DNA of 64,000 nucleotides, taken from positions 248,001-312,000 of the forward strand of contig NZ_QEYD01000002.1 in assembly GCF_003122215.1 (NCBI RefSeq), read 5' to 3'. This document shows, piece after piece, positions 1 through 64,000 of this stretch. Source of the stretch: Pararhodobacter marinus (GTDB lineage Bacteria; Pseudomonadota; Alphaproteobacteria; Rhodobacterales; Rhodobacteraceae). Within the stretch, counting starts at the first letter, position 1; each line of letters opens with the position of its first letter. The notes under the pieces are model-generated. The model worked only from the letters and a program-made list of their open reading frames with translations, had not been told where the DNA came from and ran no database searches. The translations under genes were made by a program, and so were the position numbers.

Positions 1-2
1 CG

Positions 3-368
3 AATGCGCCCGGGCAGGCCGGTGTCGACCTGTCCACGCCGCAGCTCGGCCGCGAAGAATGGGCGCGGCTGTGCCGGCTCTTGCCGCAGATCGGGCTGGT
101 GCGCGTGAAGATGCGCCATTTCGGCGATGTCGCGGCGCTGGATCTGGCACAGGCGATCCGGCGCACCGGGTATCGCGGACGGCTGCGCGCGCATGGCGCG
201 GTGCTGGCGCGGATCTATACCATGGCGCGCCGCGCGGGCTTCGACGAGATCGAGCTCGACCCCGAACAGGCGCGGCTTCAACCGGCCGAACACTGGCGCA
301 ACGTGCCCGACTGGTCGCCCGCAAGGCGCGGAGGCGGGGCGCCCCGCCGGGATGCGCCGATCCGCTGA
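3..368 (+). CDS. DUF934 family protein, C-terminal part (5' end outside window)
   Basis: The frame is open from the left edge, so the start lies upstream of the window. The visible ~121 residues include the patches LVRVKMRHFGDVAALDLA and RIYTMARRAGFDEIELD, which look like the conserved C-terminal half of DUF934 proteins. In Rhodobacteraceae this family usually sits after the sulfite/nitrite reductase and PAPS/APS reductase genes, and ferredoxin-NADP reductase follows, as it does here. A role in assimilatory sulfate reduction is inferred from that context only; the biochemical function of the family is not established. The protein ends with an arginine/glycine-rich tail after the conserved ENWRNVPDW-like segment (here EHWRNVPDW). 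Confidence 0.72.
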   Translation, partial: NAPGQAGVDLSTPQLGREEWARLCRLLPQIGLVRVKMRHFGDVAALDLAQAIRRTGYRGRLRAHGAVLARIYTMARRAGFDEIELDPEQARLQPAEHWRNVPDWSPARRGGGAPRRDAPIR

Positions 369-494
369 GATCGCGTCCCGCTCCGGTGCCGCGACGCAGC
401 ACCGCAGGCCCAGAGCGGGGGTTCTCTTTGCCCCGGAATCCCCGTATCACGACGCGCACTTCCTGACCGAACGCCCAGATCGAAAGGCCGTATC

Positions 495-1316
495 ATGACC
501 GATGCCGCGACGCCCGGCTCCGCTCCGAAGGTCAAGACCCTGCCCGACGCGCAAACCGTCACGCAGGTCACCCACTGGACCGACACGCTGTTCTCGTTCC
601 GCTGCACGCGCCCGCAGAGCCTGCGCTTCCGTTCGGGCGAATTCGTCATGATCGGCCTGATGGGCGACAACGGAAAGCCGCTGCTGCGCGCCTATTCCAT
701 CGCCTCGCCCAGCTGGGACGACGAGCTGGAATTCTACTCGATCAAGGTGCCCGACGGGCCGCTGACCTCGAAACTGCAGCATATCGAGGTGGGGCAGGAA
801 ATCATCCTGCGGCCCAAACCCGTCGGCACGCTGGTCCATGACGCGCTTCTGCCCGGCAAGCGCGTCTGGTTCCTGGCCACCGGCACCGGCATCGCGCCCT
901 TCGCCTCGCTCATGCGCGACCCCGAGACCTACGAGAAGTTCGAACAGGTCATCATGATGCATACCTGTCGCACCGTGGCCGAGCTGGAATACGGCCGCAA
1001 ACTGGTCGAGGATCTGCGCGATGATCCCCTGATCGGCGAGATGGTCGAGGGCAAGCTGCGCTATTACCCGACCACCACGCGCGAAGACTTCCATCATACG
1101 GGCCGGATCACCGACAACCTTTCCTCGGGCAAGGTGTTCGCGGATCTCGACCTGCCGCGCATGAACGCGGACGAGGACCGCGCGATGGTTTGCGGCTCGC
1201 TGGCTTTCAATCTCGATGTGAAAGAGGTGCTGGAAGGCTTTGGCCTGCGCGAGGGCGCCAACAGCGAACCCAGGGAATACGTGGTGGAGAAAGCTTTCGT
1301 CGGCGACGGGGTCTGA
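495..1316 (+). CDS. fpr: Ferredoxin--NADP reductase
   Basis: A 273-residue flavoprotein of the bacterial FPR family that exchanges electrons between NADP(H) and ferredoxin or flavodoxin. The FAD-binding signature RAYSIASP lies near residue 60 and the nucleotide-binding loop ATGTGIAPF near residue 130. The C-terminus ends VEKAFVGDGV, the extended tail typical of the bacterial (Azotobacter/Rhodobacter-like) subclass. Length is normal for the family. The start at 495 is preceded by AAAGG a few bases upstream. The preceding sulfur-assimilation gene suggests that it feeds reduced ferredoxin to sulfite reduction, but general redox roles (oxidative stress, biosynthesis) are equally possible. A hairpin terminator follows directly. 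Confidence 0.93.
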   Translation: MTDAATPGSAPKVKTLPDAQTVTQVTHWTDTLFSFRCTRPQSLRFRSGEFVMIGLMGDNGKPLLRAYSIASPSWDDELEFYSIKVPDGPLTSKLQHIEVGQEIILRPKPVGTLVHDALLPGKRVWFLATGTGIAPFASLMRDPETYEKFEQVIMMHTCRTVAELEYGRKLVEDLRDDPLIGEMVEGKLRYYPTTTREDFHHTGRITDNLSSGKVFADLDLPRMNADEDRAMVCGSLAFNLDVKEVLEGFGLREGANSEPREYVVEKAFVGDGV

Positions 1317-1336
1317 ACCGGCTCTCTCACCTGTGA

Positions 1337-1366
1337 CGCCCGCGCGCCCCAAGGCCGCGGGCGTTT
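1337..1366 (+). terminator. Rho-independent terminator after fpr
   Basis: An 8-bp perfect G/C stem (CGCCCGCG at 1337-1344, CGCGGGCG at 1356-1363) with an 11-nt loop is followed by TTT. It lies 20 bases after the fpr stop, between fpr and the convergent GNAT gene. The T-run is short, so termination may be partial. Confidence 0.6.
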
Positions 1367-1371
1367 CGCGT

Positions 1372-1818
1372 TCAGCGCAGGGGTTTTTCGAAGTAGACGC
1401 GGTCGAAGCCGTCCTCGACCCGCCGGTCGATTTCGACATAGCCCAGTCTAGGATAAAGCGTCAGATTCGCCGCCATCTTCGCATTGGTGTAAAGCCGTAC
1501 CGCGCGCAGCCCTTCCGCCCGCGCCATGTCCTCGCAATAGCCGATCAGCGCCCGGCCGATGCCCTGTCCCGCCGCCTCGGGCAGGACGGCCACGTTTTCC
1601 AGCGACATGGCGTGGCCTTGGGGGCGGAACACGATGAAGCCCTGAAAGGCGCCCGCCTTGCTGAGCGCGACATGCACAAGCCCCGCTGCGATCTGCGCCG
1701 CGTAATCGGCAAGCATCGGCGCGGGCTTGCGCCCGATCAGCGGAACATAGGGCGCATAGGCCCGCTCGGCGGCATCTCTAATCGCGGCTTCGTCCTGCGC
1801 CACGGCCAGACGGATCAT
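1372..1818 (-). CDS. GNAT family N-acetyltransferase
   Basis: A 148-residue protein of the GCN5-related acetyltransferase fold, which transfers an acetyl group from acetyl-CoA to an amine. The acetyl-CoA pyrophosphate loop (motif A, Q/R-x-x-G-x-G/A) is seen as AAGQGIGRALI around residues 88-98, preceded by the hydrophobic strand LENVAVLPE and followed by ARAEGLRAVRLYTN. The end (LTLYPRLGYVEIDRR) matches the beta5-beta6 part of the fold. I chose the ATG at 1818 because GGAAG lies a few bases upstream; a longer frame to 1869 adds residues outside the fold. The substrate cannot be told from the sequence. The gene is convergent with fpr and stands alone. Confidence 0.85.
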   Translation of the reverse strand: MIRLAVAQDEAAIRDAAERAYAPYVPLIGRKPAPMLADYAAQIAAGLVHVALSKAGAFQGFIVFRPQGHAMSLENVAVLPEAAGQGIGRALIGYCEDMARAEGLRAVRLYTNAKMAANLTLYPRLGYVEIDRRVEDGFDRVYFEKPLR

Positions 1819-1872
1819 CGGGGCTTCCTTCGTGTTCGCGGAGGTGTGCGATACCGGCAATCGCAGCAAAGG

Positions 1873-1906
1873 AAAACGGGCGGCAGGTCGCCCCGCCGCC
1901 CGTTTC
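1873..1906 (-). terminator. Hairpin terminator of the Ala-rich protein gene
   Basis: A perfect 9-bp stem (ACGGGCGGC at 1876-1884, GCCGCCCGT at 1895-1903) is flanked by AAAA on the left, giving a U-run for transcripts coming from the minus-strand gene that stops at 1927, and by TTT on the right. It can therefore work for the minus-strand gene and weakly in the other direction. Confidence 0.6.
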
Positions 1907-1926
1907 GGATTCTGCCGATTGAAGGC

Positions 1927-3303
1927 TCAGAGGTCGAGCATCTCGCGGACCTGTTCCAGAGCGGCGGGCAGGGCGTCGGGGTCATCCTGTGCGGCTTCCA
2001 GCTCGGCGCGCGCTGTGGCCTTGTCCGCGTCGCTCAGGTCCGAGGCATCGACCACCGCGACGGCGGTGTCGAAATCATAGCCCTCCTCGGTGAAGAGCGT
2101 GTCGATCTCGGCCTCGGTCGCGGGCACGGCGGGCGTCGCCATCGAGCCGTCGACAACCGCTTCGGTCGCGGTGGCGTCGGACGCATCCATGGTCCCGGCT
2201 TCCGGAGCCTCGGTTGCCGGCGCGGCTTCCATCTCGGGCGCCGGGGCGACCGAAGGCGCCATCTCGGCGGTTTCCTCGGTGGCTTCCTCGGTGATCGCCT
2301 CGCCCGTCGCTTCGATCGCCTCGCCCGTTTCCTCGACGGCGGCGCCGGTCGCGGCAACGGCATCGCCCGCGGCGTCTTCCGTCGCTTCGGCAGCGTCGCC
2401 CACGGTTTCTGCCGTGGCTTCGGCGGCATCCCCGGTCGCCTCGGCGGTGGCTTCCGCCGCCTCCTCCGTCGCTTGCGCGGCGTCCCCGGTCGCTTCGGCG
2501 GTGGCCTCTGCCGCGTCTTCTGTCACTTCAGCGGCCCGGCTCGCCGCAGCTTCCGCCGCGTCACCGGTGGCCTGAACGGCATCCTCGGTCGCCTCGGCGG
2601 TTTCGCTCGCGGCTTCCTCGGCGGCGCCCGCCGCGTCGTCCAGAGCGTTCTCGGCCCCTTCGACGGCTTCGCTTCCGACCTCCTGCGTGGCATCGACCGC
2701 GTCTTCGACCATGGCCTCGGTGCCTTCGACCACCCCTTCGGCGGCGTCCGAGGTCGCCTCGGCCGCATCGCTGGCGATCGTGCCGGCGGCGTCCATGGCG
2801 TTCTCGGCGGCGCTTTCGGTCGTGGCAGCCGCGTCATCGAGCGCTTCGCCCGTGGCGTCGGCGGCCTGTTCGGTCGCCTCGCCTGCCGCCTGTGCGGCCT
2901 CGGCGGCCTCATCGCCGGCGGCGTCCAGAGCGGCATCGGTGCTCTCGGCGGCGTCTTCGGACATCCGGGCGGCATCCTCGGCAATCTCGCGCGCGGCGTC
3001 CGAGGCCGACCCGACCGCCTCGTCGATGGCCTGTCCGGCGCTCTCGGTCAGGCCGTCCACAGCTTCGCCCAGGCTTTGCGCGGTTTCCTCGACCGCCTGC
3101 TCGACACTTTCGGCGGCGTTCTCAAGCGGGGTGGGGGTGTCGGGCGCGTCGGGCACCGGCGCCACGGGCGCGGTTTCCCCGATGGGCTCCTGCGGCGCGG
3201 GCGCCGGGGTCGGGTCGGGCTGCGGCGCGGGTTGTTCGCGCGCGACCCAGATGCCAAGACCGGCCGCCAGCACGATGGCCGCGATGATCAGGATCTTTTT
3301 CAT
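1927..3303 (-). CDS. Membrane-anchored alanine/glutamate/threonine-rich repeat protein
   Basis: About 458 residues. It starts MKKILIIAAIVLAAGLGI, a single hydrophobic N-terminal segment that serves as signal anchor or signal peptide. A Pro-rich stretch follows (residues ~25-55), then ~340 residues made almost only of Ala, Glu, Asp, Thr, Ser, Gly and Val, with hardly any Lys or Arg. Part of this has a clear 11-residue period. The last ~60 residues (from about TLFTEEGYDFDTAVAVV) form a distinct, less repetitive acidic domain. I do not recognise a family with known function; the pattern recalls LEA-like or coiled, apolipoprotein-type amphipathic helices, which is inference. The ATG at 3303 was chosen because the signal anchor begins there; the frame continues open upstream without protein-like sequence. 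The gene is followed by a terminator and diverges from infC. Confidence 0.75.
   Translation of the reverse strand: MKKILIIAAIVLAAGLGIWVAREQPAPQPDPTPAPAPQEPIGETAPVAPVPDAPDTPTPLENAAESVEQAVEETAQSLGEAVDGLTESAGQAIDEAVGSASDAAREIAEDAARMSEDAAESTDAALDAAGDEAAEAAQAAGEATEQAADATGEALDDAAATTESAAENAMDAAGTIASDAAEATSDAAEGVVEGTEAMVEDAVDATQEVGSEAVEGAENALDDAAGAAEEAASETAEATEDAVQATGDAAEAAASRAAEVTEDAAEATAEATGDAAQATEEAAEATAEATGDAAEATAETVGDAAEATEDAAGDAVAATGAAVEETGEAIEATGEAITEEATEETAEMAPSVAPAPEMEAAPATEAPEAGTMDASDATATEAVVDGSMATPAVPATEAEIDTLFTEEGYDFDTAVAVVDASDLSDADKATARAELEAAQDDPDALPAALEQVREMLDL
2359..2523 (-). repeat. Five tandem 11-residue (hendecad) coding repeats
   Basis: Within the Ala-rich protein five consecutive 11-residue units can be laid out, for example TEDAAEATAEA, TGDAAQATEEA, AEATAEATGDA, AEATAETVGDA and AEATEDAAGDA. 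Similar but less regular units extend on both sides through most of the protein. Confidence 0.7.
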
Positions 3304-3540
3304 GACTTTGTCCTCAATGCTTTGCCCTGAAAATGTTGCATCCCGGACCGCCAAAGGCAATGGCAGCCCGGCCCCGATCCAAGGGTTTTCCCTTGCCAGG
3401 GCCGCGACGGATCCCCGCAACCGTGCGGGCGGCAGCACCGAGGGCCTGCGTGCCGGCGGTCCGCGGCGCAAATGCGGTTCCTTCGCTGCTTTCCCTTGCA
3501 ACCTTGCGGTGCCGGGACTATTTTTCGCCCGTCAGACAAC

Positions 3541-3558
3541 AGAAGGAATCCGACCATA
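3541..3558 (+). promoter_or_regulatory. Ribosome binding site and ATA start of infC
   Basis: AGAAGGA (3541-3547) is followed by 8 bases and then ATA (3556-3558), in frame with the IF-3 body. No ATG lies in frame between the Shine-Dalgarno and the conserved IF-3 core; the only alternative start is a GTG at 3607 without a good Shine-Dalgarno. IF-3 genes are well known for rare start codons (AUU in E. coli) that let IF-3 repress its own translation, so an AUA start fits that regulation. Confidence 0.65.
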
Positions 3559-4095
3559 GCTCGCAGACCCCACAACGCACCGCCCAGCCGCGATACCGGA
3601 CCCCGCGTGAACGACCGCATTCGCGCACCCGAAGTCCGACTTATCGGGGCAGAAGGCGAAAATATCGGCGTCGTTCCGCCCGCCCGGGCGATGGCACTGG
3701 CAGGAGAGGCCGGTCTTGACCTTGTCGAGATTTCGCCCAATGCCACGCCCCCGGTCTGCAAGATCATGGATTTCGGCAAGTTCAAATACGAACAGCAGAA
3801 GCGCGAAGCCGAAGCCCGGAAAAAGCAGAAGACGATCGAGATCAAGGAAATCAAGTTCCGTCCGAACACGGATACCCACGATTACGACGTCAAGATGCGT
3901 TCGGTGCAGAAGTTCCTGGGCGAGGGTGACAAGGTCAAGGTCACGCTGCGCTTTAAGGGGCGCGAAATGGCGCACCAGCAGCTGGGGATGGAACTTCTCA
4001 ACCGCGTCGCCGCGGATGTCGAGGAAATCGGCAAGATCGAGAACATGCCCAAGCTTGAAGGCCGCCAGATGGTGATGATGATCGCGCCACGCTGA
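3556..4095 (+). CDS. infC: Translation initiation factor IF-3 (ATA start)
   Basis: A 179-residue IF-3, which binds the 30S subunit, keeps subunits apart and proofreads the start codon and initiator tRNA. The N-domain contains [18 protein letters not shown], then the linker with many Lys/Arg ([16 protein letters not shown]), then the C-domain ([43 protein letters not shown]). Length matches the family when translation begins at the ATA at 3556, giving the N-terminal leader (M)[16 protein letters not shown] that alphaproteobacterial IF-3 proteins commonly carry. The upstream Shine-Dalgarno AGAAGGA is correctly spaced only for this codon. It is monocistronic here, closed by a strong bidirectional terminator. 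rpmI and rplT, often its neighbours in other bacteria, are not adjacent. Confidence 0.96.
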
Positions 4096-4154
4096 TCCGG
4101 CGCGGGACAGCCCGCTGCCGTGGTCGCCGATCCATGGCCTTCAGGCCCGTTATG

Positions 4155-4183
4155 AAAACGCCGCCCCTCGGGGCGGCGTTTTT
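4155..4183. terminator. Bidirectional Rho-independent terminator
   Basis: AAAACGCCGCCCC, a 3-nt TCG loop, then GGGCGGCGTTTTT form a strong hairpin with A-run and T-run on either side. It lies between infC and the convergent gene that ends at 4233, so it can end transcripts from both. Confidence 0.88.
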
Positions 4184-4232
4184 CGCATGAAGCCCGTGGA
4201 AAACAAGGAACCCGTGGAAACCCCGCGGCCTG

Positions 4233-5285
4233 TCAGGGCCGGGGTTCGAGCGCGGGCAGACGGCGGCGATAGCGCTCGATCTCGGCCTCGAGCGCGGCGG
4301 CGAGGCACGGCGCCCGTTCCTGCAGGCGCGCCAGCATCTCGCCCCGTGCGCGCAGCGTATGCGCCAGCATCATCCGCCGCAGCACGCTGGCGCGACCCCG
4401 GGGGCTGGCCAGGAATTCTTCCTGCGAAATCAGCGATTCCGCGGGCGAGGCGATGCGCAACAGCAATTCGTGCCCGCCCACCGCGCGATAGGCGCCGGTC
4501 AGGCAGGCGCTGGCATCCGCCGGGCAGACCACCGAACACAGCGCGACCAGAGGCGCGGCGGCGCGGCTTTCGCGTAACCACAGCGCCGTGCCCTCGGGCG
4601 CGACCGACAGGCCCATCAGCGCGCGCTGCGGATGGATGTCCGAGACCATCGCGCCCACCCGGTCGCGCGCGTCGCGATCGGCATGGCGCCAGACGAGGAA
4701 CAGAAGCTCGCGGTCAATGAGCGGCGAGCGCAGCGTCTCGGGGGTCATGTGGCGCAGGCCGGGATGGCCGCGCCCCGCCAGCACCATCGCCGCCGCGCGT
4801 GCGGCCAGCGGCTCGCCCTCGCGCTTCAGCGTCTCGGCAGCCTCCATGCCGCCATCCTCGGCCGAATAGGGGCGGCGCAGCGTGTCGAGCGCGCGGACCA
4901 CCGGATGCTCCCCGGCAAAGGGCAGCCAGTTCAGCCCCGACAGCCCGCCCGGCGCGCGCATCAGCGGATTGCGCTCGGCGGCGGGCAGATGGGCCAGGTA
5001 AGGGCCTTGCAGGATCGGCATCGTATCGATCCGCCCCAGAAGCAGACGCGCGGCCCGGTTGCCGTCGGCAGCCAGCTGCGCGAGCGCGGGCAAGGCCGAG
5101 GCTTCGTCATCCTGCAGCCAAGCGGCGCGTGCGCGGCGGAAATCGTCGTCGTCCGAGCCGGGGACGGGCCCGGCCAGAGCGGCACCGCCCGCAGCCGGAA
5201 GGGTCAGCAGGGCGGCAAGAGCGGCGGCGAGAAGGCGACGGAAAGGCGCCCCCGGGCCGCGCTGGGATCGGCGGGTGATGTTCAC
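4233..5285 (-). CDS. Secreted hypothetical protein, helical (Sel1/TPR-like)
   Basis: About 350 residues from a GTG at 5285 (VNITRRSQ...). A twin-arginine-free signal peptide is seen (FRRLLAAALAALLTLPAAGG followed by ALAGP). The mature protein is Ala/Leu/Arg-rich with repeated helix-like units such as RARAAWLQDDEASALPALAQLAADGNRAARLLLG, which recalls Sel1/TPR solenoids. Two cysteine pairs lie near CSVVCPADASAC. I do not recognise a named family. It lies 19 bases after the DsbA-like gene on the same strand, so the two are probably cotranscribed, and a periplasmic place for both is consistent with the signal peptides. An ATG at 5327 would overlap the upstream gene by 23 bases; the GTG start is favoured by spacing but uncertain. 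Confidence 0.6.
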   Translation of the reverse strand: MNITRRSQRGPGAPFRRLLAAALAALLTLPAAGGAALAGPVPGSDDDDFRRARAAWLQDDEASALPALAQLAADGNRAARLLLGRIDTMPILQGPYLAHLPAAERNPLMRAPGGLSGLNWLPFAGEHPVVRALDTLRRPYSAEDGGMEAAETLKREGEPLAARAAAMVLAGRGHPGLRHMTPETLRSPLIDRELLFLVWRHADRDARDRVGAMVSDIHPQRALMGLSVAPEGTALWLRESRAAAPLVALCSVVCPADASACLTGAYRAVGGHELLLRIASPAESLISQEEFLASPRGRASVLRRMMLAHTLRARGEMLARLQERAPCLAAALEAEIERYRRRLPALEPRP

Positions 5286-5304
5286 GGGCTGTCCGGTCCG
5301 CGCG

Positions 5305-6081
5305 TCAGCCGCGCAGCTCTGCCACACTGGCCTGCATTGCGTCGAGCGGCAGGTAGCCGCGCAGAAGCTCGGTCGCGCCGCCCTCGGCGCCCATCACGAA
5401 GGTGGGGGTGCCGGTGATGCGCAGCCGCTCGGCCAAAGCGTGATTCGCCTGCAGGATCCGGGTCACGTCATCGCCGTTCATCGCCGCCATGATCTCGGTC
5501 GCATCAAGGCCCAGATCCTCGGCCATGGCGCGCAGATCCTCGGGCGTGACATCGCCCTCCCAGCTCATCAGCGCTTCGTGGATCTCGGCATAGGGTTCGT
5601 CGCCGCCCACCTGCTGCACGGCCACGGCAAAGCGGCTCATGATCTCGGATTGCGGGCCGAGGATCGGGAATTCCTTGACGATCAGCCGGATATTGCCGTC
5701 GCTTGCGATCAGTTCGCTGACCGCGGGCTGCGCCCGGCGGCAATAGCCGCAGCGGTAATCCATGAACTCGACCAGCGTGATGTCGCCCTCGGGATTGCCG
5801 CCGATCCAGGAATGGCCGTCGTCGAAAATGTCGTCGGCGTTGATCTCGACCAGCGCCAGGTCCATCTCGGCCTGCTGCGCTTCCTGCCGGCGTTCGTATT
5901 CGCCGACGGCTTCGAAGATGACTTCGGGATGTTCCATCAGATAGGCGCGCACCGCGGCGCCGAATGCCTCGCGCTCCTGTTCGGTCGCCGGTGCCGTCTG
6001 TGCCATGGCGGGCAGGGTGCTCAGCGACGTGGTCGCGAGACAGGCGGCGAGGGTTGCGGCGATCGCGGACATGCGGATCAT
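5305..6081 (-). CDS. DsbA family periplasmic thiol-disulfide oxidoreductase
   Basis: 258 residues with a clear signal peptide (MIRMSAIAATLAACLATT... PAMAQ). The thioredoxin-fold active site is CGYC in EFMDYRCGYCRRAQP, and the cis-proline loop is TGTPTFVMG near the C-terminus, as in DsbA/Com1-like proteins. An N-terminal helical region (residues ~30-90, EREAFGAAVRAYLMEHPEVI) is typical of the alphaproteobacterial DsbA-like group with an N-terminal ScsC/Com1-type segment. It should oxidise or reshuffle cysteines in secreted proteins. The ATG at 6081 has AGGAG 9 bases upstream; the inner Met at 6072 does not. It is divergent from the amidase gene. Which partner (DsbB or DsbD-like) it uses is not visible here. 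Confidence 0.87.
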   Translation of the reverse strand: MIRMSAIAATLAACLATTSLSTLPAMAQTAPATEQEREAFGAAVRAYLMEHPEVIFEAVGEYERRQEAQQAEMDLALVEINADDIFDDGHSWIGGNPEGDITLVEFMDYRCGYCRRAQPAVSELIASDGNIRLIVKEFPILGPQSEIMSRFAVAVQQVGGDEPYAEIHEALMSWEGDVTPEDLRAMAEDLGLDATEIMAAMNGDDVTRILQANHALAERLRITGTPTFVMGAEGGATELLRGYLPLDAMQASVAELRG

Positions 6082-6325
6082 GGGGGCGGGCTCCTGGTCA
6101 TCTGAAACGCGCGCAGAGTGCGCGGCGCGGCGGCGCGACACAAGACCGGATAGCGACCTGTGTGCAATCTCTGACCCAATCGTGAACCGTTTCGCCGCCC
6201 CCCGCAACCCGGGGCTGCGGCACGGGGATTTTCCCGGCGCGACTTTCGCGCTACGACCGGAAGCGAGCAGAAGAATGGCGCGCGCCCTGAAACCGGCGCG
6301 GCGTCCCCAAGCAGCGGAGAACGGC

Positions 6326-7591
6326 ATGCCCAGCATCGGAACGCGCATCGGGAGCAGAGGGGTGCTTGGCAGTCTCCTGATCCTGCTGCTGATGCTTTGC
6401 AGCGCCCCTCTGCGCGCGCAGAACGCCGATCCGCAGCTTGGCGCGGTGGCGCGGCTGGACGGGGAAATCACGCTCGAATCCGAGCGGCGCGACCTGCTGG
6501 TCGGGATCCCGCTGAGCCAGCCGGTGCCGTGGCGCACGAGGCTCCTGGCAGATCCGCCGCGCGCGGTGGTGGATTTCCGCACGCTGGATTGGGGCGATCT
6601 GGACCCGGCGACGATCCCGCTGGACGGGCAGGCCACGGCGCTGCGGACCGGCAATGCGGGCAGCGGCTGGTCGCGGCTGGTGATCGAACTTGACCAGCCC
6701 ATGGGATTCACCCGCGCGGGCCTGACCTCGGACGCCGAAACCGGCGCCGCGCGGCTGGCACTTCGGCTCTCGCCGATCGACGAGGCGGATTTCGCGCGGC
6801 AGGCCGCCGCGCTGGCGGCCACCGATAACGGCATTCCCGACAGCGCGCTGCGCGGCGGGGGCGGGCGGGCGCCCCTGGGGATGCGGCCCACTTTGGTGGT
6901 GCTGGATCCCGGGCATGGCGGCGTCGATCCCGGGGCGGTTCATGAGGGGACGCAGGAGGCCAACGTCACGCTGACCTTCGCGCGCGAGCTGGCCGAGGCA
7001 CTCGAACGCACGGGGCGCTACGAGGTCGTGCTGACCCGCGACAGCGACGTGTTCGTCTCGCTCGAGGCGCGGATCACCGTCGCCCATGCCGCGCAGGCCG
7101 ATGTCTTCCTGTCGCTTCACGCCGACGCCCTTGCCGATGGCGAGGCGGTGGGCGCCACCGTTTACACGCTGGCCGAGGGCGCCGCCGACGCCGCCGCCAC
7201 CGCGCTGGCCGAACGCCATGACCGCGACGACCTGATGGGGGGCGGGGTGGACCTGACGGGCACCGACGACACCGTCGCGGGGGTGCTGATGGACATGGCG
7301 CGGGTGCAGACCCGTCCCGCCACCGACCGGCTGGCGCGCGCGCTTGTGGGCGGCATCCGCGACGCCGATCTGCACATGCACCGCCATCCGTGGCAGCAGG
7401 CGGCGTTCTCGGTGCTGAAATCGCCTTCGGTGCCTTCGGTGCTGGTCGAGCTTGGGTTTCTGTCCTCGGACGCGGACCGCGCACGGCTGGGCGACCGGCG
7501 CTGGCGCACGCAGATGGAGCGCGCGCTGATTGCCGCGCTGGATACCTGGGTCGCGGGCGAGGTGGCGCTGCAGGACCTGCGGCTGCGCTGA
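6326..7591 (+). CDS. amiC: N-acetylmuramoyl-L-alanine amidase (AmiC type)
   Basis: 421 residues. Signal peptide (GVLGSLLILLLMLCSAPLRAQ), an N-terminal AMIN-like beta domain (about residues 30-150: RAVVDFRTLDW, GWSRLVIELDQP) and a C-terminal Amidase_3 zinc domain. Zinc ligands can be read in VVLDPGHGGVDPG (His near residue 197), the Glu in EGTQEANV, and His in SLHADAL; the catalytic Glu is in VLVELGFLS near the end. The enzyme removes the stem peptide from glycan during daughter-cell separation. GGAGA lies 5 bases before the ATG at 6326; an upstream ATG at 6275 is possible but would put a charged tail before the signal peptide. The PBP1A gene follows on the same strand, a pairing common in this bacterial group. 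Confidence 0.92.
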   Translation: MPSIGTRIGSRGVLGSLLILLLMLCSAPLRAQNADPQLGAVARLDGEITLESERRDLLVGIPLSQPVPWRTRLLADPPRAVVDFRTLDWGDLDPATIPLDGQATALRTGNAGSGWSRLVIELDQPMGFTRAGLTSDAETGAARLALRLSPIDEADFARQAAALAATDNGIPDSALRGGGGRAPLGMRPTLVVLDPGHGGVDPGAVHEGTQEANVTLTFARELAEALERTGRYEVVLTRDSDVFVSLEARITVAHAAQADVFLSLHADALADGEAVGATVYTLAEGAADAAATALAERHDRDDLMGGGVDLTGTDDTVAGVLMDMARVQTRPATDRLARALVGGIRDADLHMHRHPWQQAAFSVLKSPSVPSVLVELGFLSSDADRARLGDRRWRTQMERALIAALDTWVAGEVALQDLRLR

Positions 7592-7735
7592 CGCCGGAGG
7601 TTGGGCGCGGTCCCTCAGCCCGTCGTCGTCCCGTCTTGGTTGCGTCGTGGCCCCGTCGCGGTCGTGCCCCGGTCTCCGGTCCTCGCATGCGCGCTCACGC
7701 TTGCGCGATTTCCCGCATCCGCGCGCGCTAGGCTT

Positions 7736-7762
7736 TTGACCCGCGCGCCGCTTGTGTATAGA
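7736..7762 (+). promoter_or_regulatory. Candidate sigma70-type promoter for the PBP1A gene
   Basis: TTGACC (7736-7741), a 15-bp spacer and TATAGA (7757-7762). The predicted transcript would start about 40 bases before the PBP1A start codon. The spacer is slightly short, so this is a candidate only. Confidence 0.4.
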
Positions 7763-7808
7763 CGAAGCCCGAACCCCTCGACATCCTGCCTCGACCCGGA
7801 GCGCATCC

Positions 7809-10343
7809 TTGACCCGAGCCATTCTCTCGTTCTTCGGCGGCCTGTTCAGCTTTATCATGCTGGGCACGGTGTTTGCCGCACTGACCGTCGGCGGGGTGAT
7901 CTGGGTCTACACGCACGATCTGCCCTCGACCGAACAGCTGGCCAATTACGAGCCGCCGATGATCAGCCGAGTTTATTCGGGCGAAGGCGAGATGATGGAC
8001 GAATTCGCCCGCGAGCGCCGGCTGTTCACGCCGATCGACGATATCCCGCCGCTTCTGCGGCAGGCCTTCATCTCGGCCGAGGACCGCTTTTTCTACGAGC
8101 ATCAGGGCTTCAACCCGCTGGCGATGATCTCGGCGGCGCGCGATGCGGTCGTCTCTCGCGGGCGCAACCTGCGCGGCGCTTCGACCATCACGCAGCAGGT
8201 GATGAAGAACTTCCTGCTGTCTTCGGACCGCACGGTCGAGCGCAAGATCCGCGAGATCATCCTTGCCTTCCGCGTCGAGCAGACGTTGTCCAAGGACGAG
8301 ATCCTTGAACTCTATCTCAACGAGATCTTCCTGGGCCAGAACTCGTTCGGCGTTACCGCCGCGGCGCAGACCTATTTCAACAAGACGCTCGAAGAGCTGA
8401 CGGTCGAAGAAATGGCCTTCCTCGCCTCGCTGCCGCAGGCGCCGTCGCAATACCACCCGGTCCGCGCCCGCGACCGCGTGACCGAGCGCCGCAACTGGGT
8501 GCTGGGGCAGATGGCCGATAACGGCTACATCACCCGCGAAGAGGCCGAGGCGGCGCGCGCGCGCCCGCTCCTGACCGTGCAGGGCGGTGATATCGACGCG
8601 TTCCGCCAGAGCCTGCCCGACCGCGACTATTTCTCGGACGAGATCCGGCGCCAGCTGTCCTCGACCTTCGGGGAAGAGGAATTCTTCACCGGCGGCCTGT
8701 CGATCCGCGCCACCGTGCATCCCGAATTGCAGGTGACGGCGGCCCATGCGCTGCAGCGCGCGCTTGAACGCTTCGACCGCAGCCAGGGGCGCTGGCGCGG
8801 CACCGGCGTGCGCCTGACCGACGAGCAGCGGGCCTCGGAAGAGGCTTGGCGGCAGGCGCTGGCCGAGACCGACCTCGCGCGCGACATCACGCTCGACAAT
8901 CTGTGGCGCCCGGCGGTGGTGCTGTCGGTGACGCCCGACCGCGCCGAGCTGGGCATCGAGGGGATCGAGGGCACGGGCCAGGTGGATCGCCCCGATATCA
9001 ACTGGCTGCCGGGATCGATGGCCGACACGCTGAGCGAAGGCGACGTGGTCTATGTCCGCGCCATCACCTCGGACGAAGATGGCAGCTTCCAGCGCTGGTC
9101 GCTGCGCCAGATCCCGGAGGTGCAGGGCGCCTTCATGGCGATGGACGTCAATACCGGCCGCGTGATCGCCATGCAGGGCGGCTTCAGCTATCAGGAAAGC
9201 TCGTTCAACCGCGCCACGCAGGCAATGCGCCAGCCGGGGTCCAGCTTCAAACCCTTCGTCTATGCCGCCGCGCTGGATTCGGGCTTCACCCCCGCCACGA
9301 TCATCATCGACGCACCGATCGAGATCGATACCGGCGACGGGATCTGGCGACCCAACAATGCCGGACACGATTTCCTGGGCCCGGCGCCGATGCGGCTGGG
9401 GATCGAGCAATCGCGCAACCTGATGACCGTTCGGCTGGCGCAGGAAGTGGGAATGGAGGTCGTCGCGGGCTATGCCGAACGCTTCGGCGTCTATGACCGG
9501 CTGCAGCCCTTCCTTGCCAATTCGCTGGGCGCGCAGGAGACCACGCTGTTCCGCGTCGTGGCGGCTTACGCGATGTTCGCGAATGGCGGCGAGCGGGTCG
9601 AGCCCACGCTGGTCGACCGCGTGCAGGACCGCTGGGGCCGTACCGTCTATCGCCATGACGAGCGGCAATGCATCGAATGCACCCAGCCCGACCTGCCGGC
9701 CGGGCAGGCGCCGTGGATCGCCTCGCGCCGCCAGCGGGTGATGGATCCGATCACCGCCTATCAGCTGACCTCGATGATGCAGGGCGTGGTCCAGCGCGGC
9801 ACGGCCTCGGGCGCGGTGCGCCTGCCGGTGCCGATCGCGGGCAAGACCGGCACCACCAACGACGCGCGCGACGTGTGGTTCGTGGGCTTTTCCTCGACCG
9901 TTGTGGCGGGCTGCTATATCGGCTTCGACCGCCCGCGTTCGCTGGGGCGCAGCGCCTCGGGCGGCGGCATGTGCGCGCCGGTCTTCCAGGAATTCATGCT
10001 GGAGGCGATCGAGGAATTCGGCGGCGGCCGCTTTGCCGTGCCGCCGGGCGGACATTTCATCGCCATCGACCGCCATACCGGCGAGCGCGTGGCCGATGGC
10101 AGCGGCGGCGACGTGGTGTCCGAGTACTTCCGCGACGGCGAAGAGCCGGTCTTCGGCATCGACGCGCTGATCGATGGCGGCTTTGCGATGGGCATGTCGC
10201 TGCCGGTCTTCGAACCCGATGTGCAGATGATGCTGAACGAGGACGGGATCGAGGTCCCGGTCGACCAGCAAGCCCCGGGCGAGACAATCGAGGTTCCGGC
10301 GCAGACCAATTTCGGCACGCTTTCTGCGGGTGGGATCTACTGA
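7809..10343 (+). CDS. mrcA: Penicillin-binding protein 1A, bifunctional transglycosylase/transpeptidase
   Basis: 844 residues, class A PBP that polymerises lipid II and cross-links peptides in the periplasm. Order: short cytoplasmic tail and one membrane anchor (residues ~8-35); glycosyltransferase family 51 domain with EDRFFYEHQG (~90-100), RGASTITQQ, FRVEQTLSKDEILELYLN and FGVTAAAQTYF; an OB-like middle region; then the transpeptidase with SxxK (S478-S-F-K481), SxN (S535-R-N) and KTG (K679). A TTG at 7809 is preferred as start: GGAG lies 7 bases upstream and the anchor begins directly after; a further upstream TTG at 7752 would fall inside the candidate promoter. It follows amiC by 217 bases. 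Confidence 0.95.
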   Translation: MTRAILSFFGGLFSFIMLGTVFAALTVGGVIWVYTHDLPSTEQLANYEPPMISRVYSGEGEMMDEFARERRLFTPIDDIPPLLRQAFISAEDRFFYEHQGFNPLAMISAARDAVVSRGRNLRGASTITQQVMKNFLLSSDRTVERKIREIILAFRVEQTLSKDEILELYLNEIFLGQNSFGVTAAAQTYFNKTLEELTVEEMAFLASLPQAPSQYHPVRARDRVTERRNWVLGQMADNGYITREEAEAARARPLLTVQGGDIDAFRQSLPDRDYFSDEIRRQLSSTFGEEEFFTGGLSIRATVHPELQVTAAHALQRALERFDRSQGRWRGTGVRLTDEQRASEEAWRQALAETDLARDITLDNLWRPAVVLSVTPDRAELGIEGIEGTGQVDRPDINWLPGSMADTLSEGDVVYVRAITSDEDGSFQRWSLRQIPEVQGAFMAMDVNTGRVIAMQGGFSYQESSFNRATQAMRQPGSSFKPFVYAAALDSGFTPATIIIDAPIEIDTGDGIWRPNNAGHDFLGPAPMRLGIEQSRNLMTVRLAQEVGMEVVAGYAERFGVYDRLQPFLANSLGAQETTLFRVVAAYAMFANGGERVEPTLVDRVQDRWGRTVYRHDERQCIECTQPDLPAGQAPWIASRRQRVMDPITAYQLTSMMQGVVQRGTASGAVRLPVPIAGKTGTTNDARDVWFVGFSSTVVAGCYIGFDRPRSLGRSASGGGMCAPVFQEFMLEAIEEFGGGRFAVPPGGHFIAIDRHTGERVADGSGGDVVSEYFRDGEEPVFGIDALIDGGFAMGMSLPVFEPDVQMMLNEDGIEVPVDQQAPGETIEVPAQTNFGTLSAGGIY

Positions 10344-10486
10344 CATTTCCGCACTGACCGGCAGCCTGGCGGCTCCCGCCCGTCGGGCGCATGATCGCAG
10401 ATCATGGCCCTCCCGTTGGGCCGGGCCGGGGCGCTGCGCGCCCCGGCGGGCGCCTCGCTCGGTGCGTCGTGACGGGAGGGCAGGTG

Positions 10487-10534
10487 CCGGGGGCGCTGCC
10501 CCCGGACCCCCGGAGTATTTGTGGCAAAGTGAAG
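10487..10534 (+). repeat. Dispersed intergenic repeat, copy 1
   Basis: A G/C hairpin (CCGGGGGCGCTGCCCCCGG) followed by the tail CCCCCGGAGTATTTGTGGCAAAGTGAAG in two parts. It is the most diverged tail of the family (GTGGCAAAGTGAAG instead of GGAACAAAGATG). It lies in the 278-base gap between the PBP1A and GST genes; nothing else was recognised in that gap. Confidence 0.6.
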
Positions 10535-10621
10535 TAGCGGGCGACGGAAGGGGCGCTCCGCTGCGTCACGCTTGCGCGCGGCCCCGGCTGCGGTTTCATT
10601 GCGGGTCAGGGGAGAGAGACG

Positions 10622-11260
10622 ATGATCACGCTGCACCATGCGCCGCAATCGCGCAGTTTCCGGATCCTGTGGTTCCTGCACGAGACCGGGCTTGCGCATG
10701 CGGTGCGCTATCACAGCTTCGGCGGCAAGGGGTTGCGCGATCCCGATTTCCTGAAAATCTCTCCCGCGGGGCGGGTGCCGGTGGTCGAGGTTGACGGACT
10801 TACCCTGTTCGAGAGCGGCGCGATCCTGGAATACCTGGCCGAGACCCGCGCGCCGGCGCTGACCCGGACCGCGCATCACGCCGAGCGGGGGGCGTATCTG
10901 GAATGGCTGCATTACGGCGAGACGCTGGCGCAGCACCTGGCGCAGCTGACCTTCCATCACATCGTGCTGAGGCCCGCCGATCGCAGCCCGGTGGTACAGA
11001 AGCTCGAAGCGCTGCGCCTCCGGCGGGCGCTGGAGGGGCTGGAGGCGGCGCTGTCGGGCGACTGGCTGCTCAAGGATTTCAGCGCCGCCGATATCATGAC
11101 CGGGGCCTCGGTCGACCTGGCGCGGCGTTTCGTGCCGCTGGAGGGTCTTTCGCGTGTTTCCGCCTGGCATGCCCGGCTGATCGCGCGCCCGGCCTTCCGC
11201 GCCGCGCAGGCCGAGGATGGCCCGGCCGAGCTGTATCTGCAGGAGCGTTACCATGACTGA
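10622..11260 (+). CDS. Glutathione S-transferase family protein
   Basis: 212 residues. N-terminal thioredoxin-like GSH-binding domain with the signature ISPAGRVPVVEVDG and the following FESGAILEYLAE, then an all-helical C-terminal domain ending with SAADIMTGASVDLARR and the usual WHARLIARPAFRAA helix. The first-domain catalytic residue is probably a Ser/Arg in APQSRSFRI rather than the Cys of other classes. Substrate is unknown. GGGAGAG sits just before the ATG. It overlaps the HMG-CoA lyase gene by 8 bases, so the two are translationally coupled; in that setting a detoxifying or isomerising role next to leucine catabolism is possible but unproven. Confidence 0.88.
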   Translation: MITLHHAPQSRSFRILWFLHETGLAHAVRYHSFGGKGLRDPDFLKISPAGRVPVVEVDGLTLFESGAILEYLAETRAPALTRTAHHAERGAYLEWLHYGETLAQHLAQLTFHHIVLRPADRSPVVQKLEALRLRRALEGLEAALSGDWLLKDFSAADIMTGASVDLARRFVPLEGLSRVSAWHARLIARPAFRAAQAEDGPAELYLQERYHD

Positions 11261-12119
11261 CCAGGCGGACCGCGTGGAGCTTTTCGAGGTCGGCCCCCGC
11301 GACGGGTTGCAGAACGAGAAGCGGCCGATCCCCACGGGCGAGAAGATCGCGCTCGTCGACCTGCTGTCGCAGGCCGGGTTCCGGCGGATCGAGGTGGCGA
11401 GTTTCGTCTCGCCGAAATGGGTGCCGCAGATGGCCGACGGCGCCGAGGTGCTGGCGGGGATCCGCCGCGCGCCGGGCGTGTCCTATGCCGCGCTCACGCC
11501 CAACCTGAGGGGCTATGAGGGCGCACGCGCCGCCCGCGCCGACGAGATCGCCATTTTCGCCTCGGCCTCCGAGGGATTCTCGAAGGCCAATCTCAATTGC
11601 ACCATCGCCGAGTCGATCGCGCGCTTCCTGCCGATCCTCGAGGCGGCGAAGGAACAGGGCCTGCCGGTGCGCGGCTATGTCTCCTGCGTGACCGACTGCC
11701 CCTTTGACGGGCCCACGCCGCCCGGCGCCGTGGCGGCGCTGGCCGAGCAGCTGACCGCGCTTGGCTGCTACGAGATCAGCCTCGGCGATACGGTGGGGCG
11801 CGCCACGCCAGAGAGCATCGCCGCCATGCTGAAAGCCGTGACCGGGGCGGTTGCGCCCGCGCGGCTGGCCGGGCATTTCCACGATACCGGCGGGCGGGCC
11901 TGCGACAATATCGAGACCGCTCTCGGCTTCGGGCTGCGGGTCTTCGATTCAGCCGTGGGCGGCCTTGGCGGGTGTCCCTATGCGCCCGGCGCGCAGGGCA
12001 ATGTGGCGACCGAGGCGGCGATGGACCGGCTTCAGTCGCTGGGATTTTCCACCGGCCTCGACCGCGCGGTGATCGACCGCGCCGCCGCCTTGGCCCGCAC
12101 GATGAGAGAGCCGCGATGA
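11253..12119 (+). CDS. mvaB: Hydroxymethylglutaryl-CoA lyase
   Basis: 288 residues, DRE-TIM metallolyase that splits HMG-CoA to acetyl-CoA and acetoacetate, the last step of leucine degradation. The N-terminus has the metal/substrate signature EVGPRDGLQNE; FASASEGFSKANLNCT, SLGDTVGRA, GHFHDTGGRA and the signature loop GGLGGCPYAPGAQGN with the active-site Cys are all visible. The start at 11253 has AGGAG seven bases upstream and overlaps the GST gene. The 3' end overlaps the next gene by ATGA. The usual upstream leucine genes (isovaleryl-CoA dehydrogenase, methylcrotonyl-CoA carboxylase) are not in this window. Confidence 0.95.
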   Translation: MTDQADRVELFEVGPRDGLQNEKRPIPTGEKIALVDLLSQAGFRRIEVASFVSPKWVPQMADGAEVLAGIRRAPGVSYAALTPNLRGYEGARAARADEIAIFASASEGFSKANLNCTIAESIARFLPILEAAKEQGLPVRGYVSCVTDCPFDGPTPPGAVAALAEQLTALGCYEISLGDTVGRATPESIAAMLKAVTGAVAPARLAGHFHDTGGRACDNIETALGFGLRVFDSAVGGLGGCPYAPGAQGNVATEAAMDRLQSLGFSTGLDRAVIDRAAALARTMREPR

Positions 12120-12907
12120 CCTTTGAAACCCTCGACCTGACACTTGATCCGCGGGGGGTGGCGACGCTCACGCTCAACCGGCCCGACAAGCATAACGCGA
12201 TGTCGGCCGCGATGATCGAGGAACTCGCCGCCGCGGCGGCACGGCTGGGTGCCGATGACGCCGTGCGGGCGGTGGTGCTGACGGGGGCGGGCAGAAGCTT
12301 CTGCGCGGGGGGCGATCTGGGCTGGATGCAGGCGCAGATGAAGGCGAGCGCCGCGGAGCGGGCCGAGGGCGCGCGCGCGCTGGCGTCGATGCTGGGGGCG
12401 TGGAACGCGCTGCCCAAGCCGGTCATCGGGCGCATTCAGGGTCCGGCCTATGGCGGCGGGCTGGGGCTCGTGTCGGTCTGCGACGTGGCGATCGGGGTCG
12501 AGACGGCGCGCTTTGGCCTGACCGAAACGCGGCTCGGGCTGATCCCGGCGACGATCGGACCCTACGTGCTGGCCCGGATGGGCGAGGCGATGGCGCGGCG
12601 TGTCTTCATGTCCGCGCGGCTTTTCGACGCGCCCGAGGCGGTGACGCTGGGGCTCCTGGCCCGGGCCGTGGCGCCGGAGGCGCTCGACGCCGCCATCGAG
12701 GCCGAGATCGCGCCCTACCTGTCCTGCGCGCCGGGCGCCGTGGCTTCGGCCAAGGCGCTGACCTTGCGGCTGGGCGGGGCCATCGGCGCGAATGATGTCG
12801 AGCATTCCATCGCCCAACTGGTCGCGCGCTGGGAAAGCGCCGAGGCAGAAGAGGGCATCGCCGCCTTCTTCGGACGCCGCAAACCCCGCTGGGCCGCGCC
12901 GGACTGA
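12116..12907 (+). CDS. Enoyl-CoA hydratase/isomerase, methylglutaconyl-CoA hydratase-like
   Basis: 263 residues of the crotonase fold. The CoA-binding/oxyanion region CAGGDLGWMQ, the second oxyanion segment GPAYGGGLGLVSVCD, and the catalytic-region FGLTETRLGLIPATIGPYV are seen. The motif GDLGWM plus the gene order directly after HMG-CoA lyase suggest methylglutaconyl-CoA hydratase (LiuC/GnyH-like) in leucine catabolism; a general enoyl-CoA hydratase cannot be excluded. Its ATG overlaps the stop of the lyase gene (ATGA). After it comes a 354-base gap with a repeat copy and the nuo promoter. Confidence 0.88.
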   Translation: MTFETLDLTLDPRGVATLTLNRPDKHNAMSAAMIEELAAAAARLGADDAVRAVVLTGAGRSFCAGGDLGWMQAQMKASAAERAEGARALASMLGAWNALPKPVIGRIQGPAYGGGLGLVSVCDVAIGVETARFGLTETRLGLIPATIGPYVLARMGEAMARRVFMSARLFDAPEAVTLGLLARAVAPEALDAAIEAEIAPYLSCAPGAVASAKALTLRLGGAIGANDVEHSIAQLVARWESAEAEEGIAAFFGRRKPRWAAPD

Positions 12908-12930
12908 GCGTCGGGTGCGGCCGCGCGCCT

Positions 12931-12980
12931 CATCTTTACGCCATAAATATCCCGGGGGTGCGGGGGCAGCGCCCCCGCGC
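12931..12980 (-). repeat. Dispersed intergenic repeat, copy 2
   Basis: Read on the minus strand: hairpin GCGGGGGCGCTGCCCCCGC, then CACCCCCGGGATATTTATG and GCGTAAAGATG. It lies just after the enoyl-CoA hydratase gene and could form a terminator-like hairpin there. The rest of the 12908-13261 gap holds the candidate nuo promoter and otherwise nothing recognised. Confidence 0.65.
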
Positions 12981-13175
12981 GACGCAAGCCACGGGGCAAT
13001 TCCTCGGGCCCCGATCAATCCCGATCCGCCCCGAGTCGCGCGACGCCGTGCCGCAGCGTGCGCTTTCGCCGCAGAGCAGCGCGTGCCGCGCGGGCAGGCT
13101 TGGTGAATCCCGCATCCCGCCGCGTGCCGGGGGCGAAAAGCGTAAAATCAGACCCTTGCAGCGGCCCCCCCTCGG

Positions 13176-13204
13176 TTGACCCGCGACCGAGGCGGGAGTA
13201 AACG
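13176..13204 (+). promoter_or_regulatory. Candidate promoter of the nuo operon
   Basis: TTGACC (13176-13181), a 17-bp spacer and TAAACG (13199-13204), about 57 bases before the nuoA start. The -35 matches five of six consensus bases, the -10 is weak (TA at the first two positions). It is the best sigma70-like pair seen ahead of nuoA. Confidence 0.4.
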
Positions 13205-13261
13205 GGGCAACGAGCCAACTTGAGCTGCGACCGACCTTGCGGACGCCAAAAGGAGCCACCC

Positions 13262-14151
<890 letters not shown>

Positions 14152-14161
14152 GGAGAACGCC

Positions 14162-14758
14162 ATGTCCATGACCGAACTGGCCGATTACATCAGCGCCAAG
14201 CAGGGCGAGGCCATCGCCGATTGCGAGATCGCGTATGGTGAGCTCAATGTTACCGTGCCGGTTGCCGAACTGCCCGCCTTCGTGCGGTTCCTGAAGACCG
14301 ACGAGACCTGCAAATTCTCGACGCTGGTGGATATCACCGCCGTCGATTACCCGCAGCGCCGCGCCCGGTTCGACGTGGTCTATCACTTCCTCAGCATGTA
14401 CCGGAACCAGCGAATCCGCGTGAAGGCCGCCGTGCGCGAGGATGAGATGGTGCCGTCCATCGTGACCGAACACCCCTCGGCCAATTGGTTCGAGCGCGAG
14501 GTTTTCGACATGTTCGGGATCCTGTTCTCGGGCCATCCCGATCTGCGCCGCATCCTGACCGATTACGGTTTCCGGGGTCATCCGCTGCGCAAGGATTTCC
14601 CGACCACCGGCTATGTCGAGGTCCGCTACGACGAGGCCGCCAAGCGCGTCGTCTACGAACCCGTGAAGCTGGTGCAGGAATACCGCCAGTTCGACTTCAT
14701 GTCGCCCTGGGAAGGCGCGGATTACATCCTGCCCGGCGACGAAAGGGCCAAGGGATGA
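14162..14758 (+). CDS. nuoC: NADH-quinone oxidoreductase subunit C
   Basis: 198 residues, the 30-kDa hydrophilic subunit. The family signature around [18 protein letters not shown] is present, followed by [24 protein letters not shown] and the C-terminal [14 protein letters not shown]. It is separate from NuoD, unlike in enterobacteria where C and D are fused. Its stop codon overlaps the ATG of an embedded sulfotransferase gene (ATGA), so nuoD does not follow directly. Confidence 0.97.
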
Positions 14759-15699
14759 GCCAGAGCGCGGCCAGCAACGACGCCCCGACCACCGCCCGCC
14801 TGCCGGACGGTGTGTCGCTCTTTCTGTGCATCGGTGCGCAGAAGGCTGGGACGAGCTGGCTGCACGATGTGCTGCGGCATCATTCCATGACCCGCACTGG
14901 GCCGATGAAGGAACTGCATTACTTCGATGGCCTCTACGGTCCCTCGCAGATCGGCGACAAGATGCGCCGCCGCCGGCTCGCCACGCTCGACGCCAAGGGC
15001 AAGGCGGGCGAGGCCGCGCGCGTGCGCCGTCTGCAACAGGCGGTCGATCAGCATGACCTGACGCATCAGGGTTATGTGGATGTCGTCTCGAAAGGGCTGA
15101 AGCCGGGGCAGGTGGCGATCGACACGACGCCGGCTTATGCGTTCCTGCCGGGCGAGGCGTTTCGCGCGATGGCGGGGCTGGGCGATACCCGCTTCCTGTT
15201 CATCCTGCGCGAGCCTGTGGCGCGGTTCTGGTCCTCGGTGCGGATGCGCGTCGACGATGCGCGCGGGCCCAAGGCCGGGCCGAAAGCCGCGGATATCGCC
15301 GCACGGGATCTCAGTTTCGAAGAGGCCTGCCGCCGCCTGCTCGACACCTGGATCGAGGTTCCGGCGGGTGGGCACTGGCAGCGCAGCGATTACGCCCGCA
15401 CGCTCGATTGCCTGACCGCCTCGGTCCCGGCCGAGCGGCGCAAGGTGATCTTCTTCGAGACCCTGTTCCAGCGCGATACGGTGGACGGCATCCAGGATTT
15501 CCTCGGGCTTCACCGCGAGGAGCTGGACTTGCTCGACGCGCGCAATGTCGGTCAGGACGCGACGATGCGCCCCGATCAGATCGCGCGTCTGACGGAACTT
15601 TTGCGCCCGCAATACGACGCCGTGTGCAAGGCGATGGGGGAGGCGGCCGTGCCCGGCAAATGGCACGCGCGCTTTGCTTCCACGCCGGCCTCGGCATGA
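14755..15699 (+). CDS. PAPS-dependent sulfotransferase domain protein inside the nuo operon
   Basis: 314 residues. The 5'-phosphosulfate-binding loop is [18 protein letters not shown] (about residues 23-40), and the 3'-phosphate-binding stretch is [17 protein letters not shown] near 145-160; KELHYFD and the [10 protein letters not shown] segment also fit the Sulfotransfer_1 family. The protein should move sulfate from PAPS to a hydroxyl or amine of an acceptor that cannot be named. It has no signal peptide. It begins in the stop codon of nuoC (ATGA) and ends 37 bases before nuoD, so it is part of the operon. No link between sulfation and complex I is known to me; it may simply be a passenger gene. 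Confidence 0.88.
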
Positions 15700-15736
15700 G
15701 GCGGGAAGGCTTAACGATGCGACGGAGGTTGCAGCG

Positions 15737-16960
15737 ATGATGGACGGATCGAAAGGATTCACTGACGCCCAGACAGGCGAGCAGAAAATCCGCAATTTCA
15801 ACATCAACTTCGGGCCCCAGCACCCGGCGGCCCACGGCGTGCTGCGGCTGGTTCTGGAACTCGACGGCGAGATCGTCGAGCGTTGCGACCCGCATATCGG
15901 GCTGCTCCATCGCGGCACCGAGAAGCTGATGGAAAGCCGCACCTATCTGCAGAACCTGCCGTATCTCGACCGGCTGGATTACGTCGCGCCGATGAACCAG
16001 GAACACGCCTGGTGCATGGCGATCGAAAAGCTGACCGGTGTCGAGGTGCCGCGCCGCGCCTCGCTGATCCGGGTGCTGTATTCGGAGATCGGCCGGGTGC
16101 TGAACCACCTGCTCAATGTCACAACGCAGGCCATGGATGTGGGTGCGCTGACGCCGCCGCTCTGGGGCTTCGAAGAGCGCGAGAAACTGGTCATCTTCTA
16201 CGAGCGGGCCTGCGGTGCGCGCTTCCATGCCGCCTATTTCCGTCCCGGCGGCGTGCATCAGGACCTGCCGCCTGCGCTGATCGACGATATCGAGGCCTGG
16301 GCCGAAGCCTTCCCGCGCGTCCTTGATGATATCGACACGCTGCTGACCGAGAACCGGATCTTCAAGCAGCGCAACGCCGATATCGGCGTCATCACCGAGG
16401 AAGAGATCCTGCAATGGGGCTATTCGGGCGTGATGGTGCGCGGATCGGGCCTGGCCTGGGACCTGCGCCGCTCGCAGCCCTATGAATGCTATGATGAATT
16501 CGACTTCCGTATCCCGGTGGGCAAGAACGGCGATTGCTACGACCGTTACCTTGTCCGCATGGCGGAGATGCGCGAGTCGACCTCGATCATCCGGCAGGCG
16601 ATTGCCAAGCTGCGCGCGCCCGACGGGCAGGGCGACATCCTGGCCCGGGGCAAGATCACGCCGCCCAAGCGCGGCGAGATGAAGACCTCGATGGAAGCGT
16701 TGATCCATCACTTCAAGCTTTATACCGAAGGCTTCCACGTCCCTGCCGGCGAAGTCTATGCCGCGGTCGAAGCCCCCAAGGGCGAGTTCGGGGTGTATCT
16801 GGTCGCCGATGGCACCAACAAACCCTACCGCGCCAAGCTGCGGGCGCCGGGCTTCCTGCATCTTCAATCCATGGACCATGTCGCCTCGGGCCATCTTCTG
16901 GCCGATGTCGCGGCGATCATCGGCACCATGGACATCGTGTTCGGCGAGGTGGACCGTTGA
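15737..16960 (+). CDS. nuoD: NADH-quinone oxidoreductase subunit D
   Basis: 407 residues, the 49-kDa subunit that forms the quinone cavity with NuoB. Visible signatures: [54 protein letters not shown] and [11 protein letters not shown], and the C-terminal [10 protein letters not shown] double Met begins it; GGAGG lies 8 bases before the first ATG at 15737. The stop overlaps the TTG start of the next gene. Confidence 0.97.
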
Positions 16961-17664
16961 GCTTTGTGAAACCGGCTTTCCTCGCGACCGCGCTCTCGCT
17001 GGTCGCGGCTGTGCCTGCCGCGGCCTTCACGCCCGAACGGGCAGGGATCTTCGTCGATGCGCTGCGCGGCAACGGTTGCGCGATGCATGCAGACGAGGCC
17101 GAAGCGGCGCTCTCGCCGCTCGAGCTTGACCCGGTCGAGGTTCAGGCCTTCGTCGATACGTTCTTTTCGGCGGGGCTTGTCAGCCTGTCCGAGGACAACC
17201 AGACCCTGACGCTTGCGCCCGTGCTGTGCGAAGCCGAAGGCGACGCCGCGATGGAGATCATCGTCGAGGCCTTCGCGCGCCAGGAGCCGACGCTGGAACC
17301 CTGGGTGCCGGATTTCGACCCCGAACGCGGGGCCGAGCTGATCGCCGCGATCCGCGCGCAGGATTGCGCGCTGACCGACGCCGCCGCGCAGACCGAGCTG
17401 CCGCCCCTGGGCTTCACGCCGGTATCGACCCGCGACATCGTTGCGGTGCTGCTGGACGGCGAACTGGCAAGCGTGTCCGAAGACGGTACCGAGCTGCGGC
17501 TCTCGGACACTCTGTGCAACGCCGATCCCGCGCAGGACGCGCCGACGCTCGCCGCGCTGATCGCCAGCTGGAACGAGCGTCAGGCGATGCCCGAGATGCC
17601 CCCGATGCCCGCCCAGGACGGCGCGGGTGCGGACGGCGCCACCGAAGAGGGGGCCGGCGAATGA
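16957..17664 (+). CDS. Secreted protein with two copies of a ~65-residue cysteine-pair domain
   Basis: 235 residues from a TTG that overlaps the nuoD stop (TTGA), with GAGG 7 bases upstream; a GTG at 16966 is a weaker choice. A signal peptide is clear ([17 protein letters not shown]). The mature part contains two homologous units: one with [17 protein letters not shown] ... [10 protein letters not shown], the second with [17 protein letters not shown] ... [10 protein letters not shown]. Each holds two cysteines at equivalent places, so each may form one disulfide. The tail is Met/Pro/Ala/Glu-rich. I know no function; Rhodobacterales and Paracoccus nuo clusters are known to contain extra open reading frames of unknown role, and this is one of them. 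Confidence 0.75.
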
Positions 17665-17756
17665 TCCGTCATCCCCAAGTCTTGCCCGTGTTCGCGCGCG
17701 GGTCCCGACCGGCTCTGGCTTTCGTCCAGCGCCGGTGCCAGTCAGGAGCCCTTTGA
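17661..17756 (+). CDS. Candidate 31-residue coupled small ORF
   Basis: An ATG overlaps the previous stop (ATGA at 17661) and the stop TGA (17754-17756) overlaps the ATG of nuoE (TGATG). The 31-residue product starts [14 protein letters not shown] and is basic with one cysteine; it has no membrane segment. Perfect overlap at both ends is what translational coupling would look like, but AGGAG for nuoE lies inside the frame and the amino-acid content is not distinctive. It could be a real short gene or a chance frame that only fills the spacer. Confidence 0.3.
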
Positions 17757-18946
17757 TGCTGCGTCGATTGCATCACGAACAGCCCGCGAGCTTCGAGTTC
17801 ACGCCCGCCAATCTGGACTGGGCCAAGGGCCAGATCAGCAAGTATCCCGAGGGGCGTCAGGCCTCGGCGGTGATCCCGCTGTTGTGGCGTGGGCAGGAGC
17901 AGGAAGGCTGGCTCAGCCGTCCGGCCATCGAGTACGTCGCCGACCTGCTGGGCATGGCGCATATCCGCGTGCTGGAAGTCGCGACCTTCTATTTCATGTT
18001 CCAGCTCTCGCCGGTGGGCTCGGTGGCGCATGTTCAGGTTTGCGGCACCACCACCTGCATGATCTGCGGCGCCGAGGACCTGATTTCGGTCTGCCGCGAC
18101 AAGATCGCGCCCGGCGCGCATCAGCTGTCGTCGGATGGCAAGTTCTCGTGGGAAGAGGTCGAATGCCTCGGCTCCTGCGCCAATGCGCCGATGGTGCAGA
18201 TCGGCAAGGATTACTACGAGGATCTGACCGCCGAGAAACTGGGCTGGATCCTTGATGAACTGGCCGCCGGTCGCGTGCCGACGCCGGGCCCGCAGAACGG
18301 GCGTTTCAGCTCGGAAGCCAAGGGCGGTCCCGTGGTGCTGACCGAAGGCGACCGGGTCGAGGAACACAACGCCTCGGTCGCGGCTGCGCTGCATCTGGGC
18401 GACACGATCAAGCGGATCGACGGCACCGAGGTGCCGCTGCTGACGCCATGGCTCGACCGCACCGACAAGCCGGTCTCGAAGCCCAAGGGCAAGCCCGTCT
18501 CGTCGCGTCTGGGCGGCGCTCCGAACGAGGTCAAGACGCCGGTCGAAGACACCCGTGACGTGATCCCCGCCGAGAAGGCCGGTCAGAACCCCGCCCAGCC
18601 CGAAGCTGCGGCGGCGGCGAATGCGGCGTCCGAAGGCGAGGCCCAAACCGAGACCGAACAGACCCGGCCCGCAACGCTTGACGCCCCGCGCGAGGGTGGG
18701 GCGGACGATCTGAAGCGGATCAAGGGGATCGGTCCGAAACTGGAACAGCTCTGCCATTCGATGGGCTTTTACCATTTCGACCAGATCGCCAACTGGACGC
18801 CCGAGGAAATCGCCTGGGTCGACAGCAATCTCGAAGGCTTCAAGGGCCGTGTGACCCGCGACGACTGGGTCGCGCAGGCCCGGCAGCTTGCAGCGGGCGA
18901 GGACACGGAATTCTCCAAGCGCGTCGACAAGGGCGACGTGTACTGA
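17756..18946 (+). CDS. nuoE: NADH-quinone oxidoreductase subunit E with long C-terminal extension
   Basis: 396 residues. The first ~170 are the 24-kDa subunit with the N1a [2Fe-2S] ligands in [10 protein letters not shown] and [10 protein letters not shown]. The rest is an extension: a charged, low-complexity linker (~residues 185-320) and a final domain of about 75 residues beginning [21 protein letters not shown] and ending [11 protein letters not shown]. That domain looks like the helix-hairpin-helix-type module found on several Rhodobacterales proteins (also on the tail of their ribosomal protein L21). Typical NuoE proteins are 160-240 residues, so this one is nearly doubled. AGGAG precedes the ATG. 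The role of the extension is unknown to me. Confidence 0.95.
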
Positions 18947-18974
18947 CGCAATGAAACGGGACCGACAGGACGCC

Positions 18975-19199
18975 ATGACCCGCAACACGCAACAAGCTCT
19001 GGCCAGACAGGGACGCTTCGCATCGTTCCTGATCGCCGGCACGGGCATTGCATGGCTGCTGGTTCTGGCGCTCGGCGAAGAGCTGGGCTGGTCCCAGCGC
19101 ACGCTCGCCTTTTTCGATCTGGCCGCGATGGCCAGCTTCGCGATGGCGCTGTGGTTGTTATTCGGGGTCTGGCGCGCGCGCCGGAACAACAAGGAATAG
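18975..19199 (+). CDS. Small two-helix membrane protein (DUF5337-like)
   Basis: 74 residues from the ATG at 18975, chosen because AGGA lies just upstream; an ATG at 18951 without Shine-Dalgarno adds eight residues. Two hydrophobic segments (ASFLIAGTGIAWLLVLALG and LAAMASFAMALWLLFGVW) are joined by EELGWSQRT, and the end is the basic RARRNNKE. From memory it resembles the DUF5337 family of small proteins encoded beside nuoF in Rhodobacterales. It is three bases from nuoF. An assembly or accessory role for complex I is a guess from position. Confidence 0.7.
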   Translation: MTRNTQQALARQGRFASFLIAGTGIAWLLVLALGEELGWSQRTLAFFDLAAMASFAMALWLLFGVWRARRNNKE

Positions 19200-19202
19200 G
19201 CG

Positions 19203-20498
19203 ATGCTGAAGGATCAGGACCGGATCTTCACCAATCTCTACGGGATGTACGACCGTTCCCTGAAGGGCGCGATGGCACGCGGCCATTGGGACGGCACGGC
19301 CGACCTCATCGCCAAGGGGCGGGACTGGATCATTCAGGAAATGAAGGATTCCGGGCTGCGTGGCCGGGGCGGCGCGGGTTTCCCGACGGGGCTGAAATGG
19401 TCCTTCATGCCCAAGGAAAGCGATGGCCGTCCGCATTACCTGGTCATCAACGCCGACGAATCCGAACCCGCGACCTGCAAGGACCGCGAGATCATGCGCC
19501 ACGATCCGCACACGCTGATCGAAGGCGCGCTGATCGCCTCGTTCGCGATGGGGGCGCATGCGTCCTATATCTACATCCGGGGCGAGTATATCCGCGAGCG
19601 CGAAGCGCTGCAGGCCGCGATCGACGAAGCCTATGACAAGGGCATGCTGGGCAAGAATGCCGCCGGCTCGGGCTGGGATTTCGACCTGTACCTCGCGCAT
19701 GGCGCCGGCGCCTATATCTGCGGCGAGGAAACCGCGCTGATCGAAAGCCTTGAGGGCAAGAAGGGCATGCCGCGCATGAAGCCGCCCTTCCCGGCGGGCG
19801 CGGGCCTTTACGGCTGCCCCACGACCGTGAACAACGTCGAATCCATCGCCGTCGTGCCCACCATCCTGCGCCGCGGTGCCAGCTGGTTCGCCAGCTTCGG
19901 GCGGCCGAACAATGCGGGCACCAAGCTGATGGGCCTGACGGGCCATGTGAACACGCCCTGCGTGTTCGAAGAGCAGATGTCGCTCACCGTGCGCGAGATC
20001 ATCGAGAAGCATGGCGGCGGCATCCGGGGCGGCTGGGACAACCTGAAAGCCATCATCCCCGGCGGCGCGTCCTGCCCGATCCTGCCCAAGGAAAAGCTGG
20101 AAGACGCGATCTTCGATTTCGACTGGATGCGCGAGAACCAGTCGTCCTTTGGCACCGGTTGCATGATCGTCATGGACAAGTCGGTCGACGTGGTCAAAGC
20201 CGTCTGGCGCCTGTCGGCGTTCTTCAAGCATGAAAGCTGTGGCCAGTGCACGCCGTGCCGTGAAGGCACCGGCTGGATGATGCGCGTCATGGACCGCCTG
20301 GTGAAGGGCGAGGCCGAGGTCGAGGAAATCGACATGCTGCTGTCGGTGACGAAGCAGGTCGAAGGCCACACGATCTGCGCGCTGGGGGATGCCGCCGCCT
20401 GGCCGATCCAGGGTCTGATCCGCCATTTCCGTGACGAGATCGAAGACCGTATCCGTATCCACAAGGGCGGCCGCGTGTCGCTCACCGCCGCCGAGTAA
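19203..20498 (+). CDS. nuoF: NADH-quinone oxidoreductase subunit F
   Basis: 431 residues, the 51-kDa subunit that binds NADH, FMN and the N3 [4Fe-4S] cluster. NADH/FMN loops are [18 protein letters not shown] and [19 protein letters not shown]; the cluster ligands lie in [16 protein letters not shown] plus the later [12 protein letters not shown]. Length and order fit the family. It ends with basic [16 protein letters not shown]. Confidence 0.98.
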
Positions 20499-20657
20499 CC
20501 CGCGATGCATCTGCAACCCGCCCTTGTCCCGCACGATCCGGCCCGCGCCTGCGCGTCGGCGGATCGCTGCCGCAAGCGCGGGTCTGTGAACGCGTCCCGT
20601 CGGGCGGTCATGCTAGGGTCCGCGCGCGCCGATTGGCGCGTAACCAAAGGACTTCGC

Positions 20658-21086
20658 ATGAAAACCCTGAAAACCGCCCTTGCGGCCACCGCCCTTGCCC
20701 TTGCCACTCCCGCCACCGCGCAGGAGGTCAGCCAGGACGAGGTCAACGCGACCCTCGGGGCCGATCCGCAGCTTTGGGCCGGGCTGTTCCAGCTCGCCAT
20801 GGCGTGGGACATCGACAACAATTGCGACAGCATCGAGCCGCGCCGGATCGCCGCGACGTCGTATATCTTCGGGCTCTACAATCAGGCCCGCGCTTATGGC
20901 TATTCGCGCCGTCAGATCCGCGCCTTCCAGACCGCCGATTCCACCGAGGCGCGCCTGCGTGACGAAGTCGGCGCCTATTACGAGGCCAACGGCGTCGTCG
21001 AAGGCAATGCTGAAACCTATTGCGCCCTCGGGCGCGCCGAGATGGCAGCCGGCTCGCCCGCCGGTCAACTCATGAGAACAAGGTAA
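20658..21086 (+). CDS. Small secreted protein in the nuo operon (DUF5333-like)
   Basis: 142 residues with a signal peptide (MKTLKTALAATALALATPATAQ). The mature part is helical and contains NNCDSIEPRRIAATSYIF, LYNQARAYGYSRRQIRAFQ and, near the end, ETYCALGRAEM, giving one likely disulfide between two cysteines. It resembles, from memory, the DUF5333 proteins coded in nuo operons of Rhodobacterales. AAAGGA is 6 bases before the ATG. The ~160 bases between nuoF and this gene hold nothing else recognised. Role unknown; periplasmic location is inferred. Confidence 0.72.
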   Translation: MKTLKTALAATALALATPATAQEVSQDEVNATLGADPQLWAGLFQLAMAWDIDNNCDSIEPRRIAATSYIFGLYNQARAYGYSRRQIRAFQTADSTEARLRDEVGAYYEANGVVEGNAETYCALGRAEMAAGSPAGQLMRTR

Positions 21087-21089
21087 GCC

Positions 21090-23078
21090 ATGACAGATCT
21101 CCGCAAGATCATCATCGATGGCCGCGAGGTCGAGGTTCATCCCGCGATGACCCTGATCCAGGCATGCGAAGTGGCGGGCATCGAGGTGCCCCGCTTCTGC
21201 TATCACGAGCGTCTGTCGATCGCGGGGAACTGCCGGATGTGTCTGGTCGAGGTCGTGGGCGGCCCGCCCAAACCCGCCGCCTCCTGCGCCATGCAGGTGC
21301 GCGACCTGCGCCCCGGCAAGGACGGCGAGCCGCCGGTCGTCAAGACCAATTCGCCGATGGTCAAGAAGGCGCGCGAAGGGGTGATGGAGTTCCTGCTCAT
21401 CAACCACCCGCTCGATTGCCCGATCTGCGATCAGGGCGGCGAATGCGACCTGCAGGATCAGGCGATGGCTTACGGCGTCGATTTCTCGCGCTACCGCGAG
21501 CCCAAGCGCGCCTCGGAAGATCTGGATCTGGGGCCGCTGGTCGAAACCCACATGACGCGCTGCATCTCCTGCACGCGCTGCGTGCGTTTCACCTCGGAAG
21601 TGGCGGGCATCATGCAGATGGGCCAGACCGGGCGCGGCGAGGATGCCGAGATCACCAGTTATCTCAACGAGACGCTGAACTCGAACCTGCAGGGCAACAT
21701 CATCGACCTGTGCCCGGTCGGCGCGCTTGTGTCGAAGCCCTATGCCTTCACCGCCCGCCCGTGGGAACTGACCAAGACCGAAACCATCGACGTGATGGAC
21801 GCGCTTGGGTCGAACATCCGGGTGGATGTGAAGGGGCGCGAAGTGATGCGCATCCTGCCGCGAAACCATGACGGCGTGAACGAGGAATGGATTTCCGACA
21901 AGACCCGCTTCATCTGGGACGGTCTGAAACGCCAGCGTCTGGACACACCCTATATCCGCGAAAACGGCAAGCTGCGGAAAGCGGGCTGGGGCGAGGCGCT
22001 GACGCTCGCCGCCGAGAAGATGAAGGGCGCGAAGAAGCTGTCGGGCCTGATCGGCGATCTGGTCCCGACCGAAGCGGCCTTCTCGCTGAAAACGCTGGTG
22101 GAATCGCTGGGCGGTTCGGTCGAATGCCGCACCGATGGCTCGCGCGTGCCGGGTGACAACCGCTCGGCCTATGTCGGCAATGCCGCGATCGAGGATATCG
22201 ACACCGCCAAGCACATCCTGCTGATCGGCACCAATCCGCGCGACGAGGCGCCGGTGCTGAACGCCCGCATTCGCCGCGCTTGGACGCATGGTGCCTCCGT
22301 GTCGCTGATCGGCCCGGCGGCGGACCTGACGTATGAATACGAGCATCTCGGCACCGACCGTGCCGCGCTGTCGAACGCCAAGGTCGAAGACGGCACGCTG
22401 GTGATCGTGGGGCAGGGCGCCGTGACCGAGGCCGATGGCCTTGCCGTCCTTGCCGCTGCGCAGGCGCTGTCGGGCAAGATGCTGGTCCTGCACACTGCCG
22501 CCAGCCGCGTGGGCGCGCTGGATGTGGGCGCCGTGACCGAGGGCGGGCTGCTGGCTGCGACCGACGGCGCGGATGTGATCTACAATCTGGGCGCGGACGA
22601 GCTGGACATCGATGCCGGTCCCTTCGTGATCTATCAGGGCAGCCATGGCGACCGGGGCGCGCACCGCGCCGACCTGATCCTGCCGGGTGCGGCCTATACC
22701 GAAGAAAACGGCCTTTTCGTCAATACCGAAGGCCGCCCGCAGCTGGCCCTGCGCGCCGGTTTCGCGCCGGGCGAGGCCAAGGAAAACTGGGCGATCCTGC
22801 GCGCTTTGTCGGCAGAATGCGGTCAGGTCCTGCCATGGGACAGCCTGAACCAGCTGCGCCGCGCCCTGATCGAGGCCGTGCCGCATCTGGAATTCATCGA
22901 CGAGGTGCCCGAGAACGCGTGGCAGCCGCTGCCCAAGGACAGCCTTGGCGACGCGACCTTCCGCCCCGTGGTCAAGGATTTCTACCTGACCAACCCGATC
23001 GCCCGCGCGTCGAGCCTGATGGCCGAACTCAGCGCGGCAGCCGCGGCGCGCAACGCGCCGTCGATGGCGGCGGAGTGA
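21090..23078 (+). CDS. nuoG: NADH-quinone oxidoreductase subunit G
   Basis: 662 residues, the 75-kDa subunit carrying N1b, N4 and N5. N-terminal [2Fe-2S] ligands are in [15 protein letters not shown]; the His-ligated N5 region is [21 protein letters not shown]; a further cluster lies in [11 protein letters not shown] and [15 protein letters not shown]. The C-terminal half is the molybdopterin-oxidoreductase-like fold without cofactor residues. The length is that of the short alphaproteobacterial form. It starts three bases after the preceding gene. Confidence 0.97.
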
Positions 23079-23081
23079 TGC

Positions 23082-23501
23082 ATGCGCCCGCGCCCCTGGT
23101 CCCTGTTTTCCCTTGCGCTGGCAGGCCCGGCGCTGGCGGGCTGCGTCGCCTCGGCGCCGCAGCCCGAGGAACCGGCCATGGGCGCGCCCGAGAACGCCGT
23201 GTATCGGGGGGTGAATACCTACCTGCTGGAGGGCGATCTGGTGAATTTCGTGGTGACGATGGACAATGCGCGCGGCGCGTCCGACGTCATCGCCTATGCC
23301 CGCTGCGCGGCGGCGCAATATGCGCTGATCCGGGGCATGGGTTTCGCGCGCCATGTGCGCACGACAACAGGAAACGAGGGAACCCTCTGGCAAGCCGACG
23401 CGGTCTATACCGTCTCGCCAGCCTTGCCCCGGGGGTCGCGGACGATCGACGCCGAAGTGACGGTGGCCGATTGCACCGAGCAGGGGATACCGACGGTCTG
23501 A
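23082..23501 (+). CDS. Small lipoprotein in the nuo operon
   Basis: 139 residues with a lipoprotein signal peptide and lipobox LAGC (SLALAGPALAGCVAS), so the mature protein begins at a lipidated cysteine. The mature domain has YRGVNTYLLEGDLVNFVVTM and two more cysteines (YARCAAAQY, VADCTEQG). I do not recognise the family, though similar short lipoproteins occur at this point in nuo clusters of related bacteria. It starts right after nuoG and ends nine bases before nuoH, so it belongs to the operon. Membrane-surface location fits a role next to the complex, which is inference. Confidence 0.7.
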   Translation: MRPRPWSLFSLALAGPALAGCVASAPQPEEPAMGAPENAVYRGVNTYLLEGDLVNFVVTMDNARGASDVIAYARCAAAQYALIRGMGFARHVRTTTGNEGTLWQADAVYTVSPALPRGSRTIDAEVTVADCTEQGIPTV

Positions 23502-23510
23502 GGACGAACC

Positions 23511-24551
23511 ATGGTTGAATTCTTTACAACGAACTATTTCGGGATGTTCCTGCTGATCGTCGGGCAGGTTCTGCTGATCGTCGTGCCGCTTCTGGTGGCG
23601 CTGGCTTTCCTCATGTATGCCGACCGCAAGATCTGGGCGGCGGTGCAGATGCGCAAGGGGCCCAACGTGGTGGGTGCCTTCGGCTTGCTGCAAAGCTTTG
23701 CCGACTTCATCAAGTACATCGTGAAGGAAGTCGTCTTCCCCGCCGGGGCCGACCGCTTCGTCTTCCTGATGGCGCCGATGGTGACGCTGGTCTGCGCGCT
23801 GACCGCCTGGGCGGTGATCCCCTTCGATGACGGCTGGGTTCTGGCCAATATCAACGTGGCGATCCTGTATATCTTCGCGATCTCGTCGCTTGAAGTGTAC
23901 GGCGTGATCATGGGCGGCTGGGCGTCGAACTCGAAATATCCGTTCCTCGGTTCGCTGCGCTCGGCCGCGCAGATGATCAGCTATGAGGTGTCGATCGGCC
24001 TGATCATCATCGGCGTGATCATCTCGACGGGGTCGATGAACCTGACCGCCATCGTCAACGCCCAGCGGGGCGATTACGGGCTGCTGAACTGGTATTTCAT
24101 CCCGCATCTGCCGATGATGTTCCTGTTCCTGATCTCGGCCTTGGCCGAAACCAACCGCCCGCCCTTCGACCTGCCGGAGGCGGAATCGGAGCTGGTGGCG
24201 GGCTACCAGGTCGAATATTCGTCCACGCCCTTCCTGCTGTTCATGATCGGCGAGCTGGTCGCGGTCGTGCTGATGTGCGCGCTGATCTCGCTGCTGTTTT
24301 TCGGCGGCTGGCTGTCGCCCATTCCGGGCCTGCCCGATGGCATCTGGTGGATGGTCATCAAGATGCTGGGCGCGTTCTTCGTCTTCTCGATGGTCAAGGC
24401 CATCGTCCCCCGCTACCGCTATGACCAGCTGATGCGCATCGGCTGGAAAGTGTTCCTGCCGATGTCGCTCGGCTGGGTCGTTCTGGTGGCGTTCCTTGCG
24501 AAATTTGAGGTGCTTGGCGGCTTCTGGGCCCGCTGGGCGATCGGAGGCTGA
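23511..24551 (+). CDS. nuoH: NADH-quinone oxidoreductase subunit H
   Basis: 346 residues with about eight membrane helices, the ND1-type subunit that completes the quinone channel. Characteristic stretches are [53 protein letters not shown] and the acidic loop [20 protein letters not shown]. Length is normal. nuoI follows after three bases. Confidence 0.98.
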
Positions 24552-24554
24552 TCC

Positions 24555-25046
24555 ATGACCGTCGACGTCACCCGTGCCGTCAAATACTTCCTGCTGGTCG
24601 ACTTCTTCAAAGGGTTCGGCATCGGGCTTCGGTATTTCTTCAAGCCGAAAGCCACGCTGAATTACCCGCACGAGAAGGGGCCGCTCAGCCCGCGTTTCCG
24701 CGGTGAACATGCGCTGCGCCGCTACCCCAACGGCGAAGAGCGCTGCATCGCGTGCAAATTGTGCGAGGCGATCTGCCCCGCGCAGGCGATCACCATCGAT
24801 GCCGAACCGCGCGAGGACGGCTCGCGCCGCACGACGCGCTACGACATCGACATGACGAAGTGCATCTATTGCGGCTTCTGCCAGGAAGCCTGCCCGGTCG
24901 ACGCCATCGTCGAAGGGCCGAATTTCGAATTCGCCACCGAAACGCGCGAGGAGCTGTTCTACGACAAGGCCAAGCTTCTGGATAACGGCGACCGCTGGGA
25001 AGCCGAGATCGCCCGCAATCTCGAACTCGACGCGCCCTACCGCTGA
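24555..25046 (+). CDS. nuoI: NADH-quinone oxidoreductase subunit I
   Basis: 163 residues, the TYKY subunit with two [4Fe-4S] clusters (N6a, N6b). Both ligand sets are complete: [12 protein letters not shown] and [12 protein letters not shown]. The N-terminal amphipathic segment [21 protein letters not shown] lies on the membrane. Standard length. A non-nuo gene follows instead of nuoJ. Confidence 0.98.
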
Positions 25047-25053
25047 GGACCCG

Positions 25054-25464
25054 ATGACCGAAGCCTATACCAAGATGTTCCAGCAGATGATGGAAAGCTC
25101 GCAGGAAATGATGCGGGCCTTCAATCCGGCGCTGGAAACCATGTCGCTGGCGGGCTTCGAGAAGATGATCCCCACCATGTCCAAGGACATGATGGAGATG
25201 TGGTTCGGCAAGACCTTCAACCGCGAAGGGCTCGACGCCAAGACGCGGCTTCTGGTGTCGATCGCCGCGCTGACCGTGCTGGGCGCGCAGGCCGAGCCGC
25301 AATTGAAAATGACCGTGCGCCACGCGCTTGAAGCCGGCGCCACGGAACGCGAGATCGCCGAGGTGATCTGGCAGATGAGCATGTTCGGCGGGTTGCCCGC
25401 CATGCAGAAGGCGCTGGAACTGGCCCAGGGCGTCTTCGCGGAAACCAAGGAGAAGGACGCATGA
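25054..25464 (+). CDS. Carboxymuconolactone decarboxylase-like (AhpD fold) protein in the nuo operon
   Basis: 136 residues. The N-terminal third is Met-rich helical ([18 protein letters not shown]); the rest fits the CMD/AhpD-like alpha fold: [40 protein letters not shown] and [15 protein letters not shown]. It has no cysteine pair, so it cannot do AhpD-type thiol chemistry, and it is closer to the CMD type. It lies between nuoI and nuoJ and overlaps nuoJ by ATGA, so it is made together with complex I. Its substrate is unknown; a redox-protective or assembly role is speculation. Confidence 0.82.
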
Positions 25465-26075
25465 GCGTTGCCGATTTTGCCTTCTACGCCTTCGCCGTCG
25501 TCGCGGTGATCGCGGGCCTTCTGGTCGTGACGGCCAAGAACCCGGTGCATTCGGTGCTGTGGCTGATCCTGACCTTCCTGTCCTCGGCGGGGCTGTTCGT
25601 GCTGCTGGGCGCCGAATTCCTGGCTATGCTGCTGATGATCGTCTATGTCGGCGCGGTCGCGGTGCTGTTCCTGTTCGTGGTGATGATGCTCGATATCGAC
25701 TTCGCCGAACTGAAGGCCGAGATGACGCGCTACTTCCCGCTCGCCGCTCTGGTCGGGCTGGTGATCCTGATGCAGCTCACGCTTCTGTACGGCGCCTGGT
25801 CCACGGCCGAGGGCGCGCCCGGGCTTCGCCAGGCGGTGACGCCGGATCTGGCGCAGGTCGACAATGCCCGTGCGCTGGGTCTGATCCTGTTCGACCAGTA
25901 TTTCATCCTGTTCCAGCTTTCGGGCCTGATCCTGCTGGTCGCGATGATCGGCGCCATCGTGCTGACGCTGCGCCACCGGGCCGATGTCAAGCGCCAGAAC
26001 GTGCTGCAGCAGATGTGGCGCGACCCGGCCAAGGCGATGGAGCTGAAGGACGTGAAACCGGGGCAGGGGCTTTGA
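25461..26075 (+). CDS. nuoJ: NADH-quinone oxidoreductase subunit J
   Basis: 204 residues with five membrane helices (ND6-type). Recognisable text: [51 protein letters not shown], split across helices 2-3 with the pi-bulge region, and [16 protein letters not shown] before the last helices. Starts in the stop of the preceding gene. Normal length. Confidence 0.97.
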
Positions 26076-26152
26076 ACGCCGGCACATGGACAGCCATTGC
26101 GGTGGCGATCATAACGGCGGTGCTGGTCGCCAACGGATATTTTAACGGGTGA
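26072..26152 (+). CDS. Candidate 26-residue single-span membrane peptide between nuoJ and nuoK
   Basis: A TTG at 26072 overlaps the nuoJ stop (TTGA) and has AGGGG two to three bases upstream within nuoJ. The product, 26 residues, reads (M)[16 protein letters not shown] then LVANGYFNG: a single hydrophobic helix of about 18 residues with a short polar end. It fills almost all of the 96-base gap and ends 19 bases before nuoK, whose own GGAGG follows. The size, hydrophobicity and coupled start are those of a small accessory subunit, but no homologue was checked. Confidence 0.45.
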
Positions 26153-26171
26153 AAAACCCGGAGGGACGAGA

Positions 26172-26477
26172 ATGGTAGGACTTGAACATTACCTGACGGT
26201 GGCGGCGGCGCTGTTCGTCATCGGGATCTTCGGCATCTTCCTGAACCGGAAGAACGTGATCGTCATCCTGATGTCGATCGAACTGATCCTGCTCAGCGTG
26301 AACATCAACCTTGTGGCCTTTTCCAGCTTTCTGGGCGATCTGGTCGGGCAGGTCTTCACCATGTTCGTCCTGACCGTTGCCGCCGCCGAGGCCGCGATCG
26401 GCCTTGCCATTCTGGTGACCTTCTTCAGAAACCGCGGCACGATCGACGTCGAAGACGTCAACGTGATGAAAGGCTAA
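26172..26477 (+). CDS. nuoK: NADH-quinone oxidoreductase subunit K
   Basis: 101 residues with three membrane helices (ND4L-type). Contains the conserved helix Glu residues in [17 protein letters not shown] and [18 protein letters not shown], which take part in the proton path. GGAGG lies 8 bases before the ATG. Standard length. Confidence 0.97.
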
Positions 26478-26481
26478 GCGC

Positions 26482-28446
26482 ATGGCGACGACGCTTCTCT
26501 TTGCTCCGCTGGTCGGCGCGATCATCTGCGGCCTGTTCTGGCGCATGATCGGCGAAAAGACCGGCATGGTGATCGCCACGGCGCTGCTGTTCCTGTCGGC
26601 GCTGCTGTCGTGGATCGTCTTCCTGGGCTATGACGGGACCGAGACCTCGATCCATATCCTGCGCTTCATCGATTCCGGCACGCTGGTCGGCGACTGGGCG
26701 ATCCGGCTCGACCGGCTGACGACGGTGATGCTGATCGTCGTGACCACGGTGTCGGCGCTCGTCCATCTCTACAGCTTCGGCTACATGGCGCATGACGAGA
26801 ACTGGACGCATGACGAAGCCTATCGCGCCCGGTTCTTCGCCTATCTGTCGCTCTTCACCTTCGCCATGCTGATGCTGGTGACGGCCGACAACCTTGTGCA
26901 GATCTTCTTCGGCTGGGAGGGCGTGGGCCTCGCCTCGTATCTGCTGATCGGTTTCTACTGGAAAAAGCAATCGGCCTCGGCCGCGGCGATGAAGGCCTTC
27001 ATCGTCAACCGGGTGGGCGATTTCGGCTTCATCATCGGCATCATGATGCTGTATTTCCTCGCCGACTCGATCCAGTTCGACGACATCTTCCACGGTGCCG
27101 AGGCGATGTCGCAGCAAACGATCCACTTCCTGTGGACCGACTGGAACGCGCTGAACGTCGCCTGTTTCTTCCTGTTCATCGGTGCGATGGGGAAATCGGC
27201 GCAGCTGTTCCTGCACACCTGGCTCCCCGACGCGATGGAAGGCCCGACCCCGGTTTCGGCGCTCATTCACGCGGCGACGATGGTGACGGCGGGCGTGTTC
27301 CTCGTGTCGCGCATGTCGCCGCTGATGGAATACGCCGAAACCACGCGGATGTTCATCGTCTTCATCGGCGCTCTGACCGCGTTCTTCGCGGCGACCGTGG
27401 GTCTGGTACAGAATGACATCAAGCGCGTGATCGCCTATTCGACCTGTTCGCAGCTGGGCTACATGTTCGTGGCGGCGGGCGTGGGCGTCTATTCGGTCGC
27501 CATGTTCCACCTGCTGACGCACGCCTTCTTCAAGGCGATGCTGTTCCTCGGCGCCGGTTCGGTCATCCATGGGATGCATCACGAGCAGGACATGCGGAAC
27601 TATGGCGGGCTGCGCCACAAGATGCCCTATACCTTCTGGGCGATGATGATCGGCACGCTGGCCATCACCGGCGTCGGGATCCCGCTTACGCATATCGGTT
27701 TCGCGGGATTCATCTCGAAGGACGCCATCATCGAAAGCGCGTTCGGCGGCGGGGCGGTCTATGCCTTCTGGATCCTGGTGATCGCGGCGGCCATGACCTC
27801 GTTCTATTCGTGGCGGCTGATCTTCCTAACCTTCTTCGGCGCGCCGCGCGGCGATCATCACACGCATGACCATGCGCATGAAAGTCCGTGGGTCATGGTG
27901 ATCCCGCTGGGCGTGCTGGCCCTCGGCGCCGTGTTCGCGGGCATGATCTGGTACGAGCCCTTCTTCGGCTCGCACGAGGCGGTGCACGAATATTTCGGCC
28001 ATTCGATCGCGATGCTGGAAACGAACCACACGATCCACAACGCGCACGAGGCGCCCGTCTGGGTCAAGGTCGCGCCCTTCTTCGCGATGCTGGGCGGTCT
28101 GGCGCTGGCCTTCCTGTTCTATATCGTCAATCCGCGCCTGCCGGGCCGTCTGGCCGAGAACCAGCCGATCCTGTACCGCTTCCTGCTCAACAAGTGGTAT
28201 TTCGACGAGATCTACGACGCCGTCTTCGTGCGTCCGTCGCTGGCCCTCGGCCGCTTCCTGTGGAAGCGCGGCGACGGCAACACGATCGACGGCTTCCTCA
28301 ACGGGGTGTCGATGGGCGTCATGCCGATGCTCAATCGTCTCTATGCCCGTGCCCAGTCCGGCTATGTCTTCCACTACGCCTTCGCCATGGTCATCGGCAT
28401 CGCGGCGCTGGTGACCTACGTCACGCTCTCCGGAGGGGCGCAATAA
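26482..28446 (+). CDS. nuoL: NADH-quinone oxidoreductase subunit L
   Basis: 654 residues with about 14-16 membrane helices, the distal antiporter-like (ND5) subunit with the long lateral helix near its C-terminus. Recognised by [53 protein letters not shown] (conserved Lys and Glu of the proton channel) and [16 protein letters not shown] His-rich loop ([10 protein letters not shown]) lies near residue 455. Its TAA stop overlaps the nuoM start. Confidence 0.97.
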
Positions 28447-30044
28447 TGCTGAACCTTCTGTCCATCGTCACCTTCACTCCGGCAGTGGCGGCGCTGATCG
28501 CGGCCGTCTTCCTGCGCGGCGAGGACGAAGCGGCGCAACGCAACGCCAAGTGGCTGGCTTTGCTGGCCACGCTGGCCACCTTTGCCTTTTCGCTGATCCT
28601 GCTGTTCGGCTTCGATCCGTCCGATACCGGCTTCCAGTTCGTGGAAGAGCGCGCCTGGATCATGGGCCTGACCTACAAGCTGGGCGTCGACGGGATCTCG
28701 GTCCTGTTCGTGATGCTCACCACCTTCCTGATGCCGATCGCCATCGGCGCCTGCTGGAACGTGACGCACAGGGTCAAGGAATACATGATCGCCTTCCTGC
28801 TGCTCGAAACGCTGATGATCGGCGTGTTCGTGGCGCTGGACATGGTGCTGTTCTACCTGTTCTTCGAAGCGGGCCTGATCCCGATGTTCCTGATCATCGG
28901 CATCTGGGGCGGTCAGAACCGGATCTACGCGGCGTTCAAGTTCTTCCTCTATACCTTCATCGGCTCGGTGCTGATGCTGGTGGCGATGATCTACATGTAC
29001 GGGCAGGCCGGTACGACCGACATCCCGACGCTGCTGAGCTACGAGTTCGACGCAGGCCCGATCTCGCTGATGGGCTGGCAGATCGCGGGCGGCGCGCAGA
29101 CGCTGCTGTTCCTGGCCTTCTTCGCCTCTTTCGCGGTGAAGATGCCGATGTGGCCGGTCCACACCTGGCTGCCCGACGCGCACGTTCAGGCGCCGACCGC
29201 CGGTTCGGTCGTGCTGGCCGCCGTGCTCTTGAAGATGGGCGGCTACGGCTTCCTGCGCTTCTCGCTGCCGATGTTCCCGGTGGGCTCCGAGATCCTTGCG
29301 CCCTTGGTGCTGTGGATGTCGGCCATCGCCATCGTCTATGCCTCGCTGGTGGCGATGGTGCAGCAGGACATGAAGAAGCTGGTCGCCTATTCCTCGGTCG
29401 CGCATATGGGCTTTGTCACGATGGGCATCTTCGCGGCCAACCAGCAGGGGCTCGACGGCGCGATCTTTCAGATGCTGTCGCATGGCTTCGTTTCGGGCGC
29501 GCTGTTCCTTGTGGTGGGCGTGGTCTATGACCGCATCCATACCCGCGATATCGACGCCTATGGCGGCCTGGTGAACCGGATGCCGGTCTATGCCGGGGTG
29601 TTCATGCTGTTCACCATGGCCAATGTGGGCCTGCCCGGCACCTCGGGCTTCGTGGGCGAATTCCTGACCTTCATGGCCGTGTTCCAGGTCAATACCTGGG
29701 TCGCCGCTATCGCCGCGACCGGCGTGATCTTCTCGGCGGGCTACGGGCTCTGGCTCTATCGCCGCGTGGTCTGGGGCCAGCTGATCAAGGACAGCCTGAA
29801 ATCCATCACCGACATGGACGGGCGCGAGAAGCTGATGTTCGCGCCGCTGGTGGCGATGACGCTGCTGCTGGGTGTCTACCCGGCGCTGATCCTCGACCTG
29901 ATCGGGCCGTCGACCGAGGCGCTCGTCGCCGGCTACAACGACGCGAACGGCATCGTGCCCGAGGCCGCGACCTCGCTGCACGCGGTGACCGACGCCTCCC
30001 ATGCAACCGCTTCCGAAGCCGCGCCCGCGGCTTCCAGCCACTGA
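28446..30044 (+). CDS. nuoM: NADH-quinone oxidoreductase subunit M
   Basis: 532 residues with about 14 membrane helices, ND4-type antiporter-like subunit. Key text: [38 protein letters not shown] (with the conserved Glu), [24 protein letters not shown], and [21 protein letters not shown] lies upstream and the ATG overlaps the nuoL stop (TAATG). The C-terminal tail (about 40 residues, Ala/Thr/Ser/His-rich) is longer than usual. Confidence 0.97.
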
Positions 30045-30057
30045 AAGGCCCGTTCCG

Positions 30058-31497
30058 ATGACCTCGGTTGATCTTTCGATCGCGCTTCCGGAAATCCTGC
30101 TGTCGCTCTGGGCGATGGTGGCCCTGATGGCGGGCGCCTATTTCGGCAAGGACCGGCTCGCCTCGGCCCTGACCTGGGCGACGGTGGCGGTGTTCATCCT
30201 TATCGCCGTGCTGGTCGGCGTGCAGGACCTCGAGACGCATGAAGCCTTCGGCGGCCTCTTCGTCGAGGACAGCTTCGCGCGCTTTGCCAAGATGGCGATG
30301 CTGCTGGCGGGCGCTGCCGTGCTGGTGATGGGGATGGATTACCTCGAACGCGCCAAGATGATGAAGTTCGAATACCCGATCCTGATCGCGCTCTCGATGG
30401 TGGGGATGATGGTGATGGTGTCCGCGCAGGACCTGATCACCCTCTATATGGGGCTCGAGCTGCAATCGCTGGCGCTTTACGTCCTGGCCGCCTTCCGCCG
30501 CGACAGCGTCAAGGCGACCGAGGCCGGGCTGAAATACTTCGTGCTGGGCGCGCTGGCTTCGGGGCTGCTGCTGTACGGCGCGTCGCTGGTCTATGGCTAT
30601 GCGGGTACGACGCGGTTCGAGGGTATCGCCTCGGTCATCACGGGCGAGCATCTGCCGGTGGGCCTGCTGATGGGGCTGGCCTTCATGCTGGCGGGTCTGG
30701 CCTTCAAGGTCTCGGCCGTGCCGTTCCACATGTGGACGCCCGACGTGTACGAGGGCGCGCCGACCCCGGTCACCGCCTTCTTCGCCACCGCGCCCAAGGT
30801 CGCGGCCATGGCGCTGCTTACCCGTCTGGTCATCGACGCCTTCGGCGCGGTGCCGGGCGACTGGGGGCAGATCGTCGGCCTGCTGGCGGGTCTGAGCATG
30901 GTCGTGGGCGCCGTCGGTGCGCTGGGGCAGCGCAACCTCAAGCGGCTGATGGCCTATTCCTCGATCTCGCATATGGGCTTCGCGCTGCTGGGCGTGACCG
31001 CGGGGACCGAGGCGGGCGTGAAGGCCACGCTGCTCTACATGGCCATCTACCTGACCATGTCGGTCGGCGTCTTCGCCTTCATGCTGACCATGCGCCGCGA
31101 AGGCCGGGTCGTCAGCTCGATCGACGATCTGAACATGCTGTCGAAAACCCAGCCGATGCAGGCGCTGGCGATGCTGGTGCTGATGTTCTCGCTGGCGGGC
31201 GTGCCGCCGCTGATCGGCTTCTGGGCCAAGTTCGCGGTGCTCTCGGCGGTGATCGGTTCGGGCTATGTCACGCTGGCCGTGGTCGGCGTCATCGCCTCGG
31301 TGGTCGGTGCCTTCTACTATCTGCGCATCGTCTACTTCATGTATTTCGGCACCGAGGTCGATCCGCTGGATGATGATGGCGCGCCGGCGCAGCGCTGGAT
31401 GACGCTGGGCGCGGCGGCGATCACCGTTCTGGGCGTGATCAACCTGTTCGGTATCGAAGGGGCGGCAGCCGTCGCGGCGCAGGCACTTGTCAACTGA
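30058..31497 (+). CDS. nuoN: NADH-quinone oxidoreductase subunit N
   Basis: 479 residues with 13-14 membrane helices, ND2-type. Signatures: [74 protein letters not shown] and [16 protein letters not shown]. Last structural complex I gene; its 3' end overlaps the next gene by 11 bases. Confidence 0.97.
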
Positions 31498-32230
31498 CCG
31501 CGTCTGGCCTTCGGGCGTGGCAAAGGTGGTGCTGCCCGAAACCGACAGCACCATGGCCGAGGCGCAGCGCCGCCTCGGCGATCTTGCCGGCCCGACCTGG
31601 ATCCTGGCCCTGCGGCAGACCGCCGGGCGGGGCCGGCGGGGCAGGGCGTGGCAGGATCCCCAGGGCAATTTCGCCGCCACCCTGATCCGCAAGAGCGACG
31701 AGCCCCCTGCGCGGCTGGCGCTGCGCTCGTTCGTGGCCGCGCTCGCCCTGCACGACGCGCTGGCGGATCTGACCCGTCTGCCCGAGGCTTTCGCCCTGAA
31801 ATGGCCCAATGACGTGCTGCTGAACGGCGGCAAACTGTCGGGCATCCTTCTGGAAAGCCATGGGCCGGGCATCCTGTCGCTGGGGATCGGCGTCAACCTG
31901 CATTCCGCGCCCGAACGCGACCCCGAAGCGGCCTTTCCGCCCGTCAGCCTGCGGCAGGAAACCGGGCTGGTGATCCGACCCGAGCAATTGCTCGACCGGC
32001 TCGCCCCCGCCTATGAAACCTGGGAGGAGCGGCTCAGAACCTACGGGTTCGACCCGATCCGCACGGGCTTTCTGCGCCGTGTCGCCCGGCTGGGCGAACC
32101 GCTGGTCGCGCGCACCCTGAAGGACGAGTTTCACGGCACCTTCGACGGGATCGACGACAACGGCGCGCTGATCCTCGCCACCGCCGAGGGTCGCCGCGCG
32201 ATCCCCGCCGCCGATATCTTCTTCCCCTGA
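31487..32230 (+). CDS. birA: Biotin--[acetyl-CoA-carboxylase] ligase, monofunctional
   Basis: 247 residues. The enzyme attaches biotin to the biotin carboxyl-carrier domains of carboxylases. The biotinyl-AMP loop is [20 protein letters not shown], and [19 protein letters not shown] and the SLGIGVNLH stretch complete the catalytic core; a small C-terminal domain follows. It lacks the N-terminal helix-turn-helix of the E. coli BirA repressor. The TTG start at 31487 lies inside nuoN, so translation is coupled. The order nuoN-birA-coaX-rnj is recurrent in Rhodobacterales. Confidence 0.95.
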
Positions 32231-32253
32231 TCCGCAAGACCCGGAGCCCCGCC

Positions 32254-33033
32254 ATGATCCTGTGCATTGATTGCGGCAACACCAACACCGTGTTCTCGAT
32301 CTGGAACGGCGACGCCTTCATCGCCACATGGCGCACGGCCTCCGATCACCGTCAGACCGCCGACCAGTATTACACCTGGCTGTCGACGCTGATGAGCCTC
32401 AAGGGCATTCAGGCCGACATCTCCGAGGTGATCATCTCGTCCACCGTGCCGCGCGTCGTGTTCAACCTGCGCGTCCTGTGCGACCGCTATTTCAACTGCC
32501 GTCCGCTCGTCGTGGGGAAACCCGATTGCCACCTGCCTGTCGCACCCCGCGTCGATCAGGGCACCACGGTCGGCCCCGACCGGCTGGTCAATACCGTGGC
32601 GGGCTACGACCGCCATGGCGGCGACCTGATCGTGGTGGATTTCGGCACCGCCACCACCTTCGACGTGGTCGACCATGACGGCGCCTATATCGGCGGCGTG
32701 ATCGCGCCCGGCGTGAACACCTCGCTGGAAGCGCTGCACATGGCCGCGGCGGCGCTGCCGCATGTCGATGTGACGAAGCCGCAAACGGCCATCGGTACGA
32801 ATACGGTTGCTTGTATCCAGTCGGGCATCTACTGGGGGTATGTCGGCCTTGTCGAAGGCATCGTGCGCCAGATCCGCCAAGAGCGCGACCGCCCGATGAG
32901 CGTGATTGCGACCGGGGGGCTTGCGCCCCTGTTCGATCAGGGCACCGATATCTTCGACAGTGTCGAGGAAGACCTCACGATGCACGGGCTTGTGCTTATC
33001 AACCGCTACAACAGGGATTTGACCACCGCATGA
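32254..33033 (+). CDS. coaX: Type III pantothenate kinase
   Basis: 259 residues of the ASKHA fold; catalyses the first step of coenzyme A synthesis. Motifs: IDCGNTNTVFSIW (phosphate-1), GPDRLVNTVAGYDR, VDFGTATTFDVVD and GGVIAPGVNTSLEALHMAAAALP, and the C-terminal ATGGLAPLF. Length is standard. Its stop overlaps the start of rnj (ATGA). Its place after birA gives a neighbourhood for CoA- and biotin-dependent metabolism. Confidence 0.96.
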   Translation: MILCIDCGNTNTVFSIWNGDAFIATWRTASDHRQTADQYYTWLSTLMSLKGIQADISEVIISSTVPRVVFNLRVLCDRYFNCRPLVVGKPDCHLPVAPRVDQGTTVGPDRLVNTVAGYDRHGGDLIVVDFGTATTFDVVDHDGAYIGGVIAPGVNTSLEALHMAAAALPHVDVTKPQTAIGTNTVACIQSGIYWGYVGLVEGIVRQIRQERDRPMSVIATGGLAPLFDQGTDIFDSVEEDLTMHGLVLINRYNRDLTTA

Positions 33034-34697
33034 GCAACGACCGCCTGATCTATCTGCCGCTCGGCGGCGCCGGCGAAGTGGGCATGAACGCCTATGTCTA
33101 CGGCTACGGCCCCAAGGGACGCGAGCGGTTGATCCTGGTCGATGTCGGCGTGACCTTCCCCGACATGGACGGCACGCCCGGCGTCGATCTGATCATGGCC
33201 GACATGGCCTGGCTGGAAGCGCGCCGCGACCGGCTGGATGCGATCTTCATCACCCATGCGCATGAAGACCATGTGGGCGGGCTGGGCCATCTGTGGTCGC
33301 GCCTGCGCGCGCCGGTCTATTGCCGCGACTTCACAGCCCGCATCGCCGCCAAGAAGATGCTGGAAGCCGGTCAGCCGGTCGACGAGATCATCACCGTCCC
33401 GCTGGAAGAGACGCTGGAAATCGGCCCGTTCAAGATCCGTTTCCTGCCCATCGCGCATTCGCTGCCCGAAGCCTCGGCCATGCTGATCGAGACCCCGCAC
33501 CAGCGGCTCGTCCATACCGGCGACTTCAAGCTCGACATGGCCCCCGGCGTCGGCGAAGCCTTTGACGAGGAGATGTTCCAGGCTATCGGCGACAGCGGCG
33601 TCGATGTCATGGTCTGCGATTCCACCAACATCTTCTCGCCCCATCCCGGCCGCTCGGAAAGCTCGCTGCCCCACGCGATCACCGAACTGGTGAAAGAGGC
33701 CCCGGGCCTTGTCGTGGCGACGACCTTTGCCTCGAACGTCGCGCGCGTGCGCACGCTGGCCAAGGCCGGGCGCGCGGCGGGCCGCTCGATCTGCCTGTTG
33801 GGCCGCGCGATGCAGACCATGGTCCGAACCGCGACTGAAGCCGGCCTGTTGCACGACTTCCCGCCCACCATCCCGGCCGAGGAAGCGAACGAGATCCCGC
33901 GTGAGAACCTGATGCTGATCGTCACCGGCAGCCAGGGCGAGCGTCGCGCCGCCTCGGCGCAGCTGGCGCGCGGCTCGTATCTGGGCTTCTCGCTGAAAGA
34001 GGGCGACACGTTCCTGTTTTCGTCCATGACGATCCCCGGCAACGAACGCGACGTCCTGAAGATCGTCAATGCGCTCAGCGAGAAGGGCGTGGATGTCGTG
34101 GATAACAGCCAGGGCCAGTACCACGTTTCGGGCCATGCCAACCGTCCCGACCTGGAGCGGATGCACGATCTGGTCCGCCCGCGCATCCTCGTGCCGATGC
34201 ATGGCGAACACCGCCACCTGCGCAAGCACGCGCTGCATGCGCAGTCTCGCGGCATGGTCTCGGCCATCGCGCCCAACGGCGTCATGCTCGACCTGTCGGG
34301 CCCCGAACCCGTGGTCGCGGAATACGTGGATACCGGGCGGCTCTATCTCGACGGGACGGCGATCTACGGCGCCATGGACGGCATCGTGCGCGAGCGTATC
34401 CGCATGGCGCTGAACGGCCTTGTCATGGTCACGCTCATCATCGACGAGGACGGCCAGCCACTGGGCGATGCCTGGGCCGATTGCATGGGGCTCGCGCGGG
34501 AGGGACGGTCGCGCAAGCCCCTGAACGAGGTGATCGAGGACGAACTCGCCGAAGAGGTCGCGCGCCTGCCCAAGAAGGTGCTGGGCAACGACGACAAGCT
34601 GATCGAACAGATCCGCCGTCGCGTCCGCTCGACCTGCGTCGACGAGATCGGCAAGAAGCCCGAAGTCACCGTGGTCGTCAGCCGCCTGTCGGACTGA
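33030..34697 (+). CDS. rnj: Ribonuclease J
   Basis: 555 residues, metallo-beta-lactamase/beta-CASP RNase with 5'-to-3' exo- and endonuclease activity for rRNA maturation and mRNA decay. Metal motif THAHEDHVGG (HxHxDH, residues ~72-77), the second site in FLPIAHSLPEASAM and HTGDFKLD, then beta-CASP parts (VATTFASNVARV, VTGSQGERRAA, FSSMTIPGNER, VSGHANRPDL, PMHGEHRHL) and the C-terminal domain. Normal length. Last gene of the long nuo operon. Alphaproteobacteria commonly have a single RNase J alongside RNase E. Confidence 0.96.
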   Translation: MSNDRLIYLPLGGAGEVGMNAYVYGYGPKGRERLILVDVGVTFPDMDGTPGVDLIMADMAWLEARRDRLDAIFITHAHEDHVGGLGHLWSRLRAPVYCRDFTARIAAKKMLEAGQPVDEIITVPLEETLEIGPFKIRFLPIAHSLPEASAMLIETPHQRLVHTGDFKLDMAPGVGEAFDEEMFQAIGDSGVDVMVCDSTNIFSPHPGRSESSLPHAITELVKEAPGLVVATTFASNVARVRTLAKAGRAAGRSICLLGRAMQTMVRTATEAGLLHDFPPTIPAEEANEIPRENLMLIVTGSQGERRAASAQLARGSYLGFSLKEGDTFLFSSMTIPGNERDVLKIVNALSEKGVDVVDNSQGQYHVSGHANRPDLERMHDLVRPRILVPMHGEHRHLRKHALHAQSRGMVSAIAPNGVMLDLSGPEPVVAEYVDTGRLYLDGTAIYGAMDGIVRERIRMALNGLVMVTLIIDEDGQPLGDAWADCMGLAREGRSRKPLNEVIEDELAEEVARLPKKVLGNDDKLIEQIRRRVRSTCVDEIGKKPEVTVVVSRLSD

Positions 34698-34806
34698 TCG
34701 GCCCGAGGCACGGGGCAGGCGGGCCCAATCCCGCCGACCGAAAGCCTTTCTTAACGGCTGCCTGCGATCCTGCACTCCAAGCAGGAACGACAGGCATGAC
34801 CGATCC

Positions 34807-35898
34807 ATGAGCGTCCCCGACCGCGACCCCGTGCTCCGGCGTAAACTGACGCCGCGCACGCCTCCGCCCGACCCGGACGCCCCGGTTCTGTCGGGGCGCG
34901 CAGGGTTGCTTGCGCGGTCCTTCGGTCGCGCCATTTCCGACGCGGCGCCGCTCATTGCCGAAGACGGGGCACTCCACTGGAAAACGGCCAGCCTGCCAGA
35001 GCTGCTCGACGCCATCGACACCGACGCTTTCGTCACCCTGCTTGATACGGCGGGCGGGCCGCCCGGTCTTGTCACGCTCGATCAGGAAGGCTTCGCCACG
35101 GTGATCGAAGCGATGACCATCGGCCGCCTCGGCGCCGCCCGGCCCGGCATCCGCCGCCCCACCGGCACCGATGCCGCGCTGCTGGGCGACATCCTCGACA
35201 CGGCGTTGCATGGGCTGGGTGCCGAGGACCCCGTTTCCGCCTTCCGCTGCGCGCGCCCGGTTCCCGATCATCGCCTCCTGCCGGTGCTTCTGGATGAAAT
35301 CGCCTACGATCTGGTGGCGCTGACCGCCGTCCTGATCTCGGGCGATGTCACCCGTCCGCTGCGGCTCATGCTTGCGCTGCCGCAACGCCCCGAAGAACCG
35401 GACGCCACCGACGACACTCCCCCCGCTCGCAGCTGGGCCGAGGCGATGGAAGACGCGGTGATGGGGGCCAGCGCCGATCTGCGCGCCGAACTGGGCCGCC
35501 TTCGCCTGCCTCTGGCCGAGGTGCTGGCGCTTGGGCCGGGGGGCGCCCTGACCCTGCCGCTGTCCAACCTTGAAGAAGTGAAACTCGTGGCCCTCGACGG
35601 CACGCCGCACGCCATCGGGCGGCTGGGCCAGACCCGGGGCATGCGCGCCATCCGCCTGACCGGCTGGCCCGGCGGGTTGCAGCACCACACGATGATCGAC
35701 GCGTCCCCTCCGCGGGCTCAGGGGACAACCGGTCTTGCGTCCGGCTTGGCGCTTGGCGCGTCGTTCCAGGAGCCGACGCAGCACAGCGCCCCCCAAGACG
35801 CGCCGCCTCTCGCCTTTGACCCCCCCGAATCCGACGATGCCGCCAACGAGTTCCCCGCCTTGGCGCCGATGTCGCTGGACCTACCGGGCGATGACTGA
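34807..35898 (+). CDS. FliM/FliN-type (SPOA) motor-switch-like protein, orphan
   Basis: 363 residues. A long N-terminal half rich in Ala, Leu and Pro (including GRAGLLARSFGRAISDAAPL and VTLDQEGFATVIEAM) is followed by a segment of about 70 residues that looks like the SPOA domain of FliM/FliN: ASADLRAELGRLRLPLAEVLALGPGGALTLPLSN, then VKLVALDGTPHAIGRLGQTRGMRAIRL. The last ~70 residues are low-complexity. It has no flagellar neighbours in this window. In Rhodobacterales such FliM-like orphans occur; a link to the motor or to type III secretion is inferred only. It begins 109 bases after rnj on the same strand. The start is uncertain because the Shine-Dalgarno is weak. Confidence 0.72.
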   Translation: MSVPDRDPVLRRKLTPRTPPPDPDAPVLSGRAGLLARSFGRAISDAAPLIAEDGALHWKTASLPELLDAIDTDAFVTLLDTAGGPPGLVTLDQEGFATVIEAMTIGRLGAARPGIRRPTGTDAALLGDILDTALHGLGAEDPVSAFRCARPVPDHRLLPVLLDEIAYDLVALTAVLISGDVTRPLRLMLALPQRPEEPDATDDTPPARSWAEAMEDAVMGASADLRAELGRLRLPLAEVLALGPGGALTLPLSNLEEVKLVALDGTPHAIGRLGQTRGMRAIRLTGWPGGLQHHTMIDASPPRAQGTTGLASGLALGASFQEPTQHSAPQDAPPLAFDPPESDDAANEFPALAPMSLDLPGDD

Positions 35899-35920
35899 CC
35901 CGCCCGCGCGCGCCGCCCGT

Positions 35921-35988
35921 ATTTGTTCCTCAAATATCCTCGGGGGTGAATTGGCCGTCAGGCCAAGAGGGGGCAGACAGCCCCCTCG
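35921..35988 (-). repeat. Dispersed intergenic repeat, copy 3
   Basis: On the minus strand: hairpin GAGGGGGCTGTCTGCCCCCTC, a second small inverted repeat (TTGGCCTGACGGCCAA), then CACCCCCGAGGATATTTGAG and GAACAAAT. It occupies the space between two convergent genes (SPOA protein and mlaF) and could act as a terminator for both. Confidence 0.7.
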
Positions 35989-36009
35989 CTCCCCCCACCG
36001 CTGGCGCTG

Positions 36010-36741
36010 TCAGCGCAGGGTGGCGATGGGGCCCTCGACGCGCCCTTGGGTAAACTGGCGCATCACCGGGTCGTCGGTGGTCAGGGCCTCGGCGGCCGGG
36101 CCCTGCCAGTGGATCCGCCCGTCGTGCAGCATCGCCACGCGATCGCCCACCTCGCGCAGGGTCGTCATGTCATGCGTGATCGTCACCGCCGTTGCGCCGG
36201 CTTCGGTCACGATCGAGCGGATCAATGCGTTGATCACCGCCGCCATGATCGGGTCCAGCCCCGCCGTCGGCTCGTCGAAAAACAAGACCGGCGGGTCGCC
36301 CGCGATGGCGCGCGCCAGCCCCACGCGTTTCTGCATGCCCCCGGACAATTCGGCGGGGTAGAGATCGGCCACCCGCTCGTCCAGCCCCACGCGCGCCAGT
36401 TTCTCGATGGCCAGCGCCCGCGCGCCCGCGCGCCGGGGGCCGCGCAGCATCCGGAAGGCCACGTTCTGCCAGACGGGCAGCGAATCGAACAAGGCCGCGC
36501 CCTGAAACAGCATGCCGACATGCGCGGCCAGCGCCTGCGGCTTCGGATCGCGCAGCCCGGCAATCTCGACCGTGCCGCTATCGGCGCGCTCCAGCCCCAG
36601 AAGACAGCGCAGCAGCACCGATTTCCCGGTCCCCGAACCGCCGATCACGACAAGGCTCTGACCCCGGTCCAGCGTGAAATCCACGCCGTTCAGGACCTGC
36701 TTGGCGCCGAAGGCCTTGTGTAATGCGTTTGCCCGGATCAT
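36010..36741 (-). CDS. mlaF: ABC transporter ATP-binding protein, Mla/phospholipid type
   Basis: 243 residues. Walker A GGSGTGKS, Q-loop LFQGAALFDSLP, ABC signature LSGGMQKRVGLARAIA, Walker B LFFDEPTAGLDP and switch histidine ITHDMTTLREVGD are all complete. The combination with an MlaE-type permease points to retrograde or anterograde phospholipid (or related lipid) transport that keeps outer-membrane asymmetry. It is coupled to mlaE by ATGA. The usual substrate-binding (MlaD/MCE), MlaB and MlaC genes are not adjacent. Confidence 0.92.
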   Translation of the reverse strand: MIRANALHKAFGAKQVLNGVDFTLDRGQSLVVIGGSGTGKSVLLRCLLGLERADSGTVEIAGLRDPKPQALAAHVGMLFQGAALFDSLPVWQNVAFRMLRGPRRAGARALAIEKLARVGLDERVADLYPAELSGGMQKRVGLARAIAGDPPVLFFDEPTAGLDPIMAAVINALIRSIVTEAGATAVTITHDMTTLREVGDRVAMLHDGRIHWQGPAAEALTTDDPVMRQFTQGRVEGPIATLR

Positions 36742-37520
36742 GCGGAGAAGAACGCCTCGGTCAGCAGGTAATTGGCCGCGAGGATCAGCACCGAAGCCAG
36801 AACCACCGCCGATTTCGTGGCCTCGCCCACGCCCTGCGCGCCCCGGCCGGAATTCATGCCGAAAAAGCAGCCCGCCAGCGCGACCAGGAAGCCGAACACC
36901 GCGCCCTTCACAAGCCCCGAGGCCACGTCCCAGAATTGCAGGAATTCCAGCGTGTTGCGCAGATAGGTCGCGCCGTCGAATCCCAGCCGCGTCACGCCGA
37001 CCGCGTAGCCGCCCAGGATGCCGATGGAATCCCCCGCCGCCACCAGAACCGGCATCGCCAGCGTCGCCGCGATCAGGCGCGGGACGGTCAGGTATTGCAT
37101 GGGTTCCACCGCCAGCGTGCGCAGCGCGTCCAGCTGTTCGGAGACTTTCATCGTGCCGATTTCGGCGGCGATGGACGAGGCCACGCGCGCGGCCACCATC
37201 AGCCCGCCCAGAACCGGCCCCAGCTCGCGCACCATGCCGATGGCGGTGATCGAAGGCACGGCAAACTCGGCCCCGTAGCGCGCCGAGCCCGCGAAGATCT
37301 GCAGGGCCAGCGCGGCGCCGGTGAAAAGCGCGGTCATGCCGATCACCGGCAGCGACAGCCAGCCGATCTGCATCAGTTGCGCGCCGATCTCGCGCGGGTA
37401 CCAGGGCGGGCGAAAGATCCAACCCAGCGACTGCACGCCAAAGCCCAGGAAGCGACCGATGGCGCCCAGGATTCCCGCCGTCCCGCGTCCGGTCGCGCCC
37501 AGGAACGCCGCGGGGCTCAT
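36738..37520 (-). CDS. mlaE: ABC transporter permease, MlaE family
   Basis: 260 residues with about five or six membrane helices. The permease signature is visible in [44 protein letters not shown], followed by [20 protein letters not shown] and [23 protein letters not shown]. Standard length for MlaE/YrbE. Its ATG overlaps the stop of alr (ATGA) and its stop overlaps mlaF, so alr, mlaE and mlaF are one transcription unit. Role in lipid transport is inferred by family. Confidence 0.92.
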
Positions 37521-38560
37521 GCCCCGCCGCCCAAGTAGCGCCGCTTGTAGCGCGCACCCAGCGAGGTCAGGATTTCGTAGCCGATCGTGCCTGCCGCGTC
37601 GGCCAGTTTGTCGACGGTCTGGTGCGCGTTCAGCAGGTCCAGCGCCTCGGGCTCGTCGGGCAGGTCGGTGACGTCGACACCGATCAGGTCCATCGAGATC
37701 CGCCCGACCGTCGGGCAGGGCGTGTCGCCTGCCCAGAGCTGAAGCTTGTGCGACAGTGCGCGGTGGATGCCGTCGGCATAGCCCGCCGCGACCGTGGCAA
37801 TGCGCGAGGGGCGCGCGGCGGTCCAGGTATTGCCGTAGCCCACCGTCTCGCCCGGCTCGACATCGCGGATCTGGATCACCGGCAGCGCCGCATGGACGAC
37901 GGGCTTTGCACCCTCGAAAGGCAGCCCGCCATAAAGCCCGACGCCCGGACGGCTGAGCTCGAAATGATAGTCGCGACCCAGAAGCATACCGCCTGTCGCC
38001 GCCAGCGAGCGCGGCGCGTCCAGACCCGCGGTCATCTCGATAAACCTGTCGCGCTGTCTGGCATTCATCTCGTGCGCGGGCTCGTCGGCGCAGGCGAGAT
38101 GCGACATCACAAGCTGCGGCGCGGTCTGCAGCGCGATCTGCCGGACCGCGGCCCATTCGGGCGCCTCCATCCCCAGCCGGTTCATCCCTGAATCGAGCTG
38201 GATGCCGAAGGGATGATCGGGCAGCGTTTCGGCGTGACGGGCCATCTGCTCGGCCGAGTTGATCAGCGGGATCAGTCCCAGCTCGCGCAGCATCGCCGCG
38301 TCACCGGCCATGTGCCCCGAGAAGACGAAGATCCGGGGCCCGTTGCCCAGCACCTTGCGGATTGCCAGCCCTTCCTCGGCCAAGGCGACGAAGAAACTGC
38401 GCGCCCCGGCTTCGGCCAGCCGGCGGGCCACGCGGCTGGCGCCAAGGCCATAGCCATCGGCCTTGACCGTGGCCCCGGTTTCCGAGCCGGAGAGTTGCGC
38501 AAGCCGCCGCCAGTTATCGGCGAGGGCGTCGAGATCGAGGGTCAGAAGGGGGGCGCTCAT
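37517..38560 (-). CDS. alr: Alanine racemase
   Basis: 347 residues. PLP enzyme that makes D-alanine for peptidoglycan. The Schiff-base lysine is in [11 protein letters not shown] near residue 33; the second catalytic Tyr in [21 protein letters not shown] and [16 protein letters not shown] are further family marks. Normal length. The gene leads an operon with an MlaE/F transporter, combining two envelope functions. It is often near dnaB in related genomes; here dnaB is not present in the visible neighbourhood. Confidence 0.95.
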
Positions 38561-38755
38561 GGGGCGTGGTTTGGCCCCCGGCCCGGCGTCAAGTCAAGCG
38601 GGAAAACACGCTGGGCGAGCTTCCGCTCAGCCTGTGGATAACTCGCCATAGAATCGGCGCATTCGGAAATGAACCTCTTGTGCATGACAAGCGACAGATA
38701 GATGTAACGCCAGCGATTCGAAGAACCGTATCGTGCAGTAACCAAGGACAGGACA

Positions 38756-38845
38756 ATGTCGACCACCGCTCGCAAGAACACGCCCAAGCCGGCCCCGGAA
38801 AAGAAGGGCCAGACCCATCGGTTCACGGATTGGGCGATGATCTGA
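38756..38845 (+). CDS. Candidate 29-residue basic small ORF
   Basis: AAGGACAGGA lies 2-12 bases before the ATG at 38756. The product, 29 residues, starts MSTTARKNTPKPAPEKKGQ and ends HRFTDWAMI: basic, Pro-rich, no membrane segment. The end overlaps the 3' end of the convergent cytochrome gene by 23 bases. A good Shine-Dalgarno and basic content suggest a real short gene, but the family is unknown to me. The 195 bases upstream, to alr, hold no other gene. Confidence 0.35.
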   Translation: MSTTARKNTPKPAPEKKGQTHRFTDWAMI

Positions 38846-39737
38846 GCGCCACGAGATATGCAGCGATTGCCGCCCTGTCCGGGGCGGCAATCCGGCTCAT
38901 GTTGTCAATGACATCGGCCATCTCTCCGCCCGCCGTGTCGAATTCCGGGGTAAAGCCGGTCTCCAGATAGGCGGCAATGTCGAAGGCGCTCCAGCCTTCG
39001 GGCGGCAATGCGGGAATACGGCCCTCGCCGGCCGGGTTCGGCGCTCCCGCCAGCCACTGGCCCCGCTCCAGCCCGCCAAGGGCATCGCGCGGCGTGTGGC
39101 ATTCGGCGCAATGCCCCAGAGCCTCGACCAGATACTGCCCGCGCGCCAGTTCGGCATCGTCGAAAGCGGGCGTCGCGTAATCGTCGTGCAGGTTGAACCG
39201 TTTCCACAGCCCCAGACCTCGCCGGAACGAGAACGGAAAACCGACATCATGCGCGCGCGATGGCGTCGCGTCGGCGGGCAAGGTCTGCCAGAAAGCCCAG
39301 AGATCGGCGATATCGCCGGGCGTGGCGTGGATATAGGTCGTATAGGGGAAGGCGGGGTAGTAATGCGCGCCCTCGGGCGAGACGCCCTGCATCACGGCAT
39401 GGGCGAATTGCGGCAAGGTCCAGTCACCGATCCCGTGCTCAGGGTCGGGCGAGATGTTGGGTGCGTAGAAGGTTCCGAAATCGCTGGGGAAACTGCGCCC
39501 GCCCGTCAGCACCATGCGGGCTTCGGGCGCGGCGCCGGGGGCCAGATCCGGGGCGCTGTGGCAGCTGGCGCAGCCCGCCGCCCAGAACACCGCCTCGCCC
39601 GCCTGCGCGTCGGCATCATGCGCGGACAGGGCGGCCAGCGTTTCGTCGGACAGACTGGCCGGCTGCGTCAGCATCCAGAAGGCACCGCCCGCAAGGACGG
39701 CAAGGACCGCGACACCCCCCGCCAGTCTTCCGATCAT
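38823..39737 (-). CDS. Membrane-anchored di-heme cytochrome c
   Basis: 304 residues. An uncleaved or cleaved N-terminal hydrophobic segment (AVLAVLAGGAFWMLT) is followed by two cytochrome c folds with haem motifs CASCH (near residue 56) and CAECH (near residue 210). Possible distal Met ligands are in VMQGVSPEG and NMSRIA. The two-domain arrangement resembles the cytochrome subunits of gluconate/alcohol/aldehyde dehydrogenases and thiosulfate-type electron carriers (for example the fructose/gluconate dehydrogenase cytochrome family). It sits downstream of a single-haem cytochrome gene in the same direction. Its dehydrogenase partner is not visible here. Confidence 0.87.
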   Translation of the reverse strand: MIGRLAGGVAVLAVLAGGAFWMLTQPASLSDETLAALSAHDADAQAGEAVFWAAGCASCHSAPDLAPGAAPEARMVLTGGRSFPSDFGTFYAPNISPDPEHGIGDWTLPQFAHAVMQGVSPEGAHYYPAFPYTTYIHATPGDIADLWAFWQTLPADATPSRAHDVGFPFSFRRGLGLWKRFNLHDDYATPAFDDAELARGQYLVEALGHCAECHTPRDALGGLERGQWLAGAPNPAGEGRIPALPPEGWSAFDIAAYLETGFTPEFDTAGGEMADVIDNMSRIAAPDRAAIAAYLVALRSSPNP

Positions 39738-39743
39738 CGCCGC

Positions 39744-40205
39744 TTACTCCGGCTGCCGGAACGTGCGGTGACAGCCCGAGCAGCTTTGCCCGATACCGCC
39801 GACACCGGCCTGCAGGCTGGCCAGATCGGTCCCGACCGTGCCCATGGCGGATTCCGCCGCGGCCGTCAGCGCCTCGGCGGCCGCATCGAACTCGGCGCGG
39901 TTTTCCCAGATCGCGGGAAGGGCGCGCGAATCCTCGGTGGCGCCGGCTTCGGTGCCCTCGGGCCACATGCGGTCGGCATGCGCCATCGAGACATGGTAAA
40001 TCGCCGTCGCGGCTTCGGTCGCCAGCTCGGGATCGTACTCGATCCGCGCCTGCGCCATGCCGCCCAGCACGCCGAGGTTATAGGCGTAAAGCTGCATCAT
40101 CGCGTGGCGCGCGGTGACATTGGGGTCGGTGGCCTCCTGGGCCTGGGCAAGGCCCGGCAGAAGCGTCGCGGCGGCAATGGCGGCTGCGCTCAGGTAACGG
40201 AACAT
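39744..40205 (-). CDS. Cytochrome c' / c-556-like protein
   Basis: 153 residues with signal peptide (FRYLSAAAIAAATLLPGLAQAQ). Four-helix-bundle type with the haem site at the C-terminus, CSGCH in GQSCSGCHRTFR, the hallmark of cytochromes c' and c-556. The conserved early AMMQLYAYNLGVLGGMA helix has a Met that can be the sixth ligand, pointing to c-556. Located only six bases upstream of the di-heme cytochrome gene, so both are cotranscribed. Periplasmic electron carrier or NO/oxidative-stress protein; the electron donor is unknown. Confidence 0.88.
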   Translation of the reverse strand: MFRYLSAAAIAAATLLPGLAQAQEATDPNVTARHAMMQLYAYNLGVLGGMAQARIEYDPELATEAATAIYHVSMAHADRMWPEGTEAGATEDSRALPAIWENRAEFDAAAEALTAAAESAMGTVGTDLASLQAGVGGIGQSCSGCHRTFRQPE

Positions 40206-40386
40206 CGGAAACTCCCTGTACGTTGCGTAACCCGAGGATAGACACGAAAGCCGGGTGTTGTGGTCGCGAATGCGTGATCGCCCTGCGTGGATTGCACAGG
40301 CAGTGTTGAGCGATGCACAAAGTTATCCCTTCGCGCGATTCGCCCGGGATCGCGCGGCTGCCGGGCTGAAGGGTCGGGCGCCCCCG

Positions 40387-42354
40387 TCACCGTGCCCCGG
40401 GCGCGAGCACCGGGACCAGCCGAGCGCCCAGCCATTCGAGCCCCGCGCGCCCAAGGTGATCGCCGTCGCGCCACAGAAGACGCTCGCAGGTGAGGAAATC
40501 CCCGGGCATCGTCAGGTCTAGCGCGGCAGGTTGGTCCACGACGCGCAGGTTCGGAACATCGGCGGCGAAGTCCTCGATCGCCGATGTCAGACGCTCGAAA
40601 ATCGCGAGTTGCCCGGGCCTCAGCGCGAACGGGTAGTCGCAGCCATGCTCCATGATCCAGCTGTCGGGAATGTGCGGCTCGATCCGGGGGGACAGCCAGA
40701 CCACCGGCAGCCGTCGAGCCAGCGCCGCGGCATAGGCGCCATTGGCGGCAATCGCATCGTCCAGCAGGCGGATATCGGCCTCGGGGATCTCGGCATCGGG
40801 GGCGTAATAGCGAAACAGGCTTTCCGTCCGGCGCCCGCCCGGTCCCTCGATCAGGCGCTGACCCGCGACTTCGAACACCACGTCGGAAAAGAGATGCGGC
40901 GCCTCGTCCATCAGGGCCGAGAACCCGTCATAGCCGCATTCGCCGCGCGGCGTGTCGGGCCGGCAATTTCCCTGCGTCATGCCGTACACGAACGGCGCAG
41001 CCTCGGCGAGGATCAGGGCATCGGCAAGATTGATGGCATGGCTGTCCCCAATGACCGCCAGTCCCGGCCCGTATTCAGCGTGGCAGCGTTCAAGCCGGGC
41101 AGGGGTGCCGGGGCCGACCACCCGTTCGTTGAACCGGCAATCGCCGTCATCGAGATGGCGGATCAGTTCGCGCGCGGGGGCGAACAGGGCGTAGGTCCGG
41201 CGCTCGAGCTCGCTTGCGTGGCGCAGCCAGAGCGCGGCGCGCCCCTCGCTGGTCCAGCCCCACAGCGCGACCAGGACGAAGGCCGCGATCCCGCCAAGCG
41301 AGGCTGCGAAAACCTGCCAGCGGCGCGCCAGCAACGCCTTGCGGACCCCGCCGGTGCGGAAGGGTTGTTCGATGAACCGCCAGCTGAGCCAGGCGAGGAC
41401 CAGCGACAAAACCGAAAGCCCCAGCATTCCCAGCGTACCGGGCTCGCGGTCGCCGGCGGCGCGGGCAAAGACGAAGACCGGGTTGTGCCACAGATAGGCC
41501 GAGTAACTGATCAGCCCCACCGCGACCATCGGCCGCCACGACAACAGCCGCCCGGCAAGGCTGCCCTCGGCCAGGATCACCGCCACCGCGCCCCCCACCG
41601 GCAGCAAGGCCCAGAGCGAGGGGAAGGGATAGGAGCGATCCAGCATCACCACCGCGACGACGATCGCGGCCAGACCGGCGAGCCCCAGCACCTCGCGCGC
41701 GGCCTTGCCCGGACGGGCGGGGATCAGGGCACAAAGCGCGCCCGCGCCCAGTTCCCACGCGCGGGAGGGCAGGAAATAGAAGCTCGCCGCCGGGTCATGG
41801 CGCCATGCCCATTCCGAAAAGACCAGCGAGGCCAGCGTGATCGCCGCCACGCCCCAGGCCAAAGCCCGCCCGCGTCCCAGCTTCCACAAGGCCCACAGGA
41901 TCAGCGGAAATAGGATGTAGAACTGCTCTTCCACGGCCAGCGACCATGTGTGCAGCAGCGGCACCTCGTCGGCGGAGGGGCCGAAATAATCCACCTCGCT
42001 GATGAACAGCATGTTCGACAGGAAAAGCGCCACGGCAAAGACCGAGGCCGAGAAATCCTTGAAGGCGGGTGGCATCAGCAACAGATGCGCCACCACCGCG
42101 CTGACCGCCATCATGACGAACAGCGCGGGCAGGATCCGCCGCGCGCGACGCTCGTAGAAGCGGGCGATGGAGTAGCGTCCCTCCGCCAGATCCCCGGCCA
42201 GGATGCCGGTGATCAGATAGCCCGAGATGACGAAGAACACGTCGACACCCACGAAGCCGCCCGAAAATCCGGGGAAACCGGCGTGAAAGGCAATCACCGG
42301 CAGCACGGCCACGGCGCGCAGCCCGTCGATATCGGCGCGGTATTTCTGGCTCAC
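40387..42354 (-). CDS. Acyltransferase 3 / SGNH-domain protein (OafA-like)
   Basis: 655 residues from a GTG at 42354 that overlaps the preceding stop (GTGA) and has GAGGAA upstream. N-terminal ~350 residues form an acyltransferase-3 membrane domain of about ten helices (RADIDGLRAVAVLPVIAFHAG, GVDVFFVISGYLITG, EEQFYILFPLILWAL). The C-terminal ~300 residues are a periplasmic SGNH-hydrolase-like domain with GDSHAIN (Ser) and the DGDHLGRAGL segment (Asp, His). Such proteins O-acetylate lipopolysaccharide or exopolysaccharide. Neighbours (sulfotransferase, WaaA) support cell-surface glycan decoration. Confidence 0.92.
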   Translation of the reverse strand: MSQKYRADIDGLRAVAVLPVIAFHAGFPGFSGGFVGVDVFFVISGYLITGILAGDLAEGRYSIARFYERRARRILPALFVMMAVSAVVAHLLLMPPAFKDFSASVFAVALFLSNMLFISEVDYFGPSADEVPLLHTWSLAVEEQFYILFPLILWALWKLGRGRALAWGVAAITLASLVFSEWAWRHDPAASFYFLPSRAWELGAGALCALIPARPGKAAREVLGLAGLAAIVVAVVMLDRSYPFPSLWALLPVGGAVAVILAEGSLAGRLLSWRPMVAVGLISYSAYLWHNPVFVFARAAGDREPGTLGMLGLSVLSLVLAWLSWRFIEQPFRTGGVRKALLARRWQVFAASLGGIAAFVLVALWGWTSEGRAALWLRHASELERRTYALFAPARELIRHLDDGDCRFNERVVGPGTPARLERCHAEYGPGLAVIGDSHAINLADALILAEAAPFVYGMTQGNCRPDTPRGECGYDGFSALMDEAPHLFSDVVFEVAGQRLIEGPGGRRTESLFRYYAPDAEIPEADIRLLDDAIAANGAYAAALARRLPVVWLSPRIEPHIPDSWIMEHGCDYPFALRPGQLAIFERLTSAIEDFAADVPNLRVVDQPAALDLTMPGDFLTCERLLWRDGDHLGRAGLEWLGARLVPVLAPGAR

Positions 42355-43163
42355 GGATGTTCCTCTGAGGGGCTTTCTTGATGCGGACGGTCTTCGGGGT
42401 CGTAGCCCAGAGCCGTGAAATCCTCGGCGTAAAGCCGCGCGACCAGCGCCGCGCGCGCGGGCGTGTAGAAGCTGCCGAGCTGCCGGTCGGCGCCGGTCTG
42501 TTTGCCCTTGTCGCCCTTGTGCTCGCCTCCCAGCGCGTCCTCGGGCAGGGCGAGGCCGCGCGCGCTCAGGAACGCCACGGCATCCGCGCGCAGGGTTTCG
42601 AACCGCAGCACCGCGTCGTAGCGGTCGAGCGGCAGCGCCAACAGCCGCACCTGCCGGTCCCAATGCGCGTCGCGCGACAGACCGCCCGCGTCGAGCCAGT
42701 CGAGAAAGGCGCCGAACCCGTCGGGCGTCAGGGGGAAATCGCCATGCTTGCGGCGATATTCGTCGAAACGGAACTTGTCGAGAAAGGCCGACAACACCCG
42801 GGAATAGGGGTTCCGGATGGTCACGAACACGGCGAAGTCATCGAACCGGACCAGATCGGCGGGCGACAGCTCGAACAGCTTCACCGCCGCGTCCTTGGCC
42901 TGGTCCGACAGCGTGGACTGGCCGGTTTCCAGCTCGTGCAGCAGCAGGATCAGCGCCGAATTGGCGTTTTTCTTGATCCGGTTGAAGCCAAGCCCAAGCC
43001 CCGGATAGAACGCCAGCCGCCGCAACGCCTTGCGATGCGCGACGCCCTTGCCATAGCGCCGGTCCACGGCGGCCAGCGCGCGGGGCGCGCGGATCAGGTT
43101 GCGCAGGTTGCGCGCCAGCAGCGGCAGCCCCGACATCCCGCCTTCGGTCTCGTCCTGCGTCAT
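42351..43163 (-). CDS. Sulfotransferase family protein
   Basis: 270 residues. It resembles the carbohydrate-type sulfotransferase family: early helices with RKALRRLAFYPGLGLGF, the 3'-phosphate-binding VFVTIRNPYSRVLSAFLDKFRFD (R-x-P-x3-S), and KNANSAL where the 5'-PSB loop would lie. No signal peptide or membrane segment. Start at 43163 is preceded by GAAGGGG. It lies between waaA and the acyltransferase on the same strand, so sulfation of a surface polysaccharide or LPS sugar is a reasonable inference. The 5' PAPS loop is weak, so confidence in activity is lower. Confidence 0.78.
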   Translation of the reverse strand: MTQDETEGGMSGLPLLARNLRNLIRAPRALAAVDRRYGKGVAHRKALRRLAFYPGLGLGFNRIKKNANSALILLLHELETGQSTLSDQAKDAAVKLFELSPADLVRFDDFAVFVTIRNPYSRVLSAFLDKFRFDEYRRKHGDFPLTPDGFGAFLDWLDAGGLSRDAHWDRQVRLLALPLDRYDAVLRFETLRADAVAFLSARGLALPEDALGGEHKGDKGKQTGADRQLGSFYTPARAALVARLYAEDFTALGYDPEDRPHQESPSEEHP

Positions 43164-43200
43164 CGCGCTTGTCCCCTTCTGTCCTGCCCCAAGCACCGGC

Positions 43201-44505
43201 TCATCGCGGGCCGATCCGGGCGATCAGCGCCTCGATCGCGGCGAGCGACACGGCGAGCGGATGCATGTTCTCGGCCTGAACCCGCGCCGCGCCGTCGAGA
43301 TAGGGCTTGCGGAAGTCGGGATCCTGCGCCGCGACCACCGCCCGCGCCATCGCCGCGGCATCGGCCACTTCCAGCGCCCCGCCCGCCGCTTTCAGCCGCG
43401 CATAAGCATCGGCGAAATTGCCCACATCGGGACCATGCACCACCATCGCCCCCAGCGCGATGGCTTCGAACGGGTTCTTGCCGGTAAGGGGTGTCCCGGG
43501 CACCCGCAACGAATTGCCGGTATAGGCGACGGGCGCCAGCCGGTACCACAGACCCATCTCGCCGATCGTGTCCGCGATATAGACCCTGGTGGCCACCGTG
43601 ATCGGCTCGCCGCGCGAGCGCCGGGCGATCTGGGCCTGCGTGAACAGGGTGCGGGCGGCGGTTTCGGTGCGGTCGGCTTCGGTCCGCTGGCGGGGCGCGA
43701 TCAGGAACAACAGGTCGGGACAATCCTGCAAGGCCATGGCCTGCGCCTGCATGAGCAGCGGCTCTTCGACAACCTTGGTCGAGGCGGCGAGCCACACAGG
43801 CCGCCCGCCGATCTGCGCCTCGAGCGCGGCGCGCTCGTCCGGGCGGTCGGGCAGCGGGTCCGAGGCGGCCTTGAGCACGCCCATCACCGACATTTTCGCC
43901 GCCGGCGCGCCCAGATCCCGGAACCGCGCCATCGAGACCTCGTCCTGCACGAGGATGCGCTCGAAAAGGTTCATCAGATAGCCGTTGGTGGCGGCCATGC
44001 GGCTGCGCCGCCGGTAGCGCCGGGCGGTGACATGGGTGTTGAGCAGCAGCATCGGCACCGCCGCCCGATGCGCCCGGGTCAGCATGACGGGCCACATATC
44101 GGCCTCGGCCACGATCAGCGCATCGGGGCGCCAATGCGCCAGAACGCGCCCGACCGCACCGGGATAATCGGCGGGGGCATAGGCATGGATCACCCGGGGG
44201 GGCAGCCCGCGCGCGTCGAGCGCCCGGACCGAGGCCAGCGTATGGGTCGTCAGCAGCACCTGCACGGCCGGATGCTTCGCGGTCAGGCGGTCCAGAAGCG
44301 TGACCAGCGCCTGCGCTTCCCCGACCGAGACGGCGTGAAACCACAGCAACAGGCCCTCGGGCCGGGGGGGCAGTCCGTAGCCCAGCTTCTCGCGCCCGCG
44401 CACAGGATCCTCGCGCCCGGTGCGCTGACGCCGCCACAGAACCAGCCGCCACAGGGGCGCCGAGACGGCGGCAAAGGCGAGGTACAGGCGCAACAAGAGC
44501 GGCAT
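43201..44505 (-). CDS. waaA: 3-deoxy-D-manno-octulosonic acid (Kdo) transferase
   Basis: 434 residues. Transfers Kdo from CMP-Kdo to lipid A. A membrane-anchoring N-terminal segment is followed by a two-domain GT-B fold with WFHAVSVGEAQALVTLL (the conserved Glu of VGE is catalytic), LLLNTHVTARRYRRRSR, LAASTKVVEEPLL and GDEADMW-like EADMWPVMLT; the nucleotide-binding C-domain has NPFEAIALGAMVVHGPDVGNF. Normal length. AAAGGA lies upstream of the ATG at 44505. First gene of the polysaccharide group. Confidence 0.95.
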   Translation of the reverse strand: MPLLLRLYLAFAAVSAPLWRLVLWRRQRTGREDPVRGREKLGYGLPPRPEGLLLWFHAVSVGEAQALVTLLDRLTAKHPAVQVLLTTHTLASVRALDARGLPPRVIHAYAPADYPGAVGRVLAHWRPDALIVAEADMWPVMLTRAHRAAVPMLLLNTHVTARRYRRRSRMAATNGYLMNLFERILVQDEVSMARFRDLGAPAAKMSVMGVLKAASDPLPDRPDERAALEAQIGGRPVWLAASTKVVEEPLLMQAQAMALQDCPDLLFLIAPRQRTEADRTETAARTLFTQAQIARRSRGEPITVATRVYIADTIGEMGLWYRLAPVAYTGNSLRVPGTPLTGKNPFEAIALGAMVVHGPDVGNFADAYARLKAAGGALEVADAAAMARAVVAAQDPDFRKPYLDGAARVQAENMHPLAVSLAAIEALIARIGPR

Positions 44506-44610
44506 CGGGCATCCTTTCCCGGCGGGGATAGCCGGGGGGCGCGCGTGGCGCAAGGGCGAGGGGTTTCGCCCTTATCCCCCGCGCTGACGCGCGGGCTCTG
44601 CGGGCGACCC

Positions 44611-44670
44611 GGGCGGGGGGCATTCTGCCCCCCGCACCCCCCTGAGGATATTTAAGGAACGAAGACGAGG
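44611..44670 (+). repeat. Dispersed intergenic repeat, copy 4
   Basis: Hairpin GCGGGGGGCATTCTGCCCCCCGC, then ACCCCCCTGAGGATATTTAA and GGAACGAAGACG. Lies between waaA and the caiD-like gene, both on the minus strand. The rest of the 44506-44752 gap contains nothing recognised. Confidence 0.7.
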
Positions 44671-44752
44671 GGCGCTTGGTGTCAGGGCAATGCGCATCGT
44701 CAAGGGATTGATTTTATTGCAAGACGCGATCCGTGCAGCGACCCGGGCCCGC

Positions 44753-45547
44753 TCAGCGGCCCTTCCAGACCGGGTCGCGTTTCTCGGTGAAGGCGCGCTG
44801 GCCCTCGTGCAGGTCCTCGGAGCCATAGAGCCGGTCGACGGTGGCGAATTGCCGCTTGGTGATCCGGTTGAGCGCATCCTGAAATCGCATGTCCTCGGCC
44901 TCGCGCACGATCTCCTTGATCGCGGCGAAAACCAGAGGCGGGCCGGATTCCAGATGGCGGGCCAGGTCCCAGGCCTTGGTCATCAGCTGGGCCTGGGGGA
45001 CAATCTCCTTGATCAGGCCCCACCGCTGCGCCTCCTCGGCATCGAACCAGCGGCCTGTGAGCAGAAGATCCATCGCGACGTGATAGGGGATCCGCTTGGG
45101 CAGACGGAGCGTCGCCGCATCCGCCACGGTGCCAGAGCGGATCTCGGGCAGGGCGAAGGTGGCCTGGTCGGCGGCAAGGATCAGGTCGCAGCTGAGCGCC
45201 AGCTCGAACCCGCCGCCGCAGCAGATCCCGTTGACGGCGGCGATCACGGGCTTGTTGAGATGCGGCAATTCCTGCAAGCCTCCGAAGCCGCCGACGCCGT
45301 AATCGCCGTCGACCTCATCGCCCTCCGCCGCGGCTTTCAGATCCCAGCCGGGGCAGAAGAATTTCTCGCCCGCGCCGGTGAGGATGGCCACGCGGAGCGT
45401 CTCGTCATCGCGGAAGTCCTTGAAGACCTCGCCCATGATCCGGCTGGTGGCAAGGTCGATCGCATTCGCCTTCGGGCGATCCAGCGTGACCTCGAGGATC
45501 CCGCCCTCGCGCCGGGTTCTGATCGGGCCGTCGGTCCGGTCGTTCAT
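44753..45547 (-). CDS. caiD: Crotonobetainyl-CoA hydratase (CaiD-type)
   Basis: 264 residues of the crotonase fold. It matches carnitinyl-CoA dehydratase features that I recall from CaiD: TLDRPKANAIDLATS, GEVFKDFRDDETLRVAILTGAGEKFF, GWDLKAAAEGD and the ending AFTEKRDPVWKGR. Catalytic-region residues are in CGGGFELALSCD and FALPEIRSG. It would hydrate crotonobetainyl-CoA to carnitinyl-CoA. GGAGAG lies before the ATG. It overlaps the acyl-CoA synthetase by ATGA, and the carnitine dehydrogenase fusion is two genes upstream, so the assignment is well supported by context. Confidence 0.9.
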   Translation of the reverse strand: MNDRTDGPIRTRREGGILEVTLDRPKANAIDLATSRIMGEVFKDFRDDETLRVAILTGAGEKFFCPGWDLKAAAEGDEVDGDYGVGGFGGLQELPHLNKPVIAAVNGICCGGGFELALSCDLILAADQATFALPEIRSGTVADAATLRLPKRIPYHVAMDLLLTGRWFDAEEAQRWGLIKEIVPQAQLMTKAWDLARHLESGPPLVFAAIKEIVREAEDMRFQDALNRITKRQFATVDRLYGSEDLHEGQRAFTEKRDPVWKGR

Positions 45548-47562
45548 GTCTCTCTCCATATCACTGCATCCACGGCGACCGCGCGATCCTGCGTGAGGAT
45601 CAGTGGGTTCACCTCGATTTCCCGCAAGGCGGGGTCGGTCGCCATCATCGCCTGCATCGCCAGCGCCGCATCGATGGCTGCGCCCAAAGCCGGGCGCGGG
45701 CGCCCGCGCCAGCCGTCCAGCAGCGGCCAGAGCCTGAGCCGCCGCAAGGCCGCCGCGATTTCGGGCCCCGTGACCGGCGCCACCAGCGTGACCGTATCGG
45801 CCAGAAGCTCGGCCGTCACGCCCCCCAGACCCAGCGTCAGCGTGGCGCCATAGACCGGATCGCGGCGGATCCCGATCAACAGCTCTGCCACGCCGTCCGT
45901 CACCATTTCTTCCAGAAGGTAGCCCTGCACGCCCGGCATCGGCGGCTCGGCGGCGGGATCGGTGACGCCCAGCCTGACCGCCCCGGCCTCGGTCTTGTGC
46001 GCAAGCCCGAGGCCTTTGAGCGCAAAGGGCCCTACAAGCCCGGATCGGTCGAGCGCACCGGGCGCTGGCGCGGTCACACCCCGCGGCACGGCGATGCCGG
46101 CACGGGCCAACAAGGCCTTGGCCTTGGCCTCGTCCAGCATCTCGGCCGGGGATGCGCCGACCAAAGGCCAGGGCCGCCAGCCGGGGTCGACCGAATCCGT
46201 GCGCAGCGCCGACAGCGCCTCGAGCGCGGTCTCGATCCCCATCAGCGGAACCACGCCGCGCGCGATCATCGCCTCGGCGCGGGGCTCGTCGAAATTCTCG
46301 GGCATCGACGAGACCGGGAAGGCCGGCTTGCCGGTCCGCGCCTGCGCGGCCTCGATGGCCTGCAACGCCGCCTCGAAGCTCGACGGGTCGCAGCGGTCGG
46401 GTCGCGGCGGGTCGATCAGGTATATCCCGGCGTCATACCCGTCGAGCATGGCCGCGAAAACCTCGGTCGTCTTCTCCAGATCGCCCCAGATGAACGTGTG
46501 GTAATCGAGCGGGTTCGCCAGCATCACCAGCGGTCCCAGCACGGCGCCCAGCTTTTCCTTCTGCGCGTCGGAGGGCGGGTCGAAGGTAATCCCGGCAGCG
46601 GCGCCCAGATCCGCTACCAGCCCGGCTTCGCCCCCCGAACAGGACAGCGAACACAGGCGGCCGCCCAGTCCGGGCCCGTGGACATGCACGATCTTCAGCG
46701 CCTCGATCAAGCCGCCCAGGGTGGCGACCTCGGCCACGCCCAGCTGCCGCAGGAAGGCGCGCGACGCCGCGCCGCCACCGGCCAGCGCTGCCGTGTGGCT
46801 TGCCGCCGCCGCGCGCGAGGCTTCGGTCTTGCCCGATTTCAGCGCGACGATCCCCTTGCCCGCCGCGCGCGCGGCTTCGGCCAGTTCCGCGAAGGCGCCG
46901 GCATCGTCGAAGCCCTCGACATAGATCCCCAGAGCCGTCACGCGCGCATCGGCCAGCAAAGCCTCGCCCAGCTCGGCCAGACCGACCTGCGCCGCGTTGC
47001 CCAAGCAGGCGACATAGGCCACCGGCAGGCCGCGCGCCTGCATCGTCAGGTTGATGACGATGTTCGAGGACTGGCTGATCAGCGCGACGCCGCGTTCCAC
47101 GCGCTTGCCGCCATGCTGGTCGGGCCAAAGCAGCGCCCCGTCCAGATAATTGATCACCCCGTAGCAATTGGGCCCGAGGATCGGCATGTCGCCGGCCGCC
47201 TCGACCAGCTGCGCCTGCAGGGCCGCCTCGCCGCTTTCGCCCCAACCCGAGGCGAAACAGATCGCGCCGCCCGCGCCCATGGCCGATAATTCGGCCACCA
47301 CGTCGAGCGTCGCGTGGCGGTTGACGCCGATGAACACCGCGTCCGGCGCCTCGGGCAAATCGGCAAGGCGTCGGAAACAGGCCACGCCGCCGATCTCGTC
47401 ACGCGTCGGATGCACCGGCCAGACCGGCCCGTCGAAGCCCATCTTCCGGCATTGCTCGATCACGTTGGCCGCCCAGCCCGCGCCCAGAACGGCGATCGAG
47501 CGAGGCCGCATAAGCCGCGAGAGCCGCGTGTCCTGTCGCAAGGGGCGGGCCAAGCTTGCCAT
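45544..47562 (-). CDS. NDP-forming acyl-CoA synthetase (CoA-binding plus ATP-grasp)
   Basis: 672 residues. CoA-binding domain (PRSIAVLGAGWAANVIEQC, VNRHATLDVVAEL, GPNCYGVINY), a succinyl-CoA-ligase-like middle (VALISQSSNIVINLTMQARG, VALKSGKTEASRAAAASHTAALAGG with the phospho-His region) and a C-terminal ATP-grasp domain (KALLARAGIAVPRGV, ALKGLGLAHKTEAGAVRLG, EVNPLIL). This is the acetyl/pimeloyl-CoA synthetase type that forms acyl-CoA with release of ADP (or GDP). In this operon it probably activates gamma-butyrobetaine, crotonobetaine or carnitine. The usual carnitine CoA ligase (AMP-forming, CaiC/BbtA) or CoA transferase (CaiB) is not seen. The Shine-Dalgarno and ATG come from a repeat copy. 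Confidence 0.88.
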   Translation of the reverse strand: MASLARPLRQDTRLSRLMRPRSIAVLGAGWAANVIEQCRKMGFDGPVWPVHPTRDEIGGVACFRRLADLPEAPDAVFIGVNRHATLDVVAELSAMGAGGAICFASGWGESGEAALQAQLVEAAGDMPILGPNCYGVINYLDGALLWPDQHGGKRVERGVALISQSSNIVINLTMQARGLPVAYVACLGNAAQVGLAELGEALLADARVTALGIYVEGFDDAGAFAELAEAARAAGKGIVALKSGKTEASRAAAASHTAALAGGGAASRAFLRQLGVAEVATLGGLIEALKIVHVHGPGLGGRLCSLSCSGGEAGLVADLGAAAGITFDPPSDAQKEKLGAVLGPLVMLANPLDYHTFIWGDLEKTTEVFAAMLDGYDAGIYLIDPPRPDRCDPSSFEAALQAIEAAQARTGKPAFPVSSMPENFDEPRAEAMIARGVVPLMGIETALEALSALRTDSVDPGWRPWPLVGASPAEMLDEAKAKALLARAGIAVPRGVTAPAPGALDRSGLVGPFALKGLGLAHKTEAGAVRLGVTDPAAEPPMPGVQGYLLEEMVTDGVAELLIGIRRDPVYGATLTLGLGGVTAELLADTVTLVAPVTGPEIAAALRRLRLWPLLDGWRGRPRPALGAAIDAALAMQAMMATDPALREIEVNPLILTQDRAVAVDAVIWRET

Positions 47563-47645
47563 CTTTGTTCTCCAAATATCCTCGGGGGTTTGCCAAGGGG
47601 GCAGACAGCCCCCTTGGTCGGGGGGCGCGGGGGGCTGGCCCCCCG
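47561..47645 (-). repeat. Dispersed intergenic repeat, copy 5 (provides start of synthetase gene)
   Basis: On the minus strand: two hairpins (GCGGGGGGCCAGCCCCCCGC and CAAGGGGGCTGTCTGCCCCCTTG) then AACCCCCGAGGATATTTGG and AGAACAAAGATG. The final ATG is the start codon of the acyl-CoA synthetase gene and the GGAGAAC inside the tail is its Shine-Dalgarno. The element fills the whole gap after the acyl-CoA dehydrogenase. Confidence 0.75.
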
Positions 47646-47646
47646 C

Positions 47647-48810
47647 TTACCCGCCGACCGATCGCAGCATCTCGCGCGAAATGATGTGGCGCTGGATCTC
47701 CGACGTCCCCTCCCAGATCCGTTCGACCCTTGCGTCGCGCCAGATGCGTTCGAGCGGCAATTCGTCCATCAGGCCCATCCCGCCATGGATCTGGATCGCC
47801 TCGTCCGCGATCATCGCCAATGCCTCGGTCGCTTTCAGCTTGGCCATCGCCATGTCGCCATCGGTGACGCTGCCCTCGTCGAATTTCCACGCGGCCTCGT
47901 AGGTCAGAAGTTCGGCCGCCTTCAGCTCCAGCGCCATATCGGCCAGCTTGAAGCTGACGCCCTGGAACTTGCCGATCTGCTGGCCGAACTGCTTGCGTTC
48001 GGCGGCGTAGGACAAAGCGTGGTCGAGCGCCCGCTGCGCCCGCCCGATCGAGGTCGCGGCGACCTGCAGCCGGGTCGCGCCCAGCCAGTCATTGGCCACG
48101 TCGAACCCCTTGTGGACCTCGCCCAGGATATTCCGGGCCGGGACGCGGCAATCGTCGAATTCCAGAACCGAGTTGGTATAGCCGCGATGCGAGACGTTGC
48201 GGTAGCCGTCGCGCACGGTGAAGCCCTTGGTGCCCTTGTCGACGAAGAAGGCGGTGATCTTCTTCTTCTTGCCGCGCGGCGTGTCCTCTTCGCCGGTGGC
48301 CAGGAAAGCGATGGTGAAGCCCGCGACATCGGCATGGCTGATGAAATGCTTGGTGCCGTTCAGGATCCAGTCCTCGCCGTCCTGCCGGGCCGAGGCGCTC
48401 ATGCCGCGCAGGTCGGATCCGGCGCCCGGCTCGGTCATGGCCAGGCAGTCCCAGGTCTCGCCGCGGATGCAGGGCATGAGGTATTTCTCACGCTGCTCGG
48501 GCGTGCCGGCCAGCAGGATGTTCGACGGCCGCGCCACGCAGGTCCAGTGCAGCGCGTAATTCGTCCGGCCCAGCTCGCGCTCGTAGAGCAGCCACGACAG
48601 CGTATCGAGTCCCGCGCCGCCGACCTCTTCGGGCATGTTGGCGGCATAGAGCCCGGCCTCCATGGCCTTCTTCTGCAACTCGCGGATCAATTCCATCGGC
48701 AGATGGCCGGTCCGCTCGACCAGCGCTTCGTGCGGATAAAGCTCGGTCTCGACGAAGGCGCGCGTCGTATCGACGATCATGCGCTGTTCTTCGGTCAGTC
48801 CAAAATGCAT
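47647..48810 (-). CDS. Acyl-CoA dehydrogenase, probable gamma-butyrobetainyl-CoA dehydrogenase
   Basis: 387 residues. FAD-dependent acyl-CoA dehydrogenase with N-terminal helices, the beta domain (LAMTEPGAGSDLRGM, WILNGTKHFISHAD) and the C-terminal bundle (AAERKQFGQQIGKFQG, IQIHGGMGLMDELPLER, ERIWEGTSEIQRHIISREML). The catalytic Glu position is in WEGTSEIQ. In this operon the expected reaction is gamma-butyrobetainyl-CoA to crotonobetainyl-CoA; that substrate is inferred from the CaiD-like and LcdH neighbours, not from residues. AAGGAG lies before the ATG. The 90 bases upstream, to lcdH, hold nothing recognised. Confidence 0.87.
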   Translation of the reverse strand: MHFGLTEEQRMIVDTTRAFVETELYPHEALVERTGHLPMELIRELQKKAMEAGLYAANMPEEVGGAGLDTLSWLLYERELGRTNYALHWTCVARPSNILLAGTPEQREKYLMPCIRGETWDCLAMTEPGAGSDLRGMSASARQDGEDWILNGTKHFISHADVAGFTIAFLATGEEDTPRGKKKKITAFFVDKGTKGFTVRDGYRNVSHRGYTNSVLEFDDCRVPARNILGEVHKGFDVANDWLGATRLQVAATSIGRAQRALDHALSYAAERKQFGQQIGKFQGVSFKLADMALELKAAELLTYEAAWKFDEGSVTDGDMAMAKLKATEALAMIADEAIQIHGGMGLMDELPLERIWRDARVERIWEGTSEIQRHIISREMLRSVGG

Positions 48811-48900
48811 CTTTGTCAGCTCCTTACGGGTCGACGTTATGGTGTCGGGCCACCGGCGCCCGCGGCATTCCGGGCACCTTGGGAAGCAGGTCGCCCCGGG

Positions 48901-50367
48901 TCACCCCCGCGGCGCGCCCACGAAACGACCGGCGGCGGCGGGACGCTCCAGCGCCTTGTGTGCCTCGGCGATGGGCATCAGCCGGTCCAGCACTGCGGGT
49001 TTCGCCGCGCAGGTCTTGCCCGCTTTCATGTCCACATGCAGCAGCATCTGCTCGATCGAGGCGACCAGCGTGTCGCCGCGCTGGATGCGGATGAACAGGT
49101 GGAGCCGCTTCTCGTCGGCCGACAGAACCTGAACCGAACCGGTCAGCCGGTCGCCCAGCTTCGCTTCGCCCGCGTGCAGAATGTGGCTTTCGGCGGTGTA
49201 GTAGCTGTGACCGCCCGCGACATAGTCGAGCCCGGCCCCGATATGGCGCAGGAACGCATCGCAAGTCTCTGACGAGGCGAACAGATACCGGCTTTCGGTC
49301 ATGTGCCCGTTATAGTCGATCCAGCCGGGCAGCACCTGCATATGCGCCATCACCATCGGCGCGGCGGTCTCGGGCGTGGGATCGGGCGCGGTCGCACGGC
49401 GGCGGGCGTCATGCTCCAGAAGCACCTTGCCGGCGCCCCAGTTGCTGTCTTTCAGCACCCGCATGAAGCCGATCAGGTTGCGGTCGCGAATACGTTCCAA
49501 GTCGCGGATCGAATGCATGCCCGATTGCGCATCCGACTGCCCGGCGATCAGCTCGACCAGTTCGTCATTGTATTCCGGGACGTCCATGAGCCGCGTCCAC
49601 GGCCAGCTCAGGCAGGGGCCGAACTGGTCGAGGAAGTGCTTCATCCCGGCTTCACCGCCGGCGATGCGATAGGTTTCGAACAGACCCATCTGACCCCAGC
49701 GCAGGCCGAAGCCCATGCGGATCGCCTCGTCGATTTCCTCGGTCGTGGCGACGCCGTCCTTGACCAGCCACAGCGCCTCGCGCCAGACGGCTTCCAGGAA
49801 ACGGTCGGCGATGTGGGCGTCGATCTCCTTGCGCACATGGAGTGGGAACATCCCGATTTCGCGCAGGATTTCCTTTGCGTTTTCAATCACTCCCGAGTCG
49901 TTCTTGTCGGACGGGACGATTTCGGCCAAGGGCAACAGATAGACCGGGTTGAACGGATGCGCGACGAAGATTGTCGCGGGATTGGCGGCGTTTTCCTGCA
50001 ATTGCGAGGGCTTGAAGCCCGACGTGGATGACCCCATCGGCACATGCGGCGCCGATTGCTGGATCTGGGCATAGACGCGGTGTTTCAGGTCCAGTCGCTC
50101 CGAGATGGATTCCTGAATATAATCAGCGCCTTCGACGGCGTCGTGAATGCTGTCTTCGAAGGTCAGCGTGCCTTCTTCCGGCATCGGGACGTCGGCCAGA
50201 GCGGGCAGCGCGGCGCGGGCATTGGCCAGAACCTCGGCCACCTTGCGGGGGGCTTCGGGATCGGGGTCGAAGACCGACACGTTCCAGCCCGAGAGCAGGA
50301 AGCGGGCGGCCCAGCCACCCCCGATGACGCCCCCACCGATGATGGCGGCCTTGCGATTGTTGGACAT
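48901..50367 (-). CDS. lcdH: Fused L-carnitine dehydrogenase / betainyl-CoA thioesterase
   Basis: 488 residues, two enzymes in one chain. Residues 1-~320 are a 3-hydroxyacyl-CoA-dehydrogenase-like NAD-binding protein (AAIIGGGVIGGGWAARFLLSG, VAHPFNPVYLLPLAEIVPS, KEIDAHIADRFLEAVWREAL), converting L-carnitine to 3-dehydrocarnitine. From ~340 a hotdog-fold thioesterase follows (VLPGWIDYNGHMTESRYL, the D and H region of 4-hydroxybenzoyl-CoA-thioesterase type) that would release glycine betaine from betainyl-CoA. GGAGAAC precedes the ATG at 50367. The same fusion is known from other alphaproteobacteria; in Pseudomonas the functions are separate (cdhA, cdhC). It follows the BKACE gene in the operon. 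Confidence 0.93.
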   Translation of the reverse strand: MSNNRKAAIIGGGVIGGGWAARFLLSGWNVSVFDPDPEAPRKVAEVLANARAALPALADVPMPEEGTLTFEDSIHDAVEGADYIQESISERLDLKHRVYAQIQQSAPHVPMGSSTSGFKPSQLQENAANPATIFVAHPFNPVYLLPLAEIVPSDKNDSGVIENAKEILREIGMFPLHVRKEIDAHIADRFLEAVWREALWLVKDGVATTEEIDEAIRMGFGLRWGQMGLFETYRIAGGEAGMKHFLDQFGPCLSWPWTRLMDVPEYNDELVELIAGQSDAQSGMHSIRDLERIRDRNLIGFMRVLKDSNWGAGKVLLEHDARRRATAPDPTPETAAPMVMAHMQVLPGWIDYNGHMTESRYLFASSETCDAFLRHIGAGLDYVAGGHSYYTAESHILHAGEAKLGDRLTGSVQVLSADEKRLHLFIRIQRGDTLVASIEQMLLHVDMKAGKTCAAKPAVLDRLMPIAEAHKALERPAAAGRFVGAPRG

Positions 50368-50380
50368 GGAGTTCTCCGGG

Positions 50381-50710
50381 TCAGTCGACGCAGATGTCGA
50401 CGCGTTCGCCATCTTCGGCGAGGAACGCGTAACAGCCGAACGGGTAGTTGTAGATTGCGCAGGTGCGCGTGTCGGCGTCGCAATAGGACGAGCAGTCGGA
50501 CGCGACCGAACAGCTTTCACCGGCCTGAGGCGAGCGTGTCGCGCACATCTCGTTGCCGCTGAGCCCGGCGATCAGGACCTGTCCGCCCGCCGCCTCGCAT
50601 TGCGCCCGTGCGTCGGGTGCAAGCCGGTCGGCCGGAGGCGGGGAATCGTCGCCGGACGGGGTGCAGGCGGCAAGGGCCAGCGCGACCGACAGGATCAGCG
50701 GCAATTTCAC
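50381..50710 (-). CDS. Small Cys-rich lipoprotein inside the carnitine operon
   Basis: 109 residues from a GTG that overlaps the BKACE stop (GTGA). Lipoprotein signal (KLPLILSVALALAAC). The mature chain has a Pro/Asp-rich linker and then eight further cysteines (AQCEAAGG, EMCATR, SCSVASDCSSYCDADTRTCAIY, FGCYAF, DICVD), enough for four disulfides. I do not recognise the family. Its position between the carnitine cleavage enzyme and lcdH may be accidental or may relate to substrate capture at the membrane. The GTG start is supported by overlap only. Confidence 0.7.
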   Translation of the reverse strand: MKLPLILSVALALAACTPSGDDSPPPADRLAPDARAQCEAAGGQVLIAGLSGNEMCATRSPQAGESCSVASDCSSYCDADTRTCAIYNYPFGCYAFLAEDGERVDICVD

Positions 50711-51615
50711 AGCGGCGCCCTCTTTTCCAGCTTCAGCCGGGTGCGCACCTCGTCGGGGGTGATGACGCGCGCGCCCATGTTCTCGGCGATGGTGACGGCG
50801 CGCTCGACCAGCTGCGCGTTGGTCGCCAGCACGCCCTTGTCGAGCCACAGGTTGTCTTCCAGACCCACCCGCACATTGCCTCCCGCAAGGATCGAGGCCG
50901 CGACATAGGCCATCTGGTGACGTCCCAGGGCGAAGGCCGACCAGTGCCAGTCGGCGGGCACGTTGTTCACCATCGCCATGAAAGTGTTCAGATCGTCCGG
51001 CGCCCCCCACGGCACGCCCATGCAAAGCTGCACCAGCACCGGGTCCTTGATGATCCCTTCGCTGACCAGTTGCTTGGCGAACCACAGATGGCCGGTATCG
51101 AAGGCTTCGATCTCGATCTGCACACCCGAATCGGTCATCCGCTGCGCCATGTCGCGCAACATGCCGGGCGTGTTGACCATGACGTAATCGGCTTCGGCGA
51201 AGTTCATCGTGCCGCAATCGAGGGTGCAGATCTCGGGCCGGCAATCGACGACGTGCTGCACGCGCTCGGCGGCGCCGGCCATGTCGGATTTCTGCGACAT
51301 GCGGTTCATCGCCTCGGTGCCGTCGAACATCAGGTCGCCGCCCATCCCGGCGGTCAGGTTCAGGACAACATCGGTGCCCGAATCGCGGATCCGCTCGGTC
51401 ACCTCGCGGTAAAGCGCCGGATCGCGCGAGGGCACGCCCGTTTCGGGGTCGCGGACGTGGCAATGGACGATGGCGGCACCCGCCTTGGCCGCGTCGATCG
51501 CGCTGTCGGCGATCTGCTGCGGCGAGCGGGGCACATGCGGGCTGCGGTCCTGCGTCCCGCCCGAGCCGGTGATGGCGGCGGTGATGAAGACCTCGCGGTT
51601 CATGGTCAGAGGCAT
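50707..51615 (-). CDS. BKACE family enzyme, 3-dehydrocarnitine:acetyl-CoA cleavage
   Basis: 302 residues, TIM-barrel beta-keto acid cleavage enzyme (DUF849). Zinc ligands are expected in IVHCHVRDPETG (H-x-H) and in FDTGHLWFAK, and the GLEDNLWLDKG stretch is typical. The enzyme family moves the beta-keto acid acetoacetate unit to acetyl-CoA; next to carnitine dehydrogenase the predicted reaction is 3-dehydrocarnitine plus acetyl-CoA to betainyl-CoA plus acetoacetate. GGGAG lies 6 bases before the ATG at 51615. First gene of the operon, with a divergent GlxA-type regulator. It is the counterpart of Pseudomonas CdhB. Confidence 0.92.
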   Translation of the reverse strand: MPLTMNREVFITAAITGSGGTQDRSPHVPRSPQQIADSAIDAAKAGAAIVHCHVRDPETGVPSRDPALYREVTERIRDSGTDVVLNLTAGMGGDLMFDGTEAMNRMSQKSDMAGAAERVQHVVDCRPEICTLDCGTMNFAEADYVMVNTPGMLRDMAQRMTDSGVQIEIEAFDTGHLWFAKQLVSEGIIKDPVLVQLCMGVPWGAPDDLNTFMAMVNNVPADWHWSAFALGRHQMAYVAASILAGGNVRVGLEDNLWLDKGVLATNAQLVERAVTIAENMGARVITPDEVRTRLKLEKRAPL

Positions 51616-51650
51616 TGGTTTCTCCCGTGTTCGGGCGCAGCGTAACAGGG

Positions 51651-51679
51651 TTGCGGCATAAGAATTGGCGCAGTACGAA
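51651..51679 (+). promoter_or_regulatory. Candidate promoter of the GlxA-type regulator
   Basis: TTGCGG (51651-51656), 17 bases, TACGAA (51674-51679). A start site seven bases on falls on the A of the ATG at 51686, so the transcript could be leaderless. The spacer of the divergent pair is only about 70 bases, so any operator for the BKACE operon must lie here too; no convincing palindrome was found. Confidence 0.3.
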
Positions 51680-51685
51680 ATCGAT

Positions 51686-52669
51686 ATGGCAAATTCCGAA
51701 ACCATCTTTGCGCCGTCCAACGCCACGCTGGAGATCGCCGTGCTGGTCCTTCCGCGCGCCTCGATCCTCGAAGTGGCCTCGGTGCTGGACCCGATCCGCT
51801 CGGCCAACCGGCATCTGGGGCGCGAAGGCTTCCGCTGGCGCGTGGTCTCGCCCGATGGTGGGCCGGTGCCCTTGACCTGCGGGATCGAACTGCCCGCGAA
51901 GGGCGGGTTGGCGGCAGCCGAGGGCGCGGACGTGCTGATCGCGGTGGCGGGCTACGGGCAGTCCGAGGGGGCGCCGCGCAGCGTCATCGCCGGTCTGCGG
52001 CGCATGGCCGGGCGGTTCCGCGCGGTCGGGGGGGTCGATGCGGGGCCGTGGGTGCTGGCGCGCGCGGGCTTGCTGGATGGCCACCGCGCGACCGTCCACT
52101 GGGAGGATATGGAGGATTTCGCCGCCGCCTTTCCCGCCGTGGACGTGGTGGCGGACCGCTATGTCGTCTCGCGCAACCGGTTCACGGCGGGCGGCGCGGT
52201 GCCAGCGGCGGACCTGATGCTGCATCTGATCGGCAGCCGTTGCGGGGCGGGCGTTGCGGGACAGGTCGCGGATTCGTTCCTGTACGACGCCCGCGCGGAC
52301 GGCGCCCGGCCGCAGCGCACGGGGCTGGTCCCGGGCGCGCGCGACCCGAGGCTTTCGGCCGCGCTGACGCTGATGAGCCGCCATCTGGAAGAGCCGCTGA
52401 GTCTTGAGCGGATCGCGCAGGATCAGGGGGTCGGCGTCCGTCGGCTGGAGCAAGTGTTCCGCGACGGGCTGGGGCAGGGACCGGGTGCCGCCTATCTGGA
52501 ATTACGGCTGCAGGGCGCGCGGCGGATGATGGCCGATACCGCGCATCCGGTGCAGGAAATTGCCCTGCGCTTCGGCTTCAGCGACCAGTCCAGTTTTTCG
52601 CGCGCGTTCCGGCGGCGTTTCGGTCACCCCCCGCGCGCGATGAGAAGCGCGCGGACGGGGACGGGCTGA
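51686..52669 (+). CDS. GlxA/CdhR-type AraC family transcriptional regulator
   Basis: 327 residues. N-terminal DJ-1/PfpI-like domain (IAVLVLPRASILEVASVLDPIRSANRH, VLIAVAGYGQSEGAP) and C-terminal AraC helix-turn-helix pair (LSLERIAQDQGVGVRRLEQVFR and VQEIALRFGFSDQSSFSRAFRRRFG). This is the class to which CdhR of Pseudomonas belongs, which senses carnitine and activates carnitine catabolism. Divergent placement from the BKACE-lcdH operon supports that role. The start is uncertain: ATG at 51686 without Shine-Dalgarno, or TTG at 51665. Confidence 0.88.
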   Translation: MANSETIFAPSNATLEIAVLVLPRASILEVASVLDPIRSANRHLGREGFRWRVVSPDGGPVPLTCGIELPAKGGLAAAEGADVLIAVAGYGQSEGAPRSVIAGLRRMAGRFRAVGGVDAGPWVLARAGLLDGHRATVHWEDMEDFAAAFPAVDVVADRYVVSRNRFTAGGAVPAADLMLHLIGSRCGAGVAGQVADSFLYDARADGARPQRTGLVPGARDPRLSAALTLMSRHLEEPLSLERIAQDQGVGVRRLEQVFRDGLGQGPGAAYLELRLQGARRMMADTAHPVQEIALRFGFSDQSSFSRAFRRRFGHPPRAMRSARTGTG

Positions 52670-52762
52670 CGATTTTGCCAGTTGGACTGCGCCTCAGCTG
52701 GGCGCGGGGCGTTCCGGCGCCTTCCTGTGGATGAAAGCTGCCGATGCGCTCGGGATCTTGAA

Positions 52763-52789
52763 CTTATTTAGCGATAACTTGTAGATAAG
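52763..52789. repeat. Imperfect inverted repeat in an AT-rich spacer
   Basis: CTTATTTA (52763-52770) and TAGATAAG (52782-52789) pair with one mismatch around an 11-base loop. The spacer 52745-52826 is clearly richer in A/T than the surrounding DNA. No function is assigned. Confidence 0.45.
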
Positions 52790-52800
52790 CTTGCCTGCTC

Positions 52801-52826
52801 ATGTCAGGCAATTAAATGCCTGACAT
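52801..52826. repeat. Perfect 10-bp inverted repeat next to the tyrS stop
   Basis: ATGTCAGGCA, loop ATTAAA, TGCCTGACAT. It begins one base after the tyrS stop codon (minus strand) and lies between tyrS and the convergent regulator. It could be a terminator without T-run, a protein-binding palindrome, or an RNA-processing hairpin. Confidence 0.7.
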
Positions 52827-52827
52827 A

Positions 52828-54078
52828 TCAATCCAGCGCAACCAGCGCGTGACGCTTGCGTCCGGCGGTCAGTTTCAGCGGCGACGACAGGTCGGCACCG
52901 GTGATCACCAGTCCGGTGTCACCCAGCGCTTCGTCGTTCACCCGCGCGCCACCTTCCGCGATCAGACGCTTCGCGTCCTTGCCCGATTTCGCCAGTCCCG
53001 CGCGTACGAAAAGCTGCACGATCGACACGCCCTCGGCCGCTTCGGCGGCGGTGAGCGTGACGCGGGGCAGATCCTCGCCCAGGCCGCCCTGCTCGAACAC
53101 CGCTTTCGCCGTGGCCTCGGCCGCCTCGGCCGCGTCCGCACCATGGCACAGCGTGGTGACTTCGCGCGCAAGGACGATCTTGCCCTCGTTGATCTCCGAC
53201 CCCTGCAGCGCCCCCAGACGGTCGCATTCCTCGACCGGCAACTCGGTATAGAGCTTCAGGAACCGGCCCACATCGGCATCCGTCGTGTTGCGCCAGAACT
53301 GCCAGAACTCGTAGGGGCTGAGCATGTCGGCATTGAGCCACATGGCCCCGCCCTGCGACTTGCCCATCTTCCGCCCGTCCGAGGTGGTCAGAAGCGGCGT
53401 GGTCAGGCCGAAGATCTGCGCGTCGATCACCCGGCGCGTCAGGTCGATGCCGTTGACGATGTTGCCCCATTGATCCGACCCGCCCATCTGCAACAGGCAG
53501 CCATAGCGGCGGCGCAGTTCCAGGAAGTCATAGGCCTGCAGGATCATGTAGTTGAATTCGAGGAAGGACAGAGATTGCTCGCGGTCGATGCGCGACTTGA
53601 CGCTTTCGAACGACAGCATCCGGTTGACCGAGAAATGCCGCCCGATATCGCGCAGGAATTCAAGGTAGTTCAGCCCGTCCAGCCATTCGGCATTGTTGAG
53701 CATGATCGCGTCCGACGCCCCGTCGCCATAGGCGAGGTACTTGGCGAAGACGTTCTTCATGCTGGCGATGTTGCCGTCGATCGCCTCGGGCGTCAGCAGA
53801 GGGCGCTCGTCCGAGCGGAACGAGGGGTCGCCCACCTTGGTCGTGCCGCCGCCCATCAGGGTGATCGGCTTGTTGCCGGTCTTCTGGAACCAGCGCAGCA
53901 GCATGATGTTCAGAAGATGCCCGACATGCAGCGATTTCGCCGTCGCGTCATAGCCGATATAGGCGGGCACGCCGCCCTTGAGCAGCGCCTCGTCGAGGCC
54001 CTGAAGATCGGTGCAATCGGCAAGGAAGCCGCGCTCGATGATGATGCGCAGGAAGTCCGATTTGGGCTGATAGGTCAT
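52828..54078 (-). CDS. tyrS: Tyrosyl-tRNA synthetase
   Basis: 416 residues, class I aminoacyl-tRNA synthetase. The HIGH-type motif is HVGHLLN in [14 protein letters not shown] near residue 45-52, and the KMSKS motif is KMGKSQGG near residue 230. Substrate-binding text [13 protein letters not shown] is standard. A C-terminal S4 RNA-binding domain ([24 protein letters not shown], then KRHALVALD) ends the protein. Normal length. It diverges from anmK with about 100 bases in between. Confidence 0.97.
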
Positions 54079-54105
54079 GGCGTCTGTCCGGTCATTTCGC
54101 TTGTC

Positions 54106-54134
54106 TTCACCGCGCGGGTCGGGCTGTCTATAGA
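54106..54134 (+). promoter_or_regulatory. Candidate promoter of anmK
   Basis: TTCACC (54106-54111), 17 bases, TATAGA (54129-54134), inside the palindrome TCTATAGA. The predicted start lies about 36 bases before the ATG at 54177. No equally good pair was found for tyrS in the same spacer. Confidence 0.35.
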
Positions 54135-54176
54135 CCGAAGCGCCCGTGAAGGGAAAGAGCCGCGAAAGGTTGCGCG

Positions 54177-55256
54177 ATGAAGAAGGCCGGAATGCAGCGC
54201 GTGCTGGGTACGATGTCGGGAACCTCGCTGGACGGGGTGGACGCGGCGGTGCTGCTGACCGACGGGGTCGAGATCGGCGGCTTCGGTGAAACGGCCTATC
54301 GTCCCTACAGCGACGACGAACGCGATATCCTGCGCGCGGCGCTTGGCAGCTGGCCCGGCTCGGCGCTGGCCGAGGCGGCGGCCGAAGTGGTCGAGCTGGC
54401 CCATGCCGAATTGCTGGCGAAGTTTCGCGATATCGACCTCGTGGGTTTCCACGGCCAGACCCTGGCGCATGATCCGGGCGGTCGGGGGACGCATCAGGCG
54501 GGCTCGGGGCAGGATCTGGCGCAGGCGCTGGGATGGCCGGTCGTGTGGGATTTCCGCTCGACCGATGTCCGGCTGGGCGGGCAGGGCGCGCCCCTGGCGC
54601 CGTTCTATCACCACGCTCTGGCGCGTTTCATAGGCGCGGACGGGCCGCTCGGGTTCCTGAACCTGGGCGGGGTTTCGAATGTGACCTGGTGCGATCCGCG
54701 CATCCCCGCGCCCGACCATGCCTGCCTGGCCTTCGATTGCGGACCGGCCAACGCGCCGATGGACGATTATTGTGCGACCCACCTGGGATGCCCGCGCGAC
54801 GAGAACGGATCGCGTGCGGCGCGCGGCGTGCCCGAGGCCGCGCGGCTCGAAGCTTATGTCGCCCATCCGTTCTTTCGCCGGATCCCGCCCAAATCGCTCG
54901 ACCGCGCGGCCCCGGTGCCCGATGTTCAGGGCCTGTCCCCCGAGGACGCGCTCGCCACGCTTGCCGCCGCCTGCGCCGCAGGCGTGTCGCTGGCCTTCGA
55001 ACATTTCCCCGAACCGCCCGCGCGGCTTCTGGTCTGCGGCGGCGGACGGCACAACGCGACGCTGATGGCGATGATCACGGCGGGATGCGATTGCCCGGTG
55101 GCGCCGGTCGAAACCGCGGGGCTCGACGGCGACATGATCGAGGCGCAGGCCTTCGCCTATCTCGCCGCCCGCGTCGCGCGGGGGCTGCCGACCTCGGCCC
55201 CCGGCACGACGGGCGTCGCCGCGCCGGTGGGCGGGGGCACGCTGAGCCGGCCATAG
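54177..55256 (+). CDS. anmK: Anhydro-N-acetylmuramic acid kinase
   Basis: 359 residues of the ASKHA fold. Recycles peptidoglycan 1,6-anhydro-MurNAc to MurNAc-6-phosphate. Phosphate motif [69 protein letters not shown] and [12 protein letters not shown] are diagnostic, and the end reads [15 protein letters not shown]. Normal length. The divergent tyrS/anmK pair is conserved in alphaproteobacteria. Together with amiC and PBP1A, peptidoglycan turnover is well represented in the window. Confidence 0.96.
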
Positions 55257-55270
55257 CGGGTGCGGCGGGC

Positions 55271-55343
55271 AGGCAGGGGGGCTGTCTGCCCCCCTCGCGC
55301 TGACGCGCTCACCCCCCGAGGATATTTATGGAACAAAGATGGG
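55271..55343 (+). repeat. Dispersed intergenic repeat, copy 6
   Basis: Hairpin CAGGGGGGCTGTCTGCCCCCCTCG-type, a second inverted pair (GCGCTGACGCGC), then ACCCCCCGAGGATATTTATG and GAACAAAGATG. It lies after anmK and before the convergent TetR gene. It carries a full tail with ATG, but no long frame follows. Confidence 0.75.
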
Positions 55344-55417
55344 GCGTTAACGAGGCTTTAACCCCCCTCATCGCTCGCAGGATGTCCCTGAGAGGCTGAT
55401 TCTGGCGCGCGGTCGGC

Positions 55418-56011
55418 TCAGGGTTGCAGCAGCTTGTCGAACAGCGTCTCGAGATAGGTCTCGGCGCCATCCATCGGGTCGGCGCCGGTGCGGATCATGC
55501 GGATCTGGGCGTCGAAATCGGCATAATGCTGGGTCAGCGCCCAGATCGAAAAGATCAGGTGGTAGGGGTCCACGGCCGCGATCTGCCCGTTGGTGATCCA
55601 GCGGCGGATGACCTGCGCCTGATCGTCGACCAGCCGTTTCAGATCGCCGCCGATCAGGTCGGCAAGCCGGGGCGCGCCCTGCAGCACCTCGTTGGCGAAG
55701 AGCCGGGATTCGCGCGGCAATTCACGCGACATCTGCAGCTTGCGGCGCATATAGGCCTTGATCTCGTCGCGGCCGTTGCCGTCGGGATTCATCGCCCTCA
55801 GTGGCGCGAGCCAGGTGTCGAGCAGATCAGCCAGAAGCGCGCGGTGCATCGCTTCCTTGCTGTCGAAATAATACAGCAGGTTCGGTTTCGACAGCCCCGC
55901 GACGCCCGCGATCTGGTCGAGCGTGGCGCCGCGGAACCCCTGGGCCGAGAAGACGTCGAGCGCGGCTTCGAGGATGACGCGCCGGTTGCGCCGCTGGATG
56001 CGGGTCGTCAT
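55418..56011 (-). CDS. TetR family regulator, RutR-like (downstream copy)
   Basis: 197 residues. N-terminal helix-turn-helix in AALDVFSAQGFRGATLDQIAGVAGLSKPNLLYYF (residues ~16-49), then the RutR/YcdC-like C-terminal ligand domain (SRELPRESRLFANEVLQGAP, IRRWITNGQIAAVDPYHLIFSIWALTQHYADF). RutR senses uracil/thymine in E. coli. The ATG at 56011 overlaps the stop of the first TetR gene (ATGA), so the two are cotranscribed. It lies beside the pyrimidine operon, so control of that operon is the obvious inference. Confidence 0.88.
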   Translation of the reverse strand: MTTRIQRRNRRVILEAALDVFSAQGFRGATLDQIAGVAGLSKPNLLYYFDSKEAMHRALLADLLDTWLAPLRAMNPDGNGRDEIKAYMRRKLQMSRELPRESRLFANEVLQGAPRLADLIGGDLKRLVDDQAQVIRRWITNGQIAAVDPYHLIFSIWALTQHYADFDAQIRMIRTGADPMDGAETYLETLFDKLLQP

Positions 56012-56667
56012 GCGGGGCGATCCGCGTCGGGGCGGATGCCGATCCCGCGCAGGATGATGTCGCAGACGGTTTCCGTCGCGCTGGCCCACTGGCTGTCGTC
56101 GAGCGGCCCGTGATTGAGCGTTTCAATCTGATGCGCGAAATCGGCGTAATGCTGCGTCGTGGCCCAGATCATGTACAAAAGCCATCGCGGATCGACCGGG
56201 CGGACCTGTTCCTCGGCGATCCAGCGCCGGATCACCGCGACGCGGGTCTCGGTCCAGCTGCGCAGCGTGGTTTCCAGATAATCCTGAATGATCGGCGCGC
56301 CGTGCATCACCTCGTTGGCCCAGACCTTGGAGCCGTAGCGATGTTCGCGCGACAGCTGCATCTTGCGCGCGATGTAGCTGCGCAGCGCCGCTTCGGGGCT
56401 GAGCTCGGTGTCGAAACTGTCCGCGGCTTCCAGCCAGATGGTGAAGATCCGCTCGACCACGCGGCGGTAGAGCTTTTCCTTCGATGCAAAATAATAATGC
56501 AGATTGGCCTTGGGCAGGCCGCAACTGTCGGCAATGGCCTGCATCGTGGCGCCGCCGAAGCCTTTCTCGGCGAAAACCACTTCCGCCGCATCGAGGATCG
56601 CCCGTTCGGTCTCTTCGCGCATGATGGCGCGGCTGCCTGTTTTTTCAGCGCCCCCGGTCTGAGCCAT
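56008..56667 (-). CDS. TetR family regulator, RutR-like (upstream copy)
   Basis: 219 residues from the ATG at 56667 (AAGG upstream); an internal Met near residue 16 is an alternative. Helix-turn-helix in AAEVVFAEKGFGGATMQAIADSCGLPKANLHYYF; C-terminal part similar to its neighbour (SREHRYGSKVWANEVMHGAP, VIRRWIAEEQVRPVDPRWLLYMIWATTQHYADF). The similarity of the two proteins along their whole length indicates a tandem duplication followed by divergence. Divergent from the aminotransferase gene; the RutR-type operator is in the spacer. Confidence 0.88.
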   Translation of the reverse strand: MAQTGGAEKTGSRAIMREETERAILDAAEVVFAEKGFGGATMQAIADSCGLPKANLHYYFASKEKLYRRVVERIFTIWLEAADSFDTELSPEAALRSYIARKMQLSREHRYGSKVWANEVMHGAPIIQDYLETTLRSWTETRVAVIRRWIAEEQVRPVDPRWLLYMIWATTQHYADFAHQIETLNHGPLDDSQWASATETVCDIILRGIGIRPDADRPA

Positions 56668-56752
56668 GCGCGCCTTGCCCCCCGTGCGGCTGTCTTTCAG
56701 CCGTCTGCCTGCCATCCCCCTGACGCCGCAGGAGGCCCGATTTCGCGGCACC

Positions 56753-56768
56753 TTGACTGGTTGGTCAG
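56753..56768. promoter_or_regulatory. RutR-like operator
   Basis: TTGACTGGTTGGTCAG matches the RutR consensus (TTGACCAnnTGGTCAA) at 11 of 14 defined positions, with the dyad TTGAC...GGTCA kept. It also contains a TTGAC -35-like hexamer. It lies 86 bases upstream of the first TetR gene and 150 bases before the aminotransferase start, in the divergent spacer. Confidence 0.55.
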
Positions 56769-56919
56769 GTCTGCTAGCGTCGTTTCTGCACCGGGGCTTT
56801 GCGGCCCGGTTTCAACGAGAATAGGCAAGCGCCCCGCCAGTGACAACCCGGTGACGATCCGGCGGCCGATGCCGGGGCGTCACGGAGCCGCCGCGCCCGC
56901 GCCGACCTGGGAGACAGAC

Positions 56920-58260
56920 ATGAGCCTCGACCATACCGGCAAGCCTGCCGTGGCCCCCAACGACCTTTCGGCCTTCTGGATGCCGTTCACGGCGAACCGG
57001 CAGTTCAAAGAGAACCCCCGGATGCTGGTGGCGTCGAAGGACATGCATTACACCAGCGCCGATGGCCGCCAGATCCTGGACGGGACGGCGGGGTTGTGGT
57101 GCTGCAATGCCGGGCATTGCCGTCCGAAGATCGTCGAGGCGATCCAGCGCTCGGCGGCGGAGCTCGATTACGCGCCCGCGTTCCAGATGGGCCATCCCGC
57201 CGCGTTCGAGCTGGCCAACCGGCTGGTCGACATGGCGCCCGATGCCTTCAACCATATCTTCTTCACCAATTCCGGCTCGGAATCGGTGGATACCGCGCTG
57301 AAGATCGCGCTGGCCTATCACCGTGCGCGCGGCGAGGGGCAGCGCACCCGCCTGATCGGCCGCGAGAAGGGCTATCACGGCGTGGGCTTCGGCGGCATCT
57401 CGGTGGGTGGTCTGGTCAACAACCGGCGCGTCTTCGGCACGCTTCTGAACGGCGTCGATCACCTGCCGCATACCTACCTGCCCGAAGAAAACCGCTGGTC
57501 GAAGGGCCTGCCCGAACACGGCGCCTGGCTGGCCGAGGACCTGGAGCGCAAGATCGCGCTGCACGGCGCGGACACGATCGCCGCGGTGATCGTCGAGCCG
57601 GTGGCGGGCTCGGCGGGTGTGATCCTGCCGCCGAAGGGCTATTTGGAAAAGCTGCGCGCGATCACGAAGAAACACGGCATCCTGCTGATCTTCGACGAGG
57701 TGATCACGGGCTTCGGCCGTCTGGGCACGCCCTTTGCCGCCGATTTCTTCGGCGTGATGCCGGACATGATGACCACGGCCAAGGGCCTGACCTCGGGCAC
57801 GGTGCCGATGGGGGCGGTGTTCACCACCGCCGAGGTGCACGACGCGTTCATGACCGGCCCCGAGCACATGATCGAGCTGTTCCACGGCTATACCTATTCC
57901 GGCTCGCCCATCGCCTGCGCGGCGGCGCTGGCGACGCAGGAGGTCTACCGCGAGGAGGGGCTGTTCCAGCGCACGGCCGAGATCGCGCCCTATTGGGAAG
58001 AGGCGCTGCATTCGCTGAAGGGCACGAAGCACGTCATCGACATCCGCAACCTGGGGCTCATCGGCGCGATCGAGCTGGAGCCGATCGCGGGCGAGCCCAC
58101 GAAGCGCGCCTTCAGCGCGTTCCTGAAAGCCTATGAGAAGGGCATCCTGATCCGCACGACGGGCGACATCATCGCCATGTCGCCGCCGCTGATCATCGGC
58201 AAAGAGCATGTCGACCAGCTGGTCGGAACCATCAAGGACGTGCTGGAAGCGCTCGACTGA
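56920..58260 (+). CDS. Omega-aminotransferase, probable beta-alanine--pyruvate transaminase
   Basis: 446 residues, class III PLP aminotransferase. N-terminus SAFWMPFTANRQFK, HHYTSADG-like DMHYTSADGRQILDG, FTNSGSESVDTALKIAL, LIGREKGYHGVGFGG, IFDEVITGFGRLGTPFA and the PLP lysine in MMTTAKGLTSGTVPMG. This sub-family handles beta-alanine, the end product of uracil breakdown, giving malonate semialdehyde. The next genes of the pathway follow directly. GGGAGACAG precedes the ATG. Other omega-amino acids are possible substrates. Confidence 0.9.
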   Translation: MSLDHTGKPAVAPNDLSAFWMPFTANRQFKENPRMLVASKDMHYTSADGRQILDGTAGLWCCNAGHCRPKIVEAIQRSAAELDYAPAFQMGHPAAFELANRLVDMAPDAFNHIFFTNSGSESVDTALKIALAYHRARGEGQRTRLIGREKGYHGVGFGGISVGGLVNNRRVFGTLLNGVDHLPHTYLPEENRWSKGLPEHGAWLAEDLERKIALHGADTIAAVIVEPVAGSAGVILPPKGYLEKLRAITKKHGILLIFDEVITGFGRLGTPFAADFFGVMPDMMTTAKGLTSGTVPMGAVFTTAEVHDAFMTGPEHMIELFHGYTYSGSPIACAAALATQEVYREEGLFQRTAEIAPYWEEALHSLKGTKHVIDIRNLGLIGAIELEPIAGEPTKRAFSAFLKAYEKGILIRTTGDIIAMSPPLIIGKEHVDQLVGTIKDVLEALD

Positions 58261-58358
58261 CGACGACCGCGCGGCGCGGGGCCTCCCCCCGCGCCGTCGC
58301 CGCGCCACGGGGGCGACAGACCGCCGGGCCAAACTGCGAATAGCCAACAGGAGTCACC

Positions 58359-59609
58359 ATGACCGCGCCTGCCGCGAATATGCGCATCAATCCCGACCGG
58401 CTGTGGGACAGCCTCATGGACATGGCCAAGATCGGCCCCGGCGTCGCGGGGGGAAACAACCGCCAGACGCTGACCGATGAAGACGGCGAGGGCCGTCACC
58501 TGTTCCAGCGCTGGTGCGAAGAGGCCGGGATGACCATGGGTGTCGATCAGATCGGCAACATGTTCGCCACCCGCCCGGGCGAAGATCCCGACGCGCTGCC
58601 GGTCTATATGGGCAGCCATCTGGACACCCAGCCCACGGGCGGAAAATACGACGGGGTGCTGGGGGTTCTGGGCGCGCTGGAAGCGGTGCGCACGATGAAC
58701 GATCTGGGCATCCGGACCAAGCATCCCATCGTCGTCGTCAACTGGACCAACGAGGAAGGCACGCGGTTCGCGCCGGCGATGCTGGCCTCGGGCGTGTTCG
58801 CGGGCCGCCACACGCTGGACTGGGCCTATGACCGCGTGGATGCGAAGGGCAAGCGCTTTGGCGACGAGCTGGAGCGGATCGGCTGGAAGGGCGAGGAAGA
58901 GGTCGGCGCGCGCAAGATGCACGCGCTGTTCGAGCTGCATATCGAACAGGGGCCGATCCTGGAAGCCGAGGGCAAGGAGATCGGCGTCGTCACCCACGGC
59001 CAGGGTCTGCGCTGGATCGAATGCACGGTGACGGGCAAGGACAGCCATACCGGCTCGACCCCCATGCCCATGCGCAGGAATGCCGGGCGCGGGCTGGCGC
59101 TGTTGACCGAGCTGGTGCACGAGATCGCGATGAAGAACCAGCCCGGCGCGGTCGGCGCCATCGGGCATATCGACGTTTATCCCAATTCGCGCAACGTGAT
59201 CCCCGGGAAGGTCGTGTTCACGGTCGATTTCCGCTCGCATCTGCCCGAGGTGCTGCACGCGATGGAGGCCGAGTTCTACGACCGCGCGCCAGGCCTGTGC
59301 GAGGAAATCGGCGTGAGCCTGTCGACGCAGGTCGTGGGCCAGTTCGAGCCGCCGGCCTTCGACGAAGGCTGCGTGGCGAAGGTCCGCGCCGCGGCCGAGC
59401 GGCTGGGCTACAGCCATATGGATATCGTGTCGGGCGCGGGCCACGATGCCTGCTGGATCAACGACCTGGCGCCCACGGCGATGGTGATGTGTCCCTGCGT
59501 GGACGGGCTGTCGCATAACGAGGCCGAGGAGATTTCGAAGGACTGGGCGGCGGCGGGAACGGATGTTCTGCTGCACGCCGTCCTCGACGCGGCGGAAGTG
59601 GTCAGCTGA
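58359..59609 (+). CDS. pydC: Zn-dependent N-carbamoyl-beta-alanine amidohydrolase (beta-ureidopropionase type)
   Basis: 416 residues of the hydantoinase/carbamoylase (M20-like) family. Metal ligands: GSHLDTQPTGGKYDG (His, Asp), NWTNEEGTRF (Glu), FELHIEQGPILE (His) and GLSHNEAEE (His). The dimerisation domain sits between residues ~215-330 (TVTGKDSHTGSTPMPMRRNA). The expected reaction hydrolyses N-carbamoyl-beta-alanine to beta-alanine, CO2 and ammonia. AGGAG lies before the ATG. Between aminotransferase and dihydropyrimidinase its place in the reductive pathway is clear, though L-carbamoyl-amino-acid hydrolysis is an alternative. Confidence 0.92.
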   Translation: MTAPAANMRINPDRLWDSLMDMAKIGPGVAGGNNRQTLTDEDGEGRHLFQRWCEEAGMTMGVDQIGNMFATRPGEDPDALPVYMGSHLDTQPTGGKYDGVLGVLGALEAVRTMNDLGIRTKHPIVVVNWTNEEGTRFAPAMLASGVFAGRHTLDWAYDRVDAKGKRFGDELERIGWKGEEEVGARKMHALFELHIEQGPILEAEGKEIGVVTHGQGLRWIECTVTGKDSHTGSTPMPMRRNAGRGLALLTELVHEIAMKNQPGAVGAIGHIDVYPNSRNVIPGKVVFTVDFRSHLPEVLHAMEAEFYDRAPGLCEEIGVSLSTQVVGQFEPPAFDEGCVAKVRAAAERLGYSHMDIVSGAGHDACWINDLAPTAMVMCPCVDGLSHNEAEEISKDWAAAGTDVLLHAVLDAAEVVS

Positions 59610-59610
59610 A

Positions 59611-59702
59611 AGGGTGCGGGGGGCCAGCCCCCCGCACCCCCCGCCGGGAGGGTTTTCCACCCTCCCGGACCCTCCCGGAGGATATTTAGAGAACAAAGAT
59701 GG
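59611..59702 (+). repeat. Dispersed intergenic repeat, copy 7 (provides start of next gene)
   Basis: Two hairpins (GTGCGGGGGGCCAGCCCCCCGCAC; GGGAGGGTTTTCCACCCTCCC) then CCCGGAGGATATTTAGA and GAACAAAGATG. The ATG at 59699 begins the 107-residue hypothetical, with GAGAAC as possible Shine-Dalgarno. Confidence 0.75.
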
Positions 59703-60022
59703 CAACAGGCGCAGCGGCCATGGCAGTTCAGATCGACGCCCTGATCGAGGCGGAGATCGCGGGGTTCGATGCCTCGTCGCGCGCAGGGGCCATGACGCTG
59801 CGGGACTTTCAGGCGCGGCGGGTAAAGCGGCATCGGGCGATCACCGTCAACTTCTCGGGCGGGATCACGCAGACCTGCTGGACGGTGGTACGCTCGGACG
59901 GGTGTTACAGCGTCCTCTACGTGCCGCGCGCGGGCTGTTTCGCGCTTTGCGTGGACAGCGATTTCGGACCTTTAGACATCGGGGTGCACGGGCCGGCCCT
60001 GGCCTGTTTCGCCTCGGTATGA
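59699..60022 (+). CDS. Hypothetical protein between pydC and dihydropyrimidinase
   Basis: 107 residues. No signal peptide or membrane segment. The core reads LIEAEIAGFDASSRAGAMTLRDFQARRVKRHRAI then TVNFSGGITQTCWTVVRSDGCYSVLYVPRAGCFALCVDSDFGPLDIGVHGPALACF, with six cysteines. I do not recognise a family. The start is either the ATG in the repeat tail (59699) or the Met at 59720. Colinear with its neighbours and 16 bases before the next gene, it may help the pathway or be a passenger. Confidence 0.6.
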   Translation: MATGAAAMAVQIDALIEAEIAGFDASSRAGAMTLRDFQARRVKRHRAITVNFSGGITQTCWTVVRSDGCYSVLYVPRAGCFALCVDSDFGPLDIGVHGPALACFASV

Positions 60023-60038
60023 ACCAACAGGAGAGACC

Positions 60039-61493
60039 ATGAGCACCGTCATCAGGAACGGCACCATCGTTACCGCGGATCTGACCTATTCGGCGGATGT
60101 CCTGATCGAGGATGGCGTGATCATCGAGATCGGCAAGGGGCTGAAAGGGGATACCGAGCTGGACGCCACGGGCTGCTACGTGATGCCCGGCGGGATCGAT
60201 CCGCATACCCATCTGGAAATGCCCTTCATGGGCACCTATTCCACCGACGATTTCGAGAGCGGCACGCGCGCGGCCCTGGCGGGCGGCACGACGATGGTCG
60301 TCGATTTCGCGCTGCCAAGCCCCGGACAGGGGCTGATGGACGCGCTGCAGATGTGGGACAACAAGTCGACCCGCGCCAATTGCGATTACAGCTTCCACAT
60401 GGCCGTCACCTGGTGGAGCGAGCAGGTTTTCAACGAGATGGAAACCGTGGTGCGCGAGCGCGGCATCAACACCTTCAAGCATTTCATGGCCTACAAGGGC
60501 GCGCTGATGGTGAATGACGACGAGATGTACGCGTCGTTCAGCCGTCTGGCCGAGCTGGGCGGCATCGCCATGGTCCATGCCGAGAATGGCGACGTGGTGG
60601 CCGAGATGACCGCGAAGCTGCTGGCGGCCGGCAATGCCGGCCCCGAGGCGCATGCCTATTCGCGCCCCTCCCAGGTCGAGGGCGAGGCCACGAACCGCGC
60701 GATCATGATCGCCGACATGGCGGGCGTGCCCCTCTATGTCGTGCATACCTCGTGCGAGGAGGCGCATGAAGCCATTCGCCGGGCCAAGCAGAACGGCAAG
60801 CGGGTCTGGGGCGAGCCGCTGATCCAGCACCTGACGCTGGATGAGAGCGAGTATTTCAACCCGGACTGGGACCATGCGGCGCGCCGCGTGATGTCGCCGC
60901 CCTTCCGCAACAAGAAGCATCAGGACAGCCTGTGGGCCGGTCTGCAGGCGGGCACGCTGTCTTGCGTGGCGACCGACCATTGCGCCTTCACCACCGATCA
61001 GAAACGCTATGGTGTCGGCGATTTCTCGAAGATCCCGAATGGCACGGGCGGGTTGGAAGACCGCATGCCGATGCTCTGGACGCAGGGGGTCAATACCGGG
61101 CGTCTGACGATGAACGAATTCGTGGCCGTGACCTCGACCAACATCGCGAAGATCATGAACATGTACCCCAAGAAGGGCGCGGTGCTGGTGGGGGCGGATG
61201 CCGATCTGGTGGTCTGGGACCCCGCGAAATCGAAGACGATCAGCGCATCCAGCCAGCAATCGGCCATCGATTACAACGTGTTCGAGGGGTTCGAGGTGAA
61301 GGGCCTGCCGCGCTTCACGCTGACGCGCGGGCAGGTGGCCGTGCATGACGGCGAGATCCGCACCGAGGAAGGCCATGGCAAATTCGTCAAGCGCGAGCCC
61401 AACGGGTCGGTCTCGAAGGCGCTGTCGACGTGGAAAGAGCTGACCTCGCCGCGCCCGGTCGAGCGCTCGGGCATCCCGGCGACGGGCGTGTGA
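60039..61493 (+). CDS. hydA: Dihydropyrimidinase
   Basis: 484 residues, amidohydrolase TIM barrel that opens the ring of dihydrouracil/dihydrothymine (D-hydantoinase family). Metal ligands: GGIDPHTHLE (H-x-H), carboxylated lysine in KHFMAYKGAL, His in AMVHAENGDV and VVHTSCEEA, and Asp in SCVATDHCAF. N-carbamoyl-beta-alanine released here is the substrate of pydC. GGAGAGACC precedes the ATG. The upstream enzyme, dihydropyrimidine dehydrogenase (PreA/PreT type), is not in the window and may lie beyond its right end. Confidence 0.95.
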   Translation: MSTVIRNGTIVTADLTYSADVLIEDGVIIEIGKGLKGDTELDATGCYVMPGGIDPHTHLEMPFMGTYSTDDFESGTRAALAGGTTMVVDFALPSPGQGLMDALQMWDNKSTRANCDYSFHMAVTWWSEQVFNEMETVVRERGINTFKHFMAYKGALMVNDDEMYASFSRLAELGGIAMVHAENGDVVAEMTAKLLAAGNAGPEAHAYSRPSQVEGEATNRAIMIADMAGVPLYVVHTSCEEAHEAIRRAKQNGKRVWGEPLIQHLTLDESEYFNPDWDHAARRVMSPPFRNKKHQDSLWAGLQAGTLSCVATDHCAFTTDQKRYGVGDFSKIPNGTGGLEDRMPMLWTQGVNTGRLTMNEFVAVTSTNIAKIMNMYPKKGAVLVGADADLVVWDPAKSKTISASSQQSAIDYNVFEGFEVKGLPRFTLTRGQVAVHDGEIRTEEGHGKFVKREPNGSVSKALSTWKELTSPRPVERSGIPATGV

Positions 61494-61495
61494 CG

Positions 61496-61915
61496 ATGAC
61501 GGCAAGGTTGAACGGCATTCTCGAGGCGGCGGTCTATGTCGATGATCTCGACGCCACCGAGCGGTTCTATTCGGGGGTGCTGGGCCTGCCGGTCGTCGTG
61601 CGCAAGGACGGGCGCCACGCCTTCTTTCGCGCCGGCGACAGCATTGTGCTGACCTTCATCGCCGAGGCCACGCGCGAGGTCGATCCGACCTCGCCGCTGC
61701 CGGTGCCGCCGCATGGCGCGACGGGGCCGGGGCATCTGTGCTTTGCCGCCGATGCCGCGCAGCTCGACCATTGGGCGAAAACCCTGCCCGAGGCCGGTGT
61801 GCCGATCGAGGCGGATTTCAACTGGCCCAATGGCGCGCGCTCGATTTATGTGCGCGACCCGGCGGGAAACAGCATCGAGTTCGCGGAACCCAAGCTTTGG
61901 GCCGAGGGGGATTGA
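61496..61915 (+). CDS. VOC superfamily (glyoxalase/bleomycin-resistance fold) protein
   Basis: 139 residues of paired beta-alpha-beta-beta-beta modules. ILEAAVYVDDLDATERFYSGVLGLPVVV and HLCFAADAAQLDHWAKTLPEAGVPIEAD are the two halves; IYVRDPAGNSIEFAEP closes the fold with a metal-ligand Glu. Substrate unknown. It overlaps or nearly abuts the dihydropyrimidinase gene, so it belongs to the pyrimidine transcript; the Shine-Dalgarno is weak. Confidence 0.82.
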   Translation: MTARLNGILEAAVYVDDLDATERFYSGVLGLPVVVRKDGRHAFFRAGDSIVLTFIAEATREVDPTSPLPVPPHGATGPGHLCFAADAAQLDHWAKTLPEAGVPIEADFNWPNGARSIYVRDPAGNSIEFAEPKLWAEGD

Positions 61916-62056
61916 TCCACGCGCGCGGGACTTTGTCCTGCGCGGAAGGCTGTGGCAGCATCGGGCTTCGGGGCGCGCGGGCGGGTTTGGGACGCAGCGC
62001 GCGCCCCCCCGGGCCGAACAGAACAAAAGAACAGGGACGGACAGGATGGGATCAAC

Positions 62057-62878
62057 ATGGCGATGACGGACGCAACGACGGCCCGCGCTGAAGGAGCGTC
62101 CGCCGCGGTGATCGAGGCGAAGGGTCTCAATCTGACCTTCGAGACCAATGACGGGCCGGTTCACGCGCTCAAGGACGTGGATCTGACGATCCGCAAGGGC
62201 GAATTCGTCAGTTTCATCGGTCCCTCGGGCTGCGGCAAGACCACGTTCCTGCGCACCATCGCGGATCTGGAATCGCCCACCGGCGGCACGCTCAGCGTGA
62301 ACGGCATGACGCCCGAAGAGGCCCGCAAGGCGCGCGCTTACGGATATGTCTTTCAGGCCGCGGGTCTGTATCCTTGGCGCACGATCGAGGCGAATGTGCG
62401 CCTGCCCTTGGAAATCATGGGCTATTCCCGGCAGGATCAGTCCGCGCGGGTGCGCGAGGTTCTGGAACTGGTCGAGCTGTCGGGGTTCGAGAAGAAATTC
62501 CCGTGGCAATTGTCGGGCGGTATGCAGCAGCGCGCCTCGATCGCGCGGGCGCTGGCCTTCGACGCCGATATCCTGCTGATGGACGAACCCTTCGGGGCGC
62601 TCGACGAGATCGTGCGCGACCGGCTGAACGAGGAATTGCTGAAGCTCTGGGCGCGCACGCACAAGACCATCGGATTTGTCACCCACTCGATCCCCGAGGC
62701 GGTCTACCTGTCCACCAAGATCGTGGTGATGAGCCCGCGTCCCGGGCGGATCACCGACGTGATCGAATCGACCCTGCCCGCCGAGCGGCCGCTCGATATC
62801 CGCGACAGCCCGGAATTCATCGCCATCGCCCACCGCGTCCGCGAAGGGCTGCGGGCGGGTTACGAGGACAATGTCTGA
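62057..62878 (+). CDS. ABC transporter ATP-binding protein (NitT/TauT type)
   Basis: 273 residues. Walker A GPSGCGKTT, Q-loop FQAAGLYPWRTIEANVRLPLE, ABC signature LSGGMQQRASIARALAF, Walker B ILLMDEPFGALDEI, switch VTHSIPEAVYLS. The sub-family with LYPWRT after the Q-loop serves nitrate, taurine, sulfonate or pyrimidine uptake. The two permease genes follow. In this neighbourhood uptake of pyrimidines, hydantoins or a related N-compound is likely. The 141 bases before it contain nothing else recognised. Confidence 0.92.
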   Translation: MAMTDATTARAEGASAAVIEAKGLNLTFETNDGPVHALKDVDLTIRKGEFVSFIGPSGCGKTTFLRTIADLESPTGGTLSVNGMTPEEARKARAYGYVFQAAGLYPWRTIEANVRLPLEIMGYSRQDQSARVREVLELVELSGFEKKFPWQLSGGMQQRASIARALAFDADILLMDEPFGALDEIVRDRLNEELLKLWARTHKTIGFVTHSIPEAVYLSTKIVVMSPRPGRITDVIESTLPAERPLDIRDSPEFIAIAHRVREGLRAGYEDNV

Positions 62879-62881
62879 GCC

Positions 62882-63829
62882 ATGCGCAAACGGTTTCCGG
62901 CTCTTGGCCCCGTCCTTGTCGTCGTCGCGGTGATCCTTGCGATCTGGTATGTCGCCGTGATCCCGATGAACGCGAAATGGGAATACGATCAGGCCGCGCG
63001 CGCGGGGCAAGAGCTGCCCTTCGGCGAGATGGTCGCGCGGACCATGGCGCAGGATCGCCCGGTTCTGCCCGCACCGCATCAGGTGGTGATCGGCGTCTAC
63101 GAGCAGACCGTGGGCTGCGATGCTGTCGGGCGCCGGATGTGCCGCGAGACGACGCCGCTGACGCTGCAGGGCTTCGGCGAGCGGATCGCCGCGTCCTTCA
63201 CCTCGAACCGCAGCCTGATCTACCATGCCGGGATCACGCTCAGCGCGACGCTTCTGGGCTTTCTGATCGGCACCGGCGGCGGGATCCTGCTGGCGATCGG
63301 GATCGTCTATAACCGGGCCGCCGATGCGTCGGTCATGCCCTGGGCGATTGCCAGCCAGACGATTCCGATCATCGCGCTGGCGCCGATGATCATCGTGGTG
63401 CTCAATTCCATCGGCATCTCGGGGCTGATCCCCAAGGCGATCATCGCCGCCTATCTCAGCTTCTTCCCGGTCGTCGTCGGCATGGTGAAGGGGCTGCGGG
63501 CGCCCGATGCGATGCAGCTCGACCTGATGAAGACCTATTCCGCCCCGGGGCGCGACATCTTCGCCAAGCTCCGGCTGCCGATGTCGATGCCCTATCTCTT
63601 CGCCTCGCTGAAGATCGGCATCGCGGCGGCGCTGGTCGGCACCATCGTCGGTGAATTGCCGGTGCAGCAGGGCGGGCTGGGCGTGCGGCTTCTGTCAGGC
63701 AGCTATTACGGCCAGACGATCCAGATCTGGGCCGCGCTTCTGGTCGCGGCGATTCTGGCGGCGGGGCTCGTGGGCATTGTCGGCCTGATCGAGCGGCGGG
63801 TGCTCAAACGAATGGGGATGGCGGCATGA
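62882..63829 (+). CDS. ABC transporter permease (NitT/TauT type)
   Basis: 315 residues. N-terminal membrane helix, then an unusual ~75-residue periplasmic insert with two cysteines (TVGCDAVGRRMCRE), then five helices with the BPD_transp_1 signature region GLRAPDAMQLDLMKTYSAPGRDIFAKLRLPMSMPYLFASLKIGIAAALVGTIVGE. The long insert is larger than in SsuC/TauC permeases, which suggests a specialised subclass. Its stop overlaps the start of the next gene. Confidence 0.9.
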   Translation: MRKRFPALGPVLVVVAVILAIWYVAVIPMNAKWEYDQAARAGQELPFGEMVARTMAQDRPVLPAPHQVVIGVYEQTVGCDAVGRRMCRETTPLTLQGFGERIAASFTSNRSLIYHAGITLSATLLGFLIGTGGGILLAIGIVYNRAADASVMPWAIASQTIPIIALAPMIIVVLNSIGISGLIPKAIIAAYLSFFPVVVGMVKGLRAPDAMQLDLMKTYSAPGRDIFAKLRLPMSMPYLFASLKIGIAAALVGTIVGELPVQQGGLGVRLLSGSYYGQTIQIWAALLVAAILAAGLVGIVGLIERRVLKRMGMAA

Positions 63830-64000
63830 ACGGGCTTTTCGCAATCGGCGGTGGCTATCTGCGCGTGCTGTTCTCGCTCGCGGTGCTGCTGACCTGCTGG
63901 CTGGAACGCGGGGCAGGGGCGCAGCCCACCGATCCGGTCTGCTGGGTGCTGGTGGGCGCGGCGGTGCTGGCCTGGCTCTATGACGAGCTGCCCGAGGGCG
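63826..64000 (+). CDS. Transporter membrane protein, N-terminal part (runs off the window)
   Basis: The ATG overlaps the previous permease stop (ATGA). The 58 visible residues start MNGLFAIGGGYLRVLFSL and contain two hydrophobic segments; AQPTDPVCWVLVGAAVLAWLYDELPEG ends the visible part. It is probably the second permease of the ABC system, but the visible part lacks a family signature. Confidence 0.55.
   Translation, partial: MNGLFAIGGGYLRVLFSLAVLLTCWLERGAGAQPTDPVCWVLVGAAVLAWLYDELPEG

Follow-up and report, generated by a model that had tools for sequence, protein, structure and literature searches.

A predicted gamma-butyrobetaine and carnitine operon in Pararhodobacter marinus matches a gene cluster of Sinorhizobium meliloti

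Sinorhizobium meliloti, a soil bacterium, has a gene cluster for gamma-butyrobetaine (GBB) and carnitine, with bcoAB and SM2011_c01638, whose primary description is said to be that of Bazire et al. 2019. BcoAB is described as a gamma-butyrobetaine:CoA ligase used with ATP, Mg, and CoA (PNAS 2021, PMC8364193), and SM2011_c01638 is cited both as carnitine dehydrogenase and as the enzyme taking betainyl-CoA to glycine betaine (PMC12482172). We analyzed a 64,000-nucleotide stretch of the Pararhodobacter marinus genome (the window) and found an operon that is real and not new: it is common in Rhodobacteraceae and matches the cluster studied in S. meliloti. The operon lies on the minus strand, runs from 51615 to 44753, and contains five enzyme genes, in the order BKACE, dehydrogenase-thioesterase fusion, acyl-CoA dehydrogenase, NDP-forming synthetase, and CaiD-like hydratase. 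The neighborhood also comprises a small lipoprotein gene and a divergent regulator:

51665..52669, plus strand: GlxA/GbdR/CdhR-type regulator, 334 aa, TTG start; DJ-1/PfpI and AraC HTH domains (PF01965 + PF12833)
51616..51664, no strand: 49-nt gap between the divergent starts, defined by geometry only
50707..51615, minus strand: BKACE (PF05853, 340 bits)
50381..50713, minus strand: small Cys-rich lipoprotein-like gene, 110 aa, with a GTG start overlapping the BKACE stop; no assigned function
48901..50367, minus strand: L-carnitine 3-dehydrogenase fused to a hot-dog thioesterase, 488 aa (NF005716, PF02737, PF00725, PF13279)
47647..48810, minus strand: acyl-CoA dehydrogenase, 387 aa (PF00441/02770/02771), predicted to convert gamma-butyrobetainyl-CoA to crotonobetainyl-CoA
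45544..47562, minus strand: NDP-forming acyl-CoA synthetase (BcoAB type), one chain, 672 aa (Pfam domains)
44753..45559, minus strand: CaiD-like putative crotonobetainyl-CoA hydratase, 268 aa (NF002936)

Gene products and control of the operon

The sequence-only reading had placed the five enzyme genes in one minus-strand operon, and we recovered them there with the domains it had assigned, at nearly the same coordinates and tightly spaced. It had not named the lipoprotein gene or the divergent regulator. The BKACE and lipoprotein genes overlap by 7 nt and the synthetase and CaiD genes by 16 nt, while the spacers measure 90 nt between the fusion and acyl-CoA dehydrogenase genes and 84 nt between the latter and the synthetase gene; these overlaps and short gaps make the spacing compatible with a single operon. 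No transporter genes were seen beside it, in contrast to the rhizobial clusters. Elsewhere, the genome holds one BCCT transporter gene and a GbcA-like Rieske gene (504 bits with the GbcA model, below its cut-off of 670).

The BKACE protein is 70–71% identical to the rhizobial copies and has at residue 51 the sequence HCHVRD, which we take to be the metal-binding motif. The 110-aa lipoprotein-like product that follows gave no Pfam match at E 0.001. For the fusion gene, the best start is the ATG at 50367, giving 488 aa, and the queries made with it began two codons earlier, at 50373. The proposed fusion was borne out, as the 3HCDH_N, 3HCDH, and 4HBT_2 domains all lie in one reading frame and the NCBIfam model NF005716 "carnitine 3-dehydrogenase" matches the protein over model positions 2–494 with 753 bits (cut-off 592). 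Because this model spans 495 positions, such fusions already have a curated family of their own. The protein carries the motifs VAHPFNP and WIDYNGHM, and its gene is single-copy in the genome, the next match being 26% identical.

The acyl-CoA dehydrogenase (64–67% identical to the rhizobial copies, EGTSEIQR motif at 367) scores 190 bits against the CaiA crotonobetainyl-CoA dehydrogenase model NF002885, below the cut-off of 540, and its top-scoring curated model, acryloyl-CoA reductase, reaches 294 bits, below the cut-off of 640. The CaiD-like protein is 76–77% identical to rhizobial CaiD and has two Glu-bearing motifs (GGGFELA at 115 and LPEI at 137); its 317 bits with NF002936 are below the cut-off of 500, yet the model is the top one among 73 matching NCBIfam models.

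The regulator, for which an alternative ATG start is possible at 51686, has GbdR (NF052371) as its best NCBIfam model, at 200 bits and thus below the cut-off of 480, and we take a related, CdhR-like GATase1-AraC regulator to be a likelier kind than GbdR. S. meliloti and Rhizobium etli each have a divergent GlxA-family regulator in the corresponding position. The 49-nt gap is likely the control region, and the regulator probably controls the operon.

Predicted pathway and conservation of the gene set

We consider it very probable that the operon encodes a bco-cdh pathway for GBB and carnitine of the kind present in S. meliloti, in the form it takes in Rhodobacteraceae. From the gene content, gene order, domains, catalytic motifs, and orthology that we observed, we infer all of the reactions, their substrates, and that the thioesterase is used twice. 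The NDP-forming synthetase would phosphorylate its residue H256 with ATP and pass the phosphate to GBB (possibly to crotonobetaine or carnitine), the CoA thioester then being made; the expected reaction is ATP + gamma-butyrobetaine + CoA -> gamma-butyrobetainyl-CoA + ADP + Pi. The acyl-CoA dehydrogenase would yield crotonobetainyl-CoA and the CaiD-like hydratase carnitinyl-CoA, from which the thioesterase domain may release L-carnitine. The dehydrogenase domain would oxidize this to 3-dehydrocarnitine, which BKACE, with acetyl-CoA, would presumably convert to betainyl-CoA and acetoacetate, and the same thioesterase domain would finally release glycine betaine.

The sequence-only reading had also proposed looking for the gene set in other genomes, and the set was found both in related loci and in three rhizobial records. 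We counted linkage in 80 named related loci, which were the best among 201 confirmed candidates. The gene immediately downstream of the synthetase is CaiD in 76/76 testable loci, the one immediately upstream is the acyl-CoA dehydrogenase in 73/74, and LcdH and BKACE lie further upstream in 57/63. Dehydrogenase and thioesterase share one open frame in 62 of the 64 loci where both were seen, and 12 of the 80 loci have a relative of the lipoprotein between BKACE and lcdH. The operon of some relatives also contains an SDR gene (7984–8739 in L008, Rhodobacter sp. NTK016B). At greater distance, in 29 class-level loci, the testable cases have CaiD downstream in 21/28 and the acyl-CoA dehydrogenase upstream in 22/27. 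The order regulator, BKACE, dehydrogenase-thioesterase, acyl-CoA dehydrogenase, NDP-forming synthetase, and CaiD recurs in S. meliloti Ak57, R. etli CFN 42, and Neorhizobium, the five enzymes being 48–77% identical to those of R. etli (synthetase 48%, CaiD 76%). Of 120 Rhodobacteraceae genomes, 90 matched the dehydrogenase and 80 the synthetase, which makes the route common in the family; 78 of those 80 also had the dehydrogenase.

The counts 76/76, 73/74, and 57/63 argue that the grouping is not due to chance. The first two make it very unlikely that the synthetase block is there fortuitously and has another acid as its substrate, as does the retention of the linkage from Rhodobacteraceae to rhizobia, although more distant members of the clade have other neighbors; those of L139, for example, are a histone-deacetylase-like hydrolase, a BhcA-like aminotransferase, and an amidohydrolase. 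Activation and carnitine breakdown do not always go together: the block stands without LcdH and BKACE nearby in 6/63 testable loci, and the records of Paracoccus aminovorans and Ruegeria TM1040 have BKACE and LcdH with no synthetase nearby.

In a rival reading, carnitine or crotonobetaine would be the main substrate of the synthetase, the acyl-CoA dehydrogenase, and CaiD, for example for recycling D-carnitine or crotonobetaine into L-carnitine, with GBB secondary. By their 16-nt overlap, CaiD and the synthetase are the most tightly coupled genes of the operon, and a broad-range betaine synthetase would serve all three acids. We nevertheless judge this reading improbable, since an acyl-CoA dehydrogenase directly upstream in nearly every testable locus fits the oxidation of a saturated acyl-CoA and BcoAB is described as a ligase for GBB.

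The synthetase clade and its relation to DddX

The synthetase is NDP-forming by class, as had been claimed, since CoA_binding_2, Succ_CoA_lig, and ATP-grasp_5 each score above the Pfam cut-off. We built a tree from 63 hand-picked rows of 126 (125 extracted rows plus DddX). Omissions included L097 and L098 for length and L125 and L119 for a synthetase in two frames; the S. meliloti Ak57 copy, which lies in two frames, is not in the tree. The genome has seven PF13607 matches, of which five paralogues were put in the tree and one (L007) was left out. The window protein and four rhizobial copies (Sinorhizobium sp. M103, R. etli, R. lusitanum, and Neorhizobium) fell inside a 57-row clade with support 100/100, and the five paralogues fell outside it. 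The phospho-His of the swinging loop, H256, is conserved in 57/57 clade members and in 5/5 paralogues from the same genome.

The closest solved structure is that of DddX, the ATP-dependent DMSP lyase (7cm9), which is the top match both by sequence (200 bits) and by fold (TM 0.86/0.83 with an AlphaFold2 model). For folding, we used an alignment of 23 of the 26 rows first proposed; pLDDT was 85.8 overall and weak at 341–360. The two proteins share the NDP-forming fold, the domain order, and the catalytic His (H292 of DddX aligns with H256). The sulfonium-binding Trp391 aligned with W359, in the weakly modeled stretch, in 10/10 MAFFT runs and hhalign, phmmer alone giving H355. The aromatic partner of Trp391, Phe435, aligned with F396 in 7/10 MAFFT runs and hhalign. 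All this would suit a DddX-type DMSP lyase or an enzyme otherwise acting on DMSP. In contrast, the lyase base Glu432 is not conserved, its place being taken by P393, and the neighboring genes belong to carnitine metabolism; action on DMSP is thus very unlikely. Identity to DddX is about 25–28%. Glu occupies the Glu432 column in 1/57 clade members and some position within columns 429–435 in 11/57, so a shifted base may exist.

We do not take W359 to prove that GBB is the substrate. All 57 clade members have it, including those with unrelated neighbors (L139/L140), so that it marks the clade only, and it lies in the loop that is modeled with low confidence. One could tentatively imagine, though we think it rather doubtful, that BcoAB-type synthetases and DddX form a single "onium-acid" NDP-forming branch. 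The shared Trp (W359/Trp391) and an aromatic partner would read the cationic head; DddX would later have gained a thioester-breaking base, giving acryloyl-CoA, with BcoAB stopping at the thioester. If so, clade members with other neighbors, such as L139/L140, would activate further betaine-like acids. The link to DddX offers a testable idea of how such synthetases recognize quaternary or sulfonium acids. In a weak literature search for papers connecting DddX with carnitine, DddX appeared, among the matches listed, only in the DddX paper itself.

Comparison with described systems

The earlier interpretation stands in part. A pathway from GBB through carnitine to glycine betaine remains the prediction favored by the domains, curated models, motifs, gene order, and S. 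meliloti orthology, and the novelty of its activator is not supported. The ADP-type activator had been regarded as a departure from known systems; we reject NDP-type activation as a new variant, because S. meliloti, R. etli, and Neorhizobium have the same cluster and BcoAB is already described as an ATP-using GBB:CoA ligase. The sole synthetase of the S. meliloti cluster is orthologous to the window enzyme, and we infer that BcoAB is a protein of this type, an identification drawn from the gene cluster. Although its name might hint at two separate subunits, we rejected that reading: in Sinorhizobium sp. M103, whose copy is 95% identical in DNA to the one in S. meliloti Ak57, the synthetase forms a single chain of 695 aa. 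NDP-type activation of GBB appears to be the usual form in Rhodobacteraceae and rhizobia.

Carnitine catabolism in Pseudomonas (CdhA, CdhB, CdhC, and CdhR) uses a dehydrogenase, a thioesterase, a BKACE, and a GATase1-AraC regulator, as in the window, with dehydrogenase and thioesterase as separate genes, unlike the window fusion; we know of no GBB activation block in that system. The caiTABCDE operon of E. coli shares with the window CaiD and CaiA homologues and the thioesters of GBB, crotonobetaine, and carnitine. There, CaiC is an AMP-forming ligase and CaiB a CoA transferase, and the window operon has neither a CaiC- nor a CaiB-type gene. The window differs from the S. meliloti cluster in having no adjacent ABC transporter genes, in the small lipoprotein gene between BKACE and lcdH, and in the synthetase, which is only 47–51% identical. 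Common to both are the gene order, the fused dehydrogenase-thioesterase, BKACE, the acyl-CoA dehydrogenase, CaiD, and an NDP-forming synthetase in one chain, as read from the M103 copy.

Operon layout and gene families

The gene set of the sequence-only reading, five enzyme genes including a fused dehydrogenase-thioesterase, was borne out by genes, order and domains:

51615 to 44753, minus strand: BKACE (50707..51615), lipoprotein-like gene, fused dehydrogenase-thioesterase (48901..50367), acyl-CoA dehydrogenase, NDP-forming synthetase (45544..47562), CaiD-like hydratase
From 49 nt upstream of the operon, divergent: regulator of DJ-1/PfpI + AraC type, by its domains

As neighbours overlap by 7 and 16 nt or are separated by gaps of 90 and 84 nt, the six minus-strand genes likely form a single operon. 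The fused dehydrogenase scored 753 bits on the curated NCBIfam model for carnitine 3-dehydrogenase (NF005716), above its cut-off of 592. Three other proteins stayed below the thresholds set for CaiD, CaiA and GbdR: the CaiD-like protein with 317/500 bits against CaiD, the acyl-CoA dehydrogenase with 190/540 against CaiA, and the regulator with 200/480 against GbdR. All five enzymes carry recognisable motifs, which we take to be catalytic in the roles assigned, the synthetase His being the exception, placed by alignment with the ATP-dependent DMSP lyase DddX. Further along the pathway, the genome contains one GbcA-like Rieske gene (504 bits, under the cut-off of 670), a second, weaker Rieske match, and one BCCT gene, which clears the general BCCT subfamily cut-off but not the ones set for betaine and carnitine transporters; neither the GbcA-like nor the BCCT gene lies near the operon.

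The lipoprotein-like gene (50381-50713) is small and Cys-rich; 12 of 80 loci have a relative at this position between BKACE and lcdH. Three loci have an HD-domain protein between BKACE and lcdH (L038:5100-5714, L043:6138-6758 and L049:6138-6755), with a faint likeness to PhnZ/TmpB oxygenases (38.6 bits against a cut-off of 214.6), and in several other relatives a lipocalin gene (PF08212) fills this region (e.g., L011:5254-5790). Of 66 loci with both flanking genes visible, 34 carry a short-chain dehydrogenase (SDR) gene in the interval from the dehydrogenase-thioesterase to the acyl-CoA dehydrogenase and 4 carry it at another place in the locus; in 28 none was seen. The closest relative of the window has it (L008:7984-8739); the window lacks it at 48811-48900, and 41% identity is the highest reached by an SDR anywhere else in that genome. 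The SDR of the related loci could be a D-carnitine dehydrogenase.

Gene linkage and spread

The same gene set recurs in other genomes. Named genomes were scanned and yielded 201 confirmed synthetase relatives; in the best 80 of these, CaiD lies directly downstream of the synthetase in 76/76 testable cases, the acyl-CoA dehydrogenase directly upstream in 73/74 (the exception being L069), and LcdH and BKACE upstream in 57/63, missing at L022, L069 and L080-L083. Dehydrogenase and thioesterase domains could both be seen in 64 loci, and in 62 of them they share one open frame. Within the window's family, the dehydrogenase matched in 90 of 120 genomes (E <= 1e-60) and the synthetase in 80 (E <= 1e-100), 78 of the latter also having the dehydrogenase when the two match tables were compared. 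For 86 of the 90, the best dehydrogenase match extends beyond residue 450 and thus reaches the thioesterase part. Some of these family genomes, G154 for one, have the two genes at distant sites. Class-wide, the synthetase matched in 53 of 385 sampled genomes (E <= 1e-60); 29 loci were retained besides that of the window, with CaiD downstream in 21/28 testable cases and the acyl-CoA dehydrogenase upstream in 22/27.

The synthetase and its likeness to DddX

We computed a tree of 63 rows, including five paralogues from the same genome and DddX. One clade, with support 100/100, unites the window synthetase with four copies from rhizobia and 52 further rows and leaves the five paralogues outside; DddX sits on a long branch and its placement is unsure. 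DddX is the closest solved sequence (200 bits, other NDP-forming enzymes reaching at most 151), a lead that may be partly due to domain order, and the best structural match of the AlphaFold2 model (pLDDT 85.8, pTM 0.86), with TM 0.86/0.83.

Passages of PMC8163506 describe DddX His292 as the phosphorylated residue, Trp391 and Phe435 as making, in a docked model backed by mutants, cation-pi contacts to the sulfonium, and Glu432 as the lyase base. In our alignment, the His292 column holds His in 57/57 clade members and 5/5 paralogues; the Trp391 column holds Trp in 57/57 members and none of the five paralogues. The Phe435 column is aromatic in 55/57 members; Glu occupies the Glu432 column in only 1/57. 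Trp391 pairs with W359 in 10/10 MAFFT runs and in hhalign, and Phe435 with F396 in 7/10 and in hhalign. Several observations count against this parallel: a single pairwise phmmer alignment pairs Trp391 with H355, W359 falls within a low-confidence stretch of the model (341-360; means 58 and 51), 11/57 members carry a Glu in the vicinity of the base column, and the clade Trp is also present in members with carnitine-unrelated neighbours, such as L139. Neighbouring the clade members at L139 and L140 are genes for a hydrolase of histone-deacetylase-like type, an aminotransferase resembling BhcA, an amidohydrolase and a TAXI-TRAP binding protein, the family search covering L139; these synthetases perhaps activate another acid. 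A weak literature search found no earlier statement of the DddX link, the only part of our analysis so placed.

Proposed pathway and rhizobial precedent

Most likely, ATP would phosphorylate H256 of the synthetase, the phosphate would move to the carboxylate of gamma-butyrobetaine (GBB), and CoA would then displace it. Dehydrogenation, hydration and hydrolysis of the thioester would yield L-carnitine, which dehydrogenase, BKACE and thioesterase would convert to glycine betaine. The analysis shows the parts, their order and their orthology; each reaction and substrate is inferred. The existence of the operon stands, and it probably does what was first proposed, taking GBB or crotonobetaine to carnitine and on to glycine betaine. 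Bazire et al. in 2019 reportedly described GBB conversion to glycine betaine in seven steps by five enzymes.

The claim that an ADP-type activator departs from known systems was not supported. The order regulator, BKACE, fused dehydrogenase, acyl-CoA dehydrogenase, synthetase, CaiD is common to Neorhizobium, R. etli CFN 42 and S. meliloti Ak57. Of nine plasmid-collection regions inspected for having the dehydrogenase or synthetase, seven contain the synthetase block, and two, from Paracoccus aminovorans and Ruegeria TM1040, have BKACE and the dehydrogenase without it. The Ak57 record, CP090106.1, is labelled pSymB and filed as a plasmid, with a chromosome-like length of 3.72 Mb. The synthetase is split over two frames in Ak57 (L125:10001-12036) and R. 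leguminosarum Ta6 (L119:11688-13710), with no annotated protein in either record; relative to Sinorhizobium sp. M103, where it is one chain, the Ak57 copy lacks one base at 95% DNA identity. Since the locus tags look similar (LZK), a sequencing artefact is possible in both.

In the methods of Rajakovich et al. 2021 (PMC8364193), S. meliloti BcoAB is named gamma-butyrobetaine:CoA ligase and was used with ATP, MgCl2 and CoA, the plasmid having been provided by A. Perret. A passage of PMC12482172, citing Bazire et al. 2019, describes SM2011_c01638 as a carnitine dehydrogenase also acting on betainyl-CoA. On our inference, BcoAB and the NDP-forming enzyme of the S. meliloti cluster are one protein. 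In alphaproteobacteria, an NDP-forming activator is what the GBB pathway ordinarily has, with S. meliloti as a precedent.
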